Below, in pieces: positions 1 to 60,611 of a stretch of DNA of 60,611 nt (position 1 is the first letter of the stretch; every line of letters starts with the position of its first letter). The position numbers were made by a program, and so were the translations under genes. The DNA comes from Deltaproteobacteria bacterium. GTDB taxonomy: Bacteria; Desulfobacterota; Binatia; Binatales; Binataceae. The stretch covers positions 1 through 60,611 of the forward strand of contig JAJZAI010000018.1 of assembly GCA_021799495.1 (NCBI GenBank), given 5' to 3'. The notes under the pieces were generated by a model. The model searched no databases and was not told where the DNA came from. It saw nothing but the letters and a program-made list of their open reading frames with translations.

Positions 1-111
1 ATCGTGACCGAGGCCGAAGTCGCGCGCGTGGCCGTGTTCCTGGTAAGCGATCTTTCGGCTGGCGTCACCGGCCAGACGATTAACGTCGATGCCGGCAGCA
101 TCATGAATTGA
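1..111 (+). CDS. Short-chain dehydrogenase/reductase, C-terminal end (partial)
   Basis: Only the last 36 codons lie in the window. They read VAVFLVSDLSAGVTGQTINV followed by a DAG motif, which is the usual end of classical SDR enzymes such as 3-oxoacyl-ACP reductases and enoyl reductases (SD-S--TGQ---VD-G). The catalytic Tyr and Lys lie upstream, so the substrate cannot be named. The gene converges on rapZ with 32 bases between the stops. Confidence 0.85.
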   Translation: MVTEAEVARVAVFLVSDLSAGVTGQTINVDAGSIMN

Positions 112-143
112 CCCGGCCAGCGGCGGCGCGGTGGAAGCCGCGG

Positions 144-1031
144 TCAGCGCGAGATGTCGTGATCGCGCACCGTCGCGTCGTAGCCCGCGTCCGCGAGCCG
201 GGCGCGCAATTCGCGCGCGAGGACGGGCGAGCGATGGCGCCCGCCGGTGCATCCGAGGCCGATCGTCAGATAGCTCTTGCCCTCCCGCCGGTAGAGCGGC
301 AGCAGAAATTCAAGCAGCTCGCCGGCGCGCGCCACGAAGCTTTGCGCCTCCGCGCGCGCCATCACATAGTCGCGCACCGGCTCGTCGAGACCGCTCATCG
401 GTTTCAGTTCGGGCACAAAGAACGGGTTCGGAATAAAGCGCACGTCGAACATCAAATCGAGCCCGACCGGGTGGCCGTATTTGTAGCCGAACGAAACCAG
501 CGCGATCGCCATCCCCGGCCGTTCGGCGGAGCTCGTCACGGCCGCGGTCATGACCTCGCGCAATTCGTGAACGGTCAAGGTCGTGGTGTCGATGATGCGA
601 TTGGCGCGCTCGCGGATTTCGGCGAGCGCGAGCCGCTCGCGGCGGATGCTGTCGGCGACGCTGAGGCCGCTTTCCGCCAGCGGATGGGGCCGGCGGGTTT
701 CCGAGTAGCGCCGCGCGAGGACTTCATCCGAGGCGTCGAGGAAGATGATTTCGGGGCGATTGCCGGCCTGTTCGAGTTCGGCGAGCGCCTGCGGCCACTG
801 CGGGAAAAAGATGCGCTCGCGAGCGTCGATGCCCAGCGCCACGTTGGCGATCGGCGGCGCGTGTTCGGCGGCGATCCGCGCGACCGTCGGCGCCAGCGCG
901 ACCGGCAGATTATCGACGCAGTAGAAGCCCAGGTCCTCCAGCACGCGCATCGCGGAGACGCGCCCGGAGCCCGAGACGCCGGTGACGATAATCACTCGCG
1001 TCGCCGCGCCGCCCGCTTCTTGCGATTCCAT
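144..1031 (-). CDS. rapZ: RapZ/YvcJ-family nucleotide-binding adaptor
   Basis: A 295-residue protein of normal length for RapZ, the P-loop protein that in enterobacteria guides RNase E to small RNAs controlling amino-sugar synthesis. The family block LEDLGFYCVDNLP follows the P-loop, and the C-terminal IGLGCTGGRHRSP motif is intact. The Walker A site is unusual: residues 18-25 read GVSGSGRV, with Arg24 where the family has Lys and Val25 where it has Ser. It is the last gene of the rpoN-hpf-ptsN series, 63 bases after ptsN. The hprK gene often found between them is absent. The family call is firm; whether it still hydrolyses nucleotide is open. Confidence 0.93.
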   Translation of the reverse strand: MESQEAGGAATRVIIVTGVSGSGRVSAMRVLEDLGFYCVDNLPVALAPTVARIAAEHAPPIANVALGIDARERIFFPQWPQALAELEQAGNRPEIIFLDASDEVLARRYSETRRPHPLAESGLSVADSIRRERLALAEIRERANRIIDTTTLTVHELREVMTAAVTSSAERPGMAIALVSFGYKYGHPVGLDLMFDVRFIPNPFFVPELKPMSGLDEPVRDYVMARAEAQSFVARAGELLEFLLPLYRREGKSYLTIGLGCTGGRHRSPVLARELRARLADAGYDATVRDHDISR

Positions 1032-1094
1032 CGCCCGAATTCCGTCCGCGCGCCGGTCAGGCGGCGATTGCGCGATTCCCGCGGACGCCGGCGT

Positions 1095-1556
1095 TCAATA
1101 GCGTCCGTCCTCCTCGACGATCAGCCGATAAATATCGCCGGCTCCGTCGGCCGCGAGCAATTTGTCGCGAAAGGCGTTGTCCTTGAACAGGCGCGAAACC
1201 CGCGCCAGCGCTTTCAGGTGCAGGCTGGTGGAATCTTCGGGCGCGATCAGCACGAAAAAAAGCCGCGTCGGTCCGCCGTCGAGGGATTCGAAATTGACGC
1301 CGGCGCGATGCCGGCCGAACGCGCCGAGGATTTTGGTGACGCCGCGCACCTTGCCGTGCGGGATGGCGATGCCGTCTCCGATCGCGGTCGAACCGAGCCG
1401 TTCGCGTTCCGCGAGCACGGCCGCGATTTCGGCTGCTTTCATCGCCGGATGATGGGCGGCGAAGCATTGCGCCAATTCATTCAGGATCTCGGGCTTGGTG
1501 GTTCCCTGAAGGTCCGGCAGCACCATTTCGGAGCCGAGGATTTCGGTGATTTTCAT
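1095..1556 (-). CDS. ptsN: PTS IIA-like nitrogen regulatory protein PtsN
   Basis: A 153-residue EIIA-Ntr domain protein, the terminal phosphoacceptor of the nitrogen phosphotransferase system. The phosphorylated His is His67 in GIAIPHGKV, preceded by the usual RERLGSTAIG. The ATG at 1556 was chosen because it gives the standard N-terminus MKITEIL; the frame stays open upstream but there it only overlaps hpf. It lies 4 bases after hpf and before rapZ, the standard neighbourhood next to rpoN. No HPr or enzyme I gene is in the window. Confidence 0.95.
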   Translation of the reverse strand: MKITEILGSEMVLPDLQGTTKPEILNELAQCFAAHHPAMKAAEIAAVLAERERLGSTAIGDGIAIPHGKVRGVTKILGAFGRHRAGVNFESLDGGPTRLFFVLIAPEDSTSLHLKALARVSRLFKDNAFRDKLLAADGAGDIYRLIVEEDGRY

Positions 1557-1560
1557 CGCA

Positions 1561-2010
1561 TCAGGCGCGTTCGCCGCCGGAAGGCCGCCCGGATTGGGAG
1601 GCGCTGAGAATTTCGCCGGCGGACGGCGCGCGCACTTTCTTGGTTTTGGATTTTCCCAGATGGCTTTTGAGCTGACGGCCAACCTTGTCCGCAAGCAAAT
1701 CGATGACCGCGTAAAGATCTTTGGTCTCTTCCGCCGCGGTCACCGCCAAACGACCGGATTTAAGCGTAACTTCTCCGTGCTGGCGATATTTGTCAACCGT
1801 CAGGATCAGATGCGCTTCGGACGGACGCTTCAGCAGCTTGCCGACATGCGCGAACTTCCGTTCGGCGTAGGTCCGCAGCGCGTCCGAGGAATCGACGTGG
1901 CGGAAAGTCACCGTCAACGCCGGCGGCGGCAGCGCGGCCTTGCGGGCGGTCGCCCGGACTTTGCGTTCGGCGGCGCGGCTGCGCTTGCCTGTGGTGGTTT
2001 TGCGTTCCAT
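1561..2010 (-). CDS. hpf: Ribosome hibernation promoting factor (HPF/RaiA family)
   Basis: A 149-residue protein with the HPF core (VTFRHVDSSDALRTYAERKF, then a hydrophobic strand and a basic helix). It should bind the 30S decoding region and help form inactive ribosomes. A basic Lys/Arg/Ala-rich N-terminal extension of about 30 residues precedes the core. The C-terminal tail is too short for the dimerisation domain of long HPF. The ATG at 2010 is preferred over the in-frame GTG at 2034, because the AGGAAGGGG ribosome site lies between the two and suits the ATG. It sits between rpoN and ptsN. Confidence 0.92.
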   Translation of the reverse strand: MERKTTTGKRSRAAERKVRATARKAALPPPALTVTFRHVDSSDALRTYAERKFAHVGKLLKRPSEAHLILTVDKYRQHGEVTLKSGRLAVTAAEETKDLYAVIDLLADKVGRQLKSHLGKSKTKKVRAPSAGEILSASQSGRPSGGERA

Positions 2011-2044
2011 GTCAATTAACGCCCCTTCCTCCACCCGAGCGCCG

Positions 2045-3610
2045 TCACGCCAGCCGTTTGCGGCGGCTTGACGGCAGGATTCCCAGCGCCTGGCGGTATT
2101 TGGCCACGGTCCGGCGCGCGATATTGATTTGATCCTTGCGCAGGATTTCGGCGATCGACTGATCGGATAGCGGTTCGCTCGAACCTTCGCCGGCGACCAG
2201 CGTGCGAATCTTTTCCTTGACCGTTTCGGCGCTTACGTCTTCGCCGTCGGCCGCCTTCACGCCCGAAGTGAAGAAAAACTTGAGCTCGAAGATGCCCTGC
2301 GGCGTATGCGCGTATTTGTTCGCCGTGGCGCGGCTGATGGTGGATTCGTGCATGCCGATATCCTCGGCCACGTCCTTGAGCACCAGCGGCTTGAGCTGGC
2401 TGACGCCGTGCTCGAAGAAGGCGCGCTGGAATTTAACGATCGAGTTGGCGACTTTGAAGATGGTCTGCTGGCGCTGGTAGATCGACTTCACCAGCCATCG
2501 CGCCGAGCGCATCCGCTCCTGCAGATACTCGCGCGTTTCCGCGCCGGCGCCTTCGTCGTTCATCACGCGCTGATAGTAATTCGCGAGCCTGAGCCTCGGC
2601 ACCGCGCTTTCGTTGAGCGTGACCATGAAATCGTCGCCGACTTTCTGGATATAGACGTCGGGGACGATATAGGCCGGCTCCTGCCCGGCGTAATCGCGCC
2701 CCGGCTTGGGTTCGAGCAGCGAGATGACCTTGGCGGCAGCGCCGACCGACTCAAGCGGGATGCCGAGGGCGCGCCCGATTTCGTTGTAGCGATGCTTCTC
2801 GAGCAGATCCAGATGATTCAGCACGATGCGCGCGGCGACCGACTCCTCCATCCCGAGATTGGCGAGCTGGGCGTACAGGCATTCGCGCAGATCGCGCGCG
2901 CCGACGCCCGGCGGATCCAGCCGCTGAATCCGCTTGAGCACCCGCCCGACCTGTTCGGCGCCGCATTCGAGTTGCGCGGCCAATTCCTCGACCGGAGTTT
3001 CCAGATAACCGTCGTCGTTGAGGTTGTAGATGATGGTGGCGCCGACGCGCTGATCGGCCGCATCTAGGTTCGACAGCCGGAGCTGCCACATCAGATGGTC
3101 TTCGAGCGAAGTCCTGCGGGTGAGGGTGTTTTCGAGCGTGTTGCGGCGATCGTCGTCGGGATCGCCGGATTCGCCGCCCTGCCAGTTGTTGGAATAGTTT
3201 TCCAGGTACTCGCGCCAATCGAGCTTGTCGAGGCGGCCCAGCTCGCGCAGCTCGACGGCCGCGTCGGGCGCTTCGGTGGCGACGGTTTCGACCGGCCGAT
3301 CGCCGCTCTCCGGCTCCCAATCCGATTCGCCGTTGGCGAGCGCGGCCGGTTCGTCGGGTTCGGCCGCGAGCGGCTCGCCGTCCGCGGGCGCGGCCTCGAG
3401 CGGCTCGTCGGTTTCGCGGTTCGCCGCGGCTTCGGACACGCTATGGTCGAGCGGCTCGAGCATCGGATTCGAGTCAAGCTCGTTTTGCACCACCGCTTCG
3501 AGTTCGGGCAGGGACAGTTGCAGGATTTTGATCGCCTGCTGCAACTGCGGCGTCATCACGAGCTGCTGGCGCAGCCGCAAATCCTGTCCAAGTTTTACTT
3601 CAAGCGCCAT
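2045..3610 (-). CDS. rpoN: RNA polymerase sigma-54 factor
   Basis: A 521-residue sigma-54. Region I is the Gln/Leu-rich N-terminus (LRQQLVMTPQLQQAIKILQL) that contacts enhancer-binding activators. It is followed by an acidic, low-complexity region II of about 100 residues. The core-binding and DNA-binding domains follow and end in the RpoN box ARRTVAKYRQ at 498-507, with the final residue E changed to Q. Its start abuts the lptA stop, so lptB, which normally separates these genes, is missing. At least one good -24/-12 promoter is visible in the window (19336-19351). Confidence 0.97.
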   Translation of the reverse strand: MALEVKLGQDLRLRQQLVMTPQLQQAIKILQLSLPELEAVVQNELDSNPMLEPLDHSVSEAAANRETDEPLEAAPADGEPLAAEPDEPAALANGESDWEPESGDRPVETVATEAPDAAVELRELGRLDKLDWREYLENYSNNWQGGESGDPDDDRRNTLENTLTRRTSLEDHLMWQLRLSNLDAADQRVGATIIYNLNDDGYLETPVEELAAQLECGAEQVGRVLKRIQRLDPPGVGARDLRECLYAQLANLGMEESVAARIVLNHLDLLEKHRYNEIGRALGIPLESVGAAAKVISLLEPKPGRDYAGQEPAYIVPDVYIQKVGDDFMVTLNESAVPRLRLANYYQRVMNDEGAGAETREYLQERMRSARWLVKSIYQRQQTIFKVANSIVKFQRAFFEHGVSQLKPLVLKDVAEDIGMHESTISRATANKYAHTPQGIFELKFFFTSGVKAADGEDVSAETVKEKIRTLVAGEGSSEPLSDQSIAEILRKDQINIARRTVAKYRQALGILPSSRRKRLA

Positions 3611-4423
3611 TCACTTATCGCCGGCGGGGTCGGCTGCGGTTGCGGAGCCTGTGTCAGCGGTCGCGCCCGCGCCGGACTGGCCGCCGCTATTATCCTGACT
3701 TTTCGCCTCGCGAGGGAAGATCACCGCCTTCGGATGTTCCACTTCGCTCTTGCCGGTTTGCAGAAACACGGTGATCATCGTGCCCGCTATCTGATCGCGC
3801 CCGTCGTGCACCACCGGGCTGCCCGTCAGCACCATCGTATGCTTGCTCTCGTCGAGCACGGCATGGTCGCCGGTGGCCCATCGCTGCCCCTGGCTCATAC
3901 GCACGTCGCCATCCGCGACCATCTCCTGAACCTGATGGAAATCCTTGCCGTATTTGACCTGAAGCGTATTGCTGGTGAGTTCGCTGCCCGACTGCACGGC
4001 GTGGACATGGCCGGTGAAGAAGACGGTGTTGTTCTTGTAATCGAGATTGAGCTGGTCCGAATTGATATTGATCGGGCCGTGATTCGATTTGCCCCCGAAT
4101 TCTCCGAACGGCGAATCGACCGCGTCGCCGGACTGGTCCGAAGGTTCTTTCTCCTTGGCGGCGTTTGGCGCGGCGGATGCCGAACGGACGGGAGCCGCCG
4201 CACTCTTCGGCTTTGGCGCGGACGGTACCGCAGGAAGCCGATTTGCGGGCGCGGCGCCGCCAGCGGCGCCATCCGTGTTATCGGGCACGCTGACCTCGCC
4301 GGTCGGCGGAGGCTGTTCGAGCGCGCGCGCCGGCGCCTGGCACCATCCCGGCGCCGCCAGAGCGACGACGGAGGCGGCCACGATCGCGGCGACGGCGGAC
4401 GCTCTCTTACGACACTTTGGCAT
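3611..4423 (-). CDS. lptA: LPS transport periplasmic protein LptA (OstA-like)
   Basis: A 270-residue exported protein with an N-terminal signal peptide of about 29 residues ending near GWCQA. A Pro/Ala-rich linker reaches residue 115 or so, and the OstA beta-jellyroll follows (ININSDQLNLDYKNNTVFFT, then GDVRMSQGQRWATGDHAVL). LptA forms the periplasmic bridge carrying LPS from LptC to LptD. The linker makes it longer than the 180-residue enterobacterial protein. It overlaps the end of lptC by 17 bases and touches rpoN downstream. Confidence 0.9.
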   Translation of the reverse strand: MPKCRKRASAVAAIVAASVVALAAPGWCQAPARALEQPPPTGEVSVPDNTDGAAGGAAPANRLPAVPSAPKPKSAAAPVRSASAAPNAAKEKEPSDQSGDAVDSPFGEFGGKSNHGPININSDQLNLDYKNNTVFFTGHVHAVQSGSELTSNTLQVKYGKDFHQVQEMVADGDVRMSQGQRWATGDHAVLDESKHTMVLTGSPVVHDGRDQIAGTMITVFLQTGKSEVEHPKAVIFPREAKSQDNSGGQSGAGATADTGSATAADPAGDK

Positions 4424-5006
4424 GTGCGTTCTTCTTGGCCGGCACGATTTCGGTGCTTACCTGCTTGAGCAATTGAAACACTTCGGTCTTGGGATGGCCG
4501 GTCAGGCCGATGCCCTTCACGGTGAGGCCTTCGCCGACGATCGTGACCAGCCCGGCGGCGGTCAATTGATCCGAATCGGGCGTGAAAATCGCGCTGTCGG
4601 TGGTCAGCACGAAGTCGCCGTAATGGACCACCACGCCGCCGCTCATTGCGGCCTGCCGCACATGCTCGCCGTCGAGCTTGATCTCCGCATGAGGCGCCGT
4701 GAGGATCAATTCTTTTCCATCTTTGGCGACCATCTGGAGATTCGCATTGTCCAGCCTGATGCCGGTTTTATCGATCGAGTAGTTGGCGTTCACCGCTTTG
4801 AGGACCCATTCATTTTGCGCGCCCTTGAGTTCAGTCCAATGAAAATTGCGCTCGTGCGCCACCGAATCCGGCCGCATCCCCGCCGGCTGCAGGATTTTCT
4901 GATCGGGTCTGCGATGGCGAACGACGATCACGGTGAAAATCAGGATAGCGGCCAATGCGACGCTTCCTGCCATCGCGAGCGCCTTGGCGATACGCCTGGG
5001 ACTCAT
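4407..5006 (-). CDS. lptC: LPS export system protein LptC
   Basis: A 199-residue bitopic inner-membrane protein. One transmembrane helix (about residues 12-30) is followed by a periplasmic jellyroll with repeated strand pairs such as YSIDKTGIRLDNANLQMVAK. LptC takes LPS from the LptBFG transporter and passes it to LptA. It overlaps lptA and follows a 217-base gap after kdsA. That gap is where kdsD and kdsC usually lie. Confidence 0.85.
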   Translation of the reverse strand: MSPRRIAKALAMAGSVALAAILIFTVIVVRHRRPDQKILQPAGMRPDSVAHERNFHWTELKGAQNEWVLKAVNANYSIDKTGIRLDNANLQMVAKDGKELILTAPHAEIKLDGEHVRQAAMSGGVVVHYGDFVLTTDSAIFTPDSDQLTAAGLVTIVGEGLTVKGIGLTGHPKTEVFQLLKQVSTEIVPAKKNAHAKVS

Positions 5007-5223
5007 CGGCTTGCCTTAACCAACTAACGCTATCAAGGGCGCGCTCATTGGTAAACTGGCTGCGCTTCCGGAACCGCTAGATCGATTAACAGAAACGCCA
5101 TGGCTGGGCCGTTTTGCGCGCGCCAACCGGCTCGCAACTTCGTTCATCGATACTAAAGCTAATCACCGCGGCGTCGGTAGAGCCAGTCGAAGGTTGCGGT
5201 CCGGCGCGGACCAAAACGGTGGA
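5007..5223. other. Intergenic gap where kdsD/kdsC are usually found
   Basis: The 217 bases between kdsA and lptC contain no credible reading frame, RNA or hairpin on either strand. In related operons arabinose-5-phosphate isomerase and Kdo-8-phosphate phosphatase genes sit here. No recognisable remnant is visible. The gap may hold a promoter for lptC-rpoN, but no clear one can be picked out. Confidence 0.6.
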
Positions 5224-7721
<2,498 letters not shown>

Positions 7722-8456
7722 CTATCGCGCGTCGCGCGCGGCCGCCTCCGCCAGCTCCAAATCCTCGGGCGTGTCCACTTCCAGCGACGGCGCCGCCGAC
7801 TCGACCACCCGAATCCGATAGCCGTGCTCAAGCGCCCGCAGTTGTTCCAGCTTTTCGATTCCTTCCAGAATTCCTGGCTCAAGCGCCGCGAACCGCAGCA
7901 GAAAATCGCGTCGGTAGCCGTAAACTCCAATATGCCGCTGGGCCGCGGCCGGAAATTCGCCGCCGTCGCGCGGCCAAGGAATCGAGCCGCGCGAAAAATA
8001 GAGCGCGTCGCCATTCTTTCCGCAGACCACCTTGACCTTGTTCGGATTGCGCCATTCGGCGAGATCCGCAATCGGCGCCGCCAGCGTCGCCATCGCGAGG
8101 TCCGCGTCGGCCGCCATCGCCGCGCTCAGCGCGTCGAGGTCGGCGGGCGCGATAAACGGCTGATCGCCCTGCACGTTCAGATAGACGTCCGCCGGGATTC
8201 GCCGGGCGACTTCCGCGATTCGATCGGTGCCGCTCTGATGCGCCGGCGAGGTCATTTCGGCTTCGCCGCCCGCCGCACGCACCGCCTGCGCGATCCGCTC
8301 GTCGTCGGTGGCGACGATTACTCGCGCCAGCGATTTCGCGCGGCGCGCCTGCCGCATCACGCGCACGATCATCGGCACGCCCCCAATCTCGCGGAGCGCT
8401 TTGCCGGGCAGCCGCGTCGAGTCGTATCGCGCCGGAATTATTGCGATCGCCGGCAC
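7722..8456 (-). CDS. kdsB: 3-deoxy-manno-octulosonate cytidylyltransferase (CMP-Kdo synthetase)
   Basis: A 244-residue cytidylyltransferase that activates Kdo with CTP for lipid A core synthesis. Motifs are the N-terminal IIPARYDSTRLPGKAL, VATDDERI, the strand VYLNVQGDQPFI and HIGVYGYRRDFL. It is the first gene of the minus-strand envelope operon; its promoter must lie between 8457 and 8665. Confidence 0.97.
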   Translation of the reverse strand: MPAIAIIPARYDSTRLPGKALREIGGVPMIVRVMRQARRAKSLARVIVATDDERIAQAVRAAGGEAEMTSPAHQSGTDRIAEVARRIPADVYLNVQGDQPFIAPADLDALSAAMAADADLAMATLAAPIADLAEWRNPNKVKVVCGKNGDALYFSRGSIPWPRDGGEFPAAAQRHIGVYGYRRDFLLRFAALEPGILEGIEKLEQLRALEHGYRIRVVESAAPSLEVDTPEDLELAEAAARDAR

Positions 8457-8665
8457 CGGATCACGTACCTTTTAGCGATGTGATGGAAAAGGACCGCGGG
8501 CGCACGATCAACGGTACCCGCCGCCGCTCGCGGTTGTCAATTCATCGCGAATTTTTCGGCGCGCCAGCGGAGAAAAATCTCCACAAGCCGCCGCGCATCG
8601 GCGATCGCGCCTGGGCGCTCTCGCGGAAGCGCGAAGTTTCCCGTAACCTTGCGGCGGCAGGAGCG

Positions 8666-9067
8666 ATGACCGCGAAGTTTTATCTGGCCGCGATCGCCGT
8701 CGGCGTGGCGCTGGCGCTCGGATGGCTGCTTTGGCTGATGGCCGCGCGCGCCTATTTGCGCGCCGCCAAGTCCACGCCCGGAGCGATACTGGCGATTATC
8801 CAGGTCGCGGTCGTACTCGCCCTGATGCTGGCCGGCTATCGCGCCACGGATTGGACGATTCCGCGCTTCGGCTTCGATCCGGCGACGGCGCCCGGCGCCG
8901 CGATGACGTTCCGGCGCGTCTGGATTCTTACGCTTGGCGCCGGGATGGTCGCGTGCATCCAGATTTTTCTCGATATCCGCAGGATGGCGGCGCCGCCGCC
9001 GCGCCAGCCGCGTTCGCCGATGCCGCGCCGCAGCCGGCGAGTTGCGCCGACTAACCGCCGCCGTTAG
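8666..9067 (+). CDS. Small three-helix membrane protein of unknown function
   Basis: A 133-residue protein with three predicted membrane helices (about residues 5-25, 41-60 and 89-106) and a basic, Pro/Arg-rich cytoplasmic tail. The ATG at 8666 was chosen because AGGAG lies five bases upstream; the frame is also open further upstream but without a ribosome site. It is divergent from kdsB. No family was recognised. Confidence 0.6.
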   Translation: MTAKFYLAAIAVGVALALGWLLWLMAARAYLRAAKSTPGAILAIIQVAVVLALMLAGYRATDWTIPRFGFDPATAPGAAMTFRRVWILTLGAGMVACIQIFLDIRRMAAPPPRQPRSPMPRRSRRVAPTNRRR

Positions 9068-9131
9068 CGCGGCGCGAATCTCCTTGCAATAAATCCGGCC
9101 ATGTTTTCTTTCCGCTTCTGGATTTGCCGCC

Positions 9132-9575
9132 ATGGGTGACTCGAAACCGCGCGCTCCATTGAACGATCTGAATCGGCTGATTCGCGATAATCGCATCGCC
9201 AATTATCCGTCGCCGAATCTCGCGCTCGGGATGGCGCCGGTGGAGTTCGGCGCTGGAACGTCGCGCTGGCGGTGGAATGTCCAGCCCGCCGCCGCGCTCA
9301 ATCCGTTCGGCACGGTGCAGGGCGGCTATATCGCCGTTTTTATCGACGAGCTTTTCTCGACCGCGATCGCGTCGGTGCTGGAAGAAGACGAGTGGGCGAT
9401 GACCGCCGAGTGCAAAATAAATTTTCTGCGCCCGCTCACGCCCGGCCCGATCGAGGGCGCCGCGCGCGTGATCAGACGCAGCCGGACGCTCGCCTTTCTC
9501 GCGGCCGAGGCCGCGAGCGCCGACGGCGCCGTCGCCGTGACCGCCTCTTCAACCTGGGCTATTTCGCGGCGCTGA
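9132..9575 (+). CDS. PaaI-type hotdog-fold thioesterase
   Basis: A 147-residue single hotdog domain protein. The helix motif NPFGTVQGGYIAVFIDE matches the HGG----DE active-site motif of PaaI/YbgC-like acyl-CoA thioesterases, with Gln in place of His. A second block, CKINFLRPLTPGP, is the usual strand after the central helix. The likely role is hydrolysis of aromatic or medium-chain acyl-CoA. It stands alone on the plus strand. Confidence 0.8.
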   Translation: MGDSKPRAPLNDLNRLIRDNRIANYPSPNLALGMAPVEFGAGTSRWRWNVQPAAALNPFGTVQGGYIAVFIDELFSTAIASVLEEDEWAMTAECKINFLRPLTPGPIEGAARVIRRSRTLAFLAAEAASADGAVAVTASSTWAISRR

Positions 9576-9702
9576 CGCGGAACGGCCGGGATTGGACGCG
9601 TAGGCCCCGGCTTTATTGACCGAAAATCGGGCGGACAATATAACCGCTGCGCGTGACGCTCGCATGAGCGCGCCGCCAGCGCATTCAACAACGAGGATCG
9701 TT

Positions 9703-10371
9703 ATGTCTGAAACGCCGCACAGCAACAATCCGGTCGCGTCGCTCGATTCACTGGCTTGGGAATTCAGCCTGCTGAAGCATCCGTTTTATCAGCAATGGAC
9801 CGCCGGTGAACTTACCCTGGAGCGCTTGCGCAACTACGCCGCGCAGTATTACCGGCACGTGGCCGCGTTTCCCCGCTACCTGAGCGCGCTGCATTCCCGC
9901 TGCGACGATCTGCCGACGCGCCAGGCGCTGCTGGAGAATCTGATTGAAGAAGAGGGCGGCGCGGAAAATCATCCCGACCTGTGGTTGCGCTTCGCCGCGG
10001 CGCTTGGATTGGAGCGCGAAGCCGTGCTGGCCGCCAAACCCCTGCCGGCGGCCGGCGCGCTGGTGGAAACCTTCACCCATCTGACGCGCGAGGCGCCGTT
10101 CCCGGCAGGACTGGCCGCGCTCTATGTTTACGAGTCGCAAGTGGCCGAGGTCGCCGCCGTCAAAATCGACGGCCTCAAACGCTTCTACGGAATCGCGGAC
10201 GAAGCCGGCCTGAAATTTTTTGCCGTTCATCGCGAGGCCGACGTTCATCATGCCCGCGCGATCGCGCGCCTGATCGAGCGCCAAAGCGAAACGGCGCAGG
10301 ACGTCCCGGCGATGCTGGAAGCCGGCGGCGCGGCGCTCAGGGCGGTGTGGAATCTGCTCGATTGCGTTTGA
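9703..10371 (+). CDS. CADD-like heme-oxygenase-fold dimetal protein
   Basis: A 222-residue all-helical protein of the TenA/PqqC/CADD superfamily. Candidate metal ligands are visible: Glu82-84, His90, Glu144 (YVYESQ), His176, Asp180 and His182/183 (FFAVHREADVHH). Tyr29 in HPFYQQW and Lys154 match the Tyr and Lys reported as sacrificed by chlamydial CADD during p-aminobenzoate synthesis. The ATG at 9703 has GAGG upstream and gives the family N-terminus; an earlier in-frame ATG at 9616 is less likely. bioB follows after 77 bases on the same strand. The fold is well supported; pABA synthesis is inference. Confidence 0.8.
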   Translation: MSETPHSNNPVASLDSLAWEFSLLKHPFYQQWTAGELTLERLRNYAAQYYRHVAAFPRYLSALHSRCDDLPTRQALLENLIEEEGGAENHPDLWLRFAAALGLEREAVLAAKPLPAAGALVETFTHLTREAPFPAGLAALYVYESQVAEVAAVKIDGLKRFYGIADEAGLKFFAVHREADVHHARAIARLIERQSETAQDVPAMLEAGGAALRAVWNLLDCV

Positions 10372-10448
10372 AGGACGCTCTTCGGCGCTGAATCCTTTCG
10401 TATCGCGGGCGGCAACGACGAATCGTCACTCAAAAGCGGGAAGCGTGA

Positions 10449-11447
10449 ATGGAGTTTATTGATCTGCAACTGGCCGAACTGGCCGATCGCGTGCTCGCGG
10501 GCAGCGAACTCGAACGCGCCGAGGCGTTGGCGATTCTGAATTGCCCCGACCATCGGCTGCCCGAGCTGCTTGCGGCGACGCTCAAGGTGCGCGAGGCGGC
10601 GTTCGGCCGCCGCGTCAAAATCTGCATCCTGCGCAACGCGCAGAGCGGCATCTGTCCCGAGGATTGCGGCTACTGCTCGCAATCGCGCGTCTCGCGCGCG
10701 GACATTCCCGTGTACAAGATGCAGAGCGTCGCGGAACTGCACGAGGGGGCGCGCAGCGCCGTCGCCAGCGGCGCCCGCCGCTATTGTATGGTCGGCAGCA
10801 TGCGCGGACCGGCGGAGCGCGATATCGCGCATCTGGAGGAGGCCTGCCGGCGAATTCGCGCCGATTATCCGGAGCTGGAACTGTGCCTTTCGATGGGCCT
10901 GATGGAGCGCGCCCAGGCCGAACGGCTCAAAGCCGCCGGCGCCGGATGGATCAACCACAACCTCAACACCAGCCGCCGCTTCTATCCCGAAATCTGCAGC
11001 ACCCATACTTGGGACGACCGCCTCCGCACGATCGAAAACGTGCGCGCCGCCGGTCTTTCCGTATGCTCGGGCGGAATTATCGGGATGGGCGAAACCGACG
11101 AGGACGTGGTGGACCTCGCCTACGCGACGCGGCGCATCGCGGCCGATTCCGTCCCGGTCAATTTTCTCCATCCGATTCCCGGAACCCCGCTCGAACATGC
11201 GCCGCGGCTCACGCCCGAGCGATGCCTCAAGGCGGCGTGCCTGTTCCGGCTGCTGAATCCGCGCAGCGAAGTCCGCGCGGCGGGCGGCCGCGAGCTGAAT
11301 CTCGGCGCGCGCCAGGGCGAAATCTTCAACGCCGTCAATTCGATTTTCGTCAACGGCTACCTGACCACCGGCGGATGGGCGTACGAGCAGACGCGGGAGT
11401 TGATCGAACGCGCGGGTTTCGAGGTCGAGCCGCCGGCCGCCGCTTGA
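10449..11447 (+). CDS. bioB: Biotin synthase
   Basis: A 332-residue radical SAM enzyme that inserts sulfur into dethiobiotin. The [4Fe-4S] motif is Cys69, Cys73 and Cys76 in GICPEDCGYCSQS. The family blocks VGSMRGP, INHNLNTS, CSGGIIGMGE, NFLHPIPGTP and RAAGGRE (the Arg near the auxiliary [2Fe-2S] cluster) are present. No other biotin gene is in the window. Confidence 0.97.
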   Translation: MEFIDLQLAELADRVLAGSELERAEALAILNCPDHRLPELLAATLKVREAAFGRRVKICILRNAQSGICPEDCGYCSQSRVSRADIPVYKMQSVAELHEGARSAVASGARRYCMVGSMRGPAERDIAHLEEACRRIRADYPELELCLSMGLMERAQAERLKAAGAGWINHNLNTSRRFYPEICSTHTWDDRLRTIENVRAAGLSVCSGGIIGMGETDEDVVDLAYATRRIAADSVPVNFLHPIPGTPLEHAPRLTPERCLKAACLFRLLNPRSEVRAAGGRELNLGARQGEIFNAVNSIFVNGYLTTGGWAYEQTRELIERAGFEVEPPAAA

Positions 11448-11493
11448 GTGAAAATCCTGTACGGCCGCGGGCCGGTTCGGCTATGGTCGCGGC

Positions 11494-12564
11494 ATGGCGC
11501 AGGAGAATTTCGATCGTTCGCGGGCGGCCGCGCTTGCCCGTCAGGTGGGAACCGATTTCGGCGCCGCGCTCGCCGTGGCGCTCGCCTTTATCGGCGACCG
11601 GCTTGGATTGTTCAAGCTGATGGCAGCGGGCGAGGCGATGACGCCGGCGGAAATCGCCGCGCGCTCGGGACTTAACGAACGCTACGTCCGCGAATGGGCG
11701 GCGACGATGGCGGCGGCCGGCTATCTCGACTACCGGCCCGACGGCGGAACGTTCCGGATGGCGCCTGAGCAGGCGATGGTGCTGGCGCGCGAGGACAACA
11801 CCTATTTTACCGGTGGCGCCTTCCAGTACGCGGTCGCCTGCTATCGTCAGATCGGCAAATTGAGCGACGCTTTCCGCAACGGCGGCGGCGTGCCGTTCGT
11901 CGATTTCGGCCCCGATATCGTCGAAGCGATCGAGCGGCTTTTCCATTGCGGCTACGAGGCGTGGGTCGCCGATCAGTGGATTCCCGCCATTCCCGGCCTC
12001 AAAGCGCAACTCGACGCCGGCGCGGACGCGGCGGAGGTCGGATGCGGCGCGGGACAGTGCATCGTGCCGGTCGCGCAGGCTTTTCCCAATTCGCGCTTCG
12101 CCGGCTTCGACGTCGACGCCGCGTCGCTGGATCGGGCGCGGGCGAAAGCCGCGCGCGCGGACCTCGGCGAACGGCTGATGTTCTTTCAGACGCCGGCCGA
12201 AAAAATTCCCGACGCCGATCGCTTTGACCTGATCATGGCGTTCAACTGCATCCACGACATGGCGAATCCGCGCGGCGCGCTGGCCGGAATCCGGCGTGCG
12301 CTCAAGCCGGGCGGAGTCCTGATGTGGTCCGAGGCGGACGCCTCGGACCGGCTCGAAGAGAATCTCACGCCGGTCGGCCGCACGATGTATGGGGCGAGCG
12401 CGATGCATTGCATGACCGTGTCGCTGGCGCAGGGCGGCGAAGGCTTGGGCGCGGTAATCGGCGCGGGACTCGCCCGCGAACTGGCGCTTGAAGCGGGTTT
12501 CGCCAGCTTTGAAAAACTGCCGCTGAAAAACCCGTTTCATCAGGTTTTTGCCGCCCGCAAATAA
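11494..12564 (+). CDS. SAM-dependent class I methyltransferase with N-terminal winged helix
   Basis: A 356-residue protein. Residues 1-100 contain a winged-helix segment (MTPAEIAARSGLNERYVREW), as in plant-type O-methyltransferases and mycobacterial Rv2258c-like proteins. The Rossmann methyltransferase domain follows, with motif I AEVGCGAGQ, FAGFDVDAASL, the acidic FDLIMAFNCIHD and the LKPGGVLMWSE strand. The substrate is unknown. It starts 46 bases after bioB and could be co-transcribed. Confidence 0.82.
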   Translation: MAQENFDRSRAAALARQVGTDFGAALAVALAFIGDRLGLFKLMAAGEAMTPAEIAARSGLNERYVREWAATMAAAGYLDYRPDGGTFRMAPEQAMVLAREDNTYFTGGAFQYAVACYRQIGKLSDAFRNGGGVPFVDFGPDIVEAIERLFHCGYEAWVADQWIPAIPGLKAQLDAGADAAEVGCGAGQCIVPVAQAFPNSRFAGFDVDAASLDRARAKAARADLGERLMFFQTPAEKIPDADRFDLIMAFNCIHDMANPRGALAGIRRALKPGGVLMWSEADASDRLEENLTPVGRTMYGASAMHCMTVSLAQGGEGLGAVIGAGLARELALEAGFASFEKLPLKNPFHQVFAARK

Positions 12565-12615
12565 TCGCGGCGGCGGCCGAATACGGTTCCGGTCGTTGGC
12601 GGGCGGAGATGACGC

Positions 12616-13236
12616 TTATGCCCGCGGATTCGGGCGCGCGAACGGCATCAGAATCCCGATCCATACGAATCCCATCAGGTACGCCGCCCATAGATCGCTT
12701 GGCCAGTGCGCGCCGAGCACGATTCGCGCGCACGCGCCGATTATCAACGCCAGCTTGACGAGCACGACAATCACCGTCTTCATCGCAAACCGCGGGCGGG
12801 TCCAGGCCAGCACTCCGATATAGCCGAAAGTCGCCATGTAGATCAGTCCGAATATCGACGGAAAGGCGTAACCTTTCGGATGACCGACGACGCGGATCAA
12901 ATCCGCCGCCGGACGCGGCTGCGCGATATGCGGCGAAATCCATACGCCGAAACCCCAGAGCCCGAAGAACACCGGCAGCGATACCAACGCCGCCCGCCAG
13001 CCGTCGAGCGCCCACGCCGCGATCATCGTCAGGCCCAACAGCGCGAAGCACCACGGCATGTCGGCGGTTTGCGTGATCCATTGCGCCCATCCGGGCGGAC
13101 CGGCGAGCGCGGATTGCACGGCTTTGGCGATCGCGAGATCGGTCGGAAAATAGGGCGCGCGCGACGCGGCGAAACAAACGATCGCGCTCGCGATCGCGCC
13201 GAGGACGATCAGCGCCAGGGATTTCGTTGTGTACAT
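12616..13236 (-). CDS. PAP2-superfamily membrane phosphatase-like protein, degenerate active site
   Basis: A 206-residue polytopic membrane protein with five or six hydrophobic helices. The phosphatase signature is only partly kept. Motif 1 has RP (QPRPAADL) but lacks the Lys six residues before. Motif 2 reads PSIFG where active enzymes have PSGH, so the catalytic His is missing. Motif 3 ARIVLGAHWPSD keeps Arg, His and Asp. It begins 25 bases after the sigma-factor gene and is probably in the same operon. Confidence 0.7.
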   Translation of the reverse strand: MYTTKSLALIVLGAIASAIVCFAASRAPYFPTDLAIAKAVQSALAGPPGWAQWITQTADMPWCFALLGLTMIAAWALDGWRAALVSLPVFFGLWGFGVWISPHIAQPRPAADLIRVVGHPKGYAFPSIFGLIYMATFGYIGVLAWTRPRFAMKTVIVVLVKLALIIGACARIVLGAHWPSDLWAAYLMGFVWIGILMPFARPNPRA

Positions 13237-13261
13237 ACCTCACACAGTCCGGCGAAACAGG

Positions 13262-14509
13262 TCAGCCGCATTCGCGGCGGCGCGCTTCAGCAAGGCGGCG
13301 CTCGAGGAAACGGCGCTCGGGTTCGCCGCCGACCAATTCGAGCGCGGCGGAATAGGCCGCTATCGCGTCAGCCCATCGCCCGAGCCGGCGCAGCAAGTCC
13401 GCGCGGGTGGCCGGGAGCAGATAGTATCCGCGCAACTCGCCGCGCGCTTCAAGTTGGCCGAGCAGCGCGAGACCGGCGGCCGGGCCCTTGGCCATCGCGA
13501 CCGCGGCCGCGTGGTTCAACTCGACCACCGGCGACGGCGCCGCCGCCAGCAGTTTTTGGTAAAGCGCGACGATTTCCGGCCAGTCGGTTTCGGCCGCGCT
13601 GGCGGCGCGCATGTGCACGGCGGCGATCGCGGCCTGGATCGCGTACGGTCCGCCGTGCTCGCCCGCCGCCGCGAGTTCGCGCAGGCCCTCAGCGGTTTTC
13701 GTCCGGTCCCAGAGCGCGCGATTCTGCTCTTCGAGCAGCACCAGGTCGCCCGCGCTATCGGCTCGCGCTTCGCGCCGCCCATCATGCAGCAGCATCAGCG
13801 CGAGCAGTCCGTGCGGCTCCGCTTCGGCGGGCATCAGCGCGACGAGCATCCTGCCCAGCCGGATCGCTTCAGCGCACAAGCCGGCGCGCGTCAGCGCCTC
13901 GCCCCGGCTGGCGGCGTAACCTTCGTTGAAGACCAGATAGATTACCGCCATCGCGGCCGCCAACCGCTCGCCCATCGCTTCCGGCGGCGGAACTTCATAG
14001 GGAATTTTCGCCGCGCTGATTTTGCGCCTGGCCCGCACCAGCCGCTGCGCCATCGTCGCCGCGGGTGTCAGAAAGGCGCGTGCGATTTCCTCGGTCGAAA
14101 GTCCGCACAGCGTGCGGAGCGCCAGCGCCACCTGCGCCTCGGGAGCGAGCGCGGGATGGCAGCAGGTGAAGATCAGCCGCAAGCGATCGTCGCCGGCCGC
14201 GCCGCCGTCCACCGCGGCGTCGCTGGAATCCTGCCGTTCGTTTTCCTGGAAAGCGAGAACGTCGCCGAGCCGATCGGCGAAGCGCGCGTCGCGGCGCATC
14301 CGATCGATCGCCTTGTGCCGCGCCGCGCCGATAATCCACGCACGTGGGTTGCGCGGCGTTCCTTCGCGCGGCCATTGTTCGAGCGCGGCGGCGAACGCCT
14401 CCTGCGTCACGTCTTCGGCGAGCTCGAAATCGCCGATCAGCCGGATCAGTGTGGCCAGGATTCGGCCGAATTCCTCGCGATAGAGCCGTTCTATGCCGCC
14501 CTCGCCCAT
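13262..14509 (-). CDS. ECF RNA polymerase sigma factor with C-terminal TPR-like domain (ECF42 type)
   Basis: A 415-residue protein with sigma region 2 ([36 protein letters not shown]) and region 4 ([31 protein letters not shown]). The 200-residue helical C-terminus has the family marker [11 protein letters not shown] and [11 protein letters not shown]. This architecture is typical of the ECF42 class, which lacks an anti-sigma factor and sits next to YCII/DGPF-domain genes. Here the YCII gene is 51 bases upstream. Confidence 0.92.
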
Positions 14510-14560
14510 GCCGGCGCCGTCAAGCGGGAGCTTATCCCGCCGGGCGGCGCCGGGCCAGCG

Positions 14561-14902
14561 TTACATCGTCCAGACCGGCCGGACTTCGATCGAGCCGAAG
14601 CGCGCGCCGGGGATGCGCGCGGCGATCACGACTGCTTCATCAAGGTTCGCCGCTTCGACCAGGTAGTAGCCGCCAAGCTGCTCCTTGGTTTCGGCGTAGG
14701 GGCCATCGATGGTCAGCGTCTTGCCGTCGCGCACGCGGACGGTGGTCGCAGTGGCGGCGGGTTGCAGGCGGTCGCCGGCCTTGAATTTGCCGGCTTTCAC
14801 GATTTCCTGCGTGAAGGTCATGTACTCGCCGAGGACCTTTTGCATCTCCTCGGCTCCCGGTTGCCGGCTTTCGTCCTGATAGATGAGCAGCATGTACTGC
14901 AT
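14561..14902 (-). CDS. YCII-related (DGPF) domain protein
   Basis: A 113-residue YCII-fold protein starting MQYMLLIYQDE and containing the diagnostic DGPYAETKEQLGGYYLVEA block. Such proteins are regularly encoded beside ECF42-type sigma factors and are thought to belong to their regulon. It precedes the sigma gene on the minus strand and is the probable first gene of that operon. Confidence 0.92.
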   Translation of the reverse strand: MQYMLLIYQDESRQPGAEEMQKVLGEYMTFTQEIVKAGKFKAGDRLQPAATATTVRVRDGKTLTIDGPYAETKEQLGGYYLVEAANLDEAVVIAARIPGARFGSIEVRPVWTM

Positions 14903-15007
14903 GGTTCGCCTCCTGCTGATGTCGCGAGATTACATCGCATAGTCGAACGGCGCCCGGCCGGATCGGCATCGGGACAGCGCGGCGGACGAAAAATTTTCCG
15001 GCGCCGC

Positions 15008-15037
15008 AAAACGGGCGCGGGATTGCCCCCGCGCCCG
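15008..15037 (-). terminator. Rho-independent terminator after the secreted protein gene
   Basis: A perfect 10-bp inverted repeat (CGGGCGCGGG / CCCGCGCCCG, 6-base loop at 15022-15027) is followed by TTTT when read on the minus strand. It lies 28 bases past the stop of the minus-strand gene at 15066. Confidence 0.75.
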
Positions 15038-15065
15038 CGCGATTCGTCGTAGCGGTTGGCGCGCC

Positions 15066-15638
15066 TTACGGCGTATAAGAACCCGAACCGGATCCGGCGT
15101 TGGCGCCGAAGTATCCGTAGCCGTCGGTTGCGGAGGTGTCGGTCAAGATTTGAAAGGTGAAATTGTCGGTTTCGGTCCCCGAGACGTTGGCGTATTTGCC
15201 GGTTCCGCCAAACAGCGTCACGGTTTGTTGGCCAGCCCCCGCGCCGGTGCTCGTGTCAAGGCATTCGGTCGCCGAACTCGGATAAGAATAGACTTGGTTA
15301 AGCGTCGCGTCATAAGTGCCGACCGTGATTCCTCCGACCAGATTGTAGGTCTCTCCCGGGGTGACGCCGTCCGGAAGCGTGCAAGTCTTTCCCGCGTCAA
15401 CGTACTCGGTGACGCTTTGGCCGGTGAAGGCGCCGCCTGCGGTCGATCGACCTTGAAAGGTGGTAATTGAGGCCTGTACCGAACCGTCAAAGCTGAATGC
15501 GGTGTTGATAAAACTGCCGGCGAATTTGGTTTTGTACTTGATCGTCTTCGGCGACGCTTTCGCCATCGAAACCGAAGCCATCGCGGCCAGCGCGAAGCCG
15601 ACGCCGATGATTGCGATCGCCATTCGTTGAGTTTTCAT
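15066..15638 (-). CDS. Secreted protein of unknown function
   Basis: A 190-residue protein with a clear signal peptide (MKTQRMAIAIIGVGFALAAM..., cleaved around residue 26-28). The mature part is rich in Thr, Ser and Gly and predicted all-beta, with two Cys pairs possible. A ribosome site AGAGGAG precedes the ATG. The phrase LFGGTGKYANVSGT resembles lipocalin-like or allene-oxide-cyclase-like secreted beta proteins (GGTGKYAGASG), but this is weak. Its promoter must lie in the AT-rich region upstream. Confidence 0.7.
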   Translation of the reverse strand: MKTQRMAIAIIGVGFALAAMASVSMAKASPKTIKYKTKFAGSFINTAFSFDGSVQASITTFQGRSTAGGAFTGQSVTEYVDAGKTCTLPDGVTPGETYNLVGGITVGTYDATLNQVYSYPSSATECLDTSTGAGAGQQTVTLFGGTGKYANVSGTETDNFTFQILTDTSATDGYGYFGANAGSGSGSYTP

Positions 15639-15970
15639 GCCCGTGTTTCTCCTCTGTTCGTTGCATTTGCATAAGACTGGTAAAAATTATTGCTCGTTAG
15701 CTAATTTAACACGTTAATACCTGCAATTAATCCATATCGCCGTCTAAAAGATTAATATAAAAAGATTTAGAGATTATGTATGCTAATACAAAATTTTAAG
15801 CCTTAATAAATAGTGATGATATCTTTTAGGAAGCAATATTGGGATGGCAACTCTCTTGAATCGCTGTTCGATCAAAGCGGCGATCCGTTCAGGATCGCTT
15901 GACTCGGCGCGGACAATCCGAAACCATCGCGCGACCACTCAATCGCTCGGAAAGGGGATCGCGCTTCCAG
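15639..15970. promoter_or_regulatory. AT-rich divergent intergenic control region
   Basis: The 332 bases between the divergent secreted protein gene and the Spy-like gene have no gene. Positions 15660-15845 are strongly AT-rich in contrast to the flanking GC-rich sequence, with A/T runs and several TATAAT/TAATAT-like hexamers on both strands, such as the stretch TTAATATAAAAAG. It probably holds the promoters of both flanking genes and may bind a silencer or nucleoid protein. No single promoter can be chosen with confidence. Confidence 0.55.
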
Positions 15971-16510
15971 ATGAAATGTTTGAGAATTCCGGTCACAGTA
16001 GCGGCCGTCGCATGCTGTATCGCGCTGGCGATGCCCGCGCGCGCGCAGAACCAATCGTCAGCGCCCGCCAAAGCCCAAGGCCACGCGCCGACGCAGAAGC
16101 AGCTCGATATCAAGGCTGCGCGCGCCGAACGCAAGGCGATCGTCGGTCAGAACATGGACTTGACTCCTGCGGAAGCGAAGGCGTTTTGGCCGCTTTACGA
16201 CCAATATGAAGCCAAAATGGACAAAATCGAGGACCGTCATATCCGCGAGGTTCGGGATTTCGCGCGCCACTATGCGAGCCTGACGGAAGCGGACGCGAAG
16301 CAAAAGCTCGACGAGACGGTCGCGATCGCGCAGGCACGCATCGATGTGCAAAGGGCATTCATCCCCAAATTCCGGGCGGTGATGCCGCAGGTGAAGGTGA
16401 CGCGATTCTTCCAGATCGACAACAAGCTGCACGCCCTGGTGCAATGCCAGATTGCGCAGATGGTGCCGCTGGCGCGTTCGGCGGGATCGTCCGAAAGCGG
16501 AGACCTTTAA
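15971..16510 (+). CDS. Periplasmic Spy/CpxP-like helical protein
   Basis: A 179-residue protein with a signal peptide ending at MPARAQ, then a long helical region containing LTPAEAKAFWPLYDQYEAKM and FFQIDNKLHALVQCQIAQ. This pattern is common in periplasmic proteins related to Spy/CpxP LTxxQ-type chaperones. The ATG at 15971 gives the signal sequence; the frame is open 72 bases further up without a signal peptide. The bidirectional terminator at 16591 closes it. Confidence 0.7.
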   Translation: MKCLRIPVTVAAVACCIALAMPARAQNQSSAPAKAQGHAPTQKQLDIKAARAERKAIVGQNMDLTPAEAKAFWPLYDQYEAKMDKIEDRHIREVRDFARHYASLTEADAKQKLDETVAIAQARIDVQRAFIPKFRAVMPQVKVTRFFQIDNKLHALVQCQIAQMVPLARSAGSSESGDL

Positions 16511-16590
16511 CTCGAACGATAGTTGTAAGGGCTGATTCGGCCGCTCGCGCGGAAACGCCGCGGCTAGCGCAAAATCAGCCGGCTCCAATT

Positions 16591-16635
16591 AAAAAAGGCC
16601 GCTCGAACCGGTGCGCAGGTTCGGGCGGCCTTTTT
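16591..16635. terminator. Bidirectional rho-independent terminator
   Basis: AAAAAGGCCGC-T-CGAACC pairs with GGTTCG-G-GCGGCCTTTTT around an 8-base loop, giving a 17-bp stem with one mismatch flanked by A and T runs. It lies between the Spy-like gene (plus) and the short Arg-rich gene and dac (minus) and can end both. Confidence 0.9.
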
Positions 16636-16652
16636 GGCGTTCCGCGTTCCGG

Positions 16653-16784
16653 CTAGCGGGCGGCGCGCCGGATTCGCGTCCGGCGCATCCGACGCTGGCG
16701 GGCTTTGACCTGCGTCGGATCGGTCCGGCGTTTGCGCGCGAGTTTATGGTTGCGGCGGTTACGTTGTCGCGATGCGGGCGTCAT
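16653..16784 (-). CDS. 43-residue Arg-rich small protein
   Basis: A short reading frame encodes 43 residues, 16 Arg and 3 Lys, starting MTPASRQRNRRNHKLARKRR and ending RRAAR. An AGGAG ribosome site sits 5 bases before the ATG. It starts 18 bases after the carboxypeptidase gene and ends just before the bidirectional terminator, so it has all signs of a translated operon member. Composition suggests RNA or ribosome binding, like the small basic proteins bTHX or the mycobacterial bS22 type, but no clear family match can be claimed. Confidence 0.65.
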   Translation of the reverse strand: MTPASRQRNRRNHKLARKRRTDPTQVKARQRRMRRTRIRRAAR

Positions 16785-16802
16785 GGTTACTCCTGCAAAT
16801 CT

Positions 16803-18050
16803 TTATTTTGGATCCGGCATTGTAGCCGATGGAGCGTCGGAGCGAATAGTGGTGGCGCTCAGCGTCGCCGGCGCCATCCCGACCGCGACCGGCGAATATA
16901 CGTCAACTTTGGTCAGCACTTCCGATCCATCCATCACCGCCACTTTGCCGAGCAAAGTTCCTGCGGGCAACGGCCCCGTGACGACGCTGGGACCCTCGTA
17001 ATCGTAATGAATATCCGCCGCCGGCCGTTTCGGCATCAGGATCGACAGGTTGTTTTCGGGCACGGGATGGATGGTTTGGCCGTTGTCGAGCCGCACGACC
17101 GCGGGCAGCGTCTGCCCGACGCGCAAAACTTCGACTTTTTGGAAATTGTTGAAACCCCAATCGAGCAATTTGGCGCTTTGAATAAACCGTTCGGGATTGT
17201 TCGGCGCGCCAAGGATGATTGAAATCAGGCGCATATCGCCGCGCTTCGCCGTCGCGGCCAGGTTGAAGCCGGCTTCATAGGTAAAACCGGTCTTGAGCCC
17301 GTCGCATCCGTAGTAGTGTCCGATTAGATGATTGGTGTTGTGCAGAAACGCCACGCCGCCGTCGAACTCGGCGGTTTGCAGCGACGACCATTGGAGCAGA
17401 TTGGTGGTATGAATCAGCGCCCGCGCCAGCGTCGCCAGATCGAGCGCGCTCGTCCGATCGACGTCATGCATCGGACGCGGCGGCAGGCCGTCCACGGTTT
17501 CGTAATGGGTGTCGGTCATGCCGAGTTGCGCGGCTTTCGCGTTCATCAGCCGCACCGCGCCGTCGATGTAGCCGCCGCCCACGGTTTCGCCGATCGCGAC
17601 CGCCGCGTCGTTCGCCGATTTGATCAACGCCGCCTTCATCAGCTCGCCGAGCGGATAGACCTGCCCTTCGCGCAGGCCCAGGCGCGATCCGCCGGTCATC
17701 GCCGACCGATATGAAATCCGCACCGGCGTGTTGTACGAGAGCCGCCCGGATTTGATCGCGTCGGTCGTGACCAGCAGCAGCATCATTTTCGCCATCGACG
17801 CCGGCGGCCATGAAAGATTCGGATTCACCGCGTACAGAACCCGGCCGGTGTCGGCGTCTTCAAGCAGCGCCGCGTGATACATCACGGCCGGCGCGTGATG
17901 GACCCGGCGATGGCGATGATGATGCGAGTGATGGTAACGCGACCAATAGGTCGCGTGCGCCGCCGACGCCGCCGCCAGCACGGCCGCGATCGCGAACGTG
18001 AATAAACCGGCGCACAGCCGGCGCTTTGACTTCCAGCGATTTTCCGCCAC
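16803..18050 (-). CDS. D-alanyl-D-alanine carboxypeptidase (DacA/PBP5 type, S11)
   Basis: A 415-residue exported penicillin-binding protein that trims peptidoglycan pentapeptides. All three motifs are present: SMAK (85-88), SAN (145-147) and KTG (253-255). A signal anchor covers residues 10-33. Directly after it comes an unusual His-rich stretch, about residues 40-59, with 9 His. The GTG at 18050 was chosen because GGAGG lies seven bases upstream; an ATG at 18086 in the same frame has no good ribosome site. The C-terminal beta domain is present. It follows the TPR gene by 44 bases. Confidence 0.93.
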   Translation of the reverse strand: MAENRWKSKRRLCAGLFTFAIAAVLAAASAAHATYWSRYHHSHHHRHRRVHHAPAVMYHAALLEDADTGRVLYAVNPNLSWPPASMAKMMLLLVTTDAIKSGRLSYNTPVRISYRSAMTGGSRLGLREGQVYPLGELMKAALIKSANDAAVAIGETVGGGYIDGAVRLMNAKAAQLGMTDTHYETVDGLPPRPMHDVDRTSALDLATLARALIHTTNLLQWSSLQTAEFDGGVAFLHNTNHLIGHYYGCDGLKTGFTYEAGFNLAATAKRGDMRLISIILGAPNNPERFIQSAKLLDWGFNNFQKVEVLRVGQTLPAVVRLDNGQTIHPVPENNLSILMPKRPAADIHYDYEGPSVVTGPLPAGTLLGKVAVMDGSEVLTKVDVYSPVAVGMAPATLSATTIRSDAPSATMPDPK

Positions 18051-18094
18051 CTCATCCCCTCCACAAGCGTTCGCCGGCGCTTCCATGCGCGGCG

Positions 18095-18928
18095 TCAGGG
18101 CGCATGCGCCAAACCCGTCAGGCGCGGCGGCCCTTTGATTTCGCCACGTTCGATGCGATCGAGAATCGCGAGATTCGCGCGCGCTGGCGCATACTGCGGA
18201 TTGGCGTTGGCCAACGCCGTCCATTCGTCATGGGCGCGCGCGAAATTCCCCTGCTCGGCATAGATCACGCCCAACTGATTGCGCGCGTCGATCTGGTCCG
18301 GATCGAGCTTGAGCGACAACAGCATCTCCTGCTGTGCATCGTTGTACATCCCGAGCCGCTCGTAAGCCAGCGCGAGATTGAAATGGGTCTCCGGATGGTA
18401 GGGGCCGAGCAATTCCGCCAGCCGCAACACCGCTGCCGCGTCGCCATAGCGATCTTCGCCGAGATACAGCAGCCCCATGTTGAGAAAAAGCTGCCAGTCG
18501 CTGAGGCCGAGATCGACCGCCTTTTGATAATCGGCCAGCTCGCCGCGATGGTCGCCGGTCATGCCGAGAGCGAAACCAAGATGGTAATAGGCAAGCGCGT
18601 TATCCGGATGCTCATGGATGACGATTTCGTGGCGGCGAATCGCGGCCGGATAGTCTTCCATGCCCAGATAATAGTCCGCGAGCGGATCGCAGACCTGTTC
18701 GTCGATTTCGCGGCCCGCCCAAACTTTAGCGGGAGACGAGCCAAGCGTCACCGCGATGGTCAACGCCAGCACGATAAGCAATTGGACGGCGCGGGTCGGC
18801 AATAACTCAGCCAAGAATCCGGCCCGTGTCGAACTCCCGAACGCGGGCGAGAGGAGCTTAGCGCACTTTGAACTGTCGCAAAAGGGATTTTCGCCCCACG
18901 GCGCCGTTGCAAACGCAAAAACGCCCAC
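18095..18928 (-). CDS. TPR-repeat protein, membrane-anchored or exported
   Basis: A protein of up to 277 residues with about five tetratricopeptide repeats (for example ALAYYHLGFALGMTGDHRGE and THFNLALAYERLGMYNDAQ). A hydrophobic segment near residues 45-70 (LLIVLALTIAVTLG) probably acts as a signal or anchor. The start is uncertain: the GTG at 18928 gives a long N-terminus, and a TTG just before the hydrophobic segment (LPTRAVQLL) is possible. It probably works in the envelope with the downstream carboxypeptidase. Confidence 0.75.
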   Translation of the reverse strand: MGVFAFATAPWGENPFCDSSKCAKLLSPAFGSSTRAGFLAELLPTRAVQLLIVLALTIAVTLGSSPAKVWAGREIDEQVCDPLADYYLGMEDYPAAIRRHEIVIHEHPDNALAYYHLGFALGMTGDHRGELADYQKAVDLGLSDWQLFLNMGLLYLGEDRYGDAAAVLRLAELLGPYHPETHFNLALAYERLGMYNDAQQEMLLSLKLDPDQIDARNQLGVIYAEQGNFARAHDEWTALANANPQYAPARANLAILDRIERGEIKGPPRLTGLAHAP

Positions 18929-19016
18929 ATGGCCACGACCCGCGCCAATTAAGGCTCGGTATCGCGGCCTATGCGGACGTATTGCTAACTGACGGCGTTG
19001 CTGACGAACGACGCAA

Positions 19017-19271
19017 TCAGGACGCGGCGGGCGACGGGGCCGCCATTCCGCCTGAAGCCGCCTTGTGATGCATCATGTGGTGATGCATGTGATGATGCAT
19101 CATGTGATGCACATGATGATGCATGTGATGATGATGCATCATCTTCGCCGGCGAGGCTTCAGCCGCCGGAGCCGCCGGCGAAGCTGGCGTCGCCGGGGCT
19201 TGCGCGAAAGCCGGCACAGCCATCGCGCCCGCGAACAATGCCGCCGTCAGAATCGAAACGGTACGTTTCAT
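19017..19271 (-). CDS. Small secreted His/Met-rich protein
   Basis: An 84-residue protein. The signal peptide MKRTVSILTAALFAGAMAVP ends at AFAQA, and a Pro/Ala linker follows. Residues 44-69 contain 17 His, 8 Met and 1 Val, ordered as HHHH-M-HHH-V-HH-MM-HHH-M-HHH-MM-HH. Such composition suits binding of Cu, Ni, Zn or Ag in the periplasm. The ATG has GGAG upstream. A good sigma-54-type promoter lies at 19336-19351. No family is assigned. Confidence 0.75.
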   Translation of the reverse strand: MKRTVSILTAALFAGAMAVPAFAQAPATPASPAAPAAEASPAKMMHHHHMHHHVHHMMHHHMHHHMMHHKAASGGMAAPSPAAS

Positions 19272-19335
19272 CTCTATCTCCTCTTCTTTCCGTTCCTCGC
19301 GGCCCCTTCGGGAACCGCCACGAATCTGTATCAAA

Positions 19336-19351
19336 TGCCAAGGCCGTGCCA
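19336..19351 (-). promoter_or_regulatory. Candidate sigma-54 (-24/-12) promoter
   Basis: On the minus strand the sequence is TGGCACGGCCTTGGCA. It matches the consensus TGGCACG-N4-TTGCW at 11 of 12 positions and keeps exactly 10 bases between the -24 GG and the -12 GC. It would start transcription about 54 bases before the His/Met-rich gene. rpoN is encoded in the window. Confidence 0.6.
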
Positions 19352-19519
19352 GCACGGCTGCCTGCTTCAAGCGCTGTAGAATAGAGACGTTTTCGTCAAA
19401 GCGCCAGCGTAACGATGACTTATTACGTGCAAACGATGACGATTTGCGTCGAACTCCCCCGCTGTCGTTTCGGACCCGGCCCCGGACGCGCCCGGCAAAA
19501 TCCATTGCCTCAGACTCGA

Positions 19520-20356
19520 TTAACCGCCATATCGCGCTCGCTTAAGCTCCCAATAAAGCGCAAACAAGTCTTTGAACGCTCCGATGATTGTCGAGGCGCT
19601 GTTCCCACCCTGCACGCCCGCAGTTCGCGGCAGGTGGGTAACGTCAACTTCGGCGATGCGCGCCCGGCGTCCCGCCAGCCGCGCCATCAACTCGGTCGTG
19701 ATCATCGCGCCGCTCGAATGCAATTCGAGGTTCGCCACCGCTTCACGCCGGAACAGCTTGAAGCCGCAATCCATGTCCGTAACCGACAGTCCGAACAGGA
19801 TTCGCGAGAAAATGGTCCATGCCTTGCCGTTGAAGCGCCGCATCAGATGGTCGGCGCGGCGCGCCCGGCGCCCGATTACAACGTCATAATCGGGAATGAT
19901 TGCGGTCAGCAGACGCATATCGGCCGGATCGAACTGGCCGTCGCCGTCGCAGAGCAAAATGAAGGGATGGCGCGCCGTGCGAAAGCCGGTGACCATCGCG
20001 CATCCGTAGCCCTTGTTGACGCCGTGGCGTTCAAGCCTTACGCGGGAGTCTTCAGCCGCGAGCCGCTGGGCGATTTCGGCGGTGCGATCCCGGCTGCCGT
20101 CGTCGATCACCACGACTTCGAAATCTTCGGCGACCTTGGGCGCTTCGGCCACAAAGCCGCGCACCACGCGCTCCACGTTTCCTTCCTCGTTGTACGAGGG
20201 CAGGAAAATGGTCAGGCCGCTTAATTTCGCCGGCCACTTCTCCGCCGCTTCGTTCGGACGGACGCCATTGCCAGCGCCCGGCGGCGCCGCCGACGGACGC
20301 GCGTTCGTTTCCGGTTCGGAAATGGCCGGGGAGGATTCGTTACGCTCGGAGGGCAC
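19520..20356 (-). CDS. Family 2 glycosyltransferase (polyprenyl-phosphate sugar transferase type)
   Basis: A 278-residue GT-A enzyme without membrane helices. Motifs are the N-terminal LTIFLPSYNEEGNVERVV, VVIDDGSRDRT, NKGYGCAMVTGF and the metal-binding CDGDGQFD, followed by DMDCGFKLFRR. This is the pattern of dolichyl/undecaprenyl-phosphate mannose synthase-like enzymes. The first 45 residues are low-complexity, so the GTG start at 20356, which lacks a clear ribosome site, is uncertain. It follows the flavin reductase gene by 36 bases. Confidence 0.87.
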   Translation of the reverse strand: MPSERNESSPAISEPETNARPSAAPPGAGNGVRPNEAAEKWPAKLSGLTIFLPSYNEEGNVERVVRGFVAEAPKVAEDFEVVVIDDGSRDRTAEIAQRLAAEDSRVRLERHGVNKGYGCAMVTGFRTARHPFILLCDGDGQFDPADMRLLTAIIPDYDVVIGRRARRADHLMRRFNGKAWTIFSRILFGLSVTDMDCGFKLFRREAVANLELHSSGAMITTELMARLAGRRARIAEVDVTHLPRTAGVQGGNSASTIIGAFKDLFALYWELKRARYGG

Positions 20357-20392
20357 GTCAGGAATTACAAGCCGTGGATTCGCGAAGCTCGT

Positions 20393-20869
20393 TCAGTCGC
20401 CAATCTCGCGATAACCGCCTCTGAAGAATAACAGGGGTTTGCTTTCGGTGATTTCAGCTTGTTGGACTTCGCCAAGGTAGATCGTGTGGTCGCCGCCATC
20501 ATATGCCGCGTACAGCTTGCACTCAATATAGGCCAGCGCGCCGTTGAGAATTGGCGCGCCGTTCGCGCCGATCCGGTAGGCCACGCCTTCGAATTTATTG
20601 CCGCCGCTGACCGCGAACTTGCGCGACAGCGCTTCCTGATCGGAGGCGAGGATATTGACCGTGAATACGCGGCTTTCTTCGAACGAACCGTAGCTTTCGG
20701 CCTTCTTGTCGACCGAAATGAGGCAGAGCGGCGGATCCAGCGAGACCGAAGAAAATGCGTTGGCCGTCAGCCCAAGCATCTGGCCGTCTTTGTTCATAGT
20801 GGTGATCACGGTGACGCCGGTGGCGAAATGGCCCATCACCCGGCGCAATTCATTCCTGTCGATCGGCAT
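20393..20869 (-). CDS. Flavin reductase-like FMN-binding protein
   Basis: A 158-residue single-domain protein of the HpaC/DIM6-NTAB family with the N-terminal block MGHFATGVTVITT and LTANAFSSVSLDPPLCLISV, which bind FMN. Such proteins supply reduced flavin to two-component monooxygenases. GGGAG precedes the start. It lies 87 bases after a second, divergent family member on the same strand; no partner monooxygenase is adjacent. Confidence 0.88.
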   Translation of the reverse strand: MPIDRNELRRVMGHFATGVTVITTMNKDGQMLGLTANAFSSVSLDPPLCLISVDKKAESYGSFEESRVFTVNILASDQEALSRKFAVSGGNKFEGVAYRIGANGAPILNGALAYIECKLYAAYDGGDHTIYLGEVQQAEITESKPLLFFRGGYREIGD

Positions 20870-20956
20870 CGCACGACTCCCCGCATCAGATCGGCGCGGG
20901 ATGCTAGCAAAGGGTTTCAGCGCCGGTCAAATTAGTCCTTCCGACCCTCCCGCCCG

Positions 20957-21469
20957 TCACCATCCCGTGCGATCGCGCGCCAGCACTTCTTTGCCGCCCA
21001 GATAGACGTAATCAAGCTCAAGCGAGGTCAGCGGCCGCTCCGGCTCTCCGATGCGCACGCCGATCGGCGCGCCGACGAAAATCGTATGGTCGCCGGCGAT
21101 CATCTGTGAATGCACCCGCGCCTCGATCGAGACCATCGCCCGCTCCAGCCACGGCATTTTGAGGATTGGCGAAAGCGTGTGCGCGATTACGTCCAGATTG
21201 TCGGGCCGGCGCGCCGCCGCCGAATAGAAATAATCCTCCAGCTCCTTGCCACGCGCGCCCACGACATTCAGCGCGAACGCTCCCGCCCGCGCGATCATCG
21301 CGTTGGAAAAATGGCGATTGTCCACCGCCGCCGTGAACAACGGCGGTTCGCCCGAAACCTGCGCCACCCACGACGACGACATGCCGTGGCGATGCTCGCC
21401 GTCGGCGACTGTCAGCACGTAGATTCCGGTGGTCAGGCTGGCGAGCGCCCGCGCCAGATTTGAATCCAT
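20957..21469 (-). CDS. Flavin reductase-like FMN-binding protein, second copy
   Basis: A 170-residue member of the same fold (LASLTTGIYVLTVADGEHRH, HGMSSSWVAQVSGEPPLF), clearly different in sequence from the downstream copy. A perfect AAAGGAGG ribosome site precedes the ATG, so it is probably well translated. It may be the first gene of a three-gene unit with the second reductase and the glycosyltransferase. Confidence 0.85.
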   Translation of the reverse strand: MDSNLARALASLTTGIYVLTVADGEHRHGMSSSWVAQVSGEPPLFTAAVDNRHFSNAMIARAGAFALNVVGARGKELEDYFYSAAARRPDNLDVIAHTLSPILKMPWLERAMVSIEARVHSQMIAGDHTIFVGAPIGVRIGEPERPLTSLELDYVYLGGKEVLARDRTGW

Positions 21470-21581
21470 CCAGAACGCCTCCTTTGAGGTTAATTGCCGC
21501 TATGGGAAGCCCGGCGGCAATTGACGGACGGACCAAGGCTTAACACAATATGGCAGCCGAAACAGAGGACGGGGCAGGCAG

Positions 21582-22364
21582 ATGCGCAGAGCGGAAGCGG
21601 CGGCGATCGCGGCGATAACAGGATTCCTGGCGTTGGCGGGATTGGCCATCGCCGGCGACGTTCCAGCGGCGGCGACTCCCGCGCATACGGCGAGCGTCGC
21701 TGCGTCTTTGGCCTCCCTGCCGAACGTTCCGACCGCCTCCGGCGCGGTACGCCCGGCGCCGGCGAGTGCGGTCTCCGCTCCGGCCGTGAGCGCGCCCCGG
21801 ACGACGGTGGCGGTCTTCACGCCGCCGCATCCGGCCGCCGCTTCGTCATCGGCCCAAGCCGCGGTCGGAGCCGCGCCCGGGATGCGCCTTTATCTCGACG
21901 ATCCGCCGTCCATGACGCGCGATTCAATCAATTGGACCGTGCACGCATGGAAATCGCGCCACCTGCTCGAAGTTTACTATCGCGGGTATCTGTTCAGGCG
22001 CTATCACGCGGTCTTCGGACGCAGCCGCTACGGCGGTCCCAAGGAATTTGAAGGCGACCGGCGCACGCCTGAAGGCGACTACCTGATTGTCTCGAAGCGC
22101 CGCAGCGCGCGCTTTCGATGGTTCATGAAGATCAATTATCCGAACGAGCAGGATCGCGAGGAATACGACCGGATGCGCGCGGACGGCGATCTGCCGCGCG
22201 GAATCGGCGAGGGCGGCAGCGTCGGCATCCACGGCACCGACAATCCGATTCTCAATGCGGGCGACGTCGACTGGACCACCGGATGCATCTCGGTGGACAA
22301 CGCCGACATCAGGGAACTCGAAAGCCTTCTGCCGGTCGGCACGCTCGTGATAATCAAGCCTTGA
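21582..22364 (+). CDS. L,D-transpeptidase (YkuD family)
   Basis: A 260-residue exported protein: signal peptide to about residue 25, an Ala/Pro-rich linker of about 75 residues, then the YkuD domain. The active-site segment is GIHGTDNPILNAGDVDWTTG followed by CISV, with the nucleophile Cys. Upstream RTPEGDYLIVSKR is also typical. It should make 3-3 peptidoglycan cross-links or attach proteins to peptidoglycan. Confidence 0.9.
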   Translation: MRRAEAAAIAAITGFLALAGLAIAGDVPAAATPAHTASVAASLASLPNVPTASGAVRPAPASAVSAPAVSAPRTTVAVFTPPHPAAASSSAQAAVGAAPGMRLYLDDPPSMTRDSINWTVHAWKSRHLLEVYYRGYLFRRYHAVFGRSRYGGPKEFEGDRRTPEGDYLIVSKRRSARFRWFMKINYPNEQDREEYDRMRADGDLPRGIGEGGSVGIHGTDNPILNAGDVDWTTGCISVDNADIRELESLLPVGTLVIIKP

Positions 22365-22453
22365 ACCGGCCGCCGCGCCTTGATCCAAAAGACCGCTGGC
22401 GGCGATCCGAGGCGCGTCCGAAACGCGGCGCGCTTCGCCGGAAGGAGATCAAA

Positions 22454-23635
22454 ATGGAAGCGCCGGCTGGCGAATTCAATTTCACCAAACTCGAACGGGT
22501 GGTTTTCGGCCCGGGCAAAATCGCAACGCTCGGGCGCGAGCTCGAGCGCCGCGGCCTGCAACGCGCCGTGGTCGCGACCGGCAAGTCGCTCGGCAAATCG
22601 AAGCTGCTCGAGCGCGTGACCGGCGCGCTCGGCGGCCGTTGCGCCGCGGTTTACAAGGGATGCGCCCAGCATGTGCCCGCGGCGACCGTGCGCGAGCTGG
22701 CGGCCGAGATGCGCCGCGTGGACGCCGACGCCGTGATCAGCTTCGGCGGCGGCAGCCCGATCGACACGGTCAAGGTCGCGGCGGCGTCGATTCTGAGCGG
22801 CGGCGACGCGACCTCCGCCGCCCGCGGCCTCGAATTTTCCGGCGGCATCCGCGGCGACGGCCGCGACGTGATCCATTTCGCCGTCCCGACCACGCTGTCG
22901 GCCGGCGAATACACGCCCGTCGGCGGCGTCACCGACGAGCCCAGCCGCGTCAAGAACGGCGTCATCGACCCGCGCCTGCAGCCGCGCATGGTGCTCAACG
23001 ATCCCGAACTCACGCTCGAAACGCCCGACTGGCTCTGGGTCGCCACCGGGATGCGCGCGTTCGATCACGCGGTCGAAGCGGCCTATTCGATCCGCCATCA
23101 GATGCTCACCGACGCGCTCGCCGCCAAGGCGATCGCGTTGCTGGTCGAGCATCTGCCCGCGTCGATCAGGACCAAAGGCGCGGAATCGGTCGCGCATCGC
23201 GGCAACTGCCAGATGGCGGCGTGGTTCTCGATTTTCGGCGGGATGAACACGCGCTTCGGCGTCTCCCACGCGCTCGGCCATCAGATCGGCCCCAAATGGG
23301 ACGTGCCGCACGGCGTCACGTCATGCATCACGATGCCGCACGTGATGCGTTTCATGGCGGGAATCGCGCCGCTGCGTTTCGCGCCGATCGCCGAGGGACT
23401 GGGCGTCAAATTCGATGCGGCGAATCCGCGCCCCGGCGCGCTCGAATGCGCCGATCGGGTGGAGAAATTCATCCGGCAGTTCGACGTGCCGCACTCCCTG
23501 CATGAGGCGGGCGTCAAACGCCACGAGCTGGCCGAAATCGCCGACACGGTGCTGAGCGAGGTCGAGCACTCGAAAGTAGTCGATCGCCCGGTCAATCGCG
23601 AGGAGATCGTCTCGCTGCTCGAATCGGCCTACTGA
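22454..23635 (+). CDS. Iron-containing alcohol dehydrogenase / maleylacetate reductase-like
   Basis: A 393-residue group III dehydrogenase. The nucleotide loop is ISFGGGSPIDTVKVAA. Metal-binding positions are supplied by DHAVEAAYS, SHALGHQIG and DVPHGVTSC. The start is the ATG at 22454 with GGAG eight bases upstream; the open frame runs further up but overlaps the transpeptidase gene. It may act on maleylacetate or short alcohols; the substrate cannot be fixed from the sequence. Confidence 0.88.
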   Translation: MEAPAGEFNFTKLERVVFGPGKIATLGRELERRGLQRAVVATGKSLGKSKLLERVTGALGGRCAAVYKGCAQHVPAATVRELAAEMRRVDADAVISFGGGSPIDTVKVAAASILSGGDATSAARGLEFSGGIRGDGRDVIHFAVPTTLSAGEYTPVGGVTDEPSRVKNGVIDPRLQPRMVLNDPELTLETPDWLWVATGMRAFDHAVEAAYSIRHQMLTDALAAKAIALLVEHLPASIRTKGAESVAHRGNCQMAAWFSIFGGMNTRFGVSHALGHQIGPKWDVPHGVTSCITMPHVMRFMAGIAPLRFAPIAEGLGVKFDAANPRPGALECADRVEKFIRQFDVPHSLHEAGVKRHELAEIADTVLSEVEHSKVVDRPVNREEIVSLLESAY

Positions 23636-23659
23636 TTGTAGTGTCCGGATCGCCGCCGC

Positions 23660-24043
23660 TCAGCGGTTGTACGCGCCGAGCCAGCGGCGGCGATCCTCGA
23701 TTATCGGGCGCTGGCGTTTGAGCAGCGCGTAGGCGTCGTCGAGCGACATCCCGCGCCGGCGGATCAGGAACCACGCGACGGTCAGCGGCGCGCGCTCGCA
23801 GCCTTCCTCGCAATGCACCAGCACGCGCATCCCGAGCCCGAGCGCGGAATCGATCAGCGCCGCCGTGCTGTCGAGCGTGGCGCGGCCGTTTTGCAAAAAC
23901 GGCAGCATCACCGCGTGCGGCGGCTCGTCCTCGAAGCGCTCCGGCAGCACCGAGATAATCATGCCCTCGAAGCGCGCCGCGTCCTGCAAATCGCCGACAA
24001 AAAGGTTTTCGATAATTTCGCTCGCGCCCCAGATCCGCGCCAT
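23660..24043 (-). CDS. Dual-specificity protein phosphatase family protein
   Basis: A 127-residue single-domain cysteine phosphatase. The signature C-X5-R is Cys78 to Arg84 in VHCEEGCERAPLTVAWFL, in the HC--G--R loop of DSP/PTP enzymes. Its short length suggests an atypical DSP acting on phosphoprotein or small phosphoesters. It converges with the dehydrogenase and follows the cupin gene by 32 bases. Confidence 0.85.
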   Translation of the reverse strand: MARIWGASEIIENLFVGDLQDAARFEGMIISVLPERFEDEPPHAVMLPFLQNGRATLDSTAALIDSALGLGMRVLVHCEEGCERAPLTVAWFLIRRRGMSLDDAYALLKRQRPIIEDRRRWLGAYNR

Positions 24044-24075
24044 CGATCGCCTCCGCGCCGCGCGATTCTAGCACG

Positions 24076-24582
24076 TCAGGCGTCGGGTTCGCCGTCGAAG
24101 TAACCAACCTTCGCGCCGGTTCGGAAAATCCCTTCGAAGGTGCGGCGCGTCTTGTCGCCGCCCGGCGGCGATCCGACCATCACGCCGACTTTTTCCGAAT
24201 CGGCGTAGAAGGAGACTTCGGGTTCGATCATGGTCGAAAGGCAAAGATAGACGAGCGGCGCGTCCGAAGTGTTCGCCAGCCGATGCGCGTGCGCGGCGCC
24301 CGCCGGCAGCGCGATAAAATCGCCCCGGCCGACCGGGAATTGCGCGTCGCCCAGCGTGAGCGTGCCCGCGCCGTCGAGGATGTGGATCGCTTCCTCGTTG
24401 GCGCTGTGGAAATGGCGCGGAAAGGCCGACGCGCCGGGAGGAACTTCGTACAGGCTCGCGCCGAGCATCCGCGCGCCCGCCGCCGCGCCGAGCTGCTTGC
24501 GGCGGAAACGGAACGCGCCGCTTGCGGGCGCTTCGACCCAATCGAGGTCGGCCTGATTGACGATCGCGCTGTGACGGCTCAT
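24076..24582 (-). CDS. Cupin-domain protein
   Basis: A 168-residue single-domain cupin. Motif 1 is FPRHFHSANEEAIHILDGAG (two His and a Glu as metal ligands) and motif 2 is LPAGAAHAHRLANT. Possible roles include sugar isomerase, dioxygenase or small-molecule binding. It is divergent from the gene at 24760, with a tandem repeat in the shared control region. Confidence 0.85.
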   Translation of the reverse strand: MSRHSAIVNQADLDWVEAPASGAFRFRRKQLGAAAGARMLGASLYEVPPGASAFPRHFHSANEEAIHILDGAGTLTLGDAQFPVGRGDFIALPAGAAHAHRLANTSDAPLVYLCLSTMIEPEVSFYADSEKVGVMVGSPPGGDKTRRTFEGIFRTGAKVGYFDGEPDA

Positions 24583-24608
24583 CGGATCGCTCCTTCATCG
24601 GTTGATTG

Positions 24609-24645
24609 AAATCAAGATATATCAATTTAAATCAAGATATATCAA
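24609..24645. repeat. Tandem 17-bp direct repeat in a divergent promoter region
   Basis: AAATCAAGATATATCAA occurs at 24609-24625 and again, identically, at 24629-24645, a 20-base period or about two helical turns. Each copy holds the palindrome GATATATC. The repeat is AT-rich in a GC-rich setting and lies between the divergent cupin and exported-protein genes. It looks like a paired operator for one regulator. Confidence 0.7.
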
Positions 24646-24759
24646 GTATCGTGGAGGCGCGCTGCCATTTGCGCGCATAATCGCTATGCTCTGGCGGCGC
24701 AGCCGGCGCGCCCTTCGATGCGCGCCGTCTCCGTCCCCGGTATTTGGGAGGTTTACGCG

Positions 24760-25074
24760 ATGGCGCAATCGAAATGGATTATGAGCGCGGCGGTCCTGGC
24801 CGCCGCTTTGACTTTCGGCGCCCAGGCGCGCGCTCAGGCGCCGAACGCGGCGGGCGCGTCCGCCTCAGGCTCGATGCAATCGAAGCGGGCGCAAGTCGAA
24901 GCCGAAATCGAGGCGAATCCTTCTCTGGTCGACGATCCCAAATATCTCGCGGCCCATCCGCGGCTCGCCCGGATGCTCGATCGGCATCCCGAAGCCAAAG
25001 AGAAAATCAAAAAAGATCCCAAAGGGTTTTTCGAAGCGATGAACCGCCGGCGGCGCCTGTTTGGGGGGATGTAG
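24760..25074 (+). CDS. Small exported protein with PSLVDDPKYLAAHP-type repeats
   Basis: A 104-residue protein with a signal peptide (to about ARAQA, residue 26). A charged helical part follows, with the spaced motif NPSLVDDPKYLAAHPRLARM and RHPEAKEKIKKDPKGFFEAM. Similar HP/DP-spaced sequences occur in uncharacterised exported proteins of Acidobacteria and Deltaproteobacteria. GGGAGG precedes the ATG at 24760. The function is unknown. Confidence 0.7.
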   Translation: MAQSKWIMSAAVLAAALTFGAQARAQAPNAAGASASGSMQSKRAQVEAEIEANPSLVDDPKYLAAHPRLARMLDRHPEAKEKIKKDPKGFFEAMNRRRRLFGGM

Positions 25075-25441
25075 GAAAAATTCAGCGCCCGCCCGCGCGT
25101 TGGAAACCGTTAGCTGCCGCCGTGAGCTCCTCTTGATCACCAAGTCAGGGCATCCATCGATTTGGCGAGCGCCCTTGAGTAGTCATGCCCGGGCTTGACC
25201 CGGGCATCCATCCGATATGAATTCGCGGGTTAAGCCCGCGAATGACGATTTGGTAGCCGCGATCGCGGCCGCGGAGCCGGGGTGGAACCGGCAGGCGCGG
25301 ACGTGCGCGCGAACGTCGCGCCCGCGATCGCGCAACTTGACCAGTGCCGCGCCGCCGGCAGGTCGCGCCCGCGCGCGCGGCTGGCGCCGTATCGCCCCGC
25401 GGGCTAGGCTTGAATTCATCGGATGACTTCAGGATTGCGTC
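25075..25441. other. Intergenic region with REP-like hairpins
   Basis: The 367 bases between two plus-strand genes hold the two hairpins listed separately (25184-25243). The rest is GC-rich with no convincing gene. The minus-strand frame here translates the repeat into the phrase WMPGSSPGMTT, a known by-product of this repeat class. Confidence 0.6.
25184..25243. repeat. Pair of REP-like palindromes
   Basis: Two adjacent hairpins, each with 9-bp arms and a 5-base loop: ATGCCCGGG-CTTGA-CCCGGGCAT (25185-25207) and ATTCGCGGG-TTAAG-CCCGCGAAT (25221-25243). The first carries the phrase CATGCCCGGGCTTGACCCGG, widespread in intergenic repeats of Proteobacteria. Such elements are usually spread by REP-associated tyrosine transposases and may stabilise mRNA ends. 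Confidence 0.75.
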
Positions 25442-25858
25442 ATGGATGACCGCGAAGCGGTGCTTGCGGCGAACCGCGAATTCTATCGGGCGTTCGAGAG
25501 TCTCGAACTCGGCCGGATGGAACGGGTATGGCTGCGCGAGCCAAAAATCGCTTGCGTCCATCCGGGATGGCGGCGGCTGACCGGATGGGGTCCCGTGATG
25601 ACGAGTTGGCAGCGGATTTTCGCCGGCGCGTTCGAGATGACCTTCGATATCCGTGATTCAGGCGTGTCGATCAGCGGCGACCTCGCCGTGGTGCTGGTCG
25701 AGGAAAACCTGACCCAGCGCGGCTACGACGGCGTGATGCGCACGCAGGTGCTGGCCACCAACGTCTTCGAGCGGCGCGGCGGCGAATGGCTGATGGTGTT
25801 GCATCACGGGTCGCCGGTGATGGCGCCCGCGTCCGACGACGAACCCCCGCTGCAATAA
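25442..25858 (+). CDS. NTF2-like/SnoaL-like protein
   Basis: A 138-residue alpha+beta cone-fold protein (DREAVLAANREFYRAFESLE, then WQRIFAGAF and the closing FERRGGEWLMVLHHGSPV). This pattern is typical of the SnoaL/DUF4440 group. The role may be binding or isomerising a small molecule; no catalytic set is certain. Its stop codon overlaps the start of the next gene (TAATG), so the two are probably co-translated. Confidence 0.75.
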   Translation: MDDREAVLAANREFYRAFESLELGRMERVWLREPKIACVHPGWRRLTGWGPVMTSWQRIFAGAFEMTFDIRDSGVSISGDLAVVLVEENLTQRGYDGVMRTQVLATNVFERRGGEWLMVLHHGSPVMAPASDDEPPLQ

Positions 25859-27198
25859 TGCGCGCGCCGGTGTGGTGCGCGGGGCTGCTCATGTTCGGCG
25901 TCGCGCTGTTCGCGAGCGCGAATCTGGCGTGCGCCGCCGCGCCCGCGCCGCTCGATCCCGGCGCGATCAATCTAATTTTCGTTCCGCCGGCTGAAGCGAA
26001 TCCCGCGACCGGCGGGCTGACGCCGCGCGGACTGAATCGCGCGCTCCGGCTCGGGCCGTGGTTGGCGCATCTGAGCGGCGCCGCCGCCGACGGAATTTAT
26101 GCGCTCGCTCCGGCGACGCATCCGGACGGTCCCGCAGGCGATATTCCGGATATGGCGCCGCTCGCGACAATCGAACCGTTCGCGCTGCTTTACGATGCGC
26201 CGGTCGCCGCCTCGACGGCCGCGGTCTCCGCCGCCTGCGCCCAAACGCCGTGCCAGGGAATCGATTACGCCGACAAGGACGGCGCGAACGAGGCGCTGGC
26301 CGAGCGGATTTTGCAAGACCGGCGGCCCGGCATATTCGTCTTCGCGGCGCCGCCCGCGACGCTCAACCGGATGATGCGCCGGATCGGCGCGGACGAAGGC
26401 TGGAAGCTCGCGCTTAAGCCGTTCAAAGCGGGTGAATATGATCAGCTAGCCGCGATCTCACTCGCGCCGGGTGCGGCGTCGGCGACTTTGCGCGAATATC
26501 GCACGAATCTGGCGCCGTCCTCGGCATATCCCAATCCGGGTTTGCGCGGCGGCGGCGCCTGTCTCGAAGCGCCGCTTGCGATCTCGTCGGCCGCGCGCGG
26601 CCTGCGTCCGCCTGCCGGCGTGAATCGCAACGAGACCGTCTATTTTATCCGCCACGCCGAGGCCCATCCGACGCCGCTCTTCGAGAACGGCAATTTGGTC
26701 TGCCAGGGCGAATGGCGCGCGCTCGGGGCCGGGCCGATTCTGCTGAAAAAGATCGGGCGGCGTCCGGATGTCGTCTATGCCTCCGATCCGTCGCAGCCGC
26801 TGCGCGCGCGGAGCGGCGCGGCGGGCTTTTCTTATGTCCGTCCGGCGTTGACGCTGGCGCCGTTCGCGACCGAATATGGCGCGCCGCTGCGGCTGGCGAG
26901 CGGGGTGGAATGGTGGAACGCGCAAGCGGTCGTGAAATTTTTATTCTTTGACGCCGCCGGGAGCCGGTTCGACGGCAAGACCGTGCTGGCCGCGTGGGAG
27001 CATCTCACGATCGGCCGGATCGCCGGCGCGTTGCTGCGGGATTACGGGCTTGATCCGGCGGCGCTGCCGCGATGGAACCGCGACGATTACGACACGATCT
27101 GGAAGGTGCGGCTCGACGATCGCGGCAATCTTGAATTCAGCGTCGATTGTGAAGGCATTCCGAGCGGCTCGCTCCCGCCCTCCTGCCCGCTTAAGTGA
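25858..27198 (+). CDS. Secreted tandem histidine-phosphatase-fold protein; first domain inactive
   Basis: A 446-residue protein with a signal peptide (to about residue 27). The second half has the RHG-type motif YFIRHAEAHP (265-268) and a second His in AAWEHLTIGRIA, so it can be active. The first half appears to be a decayed copy: LIFVPPAEANP at 39-49 aligns with YFIRHAEA and IFVFAAPPATLNRMMR with the second-His strand. Both His residues are replaced by Pro-containing sequence. The ATG at 25858 overlaps the previous stop. It converges with the methyltransferase gene 12 bases away. Confidence 0.7.
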   Translation: MRAPVWCAGLLMFGVALFASANLACAAAPAPLDPGAINLIFVPPAEANPATGGLTPRGLNRALRLGPWLAHLSGAAADGIYALAPATHPDGPAGDIPDMAPLATIEPFALLYDAPVAASTAAVSAACAQTPCQGIDYADKDGANEALAERILQDRRPGIFVFAAPPATLNRMMRRIGADEGWKLALKPFKAGEYDQLAAISLAPGAASATLREYRTNLAPSSAYPNPGLRGGGACLEAPLAISSAARGLRPPAGVNRNETVYFIRHAEAHPTPLFENGNLVCQGEWRALGAGPILLKKIGRRPDVVYASDPSQPLRARSGAAGFSYVRPALTLAPFATEYGAPLRLASGVEWWNAQAVVKFLFFDAAGSRFDGKTVLAAWEHLTIGRIAGALLRDYGLDPAALPRWNRDDYDTIWKVRLDDRGNLEFSVDCEGIPSGSLPPSCPLK

Positions 27199-27210
27199 TT
27201 ACGCATTCCG

Positions 27211-28725
27211 TCAGGCGAGCTTATGCGCCAGTTGCTCGTCCAGGATTTCGTGGACGGTGAACGGCACGATTACCTTGCCCGACGCACGGAAGAAACGATC
27301 GATTTCAGTCAAGGCGTCCGAGGTGTAATCGAACGAGACGAAGAAGCCCTTTTTGCGTTCCTCGCGTATCATCACCGCTTCGAAGGAGTCGATATCGGGC
27401 CGGCCCGTTTTGTCCTTTTGCTTGACCTGAACGGGATACCATTCGTCCATGAAGCCGAGTTCCTGGGCGTTCGCTTCGCGCTCGCGTTTGGCGGAGGCGT
27501 CGCGGCGATGATCGACGGCGCCGACCGGAAAAATCTTGCCGTCGATGCCCTTGTCGCCGACCTTGGATTTGTTCGGAAGTCCGCCGAGGGCGATGACGGC
27601 CCAATTTTCGAACTCGAAGGGCGGAATTTTTCTCAGCTTGTCTTCCGTCCACGGCAGATCGCGCACGACGAAGCCGCGGCCTGCGCGCCATAGCGTTTCG
27701 TCCTCGCGCAGCTTGCAATCGTCGCGCAGCCGCTTCGCCATCACCTTGCATGCGGTGGGCGAGATGTCGATTCCGATCCATTGGCGGTCGAGGCGCTGCG
27801 CCGCGATCAGCGCCGTGCCGCATCCGCAAAACGCATCGAGCACGATGTCGTTAGGATTGCTGCTCGCCTTAATGATTCTTTCCAACAAGGCGACGGGCTT
27901 CTGGGTCGGATACCCTAAACGCTCGCGAGCCTGTGAGTTGACCGGCGATATGTCGGTCCAAACATTACCCATCACTTGGCCTCGCTCTTCGATCTCGTCG
28001 AGATAACGCTTCAGCTGCGGTCTGCGCGCCGTATTAAATGAGCCATCCTCAAAGCGCGGATACCAAATTCGACCGGCTGCATCTAGGCGCGCCATCGTTT
28101 CTGTCGCATACCGCCAGCCTTTCGGCGGCGGAGGGAAACCTTTCCATTCGTAGGTCATATTCGGACGCGGGTTGGGGCTGGTGATATTGTCAAGCCTATA
28201 TCTTCGACCGTCGCCGTCGTCGTATTTATATTTATCCGCAATGTAACGGTCCGAATGTAGTTGACGCGGACCGTTCCACGCGAACTCGTCCGATTTTGTG
28301 TAGAAAAAAATTGCGTCGGAAACTCGGCTCCATGTCTTGCTATCGCTATGAACAGTGCTGCGCTTCCAGACGATTTCGTTCTGGAACTGGTTTTCTCCGA
28401 AAATCTGGTCAAGCATCACCTTGACGTAATGGCTGGCGTGCCAGTCGCAGTGATAATAAAAACTCCCGGTCTTCTTGAGCACCCGCGCCAATTCGACGCA
28501 TCGCGGCCGCATGAAATCGATATACGCCTCGGTCGAGGCGTGCCGGTCTTCAAATGATCGCTTCTCGCGCGTCTCGCCCCAAAAGACCTCGTAATTGCGG
28601 TTCGAGTTGAACGGCGGGTCGATATAAATCAAATCGACGCAGCCGTCGGGCAGCTTGCGCAACTGGTCGAGACAATCGCCGCAGTAGATGATCCGGGTAT
28701 CGACGAGCGCGGACGGGCGATTCAT
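27211..28725 (-). CDS. DNA methyltransferase fused to an Mrr-like restriction endonuclease domain
   Basis: A 504-residue single polypeptide. Residues 1-345 form a beta-class amino-methyltransferase: catalytic motif IV DPPF (36-39), a central target-recognition region (about 110-250), then GYPTQKP and the SAM-binding motif I DAFCGCGT (297-304). The C-terminal 130 residues resemble Mrr-type PD-(D/E)xK nucleases: ENWAVIALGG, GIDGKIF with Asp395, VQVKQK (433-437) and KKGFFVSFDYTSDALTEI. It may be a one-protein restriction-modification system. No separate R or S subunit lies nearby. The middle is lower in GC than the flanks. Confidence 0.85.
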   Translation of the reverse strand: MNRPSALVDTRIIYCGDCLDQLRKLPDGCVDLIYIDPPFNSNRNYEVFWGETREKRSFEDRHASTEAYIDFMRPRCVELARVLKKTGSFYYHCDWHASHYVKVMLDQIFGENQFQNEIVWKRSTVHSDSKTWSRVSDAIFFYTKSDEFAWNGPRQLHSDRYIADKYKYDDGDGRRYRLDNITSPNPRPNMTYEWKGFPPPPKGWRYATETMARLDAAGRIWYPRFEDGSFNTARRPQLKRYLDEIEERGQVMGNVWTDISPVNSQARERLGYPTQKPVALLERIIKASSNPNDIVLDAFCGCGTALIAAQRLDRQWIGIDISPTACKVMAKRLRDDCKLREDETLWRAGRGFVVRDLPWTEDKLRKIPPFEFENWAVIALGGLPNKSKVGDKGIDGKIFPVGAVDHRRDASAKREREANAQELGFMDEWYPVQVKQKDKTGRPDIDSFEAVMIREERKKGFFVSFDYTSDALTEIDRFFRASGKVIVPFTVHEILDEQLAHKLA

Positions 28726-28859
28726 GGCGTAACTTTTCGCAAATGGCGCCGCTGTCCGTCAATTCGCTTCCGCGCCAAAACGGGCAGCGGCTTTGGCTTG
28801 CCAAAGGCGGGCGAGAATTGGCAGAGTGGCCGAATCTTCTCGAAGTGCGAGGCTCGCCG

Positions 28860-30026
28860 ATGGCTGAAGCGAAATTGTTCCCGGTCACGACTGTGGGTTC
28901 ATGGACGCGCCCGGAATGGCTGATCCATGCGCTGCGCCGGCGCCAATCCGGAGAAATCTCCGCCGAGGAATTCAACCGGATCGCCGACGACGCCGTGTTG
29001 GCCGCGATCAAGTATCAGGAGGACGCTGGCGTCGATATTGTCAGCGACGGCGAAACCCGCCGCGACAACTTCTACTCCTTCGTGGTCGAAAAGCTGGGCG
29101 GGATGCGCCTGATGAAGCTTTCGGAGTTGCTCGATTTCGTCAAGGATCGCGCCGGCTTCGAGGAAATTCTGCGCGGGCTGGACGTTCCCGCCTTCGCGAT
29201 CAAAAGCCCGATCGCGGTGGAGAAGGTGCGCGAGCGCGAAGACGGAATCTCGCTCGACGAAGCGCGCTTCCTGAAATCGCATACGCATCGCCAGACCAAA
29301 ATGCCGATTCCGGGGCCGTATCTGCTGACCCGGTCGAGCTGGTTCGAGGGACTCTCCGACAAGACCTATCCGACGCGCGAGGAGCTGGCCAAAGACGTCG
29401 TGCGAATCCTGCGCCGCGAAGTGCTCGCGCTCAAGGAGATGGGCGTCGATTTCATCCAGCTCGACGAGCCGTCCATCTCGCAGGTGGTCTATGGCGACGA
29501 AGCCGAGCAGACCTTCATGTGCGCGGCGCTCGGCTCGCGCAGCGATCCCACCAATGAGCTTGAATTCGCGGTGCGGCTGGTGAACGAAACGGTGGACGGA
29601 ATCGAGGGCGTGCGCTTCGGCGTGCACGTATGCCGCGGCAACTGGAGCCGCAAGGAAGACGTGCTGCTCAAGGGCAATTATGGTCCGCTGCTGCCGTGGC
29701 TGATGCGGATGAACGTCGATCAGCTCGTGCTCGAGATGGCGACGCCGCGCGCCGGCGAGATCGAGGTCTTCAAGGAATATCGCAACGTCAAGGAACTCGG
29801 ACTCGGCGTCTCGAATCCGCGCACGGATACGATCGAAAGTCCCAAGGAGATCGTCGGACGGGTCAAGCAAGTGCTCAAGTACTTCGATCCGGAGAAGATT
29901 TTCCTCAATCCCGATTGCGGTTTCGGCACCTTCGCCGAGCGCTGCGTGAACACGCCGGAAATCGCCTATCGCAAGTTGCAGGCGATTTCGGAGGCGGCCG
30001 AGATTCTGCGGCGCGAGTACGCCTGA
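28860..30026 (+). CDS. Core-MetE-type methionine synthase (cobalamin-independent family)
   Basis: A 388-residue protein matching only the catalytic C-terminal barrel of MetE. It opens with FPVTTVGSWTRPEWL and has FIQLDEPSIS and the zinc ligands in VHVCRGN (His, Cys) and LNPDCGFGTF (Cys). Stand-alone core-MetE proteins have been shown in other organisms to use methylcobalamin or other methyl donors. The ATG at 28860 has CGAGG upstream. It could use homocysteine made by the operon at 46385. Confidence 0.88.
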   Translation: MAEAKLFPVTTVGSWTRPEWLIHALRRRQSGEISAEEFNRIADDAVLAAIKYQEDAGVDIVSDGETRRDNFYSFVVEKLGGMRLMKLSELLDFVKDRAGFEEILRGLDVPAFAIKSPIAVEKVREREDGISLDEARFLKSHTHRQTKMPIPGPYLLTRSSWFEGLSDKTYPTREELAKDVVRILRREVLALKEMGVDFIQLDEPSISQVVYGDEAEQTFMCAALGSRSDPTNELEFAVRLVNETVDGIEGVRFGVHVCRGNWSRKEDVLLKGNYGPLLPWLMRMNVDQLVLEMATPRAGEIEVFKEYRNVKELGLGVSNPRTDTIESPKEIVGRVKQVLKYFDPEKIFLNPDCGFGTFAERCVNTPEIAYRKLQAISEAAEILRREYA

Positions 30027-30069
30027 CAAAACGGGCGGCGCGGTTTTTCGTCAAGCGGAGAAAACGATC

Positions 30070-30600
30070 ATGGCGGAAAAAGAACTGAACGGACTGCGGG
30101 TCGAAAAAATCAACGCGATCCTCGACTCGATGCGCGACGATCCGGAAGTGCTCAAGGCCGTCACCGGCCCGTGGAAGTCGCGCGTGGTATGGCAGGGCGG
30201 CTTCAAGGCCAAGGCCTACATGCGCAAGCATACCGTGCAGATGGACGAGCCGGAGGGACTCGACGCGGGAGATTCCGCGGCCAGCGCGCATGAGCAGTTG
30301 CTGTCGGCGATGGGGAGTTGCCTCACAGTCGGCTACGTGCTGAACGCGACGCGCCGGGGCGTCAAGGTCCACGACCTCGAAATCGCGCTGGAAGGCAATT
30401 TCGAGAATATCCTGAAGTGGGCGGGACACGCGCCGGACGGCAATCCCGCCTATCCGACCGTGACGGCGAAGTGCTTCGTACGCGCCGACGCCGACGAAAA
30501 GACGCTGCGCGAAATCTGGCAGGCGGCGATCGACGGTTCGCCGGTGACGCAGACCGTCGCCCGGCCGACCAAAATAATCGCGGAATTCGAAAAGGTGTAG
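30070..30600 (+). CDS. OsmC-family protein
   Basis: A 176-residue OsmC/YhfA-fold protein (HEQLLSAMGSCLTVGYVLNA, LEIALEGNFENI). The first redox Cys is in MGSCLT. The position of the second conserved Cys reads DGSPVTQT, so the peroxidatic pair is incomplete and organic peroxide reduction is doubtful. It starts 43 bases after the methionine synthase gene and 8 bases before the rhodanese gene. Confidence 0.88.
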   Translation: MAEKELNGLRVEKINAILDSMRDDPEVLKAVTGPWKSRVVWQGGFKAKAYMRKHTVQMDEPEGLDAGDSAASAHEQLLSAMGSCLTVGYVLNATRRGVKVHDLEIALEGNFENILKWAGHAPDGNPAYPTVTAKCFVRADADEKTLREIWQAAIDGSPVTQTVARPTKIIAEFEKV

Positions 30601-30608
30601 GCGAGGCG

Positions 30609-31385
30609 GTGGCAAAATTGGTGACGGCGGATTGGGTCGCCGAACGGCTCGATTCGCCGGAGTTCCGCTTGATCGATCCGCGCCGGCCGATGAAGTACCT
30701 GTCGGGCCATCTGCCGGGCGCGCTGAATGTCCCGGTTTACAAGACCTTTGGCGCCGACGGGCGCCTGATGGCGCCGCGGGAATTGGCTGAGTTTATCGGC
30801 GGATGCGGGCTTGGCGACGGGCCGGCGCCGATAATCTACGATTCGCCCGAAGGACAGAACGCCGCGATGCTGGCGTGGATAATCGAATATCTGGGGCATC
30901 CGGAGCCTTTTCTGATGGATTGTTTTTTCGAGCATTGGAAGGCCACGGGGCGCGAAGTCACCTATCGGCCGGTCACGGGCGAATCGGTTGGTTTTACCGC
31001 CCGGCAGCCGCCGCCGATTCGCGCGACGCTGGCCGAGGTGCGCGACGCAAAGGGCGCCCGGCTGGTCGATTTTCGCAGCCGCGAGGAGTTTTCGGGCGAG
31101 CGCACGATGGCCGACGATCCGCCCGGCCATCTGGCGGGCGCGCTCAACGTCGTGTGGCGCGACCTGTCTGAACCGCCCGAAAAATTGTTGCGCGACACAA
31201 CTCGGCTCGAACGCATTTTCGGGGATGTCGAGATCGCGCCGGGCCAGCAAGTGATCGCCTATTGCCGCAGCGGGCCGCGCGCGGCGCTCGGTTACATGGC
31301 TCTCAAAGCGATCGGATGCGATGTGCGCTTATTCGACGGATCGTATGCTGAATGGAGCAAAGCCGGTTTGCCGGTAGAGAAGTGA
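30609..31385 (+). CDS. Two-domain rhodanese sulfurtransferase
   Basis: A 258-residue thiosulfate/mercaptopyruvate sulfurtransferase. Domain 1 (LIDPRRPMKYLSGHLPGALN) has no Cys loop. Domain 2 has the active site YCRSGPRAALGY with Cys219. A GTG start at 30609, 8 bases after osmC, gives the standard N-terminus. It transfers sulfane sulfur; the acceptor is not known. Probably one operon with core-MetE and OsmC. Confidence 0.88.
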   Translation: MAKLVTADWVAERLDSPEFRLIDPRRPMKYLSGHLPGALNVPVYKTFGADGRLMAPRELAEFIGGCGLGDGPAPIIYDSPEGQNAAMLAWIIEYLGHPEPFLMDCFFEHWKATGREVTYRPVTGESVGFTARQPPPIRATLAEVRDAKGARLVDFRSREEFSGERTMADDPPGHLAGALNVVWRDLSEPPEKLLRDTTRLERIFGDVEIAPGQQVIAYCRSGPRAALGYMALKAIGCDVRLFDGSYAEWSKAGLPVEK

Positions 31386-31391
31386 CTGTGC

Positions 31392-31408
31392 GCGGAAATT
31401 TTTTCCGC
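31392..31408. terminator. Possible short hairpin between convergent genes
   Basis: GCGGAAA-TTT-TTTCCGC is a perfect 7-bp palindrome located between the rhodanese stop and the convergent membrane gene. The stem is short and lacks a separate T tract, so termination is only possible. Confidence 0.3.
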
Positions 31409-31427
31409 TATTGGAATTCAAAACCGC

Positions 31428-32042
31428 CTAATCTTCTTTAATCAGGGACAACGCGAACAGCGCGCCCGCGAGAAATATCGCGATTGCCGGTCCCGCCAGT
31501 CCGAGGACTGTGGCACACCATCCGTTTGGCGTAGTCGCGCCGCGAATGATCGATCTGATCAATCGGGACGCGACCACGCCATTGACGGCGCCGCCAACGC
31601 CGAACGTCCAGAGACCGGCAAGCGCGGCGCGTGTCCGGCGGTACACGATCGCGCCGCCGAGCGCGCCTGCAAGGCCGAAAATAATCGCGCCGCCGGCGGC
31701 GCCGCGGATAAATTCGGCGCTCTCCGGATGGTTCGGCGCGAGCCATGCGCCCAGGGCGAAGACGAAAGCGGCGGCGCCGTTGTAGATCGCCGGCCGCAGC
31801 GCGAATGCGATCGCGAACCCGCATGCGGCGCCCATGCCGTCCAGCGCGAAGCCGCCCAAGCCGCCCTCGATCGCGCCGGCGGCCACGGCCAGCGCCGCGA
31901 ACCAGATTTGGTTGAAGCCGCGCGCGAATAGGAATTGCGCGCCTGATACTCCCGCGATCAGATTGAACACGGCGCCGGCGCCGAACCCCAATCCGGCGAC
32001 GGCGCTGCGGCGTATCGGGAATTTTCGGCCGCGTGCAGTCAC
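31428..32042 (-). CDS. Gly/Ala-rich polytopic membrane protein, unknown
   Basis: A 204-residue protein made of five or six hydrophobic Gly/Ala-rich helices with GxxxG-type spacing ([38 protein letters not shown]). It resembles no family closely enough to name. It is divergent from rpoZ. Confidence 0.6.
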
Positions 32043-32150
32043 AAGCGGCGAATTTTGCCATCACCGGCGTGTCGAGCAAACCGCCGCGCCATTTGTTGTG
32101 CGCCGCAGTTCGTTGACTTGGGCCGCCGATGGCCGGAAAATCCTTCTACG

Positions 32151-32345
32151 ATGGCGCGAATAACCGTTGAAGATTGCCTGGATACGATCCCCAACCGTTT
32201 TGAACTGGTGCTGGCCGGCGCGCGCCGCGCCAAGCAGTTGCTTAAGGGCGCACGGCCGCTGGTCGAATCCGACAACAAGGAAGTCGTGACTGCATTGCGC
32301 GAAATCGCGGCTTCCAAAGTCACGATTGTCGAACCGGAGAGCTGA
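32151..32345 (+). CDS. rpoZ: RNA polymerase omega subunit
   Basis: A 64-residue omega subunit: [20 protein letters not shown], then [11 protein letters not shown] and the [12 protein letters not shown] helix. It helps fold the beta-prime subunit. The ATG at 32151 gives the standard N-terminus; the frame is open further upstream. It lies 144 bases before rpoH. The usual partners gmk and spoT are not here. Confidence 0.93.
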
Positions 32346-32489
32346 GCGCGCCCGCCAGCGGACGTTGGCGGCGCGGCCGCGCGAGCCGCGGATGGCGCGC
32401 ATAATCCACATGCGATTGGCGCACGCCGGATCAGATAAGGGCCGCCTGATGGCGCGCGCTCGCGGCGCCGCGCCGCCGAGGCCGGCCGC

Positions 32490-33533
<1,044 letters not shown>

Positions 33534-33674
33534 TTTTATCGCCGCGATCGGGCGCGGCGCTTGCGCTCAAGGCTTGTTTCGAGGAACGATCAGTAGAAGA
33601 CTTGGCGGCGCGCATGGTTGGTCGCGGCGATGGGGCCGCAAGGCCGGCGCGCGAACCAGCGGGAGTTCAACTCA

Positions 33675-34250
33675 ATGCCTCGACGGCTCGAGAGCTTTTT
33701 GGTCAGCGGATCGGGATCGCACAACGGCCCCGTGCACGATGGCGGGGCGTTTCCGGAGAGTTTCGTCACGTCGCGCCTGCAGGATGCGATCAACTGGGCG
33801 CGCAAGTATTCGTTCTTTCCCTATCCGTTCGTGACCGCGTGCTGCGGGATGGAATATTTTTCGGTCGCGGGTCCGCGCTACGACCTCGACCGGTTCGGCG
33901 CCGCGCTGCCGCGCTTCACGCCGCGCCAGGCGGACCTGTTGTTTGTGGTCGGCACGATTACGCAACGCCAGGCGCCGATCCTGCGCCGCGTGTACGAACA
34001 GATGGCGGAGCCAAAGTGGGTGGTGTCGTTCGGCGCCTGCACCAGCTCGGGCGGTCCGTATGACAACTATGCCGTGCTGCAGGGAATCGATCGGATTGTT
34101 CCGGTGCATCTGTATATCCCCGGATGTCCGCCGCGGCCCGAAGCGGTGATCGACGGACTGATCAAGCTGCAGCATCGCGTGCAAACGGAACGTCCCGGCC
34201 GTCCGTGGCCGGACCTGAACCTTCACGGAAGCGGACGCAAAGTTGAGTAA
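33675..34250 (+). CDS. nuoB: NADH-quinone oxidoreductase subunit B
   Basis: A 191-residue NuoB, carrying the terminal N2 [4Fe-4S] cluster. Ligands are the vicinal Cys pair in TACCGMEYF, the Cys in SFGACTSSGG and the Cys in IPGCPPRPE. The ATG at 33675 has GGGAG nine bases upstream. It opens a run of six complex I genes (seven subunits); nuoA is not upstream. Confidence 0.95.
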   Translation: MPRRLESFLVSGSGSHNGPVHDGGAFPESFVTSRLQDAINWARKYSFFPYPFVTACCGMEYFSVAGPRYDLDRFGAALPRFTPRQADLLFVVGTITQRQAPILRRVYEQMAEPKWVVSFGACTSSGGPYDNYAVLQGIDRIVPVHLYIPGCPPRPEAVIDGLIKLQHRVQTERPGRPWPDLNLHGSGRKVE

Positions 34251-35901
34251 TCCCGTCAAGACCGTCAAGGTCACGGTCGATAATCAGGTAATCGAGGCGC
34301 CCGAAGGGGCGACGCTGCTGCAGGCGATGCTGGATGCCGGCCTCGACATCCCGCACTACTGCTACCATCCGAAGCTCAGCATCGACGGCAGTTGCCGGCT
34401 GTGCCAGGTCAAAATCGACGGCATGCCGAAGCTGCAGATCTCGTGCAATACGCAGGTGCGCGACGGAATGGTCGTGCACGCCGCCGATCCGGAAGTCGAG
34501 ATGACCCGCAAGGGCGTGCTCGAACTGCTGCTGCTGAACCATCCGCTGGACTGCCCGATTTGCGACAAGGCCGGCGAATGCTGGTTGCAGAATTTCTCGA
34601 TGCGGTTCGGAGCGCGCTATGCGCGCACGATAGATACGCGGCGCAAGCGGGGCAAGCGCCTGGATATCGGCGAGCGGATTCTGCTCGATCAGGAGCGCTG
34701 CATCCTGTGCCGCCGCTGCGTGCGTTTCTGCCGCGAAATCAGCAAGAGCAATGAATTGTTCGTCTTCAGCCACGGCGACAAATCCGTGCTGGATATCTAC
34801 GACAAGCGGCTCGACAACGACTATTCAATGAACGTGGCCGACGTGTGTCCGGTGGGCGCGCTCGAAACCAAGGACTTTCATCATCGGATGCGGGTCTGGT
34901 TCCTGGAGGATACGGCGAGCGTCTGTCCGTCGTGCTCCAACGGATGCAACATCATGATTTCGTCGGCGCGCGGCAAAATCTGGCGTCTGGCGCCGCGGCG
35001 CAACGACGAGGTCAACGACACCTGGATGTGCGACGCGGGCCGGCTCAACTACAAGTTCGTCGGCGACAATACGCGGCTGCGCGCGCCGATGGTCGCGGGC
35101 GAAGGCGGTCCGGCCGAAGCGGGATGGGACGAGGCGCTCAAGCGCGCGGCGGGCGCGATCGCCGATTTTGTCAAGCGCAACGGGGCGCGCACGCTCGGCG
35201 CGTTCGCGTCGCCTCATCTGACCAACGAAGAAAATTTCCGCTTCGGCGAGATGCTGCGCGCGATCGGCGCGGGGCGGACCGCGATGGCCGTGCCGCGCGG
35301 CCGGCAGGACGATTTCCTGATCAAGGCGGAAAAGGCGGCGAACGCACGCGGCGTGCGCGAACTCGGCCTGGCGCCGGGCGACGACGACGGGCTCGAGGCG
35401 ATGCTGCGTGCGTGCGAATCGGGCGAGATTCGCGGACTATACGTATGCGGCGGCGACCTGCTTGAAGTGGGACAGAAGGAGCGGGTCGACGCGATCCTTG
35501 GGAAGCTCGACTTGCTGATCGTGCAGGATCTGGCGATGCGGCCGCGTTACGACCGGGCGGCCGTGACGCTGCCCGCGACCACCTTCGCGGAGAAGGAGGG
35601 GACCTTCACCAACCATGCGGGGCGAGTGCAGCGAATCCAGCGGGCGATCGCAACGCCGCCCGGATGGCGCACGGACGGCGAAATTTTCACGGCGTTGATG
35701 AACGAATTGTCGGACCGGACGGAACGCTTCGAGCTTGAGTCGGTGTGGGCGGCGATGGCGGGAGACGGAAGCCGATTCGCCGGTCTCGCTTTCGACAAAT
35801 CGGGCCGGAAGGCGCGCCGCTCGACGCCGCTTGACCGCCGTCGGCGCGCGCGGCGCTTGACATTCCACCGCGTAAAGGTTCATAGCCGGATGGCAGCTTG
35901 A
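34243..35901 (+). CDS. nuoG: NADH-quinone oxidoreductase subunit G (short)
   Basis: A 552-residue NuoG. The ferredoxin-like [2Fe-2S] domain has PHYCYHPKLS, GSCRLCQV and a further Cys. The His-Cys3 segment HPLDCPICDKAGEC and the 4Fe-4S motif CILCRRCVRFCREI follow. A molybdopterin-type domain begins near CPSCSNGCN. It is shorter than many NuoG proteins (700-900 residues), with a reduced and basic C-terminus. The start is a TTG at 34243 overlapping the nuoB stop. Confidence 0.93.
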   Translation: MSNPVKTVKVTVDNQVIEAPEGATLLQAMLDAGLDIPHYCYHPKLSIDGSCRLCQVKIDGMPKLQISCNTQVRDGMVVHAADPEVEMTRKGVLELLLLNHPLDCPICDKAGECWLQNFSMRFGARYARTIDTRRKRGKRLDIGERILLDQERCILCRRCVRFCREISKSNELFVFSHGDKSVLDIYDKRLDNDYSMNVADVCPVGALETKDFHHRMRVWFLEDTASVCPSCSNGCNIMISSARGKIWRLAPRRNDEVNDTWMCDAGRLNYKFVGDNTRLRAPMVAGEGGPAEAGWDEALKRAAGAIADFVKRNGARTLGAFASPHLTNEENFRFGEMLRAIGAGRTAMAVPRGRQDDFLIKAEKAANARGVRELGLAPGDDDGLEAMLRACESGEIRGLYVCGGDLLEVGQKERVDAILGKLDLLIVQDLAMRPRYDRAAVTLPATTFAEKEGTFTNHAGRVQRIQRAIATPPGWRTDGEIFTALMNELSDRTERFELESVWAAMAGDGSRFAGLAFDKSGRKARRSTPLDRRRRARRLTFHRVKVHSRMAA

Positions 35902-36036
35902 GTCAGGGCAGGCACGGCGCAGATGGGCGAGGTATTGCGGCTTGAGGGGAAACAGCCCGCAAAATCCCGCCGAGTCCGGGAATCATCCGGATCAAACGCT
36001 AACGGATTTGCTGGAGCGGCAAGGGGACAGGCTCTT

Positions 36037-37437
36037 ATGGCAAACACGGAGCGCACCGAACCTCGTGGATTGAGCGCGTATTTCGCCGCCAATCGCACTC
36101 TCGACGCCTATCCGACCGGGATGCGTCGCTGGTGGATGCTGATTCTGACGGTGATGGCGACGGTGGTCTCGTTTTACGAGTTCGGCTTTTCGCTGCTGCC
36201 GCTGTGGCTGCCCGCGCTGCATTTCTCATTGTCGCAGTTCGGTTATTTTCTGGCCTTCGCGGTTTTCCTGTCGGGCGCGTCCGCGATGTATGGCGGGCCG
36301 CTGGCGGATCGGCACGGACGAGTGGTCGTGATCGATCTGTGCCTGCTGGCGATGATCGTGCTGACCTTCGCCAACCTGCTGATGACGGGGTTCTGGTCGT
36401 TCGTGATCGTCCGCGGCCTGATGAATATCGTCGCGGGCCTGTCGTGGGGCGCGCTGGGCGGACTGACGCGCGACATGTCGCCGCGCGTGAGCCGCGGCGT
36501 CGCCTTCGGCTTGCTCACGCTCGGCGCGGTGGCCTGCCAGTTCCTGTGGAACTTCGTGCCCGGCGTGACGCTCCCTTATTTTCACACCTGGCAATCGCAA
36601 ATCTGGATCATGGGATTGCTCGCCGTCGCGATCTATATTCCGGTCTTTTTCTTCCTGAAGGACCTTGCGCCGAATCTGCGCCTGATGGTGATCGAGAGCG
36701 AACAGACCGGGGCCGCGTATGAATCGGGCGAGATCGAGCAGGGACCGGCGCAGGCGGCGCCAGGCAGCGCCACCCAGGCGTTCGCGGAGCTGCTGAGCCA
36801 TTGGTCAGTTTGGGCGTTGACGATCGGCGCGGTAGCCTTTTTGAGCATCGCGCTTACCGTGCAGAATTTCGGCTCGGAGATGTTCGCGGAGACGTATAAA
36901 TACGACGCGGCGACGGCGACCAGCGCGGCATCGAAGTTCTGGCTGTTCAATGGCATGATGCTGGTGCCGGCCGGTTATCTTTCCGACTGGCTGGGGATGC
37001 GCAAGGCGTTGTCGCTGGCGCTGACTGTGCTGGTTTTGATCGGACTCGCATGGTGGATTCCGACTTTCAACCATCCGCTGTCGCCGCGCCAGCTTGACCT
37101 CGTGGTGCTGGTGATGGGCGCGCTGACGGCGTCGGCGTATATTCCGTGGACGGCGCAGTTCTCCGAATTGCTGGAGGATATCTCGCCGGCTTTGCAGGCG
37201 ACGGGATGGTCGTTTTTCCAGATGGTCTTCCGGGTCTGGATCGCCGCGACCGGAATTCTGGTGCCGTATGTGAGCAAGCATTACGGCTGGTCCGCCTGGA
37301 TGTGGGTGACGTTCGGATGCGCGACGCTGTTCATGGCGGCGATGTTGAGCGTGCGCGGCTATTGGCGGCCGGCTTCGTCGCCGGCGCCGATGCGCGGCGA
37401 CGGCACGGGCGCGCCGGCGCCGGCGGGCGTGCGGTGA
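36037..37437 (+). CDS. MFS transporter inside the nuo gene run
   Basis: A 466-residue protein with about 12 membrane helices. The loop 2-3 motif A reads GGPLADRHGRVV and a related PAGYLSDWLGMRKAL occurs in the second half, as in major facilitator transporters. AAGGGG precedes the ATG at 36037. It separates nuoG from nuoI, an unusual place. The substrate is unknown. The 135 bases after nuoG could hold its own promoter. Confidence 0.88.
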   Translation: MANTERTEPRGLSAYFAANRTLDAYPTGMRRWWMLILTVMATVVSFYEFGFSLLPLWLPALHFSLSQFGYFLAFAVFLSGASAMYGGPLADRHGRVVVIDLCLLAMIVLTFANLLMTGFWSFVIVRGLMNIVAGLSWGALGGLTRDMSPRVSRGVAFGLLTLGAVACQFLWNFVPGVTLPYFHTWQSQIWIMGLLAVAIYIPVFFFLKDLAPNLRLMVIESEQTGAAYESGEIEQGPAQAAPGSATQAFAELLSHWSVWALTIGAVAFLSIALTVQNFGSEMFAETYKYDAATATSAASKFWLFNGMMLVPAGYLSDWLGMRKALSLALTVLVLIGLAWWIPTFNHPLSPRQLDLVVLVMGALTASAYIPWTAQFSELLEDISPALQATGWSFFQMVFRVWIAATGILVPYVSKHYGWSAWMWVTFGCATLFMAAMLSVRGYWRPASSPAPMRGDGTGAPAPAGVR

Positions 37438-37546
37438 ACCGGCAGGCGGACTGGCGCGCGCAAGCGAGAGAAAAAGTTTCGGCGGATGCGCCGGAAAAGA
37501 CGCACGGAGGGTTTATCCCCGCGGAAATCGCGCTAGACTGGGTTGG

Positions 37547-38083
37547 ATGGCTGTTCAGGTTGTAAAGGTCCGGCGTCCCGCGGCGACGTTTTCGAGCGCC
37601 AATCCGTGGATCGCGATCCTGAAGGGATTGTGGGTTTCGATCCGTCATTTCTTCGGCAATCTTGGCTTGTTCCTGCGCGGACGGCAGGATTTCGCGATTC
37701 ATTTTCCTGAGCAGCGCCTGGTGCAGCCGCCGGCGCTGCGCGGGATGCCGGTGCTGGCGCAGATGGCCGACGGCAAGGAGCGTTGCGTCGCGTGCGGCCT
37801 GTGCGAGTGGGCCTGCCCGACCAGTTGCATCACGATTTACCCGGCCGAAACCGCCGACGAAGTCGAACGATATCCGGAAATTTTCGATATCGACATGTCG
37901 CGCTGCATGTTCTGCGGACTGTGCGAAGAGGCCTGTCCGGAAGAAGCAATAATCATGAGCCGGCAGATCGAAATCGCGAGCTACAGCCGGCGCGGCTCGC
38001 TGTGGAGCAAGGCCGACTTGCTGGTGCCGGTGGATCAGCTCAAAACCCGAACCGACTATATCCGCAGGAATTATGAGCGCTGA
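37547..38083 (+). CDS. nuoI: NADH-quinone oxidoreductase subunit I
   Basis: A 178-residue NuoI with an amphipathic N-terminus and two 4Fe-4S ferredoxin motifs, CVACGLCEWACP and CMFCGLCEEACP (clusters N6a and N6b). Its end overlaps the start of nuoC by 11 bases, so the two are translationally coupled. Confidence 0.96.
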   Translation: MAVQVVKVRRPAATFSSANPWIAILKGLWVSIRHFFGNLGLFLRGRQDFAIHFPEQRLVQPPALRGMPVLAQMADGKERCVACGLCEWACPTSCITIYPAETADEVERYPEIFDIDMSRCMFCGLCEEACPEEAIIMSRQIEIASYSRRGSLWSKADLLVPVDQLKTRTDYIRRNYER

Positions 38084-38729
38084 GAAACCGGACGAGAAAG
38101 TTCCCGCCGCGCCGGAGCTTTCTCCGCTGCTGGAAAAAGTGGTGTCGCGGCTGGGCGACCGCGTGCTGGAGCATCATACCGCCCGCGGCGACGATCGGAT
38201 TCACGTCGCACGCGAGCGGATTCTGGAAGCCGCGCGAATCCTGCGCGACGATCCAGAACTGAGCTTCGATCTGCTGCTGGACGTCACCGCGATCGACTAT
38301 TTCGGCCAGCCGGACAATTTTGAGGCCAAACTTCAGGTCTGGGATCGGAATCGCGCCGTGATGCGCCGGCTGCCGCAACGCCGCCACGAACTGGTGCTGC
38401 CGCCGCGCGGACCCGAGCCGCGGTTCGCCGTGGTCTATCACCTGACCTCGACCCGGCTCGCGCATCGCTTGCGGATAAAATGCCGCGTGCCGGAGGACGA
38501 TCCGAAAATCCCGAGCGTGACCGCGGTTTGGCCGGCCGCCAACTGGCTGGAGCGCGAGACCTGGGACCTGTACGGCATCGTCTTCGACGGCCATCCCGAC
38601 TTGCGCCGGATTTACCTCTACGAAGAATTCGTTGGCCATCCGCTGCGAAAAGACTACGCCAAGCACGGCGAACAACCGATTCAGGAATATGTTGGACCCG
38701 GAGCGAAAGAACCCCGCCGTCCCCATTGA
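38073..38729 (+). CDS. nuoC: NADH-quinone oxidoreductase subunit C
   Basis: A 218-residue NuoC. The core strand FAVVYHLTS and the marker block LERETWDLYGIVFDGHPDLR and HPLRKDY are present. An insertion of roughly 25 residues rich in Arg and Pro (RAVMRRLPQRRHELVLPPRG) precedes the core strand. The end overlaps nuoD by 41 bases. Confidence 0.92.
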   Translation: MSAEKPDEKVPAAPELSPLLEKVVSRLGDRVLEHHTARGDDRIHVARERILEAARILRDDPELSFDLLLDVTAIDYFGQPDNFEAKLQVWDRNRAVMRRLPQRRHELVLPPRGPEPRFAVVYHLTSTRLAHRLRIKCRVPEDDPKIPSVTAVWPAANWLERETWDLYGIVFDGHPDLRRIYLYEEFVGHPLRKDYAKHGEQPIQEYVGPGAKEPRRPH

Positions 38730-39927
38730 AGGGAACCAGGCCGCCGCGCTCGAAGAACTGCATACGCCGCCGATGCGGCTGCAGTTCGGCCCGTCGCATC
38801 CGGCGACCCATGGCACGGTCAAGATTACGCTCGACCTCGAAGGCGAGCAGGTGGTGTGGTCCGACGTCGAAGTCGGCTACCTGCATCGCGGTTTCGAGAA
38901 AGAGTGCGAAACCGGCTATTACTATCAGAATATTCCGTACACCGACCGGCTGAACTATAGTTCGCCAATTCTGAACAACACTGGCTATTGCATGGCGGTG
39001 GAAAAACTGTTCGGAATCGCGCCTCCGGAGCGCTGCAACTATATTCGCACGATCGGCTGCGAGCTGTCGCGGATGGCCGATCACATGCTGTGTATCGGCG
39101 CGTCGGCGATGGAGTTGGCGGCGTTCACGCCGATGCTCTATTTGATCGAGGGCCGGGAACTGATCCTCGACATGGTCGACAGCCTGTGCGGCGCGCGGGT
39201 GACGACGAATTTCGTCAGGATCGGCGGCATCTCGGCGAACATGCCGGAGAATTTCCCGGAATTCGCGCGGCCGCGGCTCGATCGAGCGCTCAAGCTGTTC
39301 GAGGACGCCGACAAGTTGCTGACGGAGAATCCGGTGTTCCGGCAGCGGATGGAAGGCACGGGCTATCTTTCGCGCGACGACCTGATCGCGTGGGGCGTGA
39401 CCGGTCCAATGCTGCGCGCGGGCGGAGAGCCATACGACGTCCGCAAGGTCCATCCGTACCTGGTTTACGGCGAACTGGATTTCGACGTCCCGGTCGGCGA
39501 GCATAGCGACAATTTCGACCGCTATCTGGTGCGGCTGGAGGAGTTTCGCCAGAGCCGCCGGATAATCCTGCAATGCCTGGAACGGATGCCCGATGGGCCG
39601 GTCGATGCGGACGATCCGCGCGTGCGATGGCCGGGCAAGGGGCGCGTGTTCAACCGCATGGAGGAACTGATCGATCAGTTCAAGCTGGTGACCGAAGGCG
39701 GGATGCCGCCGGCCGGCGAAGTTTATCACGCGGTCGAGGCGGCCAACGGCGAGCTCGGTTTCTATATTGTGAGCGACGGCACCGGCAAGCCGTGGAAATG
39801 CCGTTGCCGGGCGCCCAGCTTTTCGAATATGTCCCCGCTTTCGAAGATGATCACTGGAGGACAGTTGGCCGACGTCGTGCCGACCTTCGGAATGATCAAC
39901 ATGATCGGCGGCGAATGCGATCGGTGA
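38689..39927 (+). CDS. nuoD: NADH-quinone oxidoreductase subunit D
   Basis: A 412-residue NuoD, which forms the quinone pocket with NuoB. Family blocks are FGPSHPATHGT, DVEVGYLHRGFEK, YTDRLNY and the C-terminal CRAPSF. The ATG at 38689 has AGGA just upstream and lies inside the end of nuoC. The Asp ligand of old hydrogenases is not needed here. nuoEF follows 4 bases later. Confidence 0.96.
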   Translation: MLDPERKNPAVPIEGNQAAALEELHTPPMRLQFGPSHPATHGTVKITLDLEGEQVVWSDVEVGYLHRGFEKECETGYYYQNIPYTDRLNYSSPILNNTGYCMAVEKLFGIAPPERCNYIRTIGCELSRMADHMLCIGASAMELAAFTPMLYLIEGRELILDMVDSLCGARVTTNFVRIGGISANMPENFPEFARPRLDRALKLFEDADKLLTENPVFRQRMEGTGYLSRDDLIAWGVTGPMLRAGGEPYDVRKVHPYLVYGELDFDVPVGEHSDNFDRYLVRLEEFRQSRRIILQCLERMPDGPVDADDPRVRWPGKGRVFNRMEELIDQFKLVTEGGMPPAGEVYHAVEAANGELGFYIVSDGTGKPWKCRCRAPSFSNMSPLSKMITGGQLADVVPTFGMINMIGGECDR

Positions 39928-39931
39928 AGCG

Positions 39932-41722
39932 ATGGTTTTGTCGGCAGCGGCTCACGACCAGATACGTGAAGAAATAGGGCATTATCCGAACCCGCGCGGC
40001 GCGTTGCTGTACGCGCTGCATGTGGCGCGCGACGAGACCGGCCGGCTCGACCGGGAAATTTTCGCGGAGCTCGGCGAACACTTCGGGATGTCGGCGGGCG
40101 AAGTGGCCGAGGTCGCGTCGTTCTATTCGATTTTCAATCAGCCGCCGGCGAAGGCGATCGTGCAGGTCTGCACGGGACTTCCCTGCTGCCTCAAAGGTGC
40201 CCGCGGGATCGTGCGCGAGGCCGAAAAGCTGACCGGCGCCAAAAGCGGAACGGTCAGCGCCGATGGACGTTTCGCGATGGTCGAGGTCGAATGCCTTGGC
40301 TCGTGCGGCACCGCGCCGGTCGTGCAGATCAACCGCAATCCCTATATCGAGCGGGTTGCGCCCGACAGCCTCGTGACGTTGCTGGCCTCTCCGGGCGCGG
40401 CGATCGAGGCGCGGCCGCCGGCGCCGCTGGTGTCGCAAATTCCCGACGGCGTCGAGGCGTATCTGTTGCCGCCGAACGGCGAGCGCCGTCTTGCCATTGA
40501 TGAGTACAAGCGCGCCGGCGGCTACCAGGCCGTCGTCAAAGCGGGCGCGATGGAGCCGAAAGATATCGCCGCGACGGTCAAGGACGCGGGACTGCGCGGC
40601 CGCGGCGGCGCCGGATTCGCCACCGGATTGAAATGGACGTTCATGCCGCCGCCCGACGGCGGCCCGCGCTATCTCGCGGTCAATTGCGACGAAAGCGAGC
40701 CCGGCACGTTCAAAGACCGCCAGATTATGGAGCGCAATCCGCATCTGGTGCTCGAGGGCGTGATGATTGCGTCGATGGCGATTCAGGCGAGCGCCGCGTT
40801 CATGTATATCCGCGGCGAGTACGTGGTCGCCTATCGAATCATGCGCGAAGCGATTCGCGAGGCGTACGCGGTCGGAATCCTTGGCGAAAATGCGCTCGGC
40901 TTCAATCGCCGCTTCGATATCCATATCCAGCCGGGCGCCGGCGCCTATATCTGCGGCGAAGAGAGCGGGATGCTCGAATCGATGGAGGGCAAGAAGGGCC
41001 AGCCGCGCAAACGGCCGCCTTTTCCCGCGCAGCGCGGCCTGTGGCAGCGGCCGACGACGGTCGACAATTGCGAAACCTGTGCGCAGGTTCCGGCGATTAT
41101 CATGAACGGCGTCGATTGGTACAAAGCCCGCGGCATGCCCAACAGTTTCGGCAACACGCTTTTCGGCATCAGCGGGCACGTCAAGCGCCCCGGCATCTAC
41201 GAGCTGCCGCTGGGTGTGAAAATGCGTGACCTGATCTACAAATACGGCGGCGGTCTGGAAGAGGGCCGAACCGTCAAGGCGGTGATTCCAGGCGGAATCT
41301 CGATGCCGGTGTTGCGCGGCGACCAAATCGACGTGCCCGTCGATCACGAGTCGCTCAAGACCGTCAATACGCTGCTCGGCACGGCCGGCGCGATCGTGCT
41401 CGACGATCGCGCGTGCATGGTGCGCGCGGCGCTGGTGATTGCGCGATTTTTCGAGCACGAGTCCTGCGGCCAGTGCACCCAGTGCCGCGAAGGCACCGGA
41501 TGGACGTACCGCACGCTCAAGCGAATCGAAGCGGGCGAAGGTCGTCCGGAAGATTTGGAGACGCTCGCAGACACCTTCAACTTCATGGACGGCAAGTGCA
41601 TCTGCGCGCTCGCCGACGGCGCGTCGTGGGCGGCGCGCGCGTTTCTCAAACAATTTCGCGCCGATTACGAGGCCCATGTGTCAGCGCGGAAATGCCCGTT
41701 TCCCGAGAGTTTCGCGGTATGA
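39932..41722 (+). CDS. Fused NADH-quinone oxidoreductase subunits E and F
   Basis: A 596-residue natural fusion. Residues 1-150 are NuoE with its thioredoxin-like [2Fe-2S] ligands Cys80, Cys85, Cys121 and Cys125. Residues from about 170 on are NuoF: the FMN/NADH site LRGRGGAGFATGLKW (221-235), then N3 cluster ligands Cys512, Cys515, Cys518 (SCGQCTQC) and Cys556. No stop or frame change occurs at the junction. It oxidises NADH and feeds electrons to NuoG. It shares an ATGA overlap with the next gene. Confidence 0.95.
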   Translation: MVLSAAAHDQIREEIGHYPNPRGALLYALHVARDETGRLDREIFAELGEHFGMSAGEVAEVASFYSIFNQPPAKAIVQVCTGLPCCLKGARGIVREAEKLTGAKSGTVSADGRFAMVEVECLGSCGTAPVVQINRNPYIERVAPDSLVTLLASPGAAIEARPPAPLVSQIPDGVEAYLLPPNGERRLAIDEYKRAGGYQAVVKAGAMEPKDIAATVKDAGLRGRGGAGFATGLKWTFMPPPDGGPRYLAVNCDESEPGTFKDRQIMERNPHLVLEGVMIASMAIQASAAFMYIRGEYVVAYRIMREAIREAYAVGILGENALGFNRRFDIHIQPGAGAYICGEESGMLESMEGKKGQPRKRPPFPAQRGLWQRPTTVDNCETCAQVPAIIMNGVDWYKARGMPNSFGNTLFGISGHVKRPGIYELPLGVKMRDLIYKYGGGLEEGRTVKAVIPGGISMPVLRGDQIDVPVDHESLKTVNTLLGTAGAIVLDDRACMVRAALVIARFFEHESCGQCTQCREGTGWTYRTLKRIEAGEGRPEDLETLADTFNFMDGKCICALADGASWAARAFLKQFRADYEAHVSARKCPFPESFAV

Positions 41723-42138
41723 AGCAGAGCGTTTCCCGTAACCAGATTGTGGCGCTGCTCGGCACCCCGGACCGGACCGCCGGCAGCCTCAACAGCCCGA
41801 TCGAACTCGAAGAGAACGGAATTCCGTTCAACGAGAAGTGGATTTACGAACATCTCGTTGACGACCCGGCGGGCGCGCCGATGCGCGTGATCTATTGGCA
41901 TCGCTACGATCTGACGGGGACGATGGTGCGCGGCGGCGCCGATGACCAATGGCGAAGCGACGCGAAGCTGGCCGAAGCGGTGGCCGCGCGCAGCTCGCGC
42001 CTGGCGCGGATCGAAGATCGCCACGAAGCGGGCAAATCGACCAATCAGTATAGGCCCGTTTCGGAAACGTCAGGGCCGGCCGATCTGGGCGGTTATATCA
42101 TGGGCCAGAAACCCGGTTCCGGTCCGGTTATCGAGTAA
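41719..42138 (+). CDS. Unknown protein coupled to nuoEF
   Basis: A 139-residue soluble protein starting at the ATG of an ATGA overlap with the nuoEF stop, so it is almost certainly translated with the complex I genes. It begins KQSVSRNQIVALLGTPDRTA and has KWIYEHLVDDPAGAPMRVIY and a Gly/Pro-rich tail. No Cys clusters, membrane helices or known domain are visible. It converges with the hydrolase gene, overlapping it by 11 bases. Confidence 0.75.
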   Translation: MKQSVSRNQIVALLGTPDRTAGSLNSPIELEENGIPFNEKWIYEHLVDDPAGAPMRVIYWHRYDLTGTMVRGGADDQWRSDAKLAEAVAARSSRLARIEDRHEAGKSTNQYRPVSETSGPADLGGYIMGQKPGSGPVIE

Positions 42139-43063
42139 GGGCCGCGCGCAGCGCGGCGGCGCCGTCGTCGATCGCCTGCCGGGCCTTGTCCAGAACGCTC
42201 GCCATCCCGAAAAATCCGTGGGTTACGCCGTCGTAACGTCGCATTATCGTCGGGACGCCTGAATCCTTGAGGCGCGCGGCATAGGCCTCGCCTTCGTCGC
42301 GCAGCGGATCGTATTCCGCCGTGATCACCATCGCCGCGGGCAATCCGGCGAGCGACGCGGCGCGCGCCGGACAGGCGTAGGGATTCGCCGCGTCGTTTGG
42401 CGCAGTCAGGTAGTGGCTCCAGAACCACTCCATGTCGGCGCGCGACAAAATGTAGTAATTGTCCGCCGCGAACTGATTCTGCGACGGCGTATTCAGCTCG
42501 CGTTGCGTGGCCGGATAAATCAGCAACTGATAGGCGAACCGCGGACCTCCGCGATCGCGCGCCATCATCGCGGCCGCCGTCGCGAGCGTGCCGCCCGCGC
42601 TCGAGCCGCTGACGGCGACGCGCGCCGGATCGCATCCGAGTCGCCCGGCATTCTCGACCGTCCAGCCGGCCGCCGCGTAACAATCTTCCGGGCCGGCGGG
42701 GAATTTATGTTCCGGAGCGAGCCGGTAATCCACCGATACGACGACGCATCCCGCCGCGTTCGCGAGGCGCCGGCAGGTGTCGTCAACCATCGCGATACTG
42801 CCGACGACCCATCCGCCGCCGTGAAAATAGACCAGCGCTCCGCGTGTCGCATGGTCCGACGGCGTGTAGATGCGAACCGGAATCGGCCCTGAAGGGCCGG
42901 AGACGGCGCGATCTTCAACGCGAGCGACGGGAGTCGGAGCGCCTTTCGGCAAGCGCCGCTCCATCAGTTCGCGCGCCGCGGCCGGCGTCATTTGATGGAA
43001 CGGCTTGTCGTTCGCCGCGGCCATCTGATCGAGGATTTTCTTCATTTGAGGATCGAGAGGCAT
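42128..43063 (-). CDS. Alpha/beta hydrolase of the hormone-sensitive lipase family
   Basis: A 311-residue esterase. Oxyanion-hole motif VYFHGGGWVVGS, nucleophile elbow VAVSGSSAGGTLA (Ser after GS), the acid in ITAEYDPLRDEG and the His in THGFFGM make up the HSL-family catalytic set. It is the last gene of the minus-strand catabolic cluster, 61 bases after the LLM oxidoreductase gene. Confidence 0.92.
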   Translation of the reverse strand: MPLDPQMKKILDQMAAANDKPFHQMTPAAARELMERRLPKGAPTPVARVEDRAVSGPSGPIPVRIYTPSDHATRGALVYFHGGGWVVGSIAMVDDTCRRLANAAGCVVVSVDYRLAPEHKFPAGPEDCYAAAGWTVENAGRLGCDPARVAVSGSSAGGTLATAAAMMARDRGGPRFAYQLLIYPATQRELNTPSQNQFAADNYYILSRADMEWFWSHYLTAPNDAANPYACPARAASLAGLPAAMVITAEYDPLRDEGEAYAARLKDSGVPTIMRRYDGVTHGFFGMASVLDKARQAIDDGAAALRAALTR

Positions 43064-43124
43064 ATGCGGGTCCTGCGAAATTCCGGTTGCGGCCTGGGAG
43101 CGCGCGCGACGTTCGATTTCGAAG

Positions 43125-43997
43125 CTAGATATACGACTCGGCGATTCGCTCGAGCTCGGATTCGAAGTTGTCCGGGCCGAGCCTTTTGGCGATGAGCATC
43201 ACCACGAAGCGCGGCACGCCGAGATCCTCGTACTGGCGCAATCCGGCCTGCACTTCAGCGCGGCCGCCGCGCAGACCCTGGCGCATGATCGTGAGATCGA
43301 GGCGGTCGTAGCTCGTCCCCGCGCGATCGCACTCCTCGCGCAGTTTGGCCAGTTCGGCTTTCATCTGTTCCGGCGTGAGCAGGATCGGGCACCATCCGTC
43401 GCCCCATCGCGCGACCCATCGCAGGGCATTTTTATCCTTGCTGCCGATCAGCACCGGCGGGCCGCCCGGACGAGCGGGTTTCGGATAAAGCCGGACGGGC
43501 GGAAATTTGACGTAACGGCCTTCGAACGAGGCTTCGTCTTTCGTCCACAACTCCCGCATCGCGGCGATATATTCCCGCGTCTGGGTCCATCGATGCGGAT
43601 AGTCCGCGCCGAGCAGTTCCGATTCTTCCTTGAGCCAACCGGCGCCAATTCCGAACAGCACGCGGCCGTTGGAGAAGGCGTCGAGCGTGGCGACTTCGTT
43701 GGCGGTGAGGATCGGATTGCGCTCGGGCACGAGGCATACGCCCGTGCCGACCTTGAGGCGCGTCGTCGCGCCGGCGGCCATCGCCATCGCCACGAACGGA
43801 TCGCACATGCGCGAGTAATGCTCGGGAATTTCGCCTTTGCCCGGCGGCGTTTCCGGCAGAGGGGTGCTCGTATGCACCGGCATCACCGGATGGTCGGGCA
43901 GCCAGATCGATTCGAAGCCGAGCGCCTCGGCGCGGCGCGCGAACGTCGCCGGATCGACGCTGTGCTCGTTGAGCACGGCGAGCATTCCAATCTTCAT
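43125..43997 (-). CDS. LLM-class F420-dependent oxidoreductase
   Basis: A 290-residue luciferase-like TIM-barrel protein. Blocks are RRAEALGFESIWLPDHPVMP, LKVGTGVCLVPERNPILTA, NGRVLFGIGAGWLKEE and the later PPVLIGSKDKNALRWVARWG. This matches F420-dependent subgroups common in Actinobacteria and uncultured soil lineages; FMN use is also possible. The ATG at 43997 is preferred over 44018 as it gives the family start MKIGML. Confidence 0.9.
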   Translation of the reverse strand: MKIGMLAVLNEHSVDPATFARRAEALGFESIWLPDHPVMPVHTSTPLPETPPGKGEIPEHYSRMCDPFVAMAMAAGATTRLKVGTGVCLVPERNPILTANEVATLDAFSNGRVLFGIGAGWLKEESELLGADYPHRWTQTREYIAAMRELWTKDEASFEGRYVKFPPVRLYPKPARPGGPPVLIGSKDKNALRWVARWGDGWCPILLTPEQMKAELAKLREECDRAGTSYDRLDLTIMRQGLRGGRAEVQAGLRQYEDLGVPRFVVMLIAKRLGPDNFESELERIAESYI

Positions 43998-44057
43998 GAT
44001 ATTTCCATTCCCGCCCAAAATGACGCGGCCGCCGCTGGCCGCGCGCCGTGCGAAGAA

Positions 44058-44435
44058 TCAGCCTTTCCTGGGTTCGGTGACTTCGCGGAACGCGCGAATC
44101 GCCTCGACCGCCGTAGGCACGCCGCTGTACTGGGAGATGTGGATGATCATCTCCTTGATCTCTTCTTTCGTCACGCCGATATTGAGCGCGCCGCGCATGT
44201 GCAGGCGCAATTCGGGACCGCGTCCCAGCGCCATCAGCGCGGTCATCGTGATCAGCGAGCGAATTTTGGTGGGCAGTCCGGGGCGGCCCCAGATGCCGCC
44301 GAAGAGCTGATCGTTGAGAAACGTCGCAAAGCCCTCGTCGAACTGCTTCAGATATTCGTTGCCGGCCACGGCGGCCTTCTCACCGAACAGCGCGGTGCGA
44401 ACTTCAAGACCTTTTTTCGCCAGATCGTCAGCCAT
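44058..44435 (-). CDS. Carboxymuconolactone decarboxylase family protein, copy 1
   Basis: A 125-residue CMD-domain protein (RSLITMTALMALGRGPELRL, HMRGALNIGVTKEEIKEMII). Family members include 4-carboxymuconolactone decarboxylase PcaC and AhpD-like proteins. The Cys-x-x-Cys of AhpD is absent, which favours a PcaC-like role. A very similar second copy lies at 45568, on the other side of the dehydrogenase gene. Confidence 0.9.
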   Translation of the reverse strand: MADDLAKKGLEVRTALFGEKAAVAGNEYLKQFDEGFATFLNDQLFGGIWGRPGLPTKIRSLITMTALMALGRGPELRLHMRGALNIGVTKEEIKEMIIHISQYSGVPTAVEAIRAFREVTEPRKG

Positions 44436-44497
44436 TTTCCGTTCCTCTTTCCGTATTGGTGAATAGTTGATTGATGTGCGCGCAGGTGCGCCGCGCT

Positions 44498-45391
44498 TCA
44501 GGAGCGAACTTTCACGTTCGCGCGATCCTCCTGCACGGTGACGGCCGCGGTCGAATCCTTGTCGCCCAGTCCGTGGGCGAGCGCCGACAGGAAATCCTGC
44601 TCGACCAGCGCCGCGATCGGCATCGGCACGTTGAATTCGCGCCCGACCTCGGTGGCGAGCCCGAGGTCCTTGCGCGCGAGCTTCAGCGCGAAAGTCACGC
44701 GATCGAAATTGCCCCGCATGATCATCTTGGGCAGCGCGCCCTTGAGAATCATGCCCTGGCCGTACGCGCCGTCAGACACCGCCTTGAGCAGCGCGTCGGC
44801 GGACACGCCGGCTTTCATGCCCATCGTGAACGCTTCGACCAGCAACTGCGTCGAGCAAATGGCGACCATATTGTGGACCAATTTCGCGACCGCGCCGGCG
44901 CCGATCGCGCCGATATAGGAAACCTTGTCGCCGATCGCGTCGAAGACCGGTTTGACCCGGTCGAAGGTCTCCTTGTCGCCGCCGACCATCACCGCGAGCG
45001 TCGCGTTGCGCGCGCCCGGAATGCCGCCGCTGACGGGCGCGTCGAGCATCGCGACGCCTTTTTGCCTGAAGGCTTCGTGGATGCGCCGGATGACGGTTGG
45101 CGAATTGGTCGAAAGGTCGGCGTAAACCGCGCCGCGTTCGATTCCGCTCAGGATTCCGTTCGCTCCGAGCGCGACCGCGTCGACCTCTTTTGGCCCCGGC
45201 AGCGAAGTCAAAACGACCTCCGCCCTGGCGGCGACGGCGGCCGGCGAATCCGCCCATTGTGCGCCCGCCGCGAGATGCGGCTCGGCCATCTCGCGCCGGA
45301 TATCGTTGACCACGGCGCTGTGACCTTTTTTGAGAATGTTGAGGGCCATCGGTCCGCCCATGTTGCCCAATCCGATGAATCCAACTCGCAT
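44498..45391 (-). CDS. 3-hydroxyisobutyrate dehydrogenase-like beta-hydroxyacid dehydrogenase
   Basis: A 297-residue NAD(P)-dependent enzyme. Nucleotide motif GFIGLGNMGGPMA at the N-terminus, substrate motif DAPVSGGIPGARNATLAVMV and the catalytic Lys in GAGAVAKLVHNM are typical of the HIBADH/tartronate semialdehyde reductase family. It lies between two CMD genes in what looks like a hydroxyacid or aromatic catabolic operon. Confidence 0.92.
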   Translation of the reverse strand: MRVGFIGLGNMGGPMALNILKKGHSAVVNDIRREMAEPHLAAGAQWADSPAAVAARAEVVLTSLPGPKEVDAVALGANGILSGIERGAVYADLSTNSPTVIRRIHEAFRQKGVAMLDAPVSGGIPGARNATLAVMVGGDKETFDRVKPVFDAIGDKVSYIGAIGAGAVAKLVHNMVAICSTQLLVEAFTMGMKAGVSADALLKAVSDGAYGQGMILKGALPKMIMRGNFDRVTFALKLARKDLGLATEVGREFNVPMPIAALVEQDFLSALAHGLGDKDSTAAVTVQEDRANVKVRS

Positions 45392-45506
45392 GTTCGGCCT
45401 CCCGAAATTTCGGCCAGGTTGAATGGCGCGCGGCCGCGGGCGTCGCGCTCGCGGAATCGATGCGATTTACGCGCCGTGCGCGCCAAGGGCGCGCGCGCCG
45501 AAATTC

Positions 45507-45552
45507 GATTTTCCTGTTAAAGCACCGCCGCCGCACGCCCGCAAGGAAAATC
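45507..45552. repeat. 9-bp inverted repeat between dehydrogenase and CMD genes
   Basis: GATTTTCCT (45507-45515) and AGGAAAATC (45544-45552) are perfect inverted copies separated by 28 bases. They lie in the 176-base gap between the second CMD gene and the dehydrogenase gene. This could be an operator or weak structure; chance cannot be excluded. Confidence 0.35.
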
Positions 45553-45567
45553 GCGCGTCGGCGCCGA

Positions 45568-45939
45568 TCAATCCGGACTCGTGACTTCGCGCAGGGCGCG
45601 AATCGCCTCGACCGCCGTCGGCACTCCGCTGTACTGCGAGAGATGGATGATCATCTCCTTGATCTCCTCGGGCGTGATTCCCAGATTGAGCGCGCCGCGC
45701 ATGTGCGTGCGCAATTCCGGCCCGCGCGCGAGCGCCATCAGCGTCGCCATCGTGATGAACGAGCGGATTTTGATCGGCAATCCGGGCCGCGTCCAGATTT
45801 GCGCGAACAACTGCTCGTTCACGAAATCGGCAAAGAATTTGTCGAATTTGCTGAAGTCCTCGTGGCGCTGGCGAGCCGCCTGCTCGCCCCAAAGCTGCGC
45901 GCGCAGTTTGATGCCTTTTTCGTGCAGATCGTCGGCCAT
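45568..45939 (-). CDS. Carboxymuconolactone decarboxylase family protein, copy 2
   Basis: A 123-residue paralogue of the protein at 44058: RSFITMATLMALARGPELRT, HMRGALNLGITPEEIKEMII and the shared SQYSGVPTAVEAIRA. The ACGGAGG ribosome site supports the ATG at 45939. It is the first gene of the minus-strand catabolic cluster. Confidence 0.9.
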   Translation of the reverse strand: MADDLHEKGIKLRAQLWGEQAARQRHEDFSKFDKFFADFVNEQLFAQIWTRPGLPIKIRSFITMATLMALARGPELRTHMRGALNLGITPEEIKEMIIHLSQYSGVPTAVEAIRALREVTSPD

Positions 45940-46120
45940 GATTGCAACCTCCGTAAAAACCGCGGAACGCCGTTGGCGCACGCCGCCCGTGTCGTTGAAT
46001 GTCGTGGTCGTTCACGTCTCCTTAAGCATCGGCCCGGATTAACTGCAAGAGCACCGCGGCGAACGGGAAATTCGCGCGCGCAGGGCGTATGGCGAACGCC
46101 CTGACCGGCTGGTCGGGCGG
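45940..46120. other. Divergent intergenic region
   Basis: The 445 bases between the CMD gene and the E1-like gene are filled from 46121 on by a promoter, riboswitch and terminator, listed separately. In 45940-46120 no gene or strong structure was seen; it should contain the minus-strand promoter of the catabolic cluster. Confidence 0.5.
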
Positions 46121-46149
46121 TTGACTTTTGCGATCCTGTGTTGCATGCT
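46121..46149 (+). promoter_or_regulatory. Candidate sigma-70 promoter of the sulfur operon
   Basis: TTGACT (46121-46126), a 17-base spacer and CATGCT (46144-46149) place a -35 and a weaker -10 box just before the riboswitch, which would begin about 20 bases after the -10 element. Confidence 0.5.
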
Positions 46150-46167
46150 TGATGGCCGGAATTTGTG

Positions 46168-46284
46168 GCCTTATCCAGAGCGGCGGAGGGACTGGCCCGA
46201 CGATGCCGCAGCAACCGGCCCTTTGGGGTGCTGGTGCTAAGTCCTGCGGGATCCCCCCAGCGATGGGATCCTGGAAGATAAGGC
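46168..46284 (+). promoter_or_regulatory. SAM-I (S-box) riboswitch aptamer
   Basis: The conserved S-box core is present in order: GGCGGAGGGACTGGCCC, the P2 strand CCGCAGCAACC, GGTGCTGGTGCTAAGTCC with the conserved GCUAA-UCC, and a closing P1 helix GCCTTATC (46168-46175) with GATAAGGC (46277-46284). SAM binding stabilises P1. It controls a sulfur/methionine-type operon, as S-boxes usually do. Confidence 0.95.
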
Positions 46285-46297
46285 GAGAGTAAAGTTA

Positions 46298-46328
46298 CCC
46301 TCGTCTTATCGCCCGACGAGGGTTTTTT
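46298..46328 (+). terminator. Riboswitch-controlled intrinsic terminator
   Basis: CCCTCGTC and GACGAGGG pair around the loop TTATCGCCC and are followed by TTTTTT. The alternative antiterminator is visible: the P1 3-prime strand GATAAGGCGAG (46277-46287) can pair with CTCGTCTTATC (46300-46310) with one G-U pair. High SAM should therefore switch the operon off. Confidence 0.92.
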
Positions 46329-46384
46329 GTTGCAACCTTTCCCGGCGGGACGCGACGCAGGCCGCAATCTGAGGAGTGCGCAGC

Positions 46385-47116
46385 GTGGCGTCGTTCGGCA
46401 AGATCGAAATAAAGCGCAAGCCGCCGATCCTGATCGTCGGCGCGGGCGGCCTCGGCGCGCCCGCCGCGCTGGCGCTTGCGCGCGCGAATTGCGGACCGCT
46501 GTTGCTGGTCGATCCCGATCCGGTCGAACTTTCCAATCTGCCCAGGCAAATAATTTACGGCGAAGCCGATATCGGCTCGGCGAAAGCGGTTGCGGCGGCG
46601 CGTCGGCTCGCGATGCTTGCGCATAATCTCCCGGTCGCAACGGCGGCGGTTCGGCTCGACGAACGCAACGCCTCAGGATTTATCTCCCGCGCCGATTTCG
46701 TGATCGACGCGACCGACGATCCGGCGGCGAAATTTCTGATCAACGATGTATGCGTCGAACTTGGCCGGCCATTCGTTTATGGCGGCGTGCTCGGTTTGAG
46801 CGGGCAGGCGATGACCGTGATGCCGGGCGAGACGGCATGCCTAAGATGTCTCTTCGAGACGCCTCCGGACATTGAGGAAACCGCGACTTGCCGCGACGCG
46901 GGCATAATCGGACCGGTCGCGGGTGCGATCGGGACGTTGCAGGCGTCAGAGGCGATCCGCGCCGTGGCCGGAATCAGACCGGCGCTCGCCGGCAAAATTC
47001 TCACGTTGGACGGTTCGCGCGCCGGGCGTGTCCGGATCGCGCCGATCGCGGCGCGGCCCGGATGCGCTTGCGGCGCCGCGCGAGCGCAGCTTTCAGCCGC
47101 GAATGCGGCTCACTAG
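46385..47116 (+). CDS. ThiF/MoeB-type E1-like adenylyltransferase lacking the N-terminal segment
   Basis: A 243-residue protein that should adenylate the C-terminus of a ubiquitin-like sulfur carrier. The nucleotide loop ILIVGAGGLGAPAAL, DPDPVELSNLPRQ, DATDDPAAKF and the Cys segment TATCRDAGIIGPVAG are intact, with Zn Cys pairs CLRC and CACG. It begins only about 10 residues before the first strand, so the usual RYSRQ-containing N-terminal helix is missing. The GTG at 46385 has GAGGAG eight bases upstream; a GTG at 46376 overlaps that site. First gene after the riboswitch. Confidence 0.9.
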   Translation: MASFGKIEIKRKPPILIVGAGGLGAPAALALARANCGPLLLVDPDPVELSNLPRQIIYGEADIGSAKAVAAARRLAMLAHNLPVATAAVRLDERNASGFISRADFVIDATDDPAAKFLINDVCVELGRPFVYGGVLGLSGQAMTVMPGETACLRCLFETPPDIEETATCRDAGIIGPVAGAIGTLQASEAIRAVAGIRPALAGKILTLDGSRAGRVRIAPIAARPGCACGAARAQLSAANAAH

Positions 47117-47127
47117 GCGAGGAAGCG

Positions 47128-48390
47128 ATGAGCTACGTCACCAGTCTCAAGTGCCGCGAGTGCGGCCAGGACTATCCAATCAGTCCGCTCCACGTATGCG
47201 AGACCTGCTTCGGTCCCCTCGAAGTGCAGTACGACTACGCCAAAATCCGCGCCGCCGTTTCGCGCCAGGCGATCGAGCGCCGGCCGCATAATTTGTGGCG
47301 CTACCGCGAGTTGCTGCCGGTCGAGGGCGAGCCGGAAATCGGACCCTGCTCGGGCTTTACGCCGCTGGTGCGATGCGAGCGGCTGGGCGCCGAACTGGGA
47401 ATCAAGAAGCTCTACGTCAAGGACGACACCGTCAACCATCCGACGCTTTCCTACAAGGATCGCGTCGTCTCGGTGGCGATCAGCAAAGCGCGCGAATTCG
47501 GCTTTACCACCGTGTCGTGCGCATCGACCGGCAACCTGGCGACGGCGGTGGCGGCGCACGCGGCGCGCGCGGGACTCAATTGCGTGATTTTCATGCCCGA
47601 GAGCGTCGAAACCGGCAAAATCGTCGGCTCGACGATCTATGGCGCGCGCGTGATTACGATCCGCGGCAACTACGACGACGTGAACCGGCTGTGCAGCGAA
47701 ATCGCCGATAAATACGGATGGGCGTTCGTCAATATCAATCTGCGGCCATACTACACCGAGGGCGCGAAAACTTTCGGCTTCGAGGTCGCCGAGCAGCTGG
47801 GATGGCGGTTGCCGGACCATATCGTGATGCCGACCGCCGGCGGCACGATTCTGCCGAAGGTCGCCAAAGGCTTCAAGGAATTCCGCGAAGTCGGGCTGAT
47901 CCGCGACGGCGAATTCAAGATTCACTGCGCGCAGGCCGCCGGTTCCGCGCCGGTGGTGCATGCCCTGCACAAGGGCACGGACCTGATCACGCCGGTCAAG
48001 CCGGATACGATCGCGAAGTCGATTGCGATCGGAAACCCCGCCGACGGCTTCTACGTGCTGCGCGCGGTGCGCGAGTCCGGCGGATGGGGCGACGTGGCGA
48101 CCGATCCGGAAATCATCGACGCGATCAAATTGCTCGCTTCGACGGAGGGCATTTTCGCCGAGCCCGCCGGCGGCACCACGCTGGCCGTGGCGATCAAGCT
48201 GATTCAGCAAAAGCGCATCAAGCCCGACGAAACCGTGGTCGTCGCGATTACCGGCAACGGCTACAAAACCGTCGAAGCGGTGGCGCAAGCGATCGAGCAG
48301 CCCTGCGTTATCGAGGCGCGGCTCAAGGAGTTCGACGCCCTTTACGAACGGCTCGGCGGCAGCCGGCGTCCGCTCGCGGGCGCGGCCTGA
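47128..48390 (+). CDS. thrC: Threonine synthase (or threonine-synthase-like PLP enzyme)
   Basis: A 420-residue fold-type II PLP enzyme. An N-terminal zinc ribbon (CRECGQDYPISPLHVCETC) is followed by the PLP Lys in HPTLSYKDRVVS, the Ser/Thr-Gly-Asn loop CASTGNLATAVAA and the glycine loop PTAGGTILPK. By family it converts O-phosphohomoserine to threonine. It lies 11 bases after the E1 gene, under a SAM riboswitch and beside a sulfur carrier and CysM, an unusual setting for threonine synthesis. GAGGAAG precedes the ATG. Confidence 0.9.
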   Translation: MSYVTSLKCRECGQDYPISPLHVCETCFGPLEVQYDYAKIRAAVSRQAIERRPHNLWRYRELLPVEGEPEIGPCSGFTPLVRCERLGAELGIKKLYVKDDTVNHPTLSYKDRVVSVAISKAREFGFTTVSCASTGNLATAVAAHAARAGLNCVIFMPESVETGKIVGSTIYGARVITIRGNYDDVNRLCSEIADKYGWAFVNINLRPYYTEGAKTFGFEVAEQLGWRLPDHIVMPTAGGTILPKVAKGFKEFREVGLIRDGEFKIHCAQAAGSAPVVHALHKGTDLITPVKPDTIAKSIAIGNPADGFYVLRAVRESGGWGDVATDPEIIDAIKLLASTEGIFAEPAGGTTLAVAIKLIQQKRIKPDETVVVAITGNGYKTVEAVAQAIEQPCVIEARLKEFDALYERLGGSRRPLAGAA

Positions 48391-48469
48391 GGCTTGCGGG
48401 ACGGCCTTGCGCCGCATAACGATTAAGGACTGGCATCGAGAGTTTTCCAGGGAGGTCGCATCTGACGCC

Positions 48470-48748
48470 ATGCCGATAAAGGTTCGAGTTCCAACCCCAT
48501 TGCGCCGCTTCACCGGAGGAGTCGACGAAGTCGTCGCCGACGGCGATTCGATTAAGAACGTGATCGAAGACCTCGAGCGCCGCCATCCGGGAATCCGCGA
48601 GCGCTTGCTCGACGACAGCGGCGAGCTGCGCCGTTTCGTCAACGTCTATCTGAACGGCGACGATATCCGGTTCCTCAACCAGCTCAACTCGAAGGTCAAG
48701 GATGGCGACGATATCTCAATCGTCCCTGCGATCGCGGGCGGAAGGTAG
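48470..48748 (+). CDS. MoaD/ThiS/CysO-like sulfur carrier protein
   Basis: A 92-residue beta-grasp protein (KVRVPTPLRRFTGGVDEVVA, RFVNVYLNGDDIRFLNQL, VKDGDDISIVPAIAGGR). Members are charged as C-terminal thiocarboxylates by an E1-like enzyme and give sulfur to CysM or similar synthases. Here the diglycine is followed by one Arg, so the last residue must be removed before activation; no JAMM-type protease gene is in the window. GGAGG lies 14 bases before the ATG. It overlaps cysM by 47 bases. Confidence 0.9.
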   Translation: MPIKVRVPTPLRRFTGGVDEVVADGDSIKNVIEDLERRHPGIRERLLDDSGELRRFVNVYLNGDDIRFLNQLNSKVKDGDDISIVPAIAGGR

Positions 48749-49748
48749 CGCGGAAACCGTTCCGGCGCCGCGCGCCCAGAGCGTGCTCGAGCTGATCGGC
48801 AATACGCCGCTGCTCGAAATCACACGCTTGACCGACGGCCTGCTGCGTCCCGGCGTGCGGATTTTCGCCAAGCTCGAAGGATTCAATCCGGGCGGCTCGG
48901 TCAAAGACCGTCCCGCCCGCAAGATGATCGAGCTGGGCCTCGCCCGCGGCGAGCTGCGCCCCGGCAAGGTGATTCTCGATTCGACTTCCGGCAATACCGG
49001 AATCGCGCTGGCGATGGTCGGCGCGGCGCTCGGTTATCCGGTCGAGCTGGTGATGGCGTCCAACGTCAGCCGCGAACGCAAGAAAATTATCGAGGCGTTC
49101 GGCGCCAAACCGATCTATTCCGATCCGCTCGAAGGCTCCGACGGCGCGATCCGCCTCTGCCGCAAGCTGATCGAATCCGACCCCGGCCGCTACTTCAAAC
49201 CCGACCAGTACAACAATGAAGCGAATCCGCTCGCCCATTTCGAGACCACCGGCCCCGAAGTCTGGCGTCAGACCGGCGGCGCGGTGACGCATTTCGTCGC
49301 CGGAATCGGCACCAGCGGAACGGTGATGGGCACCGGCAGGTTCCTCAAGTCGCGCAATCCGGACGTGCGGATAATCGCCGTCGAGCCCGACGATCCGATG
49401 CACGGCCTTGAAGGACTCAAACACATGGCGTCGTCGATCGTTCCCGGCATCTACCGCGAGCGCGAGCTCGACGGCAAAATCGCGGTCAGCACCGAAGACG
49501 CCTACGAGATGGTCTATGCGCTGGGCCAGTTCGAGGGTTTGCTGGTCGGCCAGTCGTCAGGGGCCGCGATGGTCGCGGCGTTGAAGGTGGCGCGCGCGCT
49601 GCGCGAGGGCGTCGTCGTGACCGTCTTCTCCGACTTCGGCGACAAATATCTTTCCACCAACCTCTGGATCGGATGGCAGGAGTGGCGCCGCGAGCATCTG
49701 CAGCGCCTGATTCGCAAATGGAACGTATCCGCGAACGTTACTACCTGA
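48702..49748 (+). CDS. cysM: Cysteine synthase, CysM type
   Basis: A 348-residue PLP cysteine synthase. The PLP Lys is in NPGGSVKDRPA, with STSGNTGIALA, the phosphate loop GIGTSGTVMGTG and the C-terminal marker GDKYLSTNLW typical of CysM. With the adjacent carrier it probably uses protein thiocarboxylate as sulfur donor, as mycobacterial CysM does with CysO. The start at 48702 lies inside the carrier gene; a slightly later start is possible. It overlaps the NIL gene by 31 bases. Confidence 0.94.
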   Translation: MATISQSSLRSRAEGSAETVPAPRAQSVLELIGNTPLLEITRLTDGLLRPGVRIFAKLEGFNPGGSVKDRPARKMIELGLARGELRPGKVILDSTSGNTGIALAMVGAALGYPVELVMASNVSRERKKIIEAFGAKPIYSDPLEGSDGAIRLCRKLIESDPGRYFKPDQYNNEANPLAHFETTGPEVWRQTGGAVTHFVAGIGTSGTVMGTGRFLKSRNPDVRIIAVEPDDPMHGLEGLKHMASSIVPGIYRERELDGKIAVSTEDAYEMVYALGQFEGLLVGQSSGAAMVAALKVARALREGVVVTVFSDFGDKYLSTNLWIGWQEWRREHLQRLIRKWNVSANVTT

Positions 49749-49963
49749 GCTATCCGCGCGCCTTGATCCGCGAGCCGATCCTCTATCATCTGGTCAAGAA
49801 GTTCGACCTGATGTTCAATATCCGCGGCGCGAGCGTCTCGGAAGAGATGGGCCTTGTCGCGGTCGAATTCGAGGGTTCCGCGGATCAGCTCGAACGCGCG
49901 CTCGCATGGCTCCGCATCAGCGGCGTCACCGTCGAGCCGATCGAAAAAAACGTTATCGAGTAA
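49718..49963 (+). CDS. NIL-domain protein
   Basis: An 81-residue ferredoxin-like alpha/beta protein (YYLSYPRALIREPILYHLVK, FNIRGASVSEEMGLVAVEFE). NIL domains occur at the C-terminus of the methionine importer ATPase and as free proteins in cysteine/homocysteine gene clusters. A role in sensing or sulfur transfer is possible. The ATG at 49718 overlaps cysM. Confidence 0.87.
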   Translation: MERIRERYYLSYPRALIREPILYHLVKKFDLMFNIRGASVSEEMGLVAVEFEGSADQLERALAWLRISGVTVEPIEKNVIE

Positions 49964-50006
49964 TCGCCCGGCAAGGCGCGCGAAGCGCCGGGCGGCCGTA
50001 TCAACG

Positions 50007-50687
50007 ATGACTCTCAGCGATCGCCAGATCGAGCGTTACAGCCGGCAGATTATCGTTCCCGGTTTCAGCGGCGCCGCGCAGGAACGCCTGCTCGCGTCGC
50101 GCCTCGCGATACTCGCCGATGCGAACGAGGCCGAGCCGGCGCTCGTATATTTCGCCGGCGCCGGAATCGGCCATATCACGCTGGCCGGGCCCGGCGGGCG
50201 CGCCGCCGCCGAAGAGCGCGCCGCCCGGATCCGGGATTTGAATTCCGACGCCGTGCTGGCGCATGCCGCGAGCGTTCCCGATGAAATCGATTTGCTGTTC
50301 GCGCTGATTGGCGGTCCGGAATCGCGCTCGGCGCTCGACGCCGTCGCGGGCCGTCCGCGATCCGGCGCGATGATCGTAGTTCGGATCGACGCGCCCGCGC
50401 GTATCGCGATTATTCCGGATGGAGCGGGATGTCCGCGATGCGCCGGCGGGGCGCTGCTCGATCCGCCGCGGGCGCGCGCGGAACATGCGGAGTTTGTCGC
50501 GATGGTCGCGGCGGTCGAAGCGCTCAAGCTGCTGGCGGGACTCGCGGAGGCGAACGCGGCCGCGCTGATCGAATTCGACGGCCTTGCCGCGTCGGCCCGT
50601 CCGCTGCCGGTTCACGATCTGATCGCCGCCGCGAGTCCCGCCTGCGGATGCCGCCGTGCGGGAGAGCACGCTTCCGCTTCCCGATGA
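50007..50687 (+). CDS. Second E1-like (MoeB/ThiF) protein without nucleotide-binding loop
   Basis: A 226-residue protein with the full MoeB N-terminus LSDRQIERYSRQIIVPGFSG. Where active E1 proteins have VxGxGGLG, it reads LAILADANEAEP, and the DxDxxxxSNLxRQ block is replaced. The catalytic Cys segment is gone. Zn Cys pairs remain (CPRC and CGCR), as does the helix AAVEALKLLAG. It is therefore a pseudo-E1. The N-terminal Arg is the residue that in MoeB reaches into the partner's ATP site. It overlaps the HAD gene start by ATGA. Confidence 0.82.
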   Translation: MTLSDRQIERYSRQIIVPGFSGAAQERLLASRLAILADANEAEPALVYFAGAGIGHITLAGPGGRAAAEERAARIRDLNSDAVLAHAASVPDEIDLLFALIGGPESRSALDAVAGRPRSGAMIVVRIDAPARIAIIPDGAGCPRCAGGALLDPPRARAEHAEFVAMVAAVEALKLLAGLAEANAAALIEFDGLAASARPLPVHDLIAAASPACGCRRAGEHASASR

Positions 50688-51430
50688 TTGCGCCATTGTC
50701 CCGCTTTCGCGTCTGGCTGTTCGATTTCGACAATACCCTTGCGGCGCTCGAGCGCGAGGTCGATTGGCCGGGCGGCCGGCGCAAACTCGAAGCGTTTTTG
50801 CGCGCCGAGTTTGCCGCGCACGGCCTCGACGACGCCATCTTCAGCGAAATTCCGCGCGGCAATCTTCCGCTATACGCGGCTTTGCACACGCGATGGCTGC
50901 GCGGTGGGGCGAATTCAGGCGTGACCGGCGCGGTCGCGCTGCTGGCCTCCGCGTCGGCGCTAATCGAAGCAGCCGAGCTGGCCGGCGTCGATTGCGCGGT
51001 TCCCCTCCAGGGCGCGGTCGAATTGCTGTGGAGCCTGGCCGGCGGCGGCCGCACGATTGCGATCGTCACTTCCAATTCCTCGCGCACGGTCGCGCGCTGG
51101 CTGGAACGCTATCGGCTGGCCGGGGTGGTTCCGACGATTGTAGGCCGCGATTCGGCGCTGGCGCTGAAACCGTCGCCGGAAACGATTTATCGTGCGCTCG
51201 AATTGTGCGGCGCGCCGTCCGAAGACGCGATTTTCGTGGGCGATAGCGAGGCCGATTACCGCGCCGCCAGCGCCGCGCAGGTGCGCTTCCTCGCGATAAA
51301 CCCCGACCATTCCGGCGACGCATGGTTGGCGGCGCTCAAGTCAGCGGACATTTTTGCCTCGCCCGGAGCTATCGCCGCCAGGCTCGATGCGGATTCGGCG
51401 TCCGGGCCACGCCTTCCGGATAATCGATGA
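50684..51430 (+). CDS. HAD-family hydrolase
   Basis: A 248-residue HAD phosphatase: motif I WLFDFDNTLAALE, motif II VTSNSSRTVAR, a Lys in ALKPSPETI and motif III FVGDSEADYRAA, with a helical cap between, as in phosphoglycolate phosphatase-like enzymes. Its ATG lies in an ATGA overlap with the pseudo-E1 gene, so it belongs to the sulfur operon. The substrate is unknown; a phosphorylated amino-acid precursor would fit the setting. Confidence 0.85.
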   Translation: MIAPLSRFRVWLFDFDNTLAALEREVDWPGGRRKLEAFLRAEFAAHGLDDAIFSEIPRGNLPLYAALHTRWLRGGANSGVTGAVALLASASALIEAAELAGVDCAVPLQGAVELLWSLAGGGRTIAIVTSNSSRTVARWLERYRLAGVVPTIVGRDSALALKPSPETIYRALELCGAPSEDAIFVGDSEADYRAASAAQVRFLAINPDHSGDAWLAALKSADIFASPGAIAARLDADSASGPRLPDNR

Positions 51431-51446
51431 ACGGTCGTCGCGTGGG

Positions 51447-51475
51447 TTGCAAGAGTGCCGGAAATTACATAACTT
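51447..51475 (+). promoter_or_regulatory. Possible promoter of cysC-sat
   Basis: TTGCAA (51447-51452), a 17-base spacer and TAACTT (51470-51475) lie in the 90-base gap before cysC, which is locally AT-rich. The sulfate-activation pair may thus have its own start besides read-through from the riboswitch operon. Confidence 0.35.
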
Positions 51476-51520
51476 AACAGACCAGACAAGTAATCTATTT
51501 GGGAGATACGTCCTTTCAAA

Positions 51521-52063
51521 ATGAGCGAAGGTTTCACCCTGTGGTTCACCGGATTGTCCGGCGCCGGCAAATCGACGCTGGCCAATCTGGCGGCTGAAGA
51601 GCTGCGCCGCCGCGGCCATCGCGTCGAAATTCTCGACGGCGACGAGGTTCGCACCAATCTTTCCAAAGGCCTTGGATTTTCCAAGGAAGACCGTGACACC
51701 AATATCCGGCGAATCGGATGGGTCTGCCGGCTGCTGGCGCGCAACGGCGTGATCGCGATTTCGGCGGCGATTTCGCCCTATCGCGACATCCGCGACGAAG
51801 TGCGCAAGATGCACGAGCGCTTCTTTGAAGTTTTCGTGAAATGCCCGATTCCGGTACTCGCCGAACGCGACGTCAAGGGTCTCTACAAAAAAGCGCTGGC
51901 CGGCGAAATCAAGAATTTCACCGGCGTCTCGGACCCATACGAAGAGCCGCTCATCCCGGAGCTGGTGGTGGAAACCGACCGCGAATCGCACGAGGAGAGC
52001 CTCGGCAAGCTGTTGAGCGCGCTCGAAGCGCGGCGGCTTATCCGCAACGGAGGCGCGCGATGA
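51521..52063 (+). CDS. cysC: Adenylylsulfate (APS) kinase
   Basis: A 180-residue APS kinase with Walker [10 protein letters not shown] (11-19), [20 protein letters not shown] and the phosphate-contact loop ISAAISPYR. It phosphorylates APS to PAPS. It is not fused to ATP sulfurylase; sat begins in the ATGA overlap with its stop. No PAPS or APS reductase is in the window. Confidence 0.97.
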
Positions 52064-53238
52064 GTTCGGAACATCGGGACGCAATCACGCCGCATGGCGG
52101 CGCGGAATTGGTGGATCGCGCGGTTCCCGCGCCGGAACGCGCCGCCGCCCGCGCGCACGCCGCCAAACTGTCCGTCATCGCGCTCGGCGCGCGCGAGCTT
52201 GCCGACCTCGAAATGCTGTCCACCGGCGCTTTTTCGCCACTTACCGGCTTCATGGGCGAGGCGGATTATCTGCGCAGCCGCGACGACCTGCGCCTTGCGA
52301 ACGGGGTTCCGTGGTCGATTCCGATTACGCTCGGCGTGGACGACGCCGGGGCGCGCGAACTCAAACCGGGGCAGGAGATAGCGCTTGCGACCGACGGCGG
52401 ATCGCGAATTGCCACCTTGAAAATCAGCGAAATTTTTCGCGTCGATCGCAAGCGCGAGGCCGAGGCCGTCTTCGGCACGGCCGACGATGCGCATCCGGGG
52501 GCAAAAAACGTCACGTCGACGCCCCCATGGTGCGTCGCCGGGCCGGTTGCGCTGTTCGAGGACGTGCCGGGCCGCACCTTCCTGGAGTATCCGCGCGAGC
52601 CGCGGCAAACGCGCGCGGCGTTTCGCGAGCTGGGATGGCGCCGGATCGTCGCCTTCCAGACCCGCAATCCCACCCATCGCGCGCACGAGTATATCCAGAA
52701 GGCGGCGCTCGAAATCTGCGACGGCCTGCTGGTCCATCCGCTCGTCGGCGAGACCAAGGGCGACGACGTTCCCGCCGCGATCCGGATGGAAACCTACAAG
52801 GTGCTGCTCGATAAATACTATCCGAAGGGCCGTGCGATGCTGGCAGTGATGCCGGCGCATATGCGCTACGGCGGGCCGCGCGAAGCGATTTTGCACGCGA
52901 TTATCCGGCGCAATTACGGATGCACCCACTTCATCGTCGGGCGCGACCACGCCGGCGTCGGCAATTATTACGGCACTTATGACGCGCAAAAGATTTTCGA
53001 CCGCTATGCGCATCAGGAGATCGGCATCACCACGCTGAATTTCGAAAACACTTTCTATTGCGGCAAGTGCGGCGGGATGGCCTCCTACAAGACCTGCCCG
53101 CATGCGGACGCCGACCGCCTGCTGCTCTCCGGCACCAAGGTGCGCGAGATGCTGCGGGCGGGCCAGGCGCCGCCGCTGGAGTACACGCGCCCCGAGATCG
53201 CGGAGATTCTGGTCCGCGCGATGCGCGCGTCGTCGTAG
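52060..53238 (+). CDS. sat: Sulfate adenylyltransferase (ATP sulfurylase)
   Basis: A 392-residue homo-oligomeric ATP sulfurylase. Active-site motif [19 protein letters not shown], then [18 protein letters not shown] and a C-terminal zinc-type motif [10 protein letters not shown], as in dissimilatory and archaeal-type Sat. It makes APS from sulfate and ATP. The start ATG overlaps the cysC stop. A terminator follows 24 bases after its stop. Confidence 0.97.
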
Positions 53239-53262
53239 TCCTGCCCGGCGATCGGCAAAATC

Positions 53263-53297
53263 AAACGGGGCGAAGCCGTCGCGGCTCCGCCCCGTTT
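53263..53297. terminator. Bidirectional rho-independent terminator
   Basis: AAACGGGGCG-A-AGCC and GGCT-C-CGCCCCGTTT form a 15-bp stem with one mismatch and loop GTCGC, flanked by A and T runs. It separates the convergent sat and VOC genes. Confidence 0.88.
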
Positions 53298-53323
53298 CCA
53301 TTCGCGGATTCCTGCGCTTGCGT

Positions 53324-54010
53324 TCAGCGCTTGACGCTCACCGGCGGCGTGGTTTCGCTCAGCCGGCGCAGAACTTCCTCGTCCGACATCTCGTAGATTC
53401 GTTCACGCCCCGGCGGAAACTGCATCATCGGCTTCGACGGATCGGGCTTGGGATTGGCGACCTTGCCGCCGCGTGATTCGAATTCCGGCGGATTTTTGTA
53501 GCGCTTCAAATCCGATTGGGAAATTCCGGCCAGCTTCACCACTTCAGGATCGATCCACGCCTCCGCGTCGATCGGCTTGCCCTCGGAAGTCGAAAACTCG
53601 AGCATGATTCCTTCGGGCGCGGCCAGATAGATCGATTTGCAGAAGCCGTGGTCGATCGGACCCATCACCCAGTAGCCGTGCGAGCGCACCCGATCGCGAA
53701 TCGCCAGCAAGTCGGCTTCGCTATCGACGTTGAGCGCCAGATGCTGCATCACGCCGGCCGCGACCGGCGCCGCGGTCCATGCCGGATGCGACACGCCCAT
53801 CATCGGCTGAATCTCGCCGATCTCCTGCGATTGCACGAAGGCGATCGAGCCGTTTCCCATCTTCAGAAAACCGTGGAAGGTGCGGTCCGCGCCGTGCATC
53901 CAATAGAGCGCGACCAACTCCATCCCCACGACCTGGGTGTAGAACTCGATCTCTTTCTTGATGTCCTTGGTGCAAATCGCGATGTGGTGAACCCCGTTTG
54001 GCAGACCCAT
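53324..54010 (-). CDS. VOC-family (glyoxalase/extradiol dioxygenase-like) protein
   Basis: A 228-residue protein with a two-module beta-alpha-beta VOC domain (residues 1-140) and a charged C-terminal extension. Likely metal ligands are His9 (VHHIAICT), His in MQHLALNV and Glu in MLEFST. It may be a dioxygenase or lyase; the substrate is unknown. It stands alone between sat and otsB. Confidence 0.83.
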   Translation of the reverse strand: MGLPNGVHHIAICTKDIKKEIEFYTQVVGMELVALYWMHGADRTFHGFLKMGNGSIAFVQSQEIGEIQPMMGVSHPAWTAAPVAAGVMQHLALNVDSEADLLAIRDRVRSHGYWVMGPIDHGFCKSIYLAAPEGIMLEFSTSEGKPIDAEAWIDPEVVKLAGISQSDLKRYKNPPEFESRGGKVANPKPDPSKPMMQFPPGRERIYEMSDEEVLRRLSETTPPVSVKR

Positions 54011-54128
54011 GGCGGCATCCTCGCTGCGGGAAGTTCGCGGGACGTCAACCGACGACGCCTCGCGGCGTCGATAATGGCACGAAACGCCCGCGACAGGTTA
54101 GCGCCTTAAACCGGCAAACATGGATGGT

Positions 54129-54920
54129 CTATGCGCGGTTCGCGGGACAAGGATGTGATTCTATGGCGGTCGCAAGCTCGCTGAGCGCGCGGATGACGTC
54201 GCGCGGCGAATCGACCCGGTAACGCGCCGCGCTCCGCCGCTCGGGTCCGACGAAGATCGAGAAGCCTTCGTTGCCGATCGCGGCGAAAGCGTCTTCGTCC
54301 GAAAGATCGTCGCCAAAATAGACCGGGACGAATCCTGAAAATCGCCGCCGCAGCGCGCGCATCGCATGGCCTTTGCCGGCGATACGCGGCAGCGCCTCGA
54401 CGACGCATTTGCCGTGGGCAAGCGTAAGCGCGGACATGTTGTCTTTCACGAATTCCGCGAACGCATCGCGGACCCGGCTGGTGGTTTCGGCCGGCGCGCC
54501 TCGATAGTGCAGCGCGATCGAAAATTCCTTGTCTTCGATCCGGAATCCAAGGTCGCCCGGCACATTGGCCGAGATCCATGCACGCAGCCGCGTGAGGTCC
54601 GCGCGCGCCGCTCCGGCATTCATCTCGCGCGTGCCGTCGGGCCAGAGAATTTGCAGTCCATGCACGCCGATCAGGATCAAGCCGTCGTCAATGCCGAGAA
54701 ACCGGCGCAGCGCCGAAATTTCGCGTCCGCTCACGATCGCCAGTACGGCCCGATCCGGCCGCGCCGCTATCCGTCGCAGCAACGACGGCGCTTCGGGATG
54801 CGGCGTGGCGCGCGCCGGATCGTCCACGATTTCCGCGATCGTGCCGTCGTAGTCGAGGCAAAGCAGGACCGGCGAGCTTCGCGCGAGCGCCGCCAGCGCG
54901 CCCTCCGGCAGCGGCGTCAT
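54129..54920 (-). CDS. otsB: Trehalose-6-phosphate phosphatase
   Basis: A 263-residue HAD phosphatase of the OtsB type: motif I LCLDYDGTIAEIV, SGREISALRRFLG, GVHGLQILWPDG and motif III YFGDDLSDEDAFAAI. It hydrolyses trehalose-6-phosphate made by OtsA. The start is uncertain: the ATG at 54920 lies just after the otsA stop, and one at 54941 would overlap otsA. Neither has a clear ribosome site. Confidence 0.93.
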   Translation of the reverse strand: MTPLPEGALAALARSSPVLLCLDYDGTIAEIVDDPARATPHPEAPSLLRRIAARPDRAVLAIVSGREISALRRFLGIDDGLILIGVHGLQILWPDGTREMNAGAARADLTRLRAWISANVPGDLGFRIEDKEFSIALHYRGAPAETTSRVRDAFAEFVKDNMSALTLAHGKCVVEALPRIAGKGHAMRALRRRFSGFVPVYFGDDLSDEDAFAAIGNEGFSIFVGPERRSAARYRVDSPRDVIRALSELATAIESHPCPANRA

Positions 54921-54927
54921 GCGTGGC

Positions 54928-56433
54928 TCAGACGGCGGCATCGAACGCGGCGCCGGCTCTCGGCGCGGCGGCCGCGCCAAGCGCGTCGAGGAAACTTTCA
55001 GACCAGGTTTCGAGACTGTTGGCGTGAACCCGCCGGCGCATCGCGCTCAAGCGCCGCGCCCGTTCCGCCGGCGCCATCTCGACGGCCTGATGGATTCGCT
55101 CGGCGAGCTGATCGACGCTGTAGGGATTCACCAGCAGCGCTTCTTTCAATTCTTCCGCGGCCCCGGCGAATTCGCTCAGGATCAGCGCGCCGGTGTCGTC
55201 CAGATGCGATGCGACGAACTCCTTCGCCACCAGATTCATGCCGTCGCGCAACGGGGTCAAAAGGGCGATATCGGCGGCGGCGTAATAGGCGACGAGTTCT
55301 TCCGCGGCGAACTGGGTGTAGAGATAACGCAGCGGCGTCCAGCCTTCAGACGAAAATCGGCCGACGACATTGCCGACCAGTTCATCGAGGTCGCGTTTGA
55401 GCTGGGCGTAATCGCTGACCTTGGTGCGCGACGGCACGGCGATCAGCACGAGCGTGATCCGCCGGCGCCATTGCGGATGCTGTTCGAGAAAGCGCTCGTA
55501 GCCGCGAATCCGCTCCAGGATGCCTTTGGTGTAATCGAGCCGGTCGACGCCCAAAATAATCGTGGGCGTGCCGACGGCGCGGCGGATGCGCGCGACGCGC
55601 GCCTGGACTTTCTCGCTCGCCGCCAGTCCGGCGAAAAAATCCCCCGGAATGCCAAGCGGAAAGGCGTCAACCCGCACCAGCCGCGATCCGATCGCGACCT
55701 CGCCGCTCGCGCGATCGACCCGCAGCCCCATCACGCCCTCGCAGCAATTCAGAAAATGATTCGCGTAGGATCGGGTATGAAAGCCGATCAGGTCAGCGCC
55801 AAGCATCCCGTTCAGAAATTCCTCGCGCCACGGCAAAATTCGCAGCAGTTGCTCGGGCGGGAACGGCACATGCCAGAAAATTCCGATTGGGATGTCGCCG
55901 CGCTGCTCGCGCACGAACTGCGGCGCCAGCGCCAGATGGAAATCCTGCACCCAGAGAAAGTCGCCGCTCTGCGCTTCGCGCGCCGCGATTTCCGCGAAGA
56001 GCCGGTTCACCCGTTCATAGCGCTGCCAGTGCTGGCGGCTGAAGTGCGTCCGCGGAATCATCAGATGCATCAGCGGCCACAGCGCCCGATTGCACATCGC
56101 ATAGTAATAATCCGAGATGTCCTGCTCGCCGAGCGGCGCAAACACGATGCGAAAGCGCGGCTCGCCGCCCGGCGGCATCGCCAGCGGCGTCGGCGAACGC
56201 GGACCTCCCGACCATGCGATCCACGTGCCGCCGTGCCGCTCGAGCAGGCGCAGAAAAGTGCTGCCGACGCCGCCGACGGTCGGTTCGATCCGCTCATGCC
56301 CGTGCTCGCGCACAATCCGGATCGGCGCCCGGTTCGACATCACGATCAGCCGGCCGTCATGGCGGCGGGCGTCGCCCTTGTGGCGTCCGTTGGAGGCGAT
56401 CGCGTTGTTGCTCAAAACCGTCATGCGAGTCAT
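54928..56433 (-). CDS. otsA: Alpha,alpha-trehalose-phosphate synthase (GT20)
   Basis: A 501-residue OtsA, joining UDP- or GDP-glucose to glucose-6-phosphate. Blocks are [36 protein letters not shown], the nucleotide-binding [11 protein letters not shown] and [18 protein letters not shown]. With otsB directly downstream it forms the standard trehalose pathway for osmotic or drying stress. The catalytic Arg/Lys pair is in the GVDRLDYTK block. Confidence 0.96.
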
Positions 56434-56740
56434 GGCGGCCTCCGATTGGAGCCGCCGTCTATCCGAAATCGAAAACGAAGGCGACGGTTAAAAGTTAACT
56501 CTTCGCGGCGCGCGTCCGCAAACTAATTGTGGCGGTCTTTCGCGGATGAGTTCACGTCGCGCGGCGTGGAGCGTCCTGTCGCTTAACGTCGCGCGGCGCC
56601 GTGCAAACGTTCCGAATTGAGTGACGTCGGCCGGCAAAGCCGAGCAGAAGATGCGATCCGCGCAAGTCGCGTCAGGCCAAAAGAAAACGCCCGGCCTCGC
56701 AAAGAGACCGGGCGTCTGGCTTCGAACCCTACGTTCGCGC
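56434..56740. other. Intergenic region between otsA and the peroxiredoxin gene
   Basis: The 307 bases contain the terminator at 56681-56715. The rest should hold the otsA promoter. The phrase CGTCGCGCGGCG occurs twice (near 56547 and 56587), but no gene or RNA was recognised. Confidence 0.5.
56681..56715 (-). terminator. Rho-independent terminator of the peroxiredoxin gene
   Basis: Read on the minus strand, ACGCCCGG-TCTC and GAGG-CCGGGCGT form a stem around a TTTGC loop, followed by TTTTCTTTT. It lies 26 bases after the peroxiredoxin stop. Confidence 0.85.
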
Positions 56741-57379
56741 TTACTTGTTCGGCTGAGGCGTCATCCGCAAATACGGCTTCAGCTCCTTCCAGCCTTTCGG
56801 GAATTTCTTCTTCATCTCTTCCGGATCCTTGAGCGACGGCACGATCACTACGTCGTCGCCGTCCTTCCAGTTGCCCGGCGTGGCCACCGAATAGTTGTCG
56901 GTGAGCTGAAGCGAATCGATCACGCGCAGAATTTCGTCGAAGTTGCGCCCGGCGCTCTGCGGATAGGTGATAATCGCGCGGACTTTCTTCTTCGGATCGA
57001 TAATGAAGACCGAGCGCACCGTGGTGGTGTCGCTGAGGTCGGGATGGATCATCTCGTACAGGTTCGACACCTTTTTGTCGGCGTCGCCAAGAATCGGAAA
57101 ATTCAGCCTGGTGTGCTGGGTTTCCTCGATATCGCCAACCCATCCGCGATGTGACGCGACGTCGTCCACGCTGACCGCAATCGCCTTGACGTGGCGCTTG
57201 TCAAATTCCGGCTTCAGCTTCGCGACCAGGCCAAGCTCGGTCGTGCACACAGGCGTGAAATCCTTCGGATGGGAAAACAGGATCACCCAGTTGTCGCCGA
57301 CCCAATCGTGGAACCGAATCGTGCCGTCGGTCGACTCCTGCACGAAATTCGGCGCTTCGCCGCCTAGACGAATTGACAT
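56741..57379 (-). CDS. 1-Cys peroxiredoxin (Prx6/AhpC-TSA family)
   Basis: A 212-residue peroxiredoxin. The peroxidatic Cys45 is in HPKDFTPVCTTELG; no resolving Cys is present, and the long C-terminal extension (WKELKPYLRM) is that of the Prx6 subgroup. It reduces peroxides with an unknown thiol partner. GGAGG precedes the ATG at 57379. A terminator closes it, so it is monocistronic. Confidence 0.95.
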   Translation of the reverse strand: MSIRLGGEAPNFVQESTDGTIRFHDWVGDNWVILFSHPKDFTPVCTTELGLVAKLKPEFDKRHVKAIAVSVDDVASHRGWVGDIEETQHTRLNFPILGDADKKVSNLYEMIHPDLSDTTTVRSVFIIDPKKKVRAIITYPQSAGRNFDEILRVIDSLQLTDNYSVATPGNWKDGDDVVIVPSLKDPEEMKKKFPKGWKELKPYLRMTPQPNK

Positions 57380-57556
57380 GATTAACCTCCGAAACGGACT
57401 TTTTTCAAATTTTACGCCATTACCGTACGCTGAAAAAAACCGCCGCACAAATAGATGACTTATCAAGTCTGGCTAATCATATAACATGAAAGTGCGGCAT
57501 GAAAGAATTTTGATCGCCGCCGGCGCACATGGATAAAACCGCTCGCCGGATTCAAT

Positions 57557-58360
57557 TCAGCGCCGCAAGCGGCTCAAATCCGGTTTGCGTTTTTCCATAA
57601 AGGCGCTCACGTATTCCTTGTGTTCGGCGCTGGCGGAGCATTTGTCAAGCGCGAACATCTCGAAGTCGATCGCGGACGCCAGCGTGCCCGCATCGGCGTT
57701 GGTCAGCGCCCGTTTGGTCAGCGCGATCGAAAGCGGCGCGCCCATCAGTATTTCGCCCGCGATTTCGCGCGCCTTGTCCATCAATTGGCCGGCCGGCGTC
57801 ACCTGGCTGACCAATCCCGCCGCGAGGCAATCGGCGGCCGTGTAATGCCGCCCGGTGAGCATCATTTCCGCCGCCCGCGAGGCGCCGACCAGCCGCGGCA
57901 AAAGGTAGGTCGAGCCCAGCTCTGGCATCATTCCGACCCGCGCGAAGATGAAGCCGACCTTGGCCGAATCAGCCATGATCCGGATATCGCACGGCAGCGT
58001 CATCGTCACGCCCACGCCGAGCGCGTAACCGTTGATCGCGACTATCGATGGCTTGCGCATCGCCGCGACCGTCGCCGGAAATTCGAGCATTCCGCCGCGC
58101 CGTTCTGAATTGCCTGAACCACCGTCTTCGCGCGAGCGGATATTGTCGGCGAATCCCGCGATATCCGCGCCGGCGCAAAACGCCTTGCCCGCGCCGGTCA
58201 GGATTACGGCGCGCACGTCGCGATCGTCGTCCGCGCGCCGCATCGCGTCCACCAGCTCGACGCCCATCTTTGCCGTGTAGGCGTTGAGCTTGGCCGGGCG
58301 ATTGAGCGTTACCGTGGCGATTTCGTCAGCGGTTTCGTAGCGAATCGTTTCGTAGTTCAT
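57557..58360 (-). CDS. Enoyl-CoA hydratase/isomerase family protein
   Basis: A 267-residue crotonase. Oxyanion-hole strands are AFCAGADIAGF and NGYALGVGVTMTLPCDIRI; the catalytic Glu lies in the GMMPELGSTYLLPRLVG segment. The insert after GADIAGF (NIRSREDGGSGNSERRGG) is a flexible loop. It hydrates or isomerises an acyl-CoA. The ATG at 58360 has GGGGA upstream. A short basic gene precedes it by 43 bases. Confidence 0.93.
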   Translation of the reverse strand: MNYETIRYETADEIATVTLNRPAKLNAYTAKMGVELVDAMRRADDDRDVRAVILTGAGKAFCAGADIAGFADNIRSREDGGSGNSERRGGMLEFPATVAAMRKPSIVAINGYALGVGVTMTLPCDIRIMADSAKVGFIFARVGMMPELGSTYLLPRLVGASRAAEMMLTGRHYTAADCLAAGLVSQVTPAGQLMDKAREIAGEILMGAPLSIALTKRALTNADAGTLASAIDFEMFALDKCSASAEHKEYVSAFMEKRKPDLSRLRR

Positions 58361-58403
58361 GGCGGTCCCCGAGGATCGTTGCGGGCGCGATGCGCCCTCG
58401 GCC

Positions 58404-58508
58404 CTAACGTTTCTTCTTGCGCGTGCGCGCCTCGCGAATTCGGGCTTTGAGCCGTTTTTCCCGCCGCTTGCGCCGGCGCTTGATTTCACGTTGCCGTTCA
58501 GTCGCCAT
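58404..58508 (-). CDS. 34-residue Arg/Lys-rich small protein
   Basis: A short reading frame starting MATERQREIKRRRKRREKRL and ending RTRKKKR; 13 Arg, 7 Lys and 4 Glu in 34 residues. An AAGGA ribosome site lies about 10 bases upstream. Its helical, alternating basic pattern suggests RNA or ribosome binding. It lies 43 bases before the enoyl-CoA hydratase gene. The family is not known to me with certainty. It resembles the 43-residue protein at 16653 only in composition. Confidence 0.6.
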   Translation of the reverse strand: MATERQREIKRRRKRREKRLKARIREARTRKKKR

Positions 58509-58868
58509 CGAGGTCTGTCCTTGTCTCCCGCTGCTTGCGATTTGCCGTCGTCGCGCCGCGCCTGATAGCGATGCGCGGTCATTTCACGGCGATTGGCCTC
58601 GCCTATCATATGAGCACCGTCCGGCGGGCGCCAGCGTCACGATTCGCCGCTTCAGCGCATCGCGCAGGGCGAAGCGGCGGGTCTGGTTCAGTTTTCCAGA
58701 TTGACCTTCTTCATCAGCGCATGGAAGCGCGGATCGGAACATAGCGGATCGAACATGCGATCCATCTTGAGCCAGCATGTAAACTGCGAATGGACCACGA
58801 AGTCCGCTTCCAGACCGGCCAGCGCAGGCCCATGCTATCAGCGCTCCTGGTACGTGGAGGAACGTACA
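58509..58868. other. Intergenic region with a gene relic
   Basis: The 360 bases between the small basic gene (minus) and the S1-like gene (plus) hold the relic described at 58688-58834. Nothing else was recognised, but the promoters of both divergent genes must be here. Confidence 0.5.
58688..58834 (-). pseudogene. C-terminal relic of a TPR-type regulator gene
   Basis: An open stretch of 48 codons without a start ends DRMFDPLCSDPRFHALMKKV-NLEN and a stop. The phrase D--FDPL-SDPRF-AL-KK--L is the usual C-terminus of TPR-containing adenylate cyclase-like and winged-helix regulators. The rest of that gene is missing; an in-frame TAG bounds the relic at 58835. Confidence 0.5.
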
Positions 58869-59561
58869 TTGTTCGGACGAAGCTGGAGAAGCATCTGTGC
58901 CGCGAAGATTGTGCTTGGCTTGCTGTACGTTGGGATGGCGGCTGCACAAACGCCGATCCCCATCCCGGAACAGCATTACCAACCTTGGCCGATTCCATTG
59001 AATGTCTCCGGCGGCGCGCTCGACTCGCTTTCCGCGCCGCCGGTTTACTGCATTGGCGGAACTCTGGGCGCGCTGGTCGCGGACGAAAACGGCCTGCAAT
59101 ATGTGGCCGGCTGCAATCACGTGTTGGATGTCGGGCCGAACGGCAATTTGCTAATAGGCTTGGAGATCGTTCAACCCGGTCTGATCGATAGCGGTTGCAT
59201 TCAAAACACCAGTTACGCGATTGGAACGTTGAGTGCGGTCGTGCCGCTGGTTTTAGGTTCAACGGCGGCCAACAAGGCGGTCGGCAGCGCTCGCGTCTCC
59301 GCTGCAAACCTTGCTCAGGCGTCGGACCTCGAAAAGGCGACGGCTGACGCCGAGGCGGTGCGCAAACGGCATCTGGCCGAGTTGATGAAGATTCCGCACG
59401 TGACCGGCGTTGCGATCGCCAGCGGACCATATGGCAATACCATATTCCAAATCGAAGTTGACAAGCCCGAGAATGTGCCAGAGGTCGAGCGGCACGTGCC
59501 GTCTAAGCTTGAAGGCTACGACGTTGATGTGATTCCCGAGGCGACCGGCATAGGCGCCTGA
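58869..59561 (+). CDS. Secreted S1-like (chymotrypsin-fold) protein, catalytic set incomplete
   Basis: A 230-residue protein with a signal-like N-terminus (SICAAKIVLGLLYVGMAAAQ). The segment GTLGALVADENGLQYVAGCN, then HVLDVG and IVQPGLIDSG, matches bacterial S1-like proteins whose usual form is GTLG--V------LSNNHVLA with QPG-(V/I)DGG. The His is kept, but no Asp (VDAAIA) or Ser (G--SG) motif is seen. The TTG at 58869 was chosen because GGAGG lies eight bases before it and it gives the signal peptide. Possibly inactive. Confidence 0.6.
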   Translation: MFGRSWRSICAAKIVLGLLYVGMAAAQTPIPIPEQHYQPWPIPLNVSGGALDSLSAPPVYCIGGTLGALVADENGLQYVAGCNHVLDVGPNGNLLIGLEIVQPGLIDSGCIQNTSYAIGTLSAVVPLVLGSTAANKAVGSARVSAANLAQASDLEKATADAEAVRKRHLAELMKIPHVTGVAIASGPYGNTIFQIEVDKPENVPEVERHVPSKLEGYDVDVIPEATGIGA

Positions 59562-59691
59562 ACCGATCTCGCTCAATATCCGACAACCTTCCGTATTCCA
59601 GCGCCAGCGTCGCGCTTGCGGGACGGCGGCGGGTCGGGCTAGAAGCGACCCTGAAACGCAGGCGTGGCTTGGTGGCGCAGGGAGCGGGTAC

Positions 59692-60504
59692 ATGGGCCAA
59701 CGAATTATCATAGAAAAAAACATCGACATTCCGATGCGCGACGGATGCGTGCTGAAGGGCGACCTGTTCCGGCCGGACAACGCCGAAAAGCTGCCGGTGC
59801 TGCTTAATCGCACGCCCTACGACAAGAAATTTCCGTTCATTTCGTCGCTCACGCTCGATGCGATTCGCGCGGCGAATCGCGGCTACAACGTGGTCTTCGT
59901 CGATTGCCGCGGCCGCTTCGCCTCCGAGGGCGTCTTCACCTGCTTCGTTGACGAGGGGCGCGACGGCTACGATACGATCGAGCATGTGGCGCGCCAGCCG
60001 TGGGCCAACGGCAAGGTCGGGACGTTCGGCACCTCGTACATGGGCGCGACGCAATGGCTGGCCGCCGCCACCCGTCCGCCCAGCCTCAAGGCGATGGTCC
60101 CGTCGATCACGGCGAGCGACTATCACGACGGATGGACCTATCAGGGCGGCGCCTTTTCGCTCTTTTTCAACGTGAGCTGGGCGATGACCTCGCTTGGCCT
60201 CGCGCGGCTGATGCGCGAGCGCGTGACGAATCCCAAAGCGGCGGAGGAACTGGGCGTCGTGATGGGGTCGATCGACACGATGCGCGAGTGGATGGACCAT
60301 CTGCCGCTCAAGGATTTTCCGATGTTCCGCGCGGGCGCGCCGTACTTCTTCGACTGGCTCGACCATCCCTATTACGACGACTACTGGCGCGCGCTGTCGA
60401 TCGAGGAACGGCATGCGGAAATCGACGTGCCGACGCTGAATATCGGCGGATGGTACGACATCTTTCAGGGCGGCACGATTCGCAACTATCTAGCAGGGCG
60501 TTGA
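59692..60504 (+). pseudogene. CocE/NonD-family hydrolase, truncated by an insertion
   Basis: A 270-residue N-terminal part of an X-Pro dipeptidyl-peptidase-like hydrolase: IPMRDGCVLKGDLFRP, RTPYDK, FVDCRGRFASEGVF and the nucleophile elbow GTFGTSYMGATQWLAA. It reads well up to LNIGGWYDIFQGGTIRNYL and then stops after three unrelated residues. Family members run to 550 residues or more, so the catalytic Asp and His are lost. The sequence after about 60491 belongs to an insertion element. Confidence 0.82.
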
Positions 60505-60611
60505 TAAACGCCTGAATTTCACTCGCCTATAATTCGTCTGAGTGGGTAATCGTGGTTGAGGAGGAAGTGGCGGATGCGCGGTGAGGAGCGGCGGCAGCGG
60601 CCGATGCTGAT
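60491..60611 (+). mobile_element. Insertion sequence, left end (partial)
   Basis: From about 60491 the CocE homology ends abruptly. The new sequence has a hairpin GGCGTT-GATA-AACGCC (60497-60512), a -10 box TATAAT (60528-60533), a GAGGAGG ribosome site and the start of a transposase-like frame at 60574. The far end and target duplication lie outside the window, so the exact left boundary is uncertain. Confidence 0.65.
60574..60611 (+). CDS. Putative DDE transposase, N-terminus (partial)
   Basis: The first 12 codons read MRGEERRQRPML. Many IS1182/IS5-like DDE transposases begin MRG-(E/D)--Q--ML/F, so this is probably the transposase of the element. GAGGAGG lies nine bases before the ATG. The frame runs off the window. 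Confidence 0.55.
   Translation, partial: MRGEERRQRPML

Follow-up and report, generated by a model that had tools for sequence, protein, structure and literature searches.

A bacterial E1-like enzyme that seems to have become two complementary proteins in a sulfur-assimilation operon

The window examined here is a stretch of 60,611 nucleotides from a genome of a Deltaproteobacteria bacterium (contig JAJZAI010000018.1), and it contains, in the same orientation, a series of genes for sulfur assimilation that opens with a riboswitch and includes two proteins related to the ThiF/MoeB family of E1-like adenylyltransferases (Table 1). The first of these proteins, which we call E1cat, has an intact catalytic core but lacks the N-terminal RYSRQ segment, and the second, E1ps, keeps RYSRQ and has lost the glycine loop, the Arg and Lys of the ATP site, and the Cys. 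The SAM-I aptamer is also found upstream of the operon E1 in 9 of 13 related loci scanned, and the hairpin that follows it in the window, which has a 9-bp stem, a 9-nt loop and a T run, was recognized by eye; the pattern scan, which allows only loops of 3-8, did not list it. It is the probable expression platform of the riboswitch.

Table 1. Features of the sulfur-assimilation locus, in positions of the window, with the matches that support them.
Position	Strand	Feature	Support
46168..46284	+	SAM-I riboswitch aptamer (RF00162), upstream of E1cat	cmscan 86.8 bits, gathering score 44.4
46297..46328	+	terminator-like hairpin plus T run	read by eye
46385..47116	+	E1cat, catalytic E1-like adenylyltransferase without the N-terminal RYSRQ segment; Gly loop at 46439-46456	Pfam ThiF 213 bits (cut-off 28.1), profile positions 22-236 of 238
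47128..48390	+	threonine-synthase-like PLP enzyme	NF006050 327.1 bits (cut-off 303); TIGR00260 288.6 (cut-off 167.1)
48470..48748	+	MoaD/SAMP1-like sulfur carrier, ending AIAGGR (one residue after GG)	Pfam ThiS 59.9 bits; NF041918 65.8 (cut-off 60)
48702..49748	+	CysM-like cysteine synthase	PALP 233 bits; TIGR01138 372.9 bits, below its 394.2 cut-off
49720..49963	+	small protein, tentatively NIL-like	no Pfam or NCBIfam match; relatives at the same place in many loci of the family
50007..50687	+	E1ps, pseudo-E1 with RYSRQ but no ATP site; finger Arg codon R13 at 50043-50045	Pfam ThiF 23.5 bits, below the 28.1 cut-off, profile positions 1-50, starting at the YSRQ of E1ps
50684..51430	+	HAD-family hydrolase, conserved neighbour	HAD_2 71.8 bits; synteny
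51521..52063	+	adenylylsulfate kinase CysC	APS_kinase 209.6 bits
52060..53238	+	ATP sulfurylase (start chosen by eye within the frame 51841-53238)	ATP-sulfurylase 320.7 bits; PUA_2 170.2 bits

A first-pass annotation, made from the sequence alone, had proposed that these two proteins are the halves of a split heterodimeric E1, in which E1ps, as a pseudo-subunit, would donate the Arg that E1cat lacks, and the observation on which it rests is confirmed. The absence of the N-terminal segment in E1cat is not due to the choice of the start, firstly, because the GTG start of the gene is preceded only by another GTG at 46376, which is the first possible start after an in-frame TGA at 46370, and secondly, because the 98 E1cat sequences compared were read from stop to stop and show no segment of the RYSRQ type, although this column also formed part of the definition of the group. 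For its part, R13 of E1ps aligns with R14 of MoeB in the alignment with PDB sequences. Nor is the pair a matter of chance, as E1ps is found in 31 of 35 genomes of the window's family at E<=1e-6, and 13 families of the class carry both proteins. One refinement is needed, in that E1ps keeps more than its N-terminus: each of the four Zn cysteines is present in 67-76 of 98 rows, and an E1-like fold is predicted to be complete (pLDDT 89.7).

The distribution of the two proteins was examined in 133 genomes of the class whose locus was retrieved. Of these, 89, belonging to 13 families, carry a truncated E1cat together with E1ps, 34 carry a full-length E1 and no E1ps, none carries a full-length operon E1 plus E1ps, and 10 are incomplete or misses. 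Profile searches of the whole genomes of those 34 found no separate E1ps, and the hits restricted to the N-terminus run off contig ends. The regions were retrieved only from genomes with a hit (16 of 145 had none at 1e-43, and one genome with a hit, G111, was not retrieved), and the truncated group is essentially one clade, with two state changes on the tree, in such a way that the 89 genomes are not independent replicates. Among the exceptions, G022, G024 and G029 show E1ps and no E1cat, but are cut by contig ends.

The losses in the two proteins are complementary. In the columns that were not used to define the groups, the Arg of NLxRQ is present in 98 of 98 E1cat rows and in 0 of 98 E1ps rows, the Lys in 98 and 3, the catalytic Asp in 98 and 16, the Cys of CxxAG in 98 and 1, and the full GxGxxG in 98 and 1, respectively, while in the 74 full-length rows all of these are present except the Cys, which is found in 72. 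In contrast, the finger Arg is present in 98 of 98 E1ps rows, even though the first Arg of RYSRQ drifts (87 of 98). The finger Arg column helped to define the E1ps and E1cat rows, but the only hits left out of the groups were four fragments with the catalytic domain.

An alternative explanation is that E1ps is a decaying paralogue with no function, as its ATP site is degenerate, its length varies from about 100 to 300 residues, and it is under weak constraint, with a dN/dS of 0.41-0.59 over the whole gene (six pairs) against 0.15-0.18 for E1cat (three pairs), and of 1.22 for residues 1-60 in the closest pair, which has few changes. However, the open frame has been kept in 13 families, the R, Q and G columns are invariant, the whole-gene dN/dS is below 0.6 in all six pairs compared, and the predicted fold is confident, and we therefore consider this possibility very unlikely. 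It is also very unlikely that E1ps pairs not with E1cat but with the other E1 of the genome, a full-length protein of 403 residues (contig C62 of genome G000) with what appears by eye to be a rhodanese-like N-terminal part. This second copy has its own RYSRH segment, E1ps lies in the operon of E1cat, and of the 34 genomes of families f2, f12 and f17 searched, 26 also have a second E1 in a frame of 390-500 residues and show no E1ps.

A third alternative is that E1cat works as a homodimer without an Arg finger, and that E1ps is not an E1 subunit but an adaptor or regulator that binds the carrier or CysM. In its favor, E1ps usually sits next to CysM or the NIL-like gene rather than next to E1cat, and two results lean in this direction. 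Firstly, the genome G142 (91% complete) has E1cat and no E1ps detected in its genome, and the same occurs in L144/G148, although in the latter case a very small partner could have been missed: a search with a single sequence overlooked the known E1ps of the loci L149 and L163, and the profile that replaced it recovered those of L135, L163 and L189 clearly but that of L149, of ~100 residues, only at E 0.0015, and found none in the L144 genome. G147 and G085 also lack an E1ps, but their operons sit at contig ends. Secondly, the finger Arg (Arg14 of MoeB and Arg11 of ThiF) is reported to be non-essential in MoeB and ThiF, and absent from E. coli TcdA (PMC13139853). Nevertheless, in no examined genome does E1ps occur beside a full-length operon E1, the finger Arg is invariant, and in four genomes of genus g15 (G020, G031, G057 and G107) the two genes lie side by side with no carrier or CysM in the stretch retrieved, the best carrier in the genome being only 37-41% identical, although the G107 contig ends at E1cat. 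This alternative thus seems unlikely.

With regard to structure, a relative (L189) carries a natural in-frame read-through of E1cat, carrier and E1ps, and its AlphaFold2 model (pLDDT 83.4, pTM 0.75) superposes on both adenylation domains of UBA1, UBA6 and UBA7 at 3.2-3.9 A: eight rows of these proteins align over 328-340 residues and reach model residue 515-516, against 190-220 for one-domain E1s. These two-domain matches came from VIA-align 2, as Foldseek listed one-domain matches at the top, and one Uba1 row (4ii3_A) aligned over one domain only (216 residues). The arrangement should be taken as a prediction; AlphaFold2 knows E1 dimers and may dock any two E1-like domains in that way, the modelled pair is not that of the window, and the E1ps part of the chain rests on 6 of 34 rows, as a mixed alignment placed E1ps rows onto the E1cat part and only rows with the same gene order were kept for E1ps (one misaligned row, L135, and one redundant row, L189, were also dropped). 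The model of E1ps alone (pLDDT 89.7, pTM 0.88) matches ThiF (Z 19.6, rmsd 2.7, 204 aligned), SAE1 (18.7) and NAE1 (17.5), where that 1y8q_C and 1yov_A are the inactive chains is inferred from the B chains being named as catalytic.

Taken together, the evidence supports the reading of the first-pass annotation, to which we give a probability of about 0.8: E1cat and E1ps would be the two subunits of an obligate heterodimeric E1-like enzyme that adenylates the MoaD/SAMP1-like carrier, in a sulfur-carrier operon controlled by a SAM riboswitch. E1cat would hold the only working active site, and E1ps would keep the dimer fold and place R13 into the E1cat site, as each subunit of a MoeB or ThiF homodimer does for the other. 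The complex and its geometry are only predicted, and the use of the Arg in catalysis, the adenylation of the carrier, and the delivery of thiocarboxylate to CysM or to the threonine-synthase-like enzyme for cysteine or homocysteine are inferred. The pair most likely arose when a homodimeric E1 gained a second copy at the far end of the operon, after which one copy lost the Arg segment and the other lost the ATP site. One genome, G041, holds two intact E1 genes at the two positions, and the downstream one scores highest against the E1ps profile of the full-length E1s searched (166.8 bits, against 148.9 at most for the others). The tree also places this copy nearest to E1ps, but as the E1ps branches are long and the rooting was at midpoint, this is only suggestive.

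A bolder reading, which we regard as probable although less so than the heterodimer itself, is that bacteria evolved, on their own, a two-gene heterodimeric E1 by complementary decay of a homodimer, repeating the step that produced the inactive and active adenylation subunits of eukaryotic E1, and that in some lineages (L149, Nannocystis exedens MAG) the inactive partner has shrunk to about 100 residues, almost a free arginine-finger donor. How the eukaryotic enzymes moved from a symmetric homodimer to an inactive-active pair is inferred from distant ends, whereas here the same change appears within one bacterial class, in one orthologous operon, with the unsplit sister state (families f2 and f12) and a possible two-copy intermediate (G041) still present. 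This also gives a likely function to a set of proteins of which the window's member falls below the ThiF family threshold.

The first-pass annotation knew of no described bacterial example in a thiocarboxylate sulfur pathway, and we saw no bacterial two-gene E1 in the open-access literature searched, which largely leaves out subscription papers and preprints; however, the claim of novelty needs qualifying, because the BilD of the bacterial Bil system already has an inactive plus an active adenylation domain (PMC11354881), although fused in one polypeptide with a Cys domain and acting on BilA in a ubiquitination-like operon, while here the two are separate genes. With respect to MoeB and ThiF of E. 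coli, E1cat aligns over its whole core (ThiF 1.2e-42, MoeB 6.5e-33), and E1ps aligns at the N-terminal Arg segment and in its predicted fold, but those enzymes are described as homodimers whose two subunits both bind ATP (PMC12355090), whereas here the Arg segment and the ATP site lie on different genes. SAE1/SAE2 and NAE1/UBA3 (APPBP1/UBA3) also have separate inactive and active adenylation subunits (PMC12355090), and E1ps matches SAE1 and NAE1 in fold, but the proteins described here are bacterial, belong to a sulfur-carrier operon, and have no Cys half-domains or ubiquitin-fold domain, their 243 and 226 residues being taken up by the adenylation fold. In the yeast heterodimer Tcd1-Tcd2 the inactive Tcd1 gives an Arg finger (Arg59) to the Tcd2 site, although it is eukaryotic, acts on tRNA t6A, and R59A did not significantly affect the product (PMC13139853). 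Finally, the thiocarboxylate cysteine pathway of the CysO-CysM-MoeZ type likewise brings together a carrier, a cysteine synthase and an E1 in one neighbourhood (PMC1779556; PMC3227635), but there is one E1, often with rhodanese, whereas here there are two E1-like proteins, with no rhodanese match on either, and the one JAB match of the genome is on another contig.

The window holds a gene row on a single strand, which consists, in order, of E1cat (the catalytic E1-like protein), a threonine-synthase-like enzyme, a MoaD/SAMP1-like carrier, a CysM-like cysteine synthase, a small protein that may be NIL-like, E1ps (the pseudo-E1), a HAD hydrolase, CysC and ATP sulfurylase, with a SAM riboswitch just upstream of E1cat. 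E1cat matches ThiF from profile position 22 onward, while E1ps matches only positions 1-50, below the family threshold. The E1ps residue R13 aligns with MoeB R14, which has been named as the MoeB arginine finger, with ThiF Arg11 as its counterpart (PMC13139853). Outside this row, on the minus strand, two similar carboxymuconolactone-decarboxylase-like genes flank a dehydrogenase-like gene, although only the second of the two was matched to a family.

Coordinates of the features in the window and in two related loci (L144 and L149)
Feature	Sequence	Position	Strand
Carboxymuconolactone-decarboxylase-like gene, first	window	44058-44435	minus
Carboxymuconolactone-decarboxylase-like gene, second	window	45568-45981	minus
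SAM riboswitch	window	46168-46284	
E1cat	window	46385-47116	
Threonine-synthase-like enzyme	window	47128-48390	
End of the carrier (GG plus tail)	window	48722-48748	
E1ps	window	50007-50687	
Truncated E1cat without detectable E1ps, in a locus with a JAB-like gene (by eye) after CysM	L144	7915-8637 and 9863-10372	
E1ps of about 100 residues	L149	8552-8980	

In the family to which the window belongs, E1ps is found in 31 of 35 genomes and a recognisable E1cat in 28. In the 3 genomes with E1ps only (G022, G024 and G029) the operon is cut by a contig end, and 4 genomes have neither protein (G009, G011, G027 and G034), although G011 has a 40% fragment of unclear kind. At the level of the class, regions from 133 genomes were classified by six-frame profile searches: 89 genomes, in 13 families, carry a truncated E1cat plus E1ps; 34 carry a full-length E1 without E1ps (24 of family f2, 8 of f12, 1 of f17, and G041 of f8); 5 carry a truncated E1cat without E1ps in the fetched region; 4 show only E1ps in the fetched region (the three mentioned above and G005, which has an E1cat fragment on another contig); and in 1 (G117) the E1 is cut at a contig start. 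Of the 5 without E1ps, G144 and G047 have it on another contig, G147 and G085 are at contig ends with none found, and G142 is a real miss in a genome that is 91% complete. Of 80 named loci around CysM relatives, 36 show no E1 in the fetched stretch, 38 show a full-length E1 without E1ps, 3 show a truncated E1cat with E1ps (L135, Nitrospinota; L149, a Nannocystis exedens MAG; and L189, Deltaproteobacteria), 2 show E1ps at contig edges (L120, which is genome G001 again, and L163), and 1 (L144) shows a truncated E1cat without E1ps, where a profile search of the whole genome also found none.

To extend this to whole genomes, a profile of 41 E1ps rows was run on 33 of the 34 genomes with a full-length E1 plus G117, and separately on G041. 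It found the operon E1 and, in 26 of the 34 genomes of the first of these searches, a second E1 in a 390-500-residue frame. The hits limited to the N-terminus (contigs C75 and C17 of G117, C309 of G125 and C17 of G129) run off contig ends, and the pieces in G131 together cover the E1 profile to its end; a partner hidden in such fragments cannot be excluded. The same search recovered E1ps in the positive controls G036, G040 and G042. Profile hits also suggest a second E1cat/E1ps pair in G150, the genome of locus L163 (contig C110), and one in G153, the genome of locus L147 (contig C111, at the contig edge).

The residues lost by the two proteins are complementary. In 98 E1cat and 98 E1ps rows, respectively, the ATP-site Arg is present in 98 and 0, the Lys in 98 and 3, the catalytic Asp in 98 and 16, the Cys of CxxAG in 98 and 1, and the full glycine loop in 98 and 1. 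The finger Arg is present in 0 and 98, though it should be noted that this column was also used to sort the rows. Within E1ps the first Arg of RYSRQ drifts (87 of 98) while the second does not, and only this Arg, one Gln and one Gly are invariant, whereas the Zn cysteines remain in 67-76 of 98. The shortest E1ps not cut by a contig end, that of L149, is about 100 residues long, with an uncertain start, carries RFVRQ and lies at the end of the carrier gene, but its profile match is weak (7e-5).

On a tree of the catalytic domain (172 rows, 230 columns, built with a quick method) all the truncated proteins fall in one clade, with the full-length proteins of f2 and f12 as sister group; two state changes suffice, one of them being the upstream copy of G041, which lies inside the truncated clade on a long branch. 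Co-occurrence is therefore one old event kept for a long time, and not many independent ones. G041 carries two full-length E1 genes, which flank the threonine-synthase-like, carrier and CysM genes at the positions of E1cat and E1ps. Its downstream copy is the intact E1 nearest to E1ps on the tree, albeit with weak support, and is also the one that best matches the E1ps profile among the full-length E1s searched (166.8 bits, against 110.8 for its upstream copy and at most 148.9 in the search of the other full-length genomes and G117). Among close relatives, dN/dS is 0.41-0.59 for E1ps and 0.15-0.18 for E1cat.

The gene neighbourhood offers evidence of another type. In G020, G031, G057 and G107, four genomes of the genus labelled g15, E1cat is directly followed by E1ps, with no carrier or CysM in the fetched stretch (although the G107 contig ends at E1cat), and in G020 the gap is 10 bases; the best carrier match in these genomes is 37-41% identical. 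The two E1 proteins stay together where the rest of the block is missing.

Regarding structure, E1ps alone is predicted to fold with confidence (pLDDT 89.7, pTM 0.88), and the model matches ThiF, MoeB, SAE1 and NAE1. In L189 the genes for E1cat, carrier and E1ps lie in one frame, and reading the three stops as Gly gave a chain of 521 residues, which was modelled at pLDDT 83.4 and pTM 0.75. VIA-align 2 matches one-domain E1s to this model over 190-220 residues, but eight UBA7, UBA1 and UBA6 rows over 328-340 residues, reaching model residue 515 or 516, with an rmsd of 3.2-3.9, while one Uba1 row (4ii3_A) covers one domain only. This is only a prediction, known dimers are in the training data, and only 6 of the 34 rows cover E1ps; with these reservations, both E1 halves of the model superpose at once on the paired adenylation domains, in a swapped order that the pseudo-twofold symmetry permits.

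As for function, in split loci the carrier ends in GG plus a tail of 1-5 variable residues in 68 of 90 frames, like a pro-ubiquitin, in GG itself in 15, and has no GG near the end in 7, so it often needs trimming; one JAB-family match exists elsewhere in the genome, on contig C44. The SAM riboswitch precedes the operon E1 in the window and in 9 of 13 related loci scanned, of both split and full-length kind, which points to methionine or cysteine control. The threonine-synthase-like enzyme that sits between E1cat and the carrier, under SAM control, might be an O-phosphohomoserine-dependent sulfur enzyme rather than a true threonine synthase. We infer a thiocarboxylate-based synthesis of cysteine or homocysteine under SAM control.

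In summary, the observation of the first-pass annotation, that of two E1-like proteins in one operon with complementary losses, is confirmed, and its interpretation as the halves of a split heterodimeric E1 is supported at the level of sequence and model, pending biochemistry. Operons combining carrier, E1, JAB and cysteine synthase are already known (Iyer 2006, PMC1779556), with no second E1 mentioned in the parts of that work consulted. MoeB and ThiF are described as homodimers, and SAE and NAE as two-gene inactive-active pairs (PMC12355090). Yeast Tcd1-Tcd2 is a heterodimer in which Arg59 comes from the inactive chain, although R59A had no significant effect (PMC13139853). In bacteria, BilD is an inactive-active pair, but fused (PMC11354881), whereas here E1cat and E1ps are encoded by two genes.
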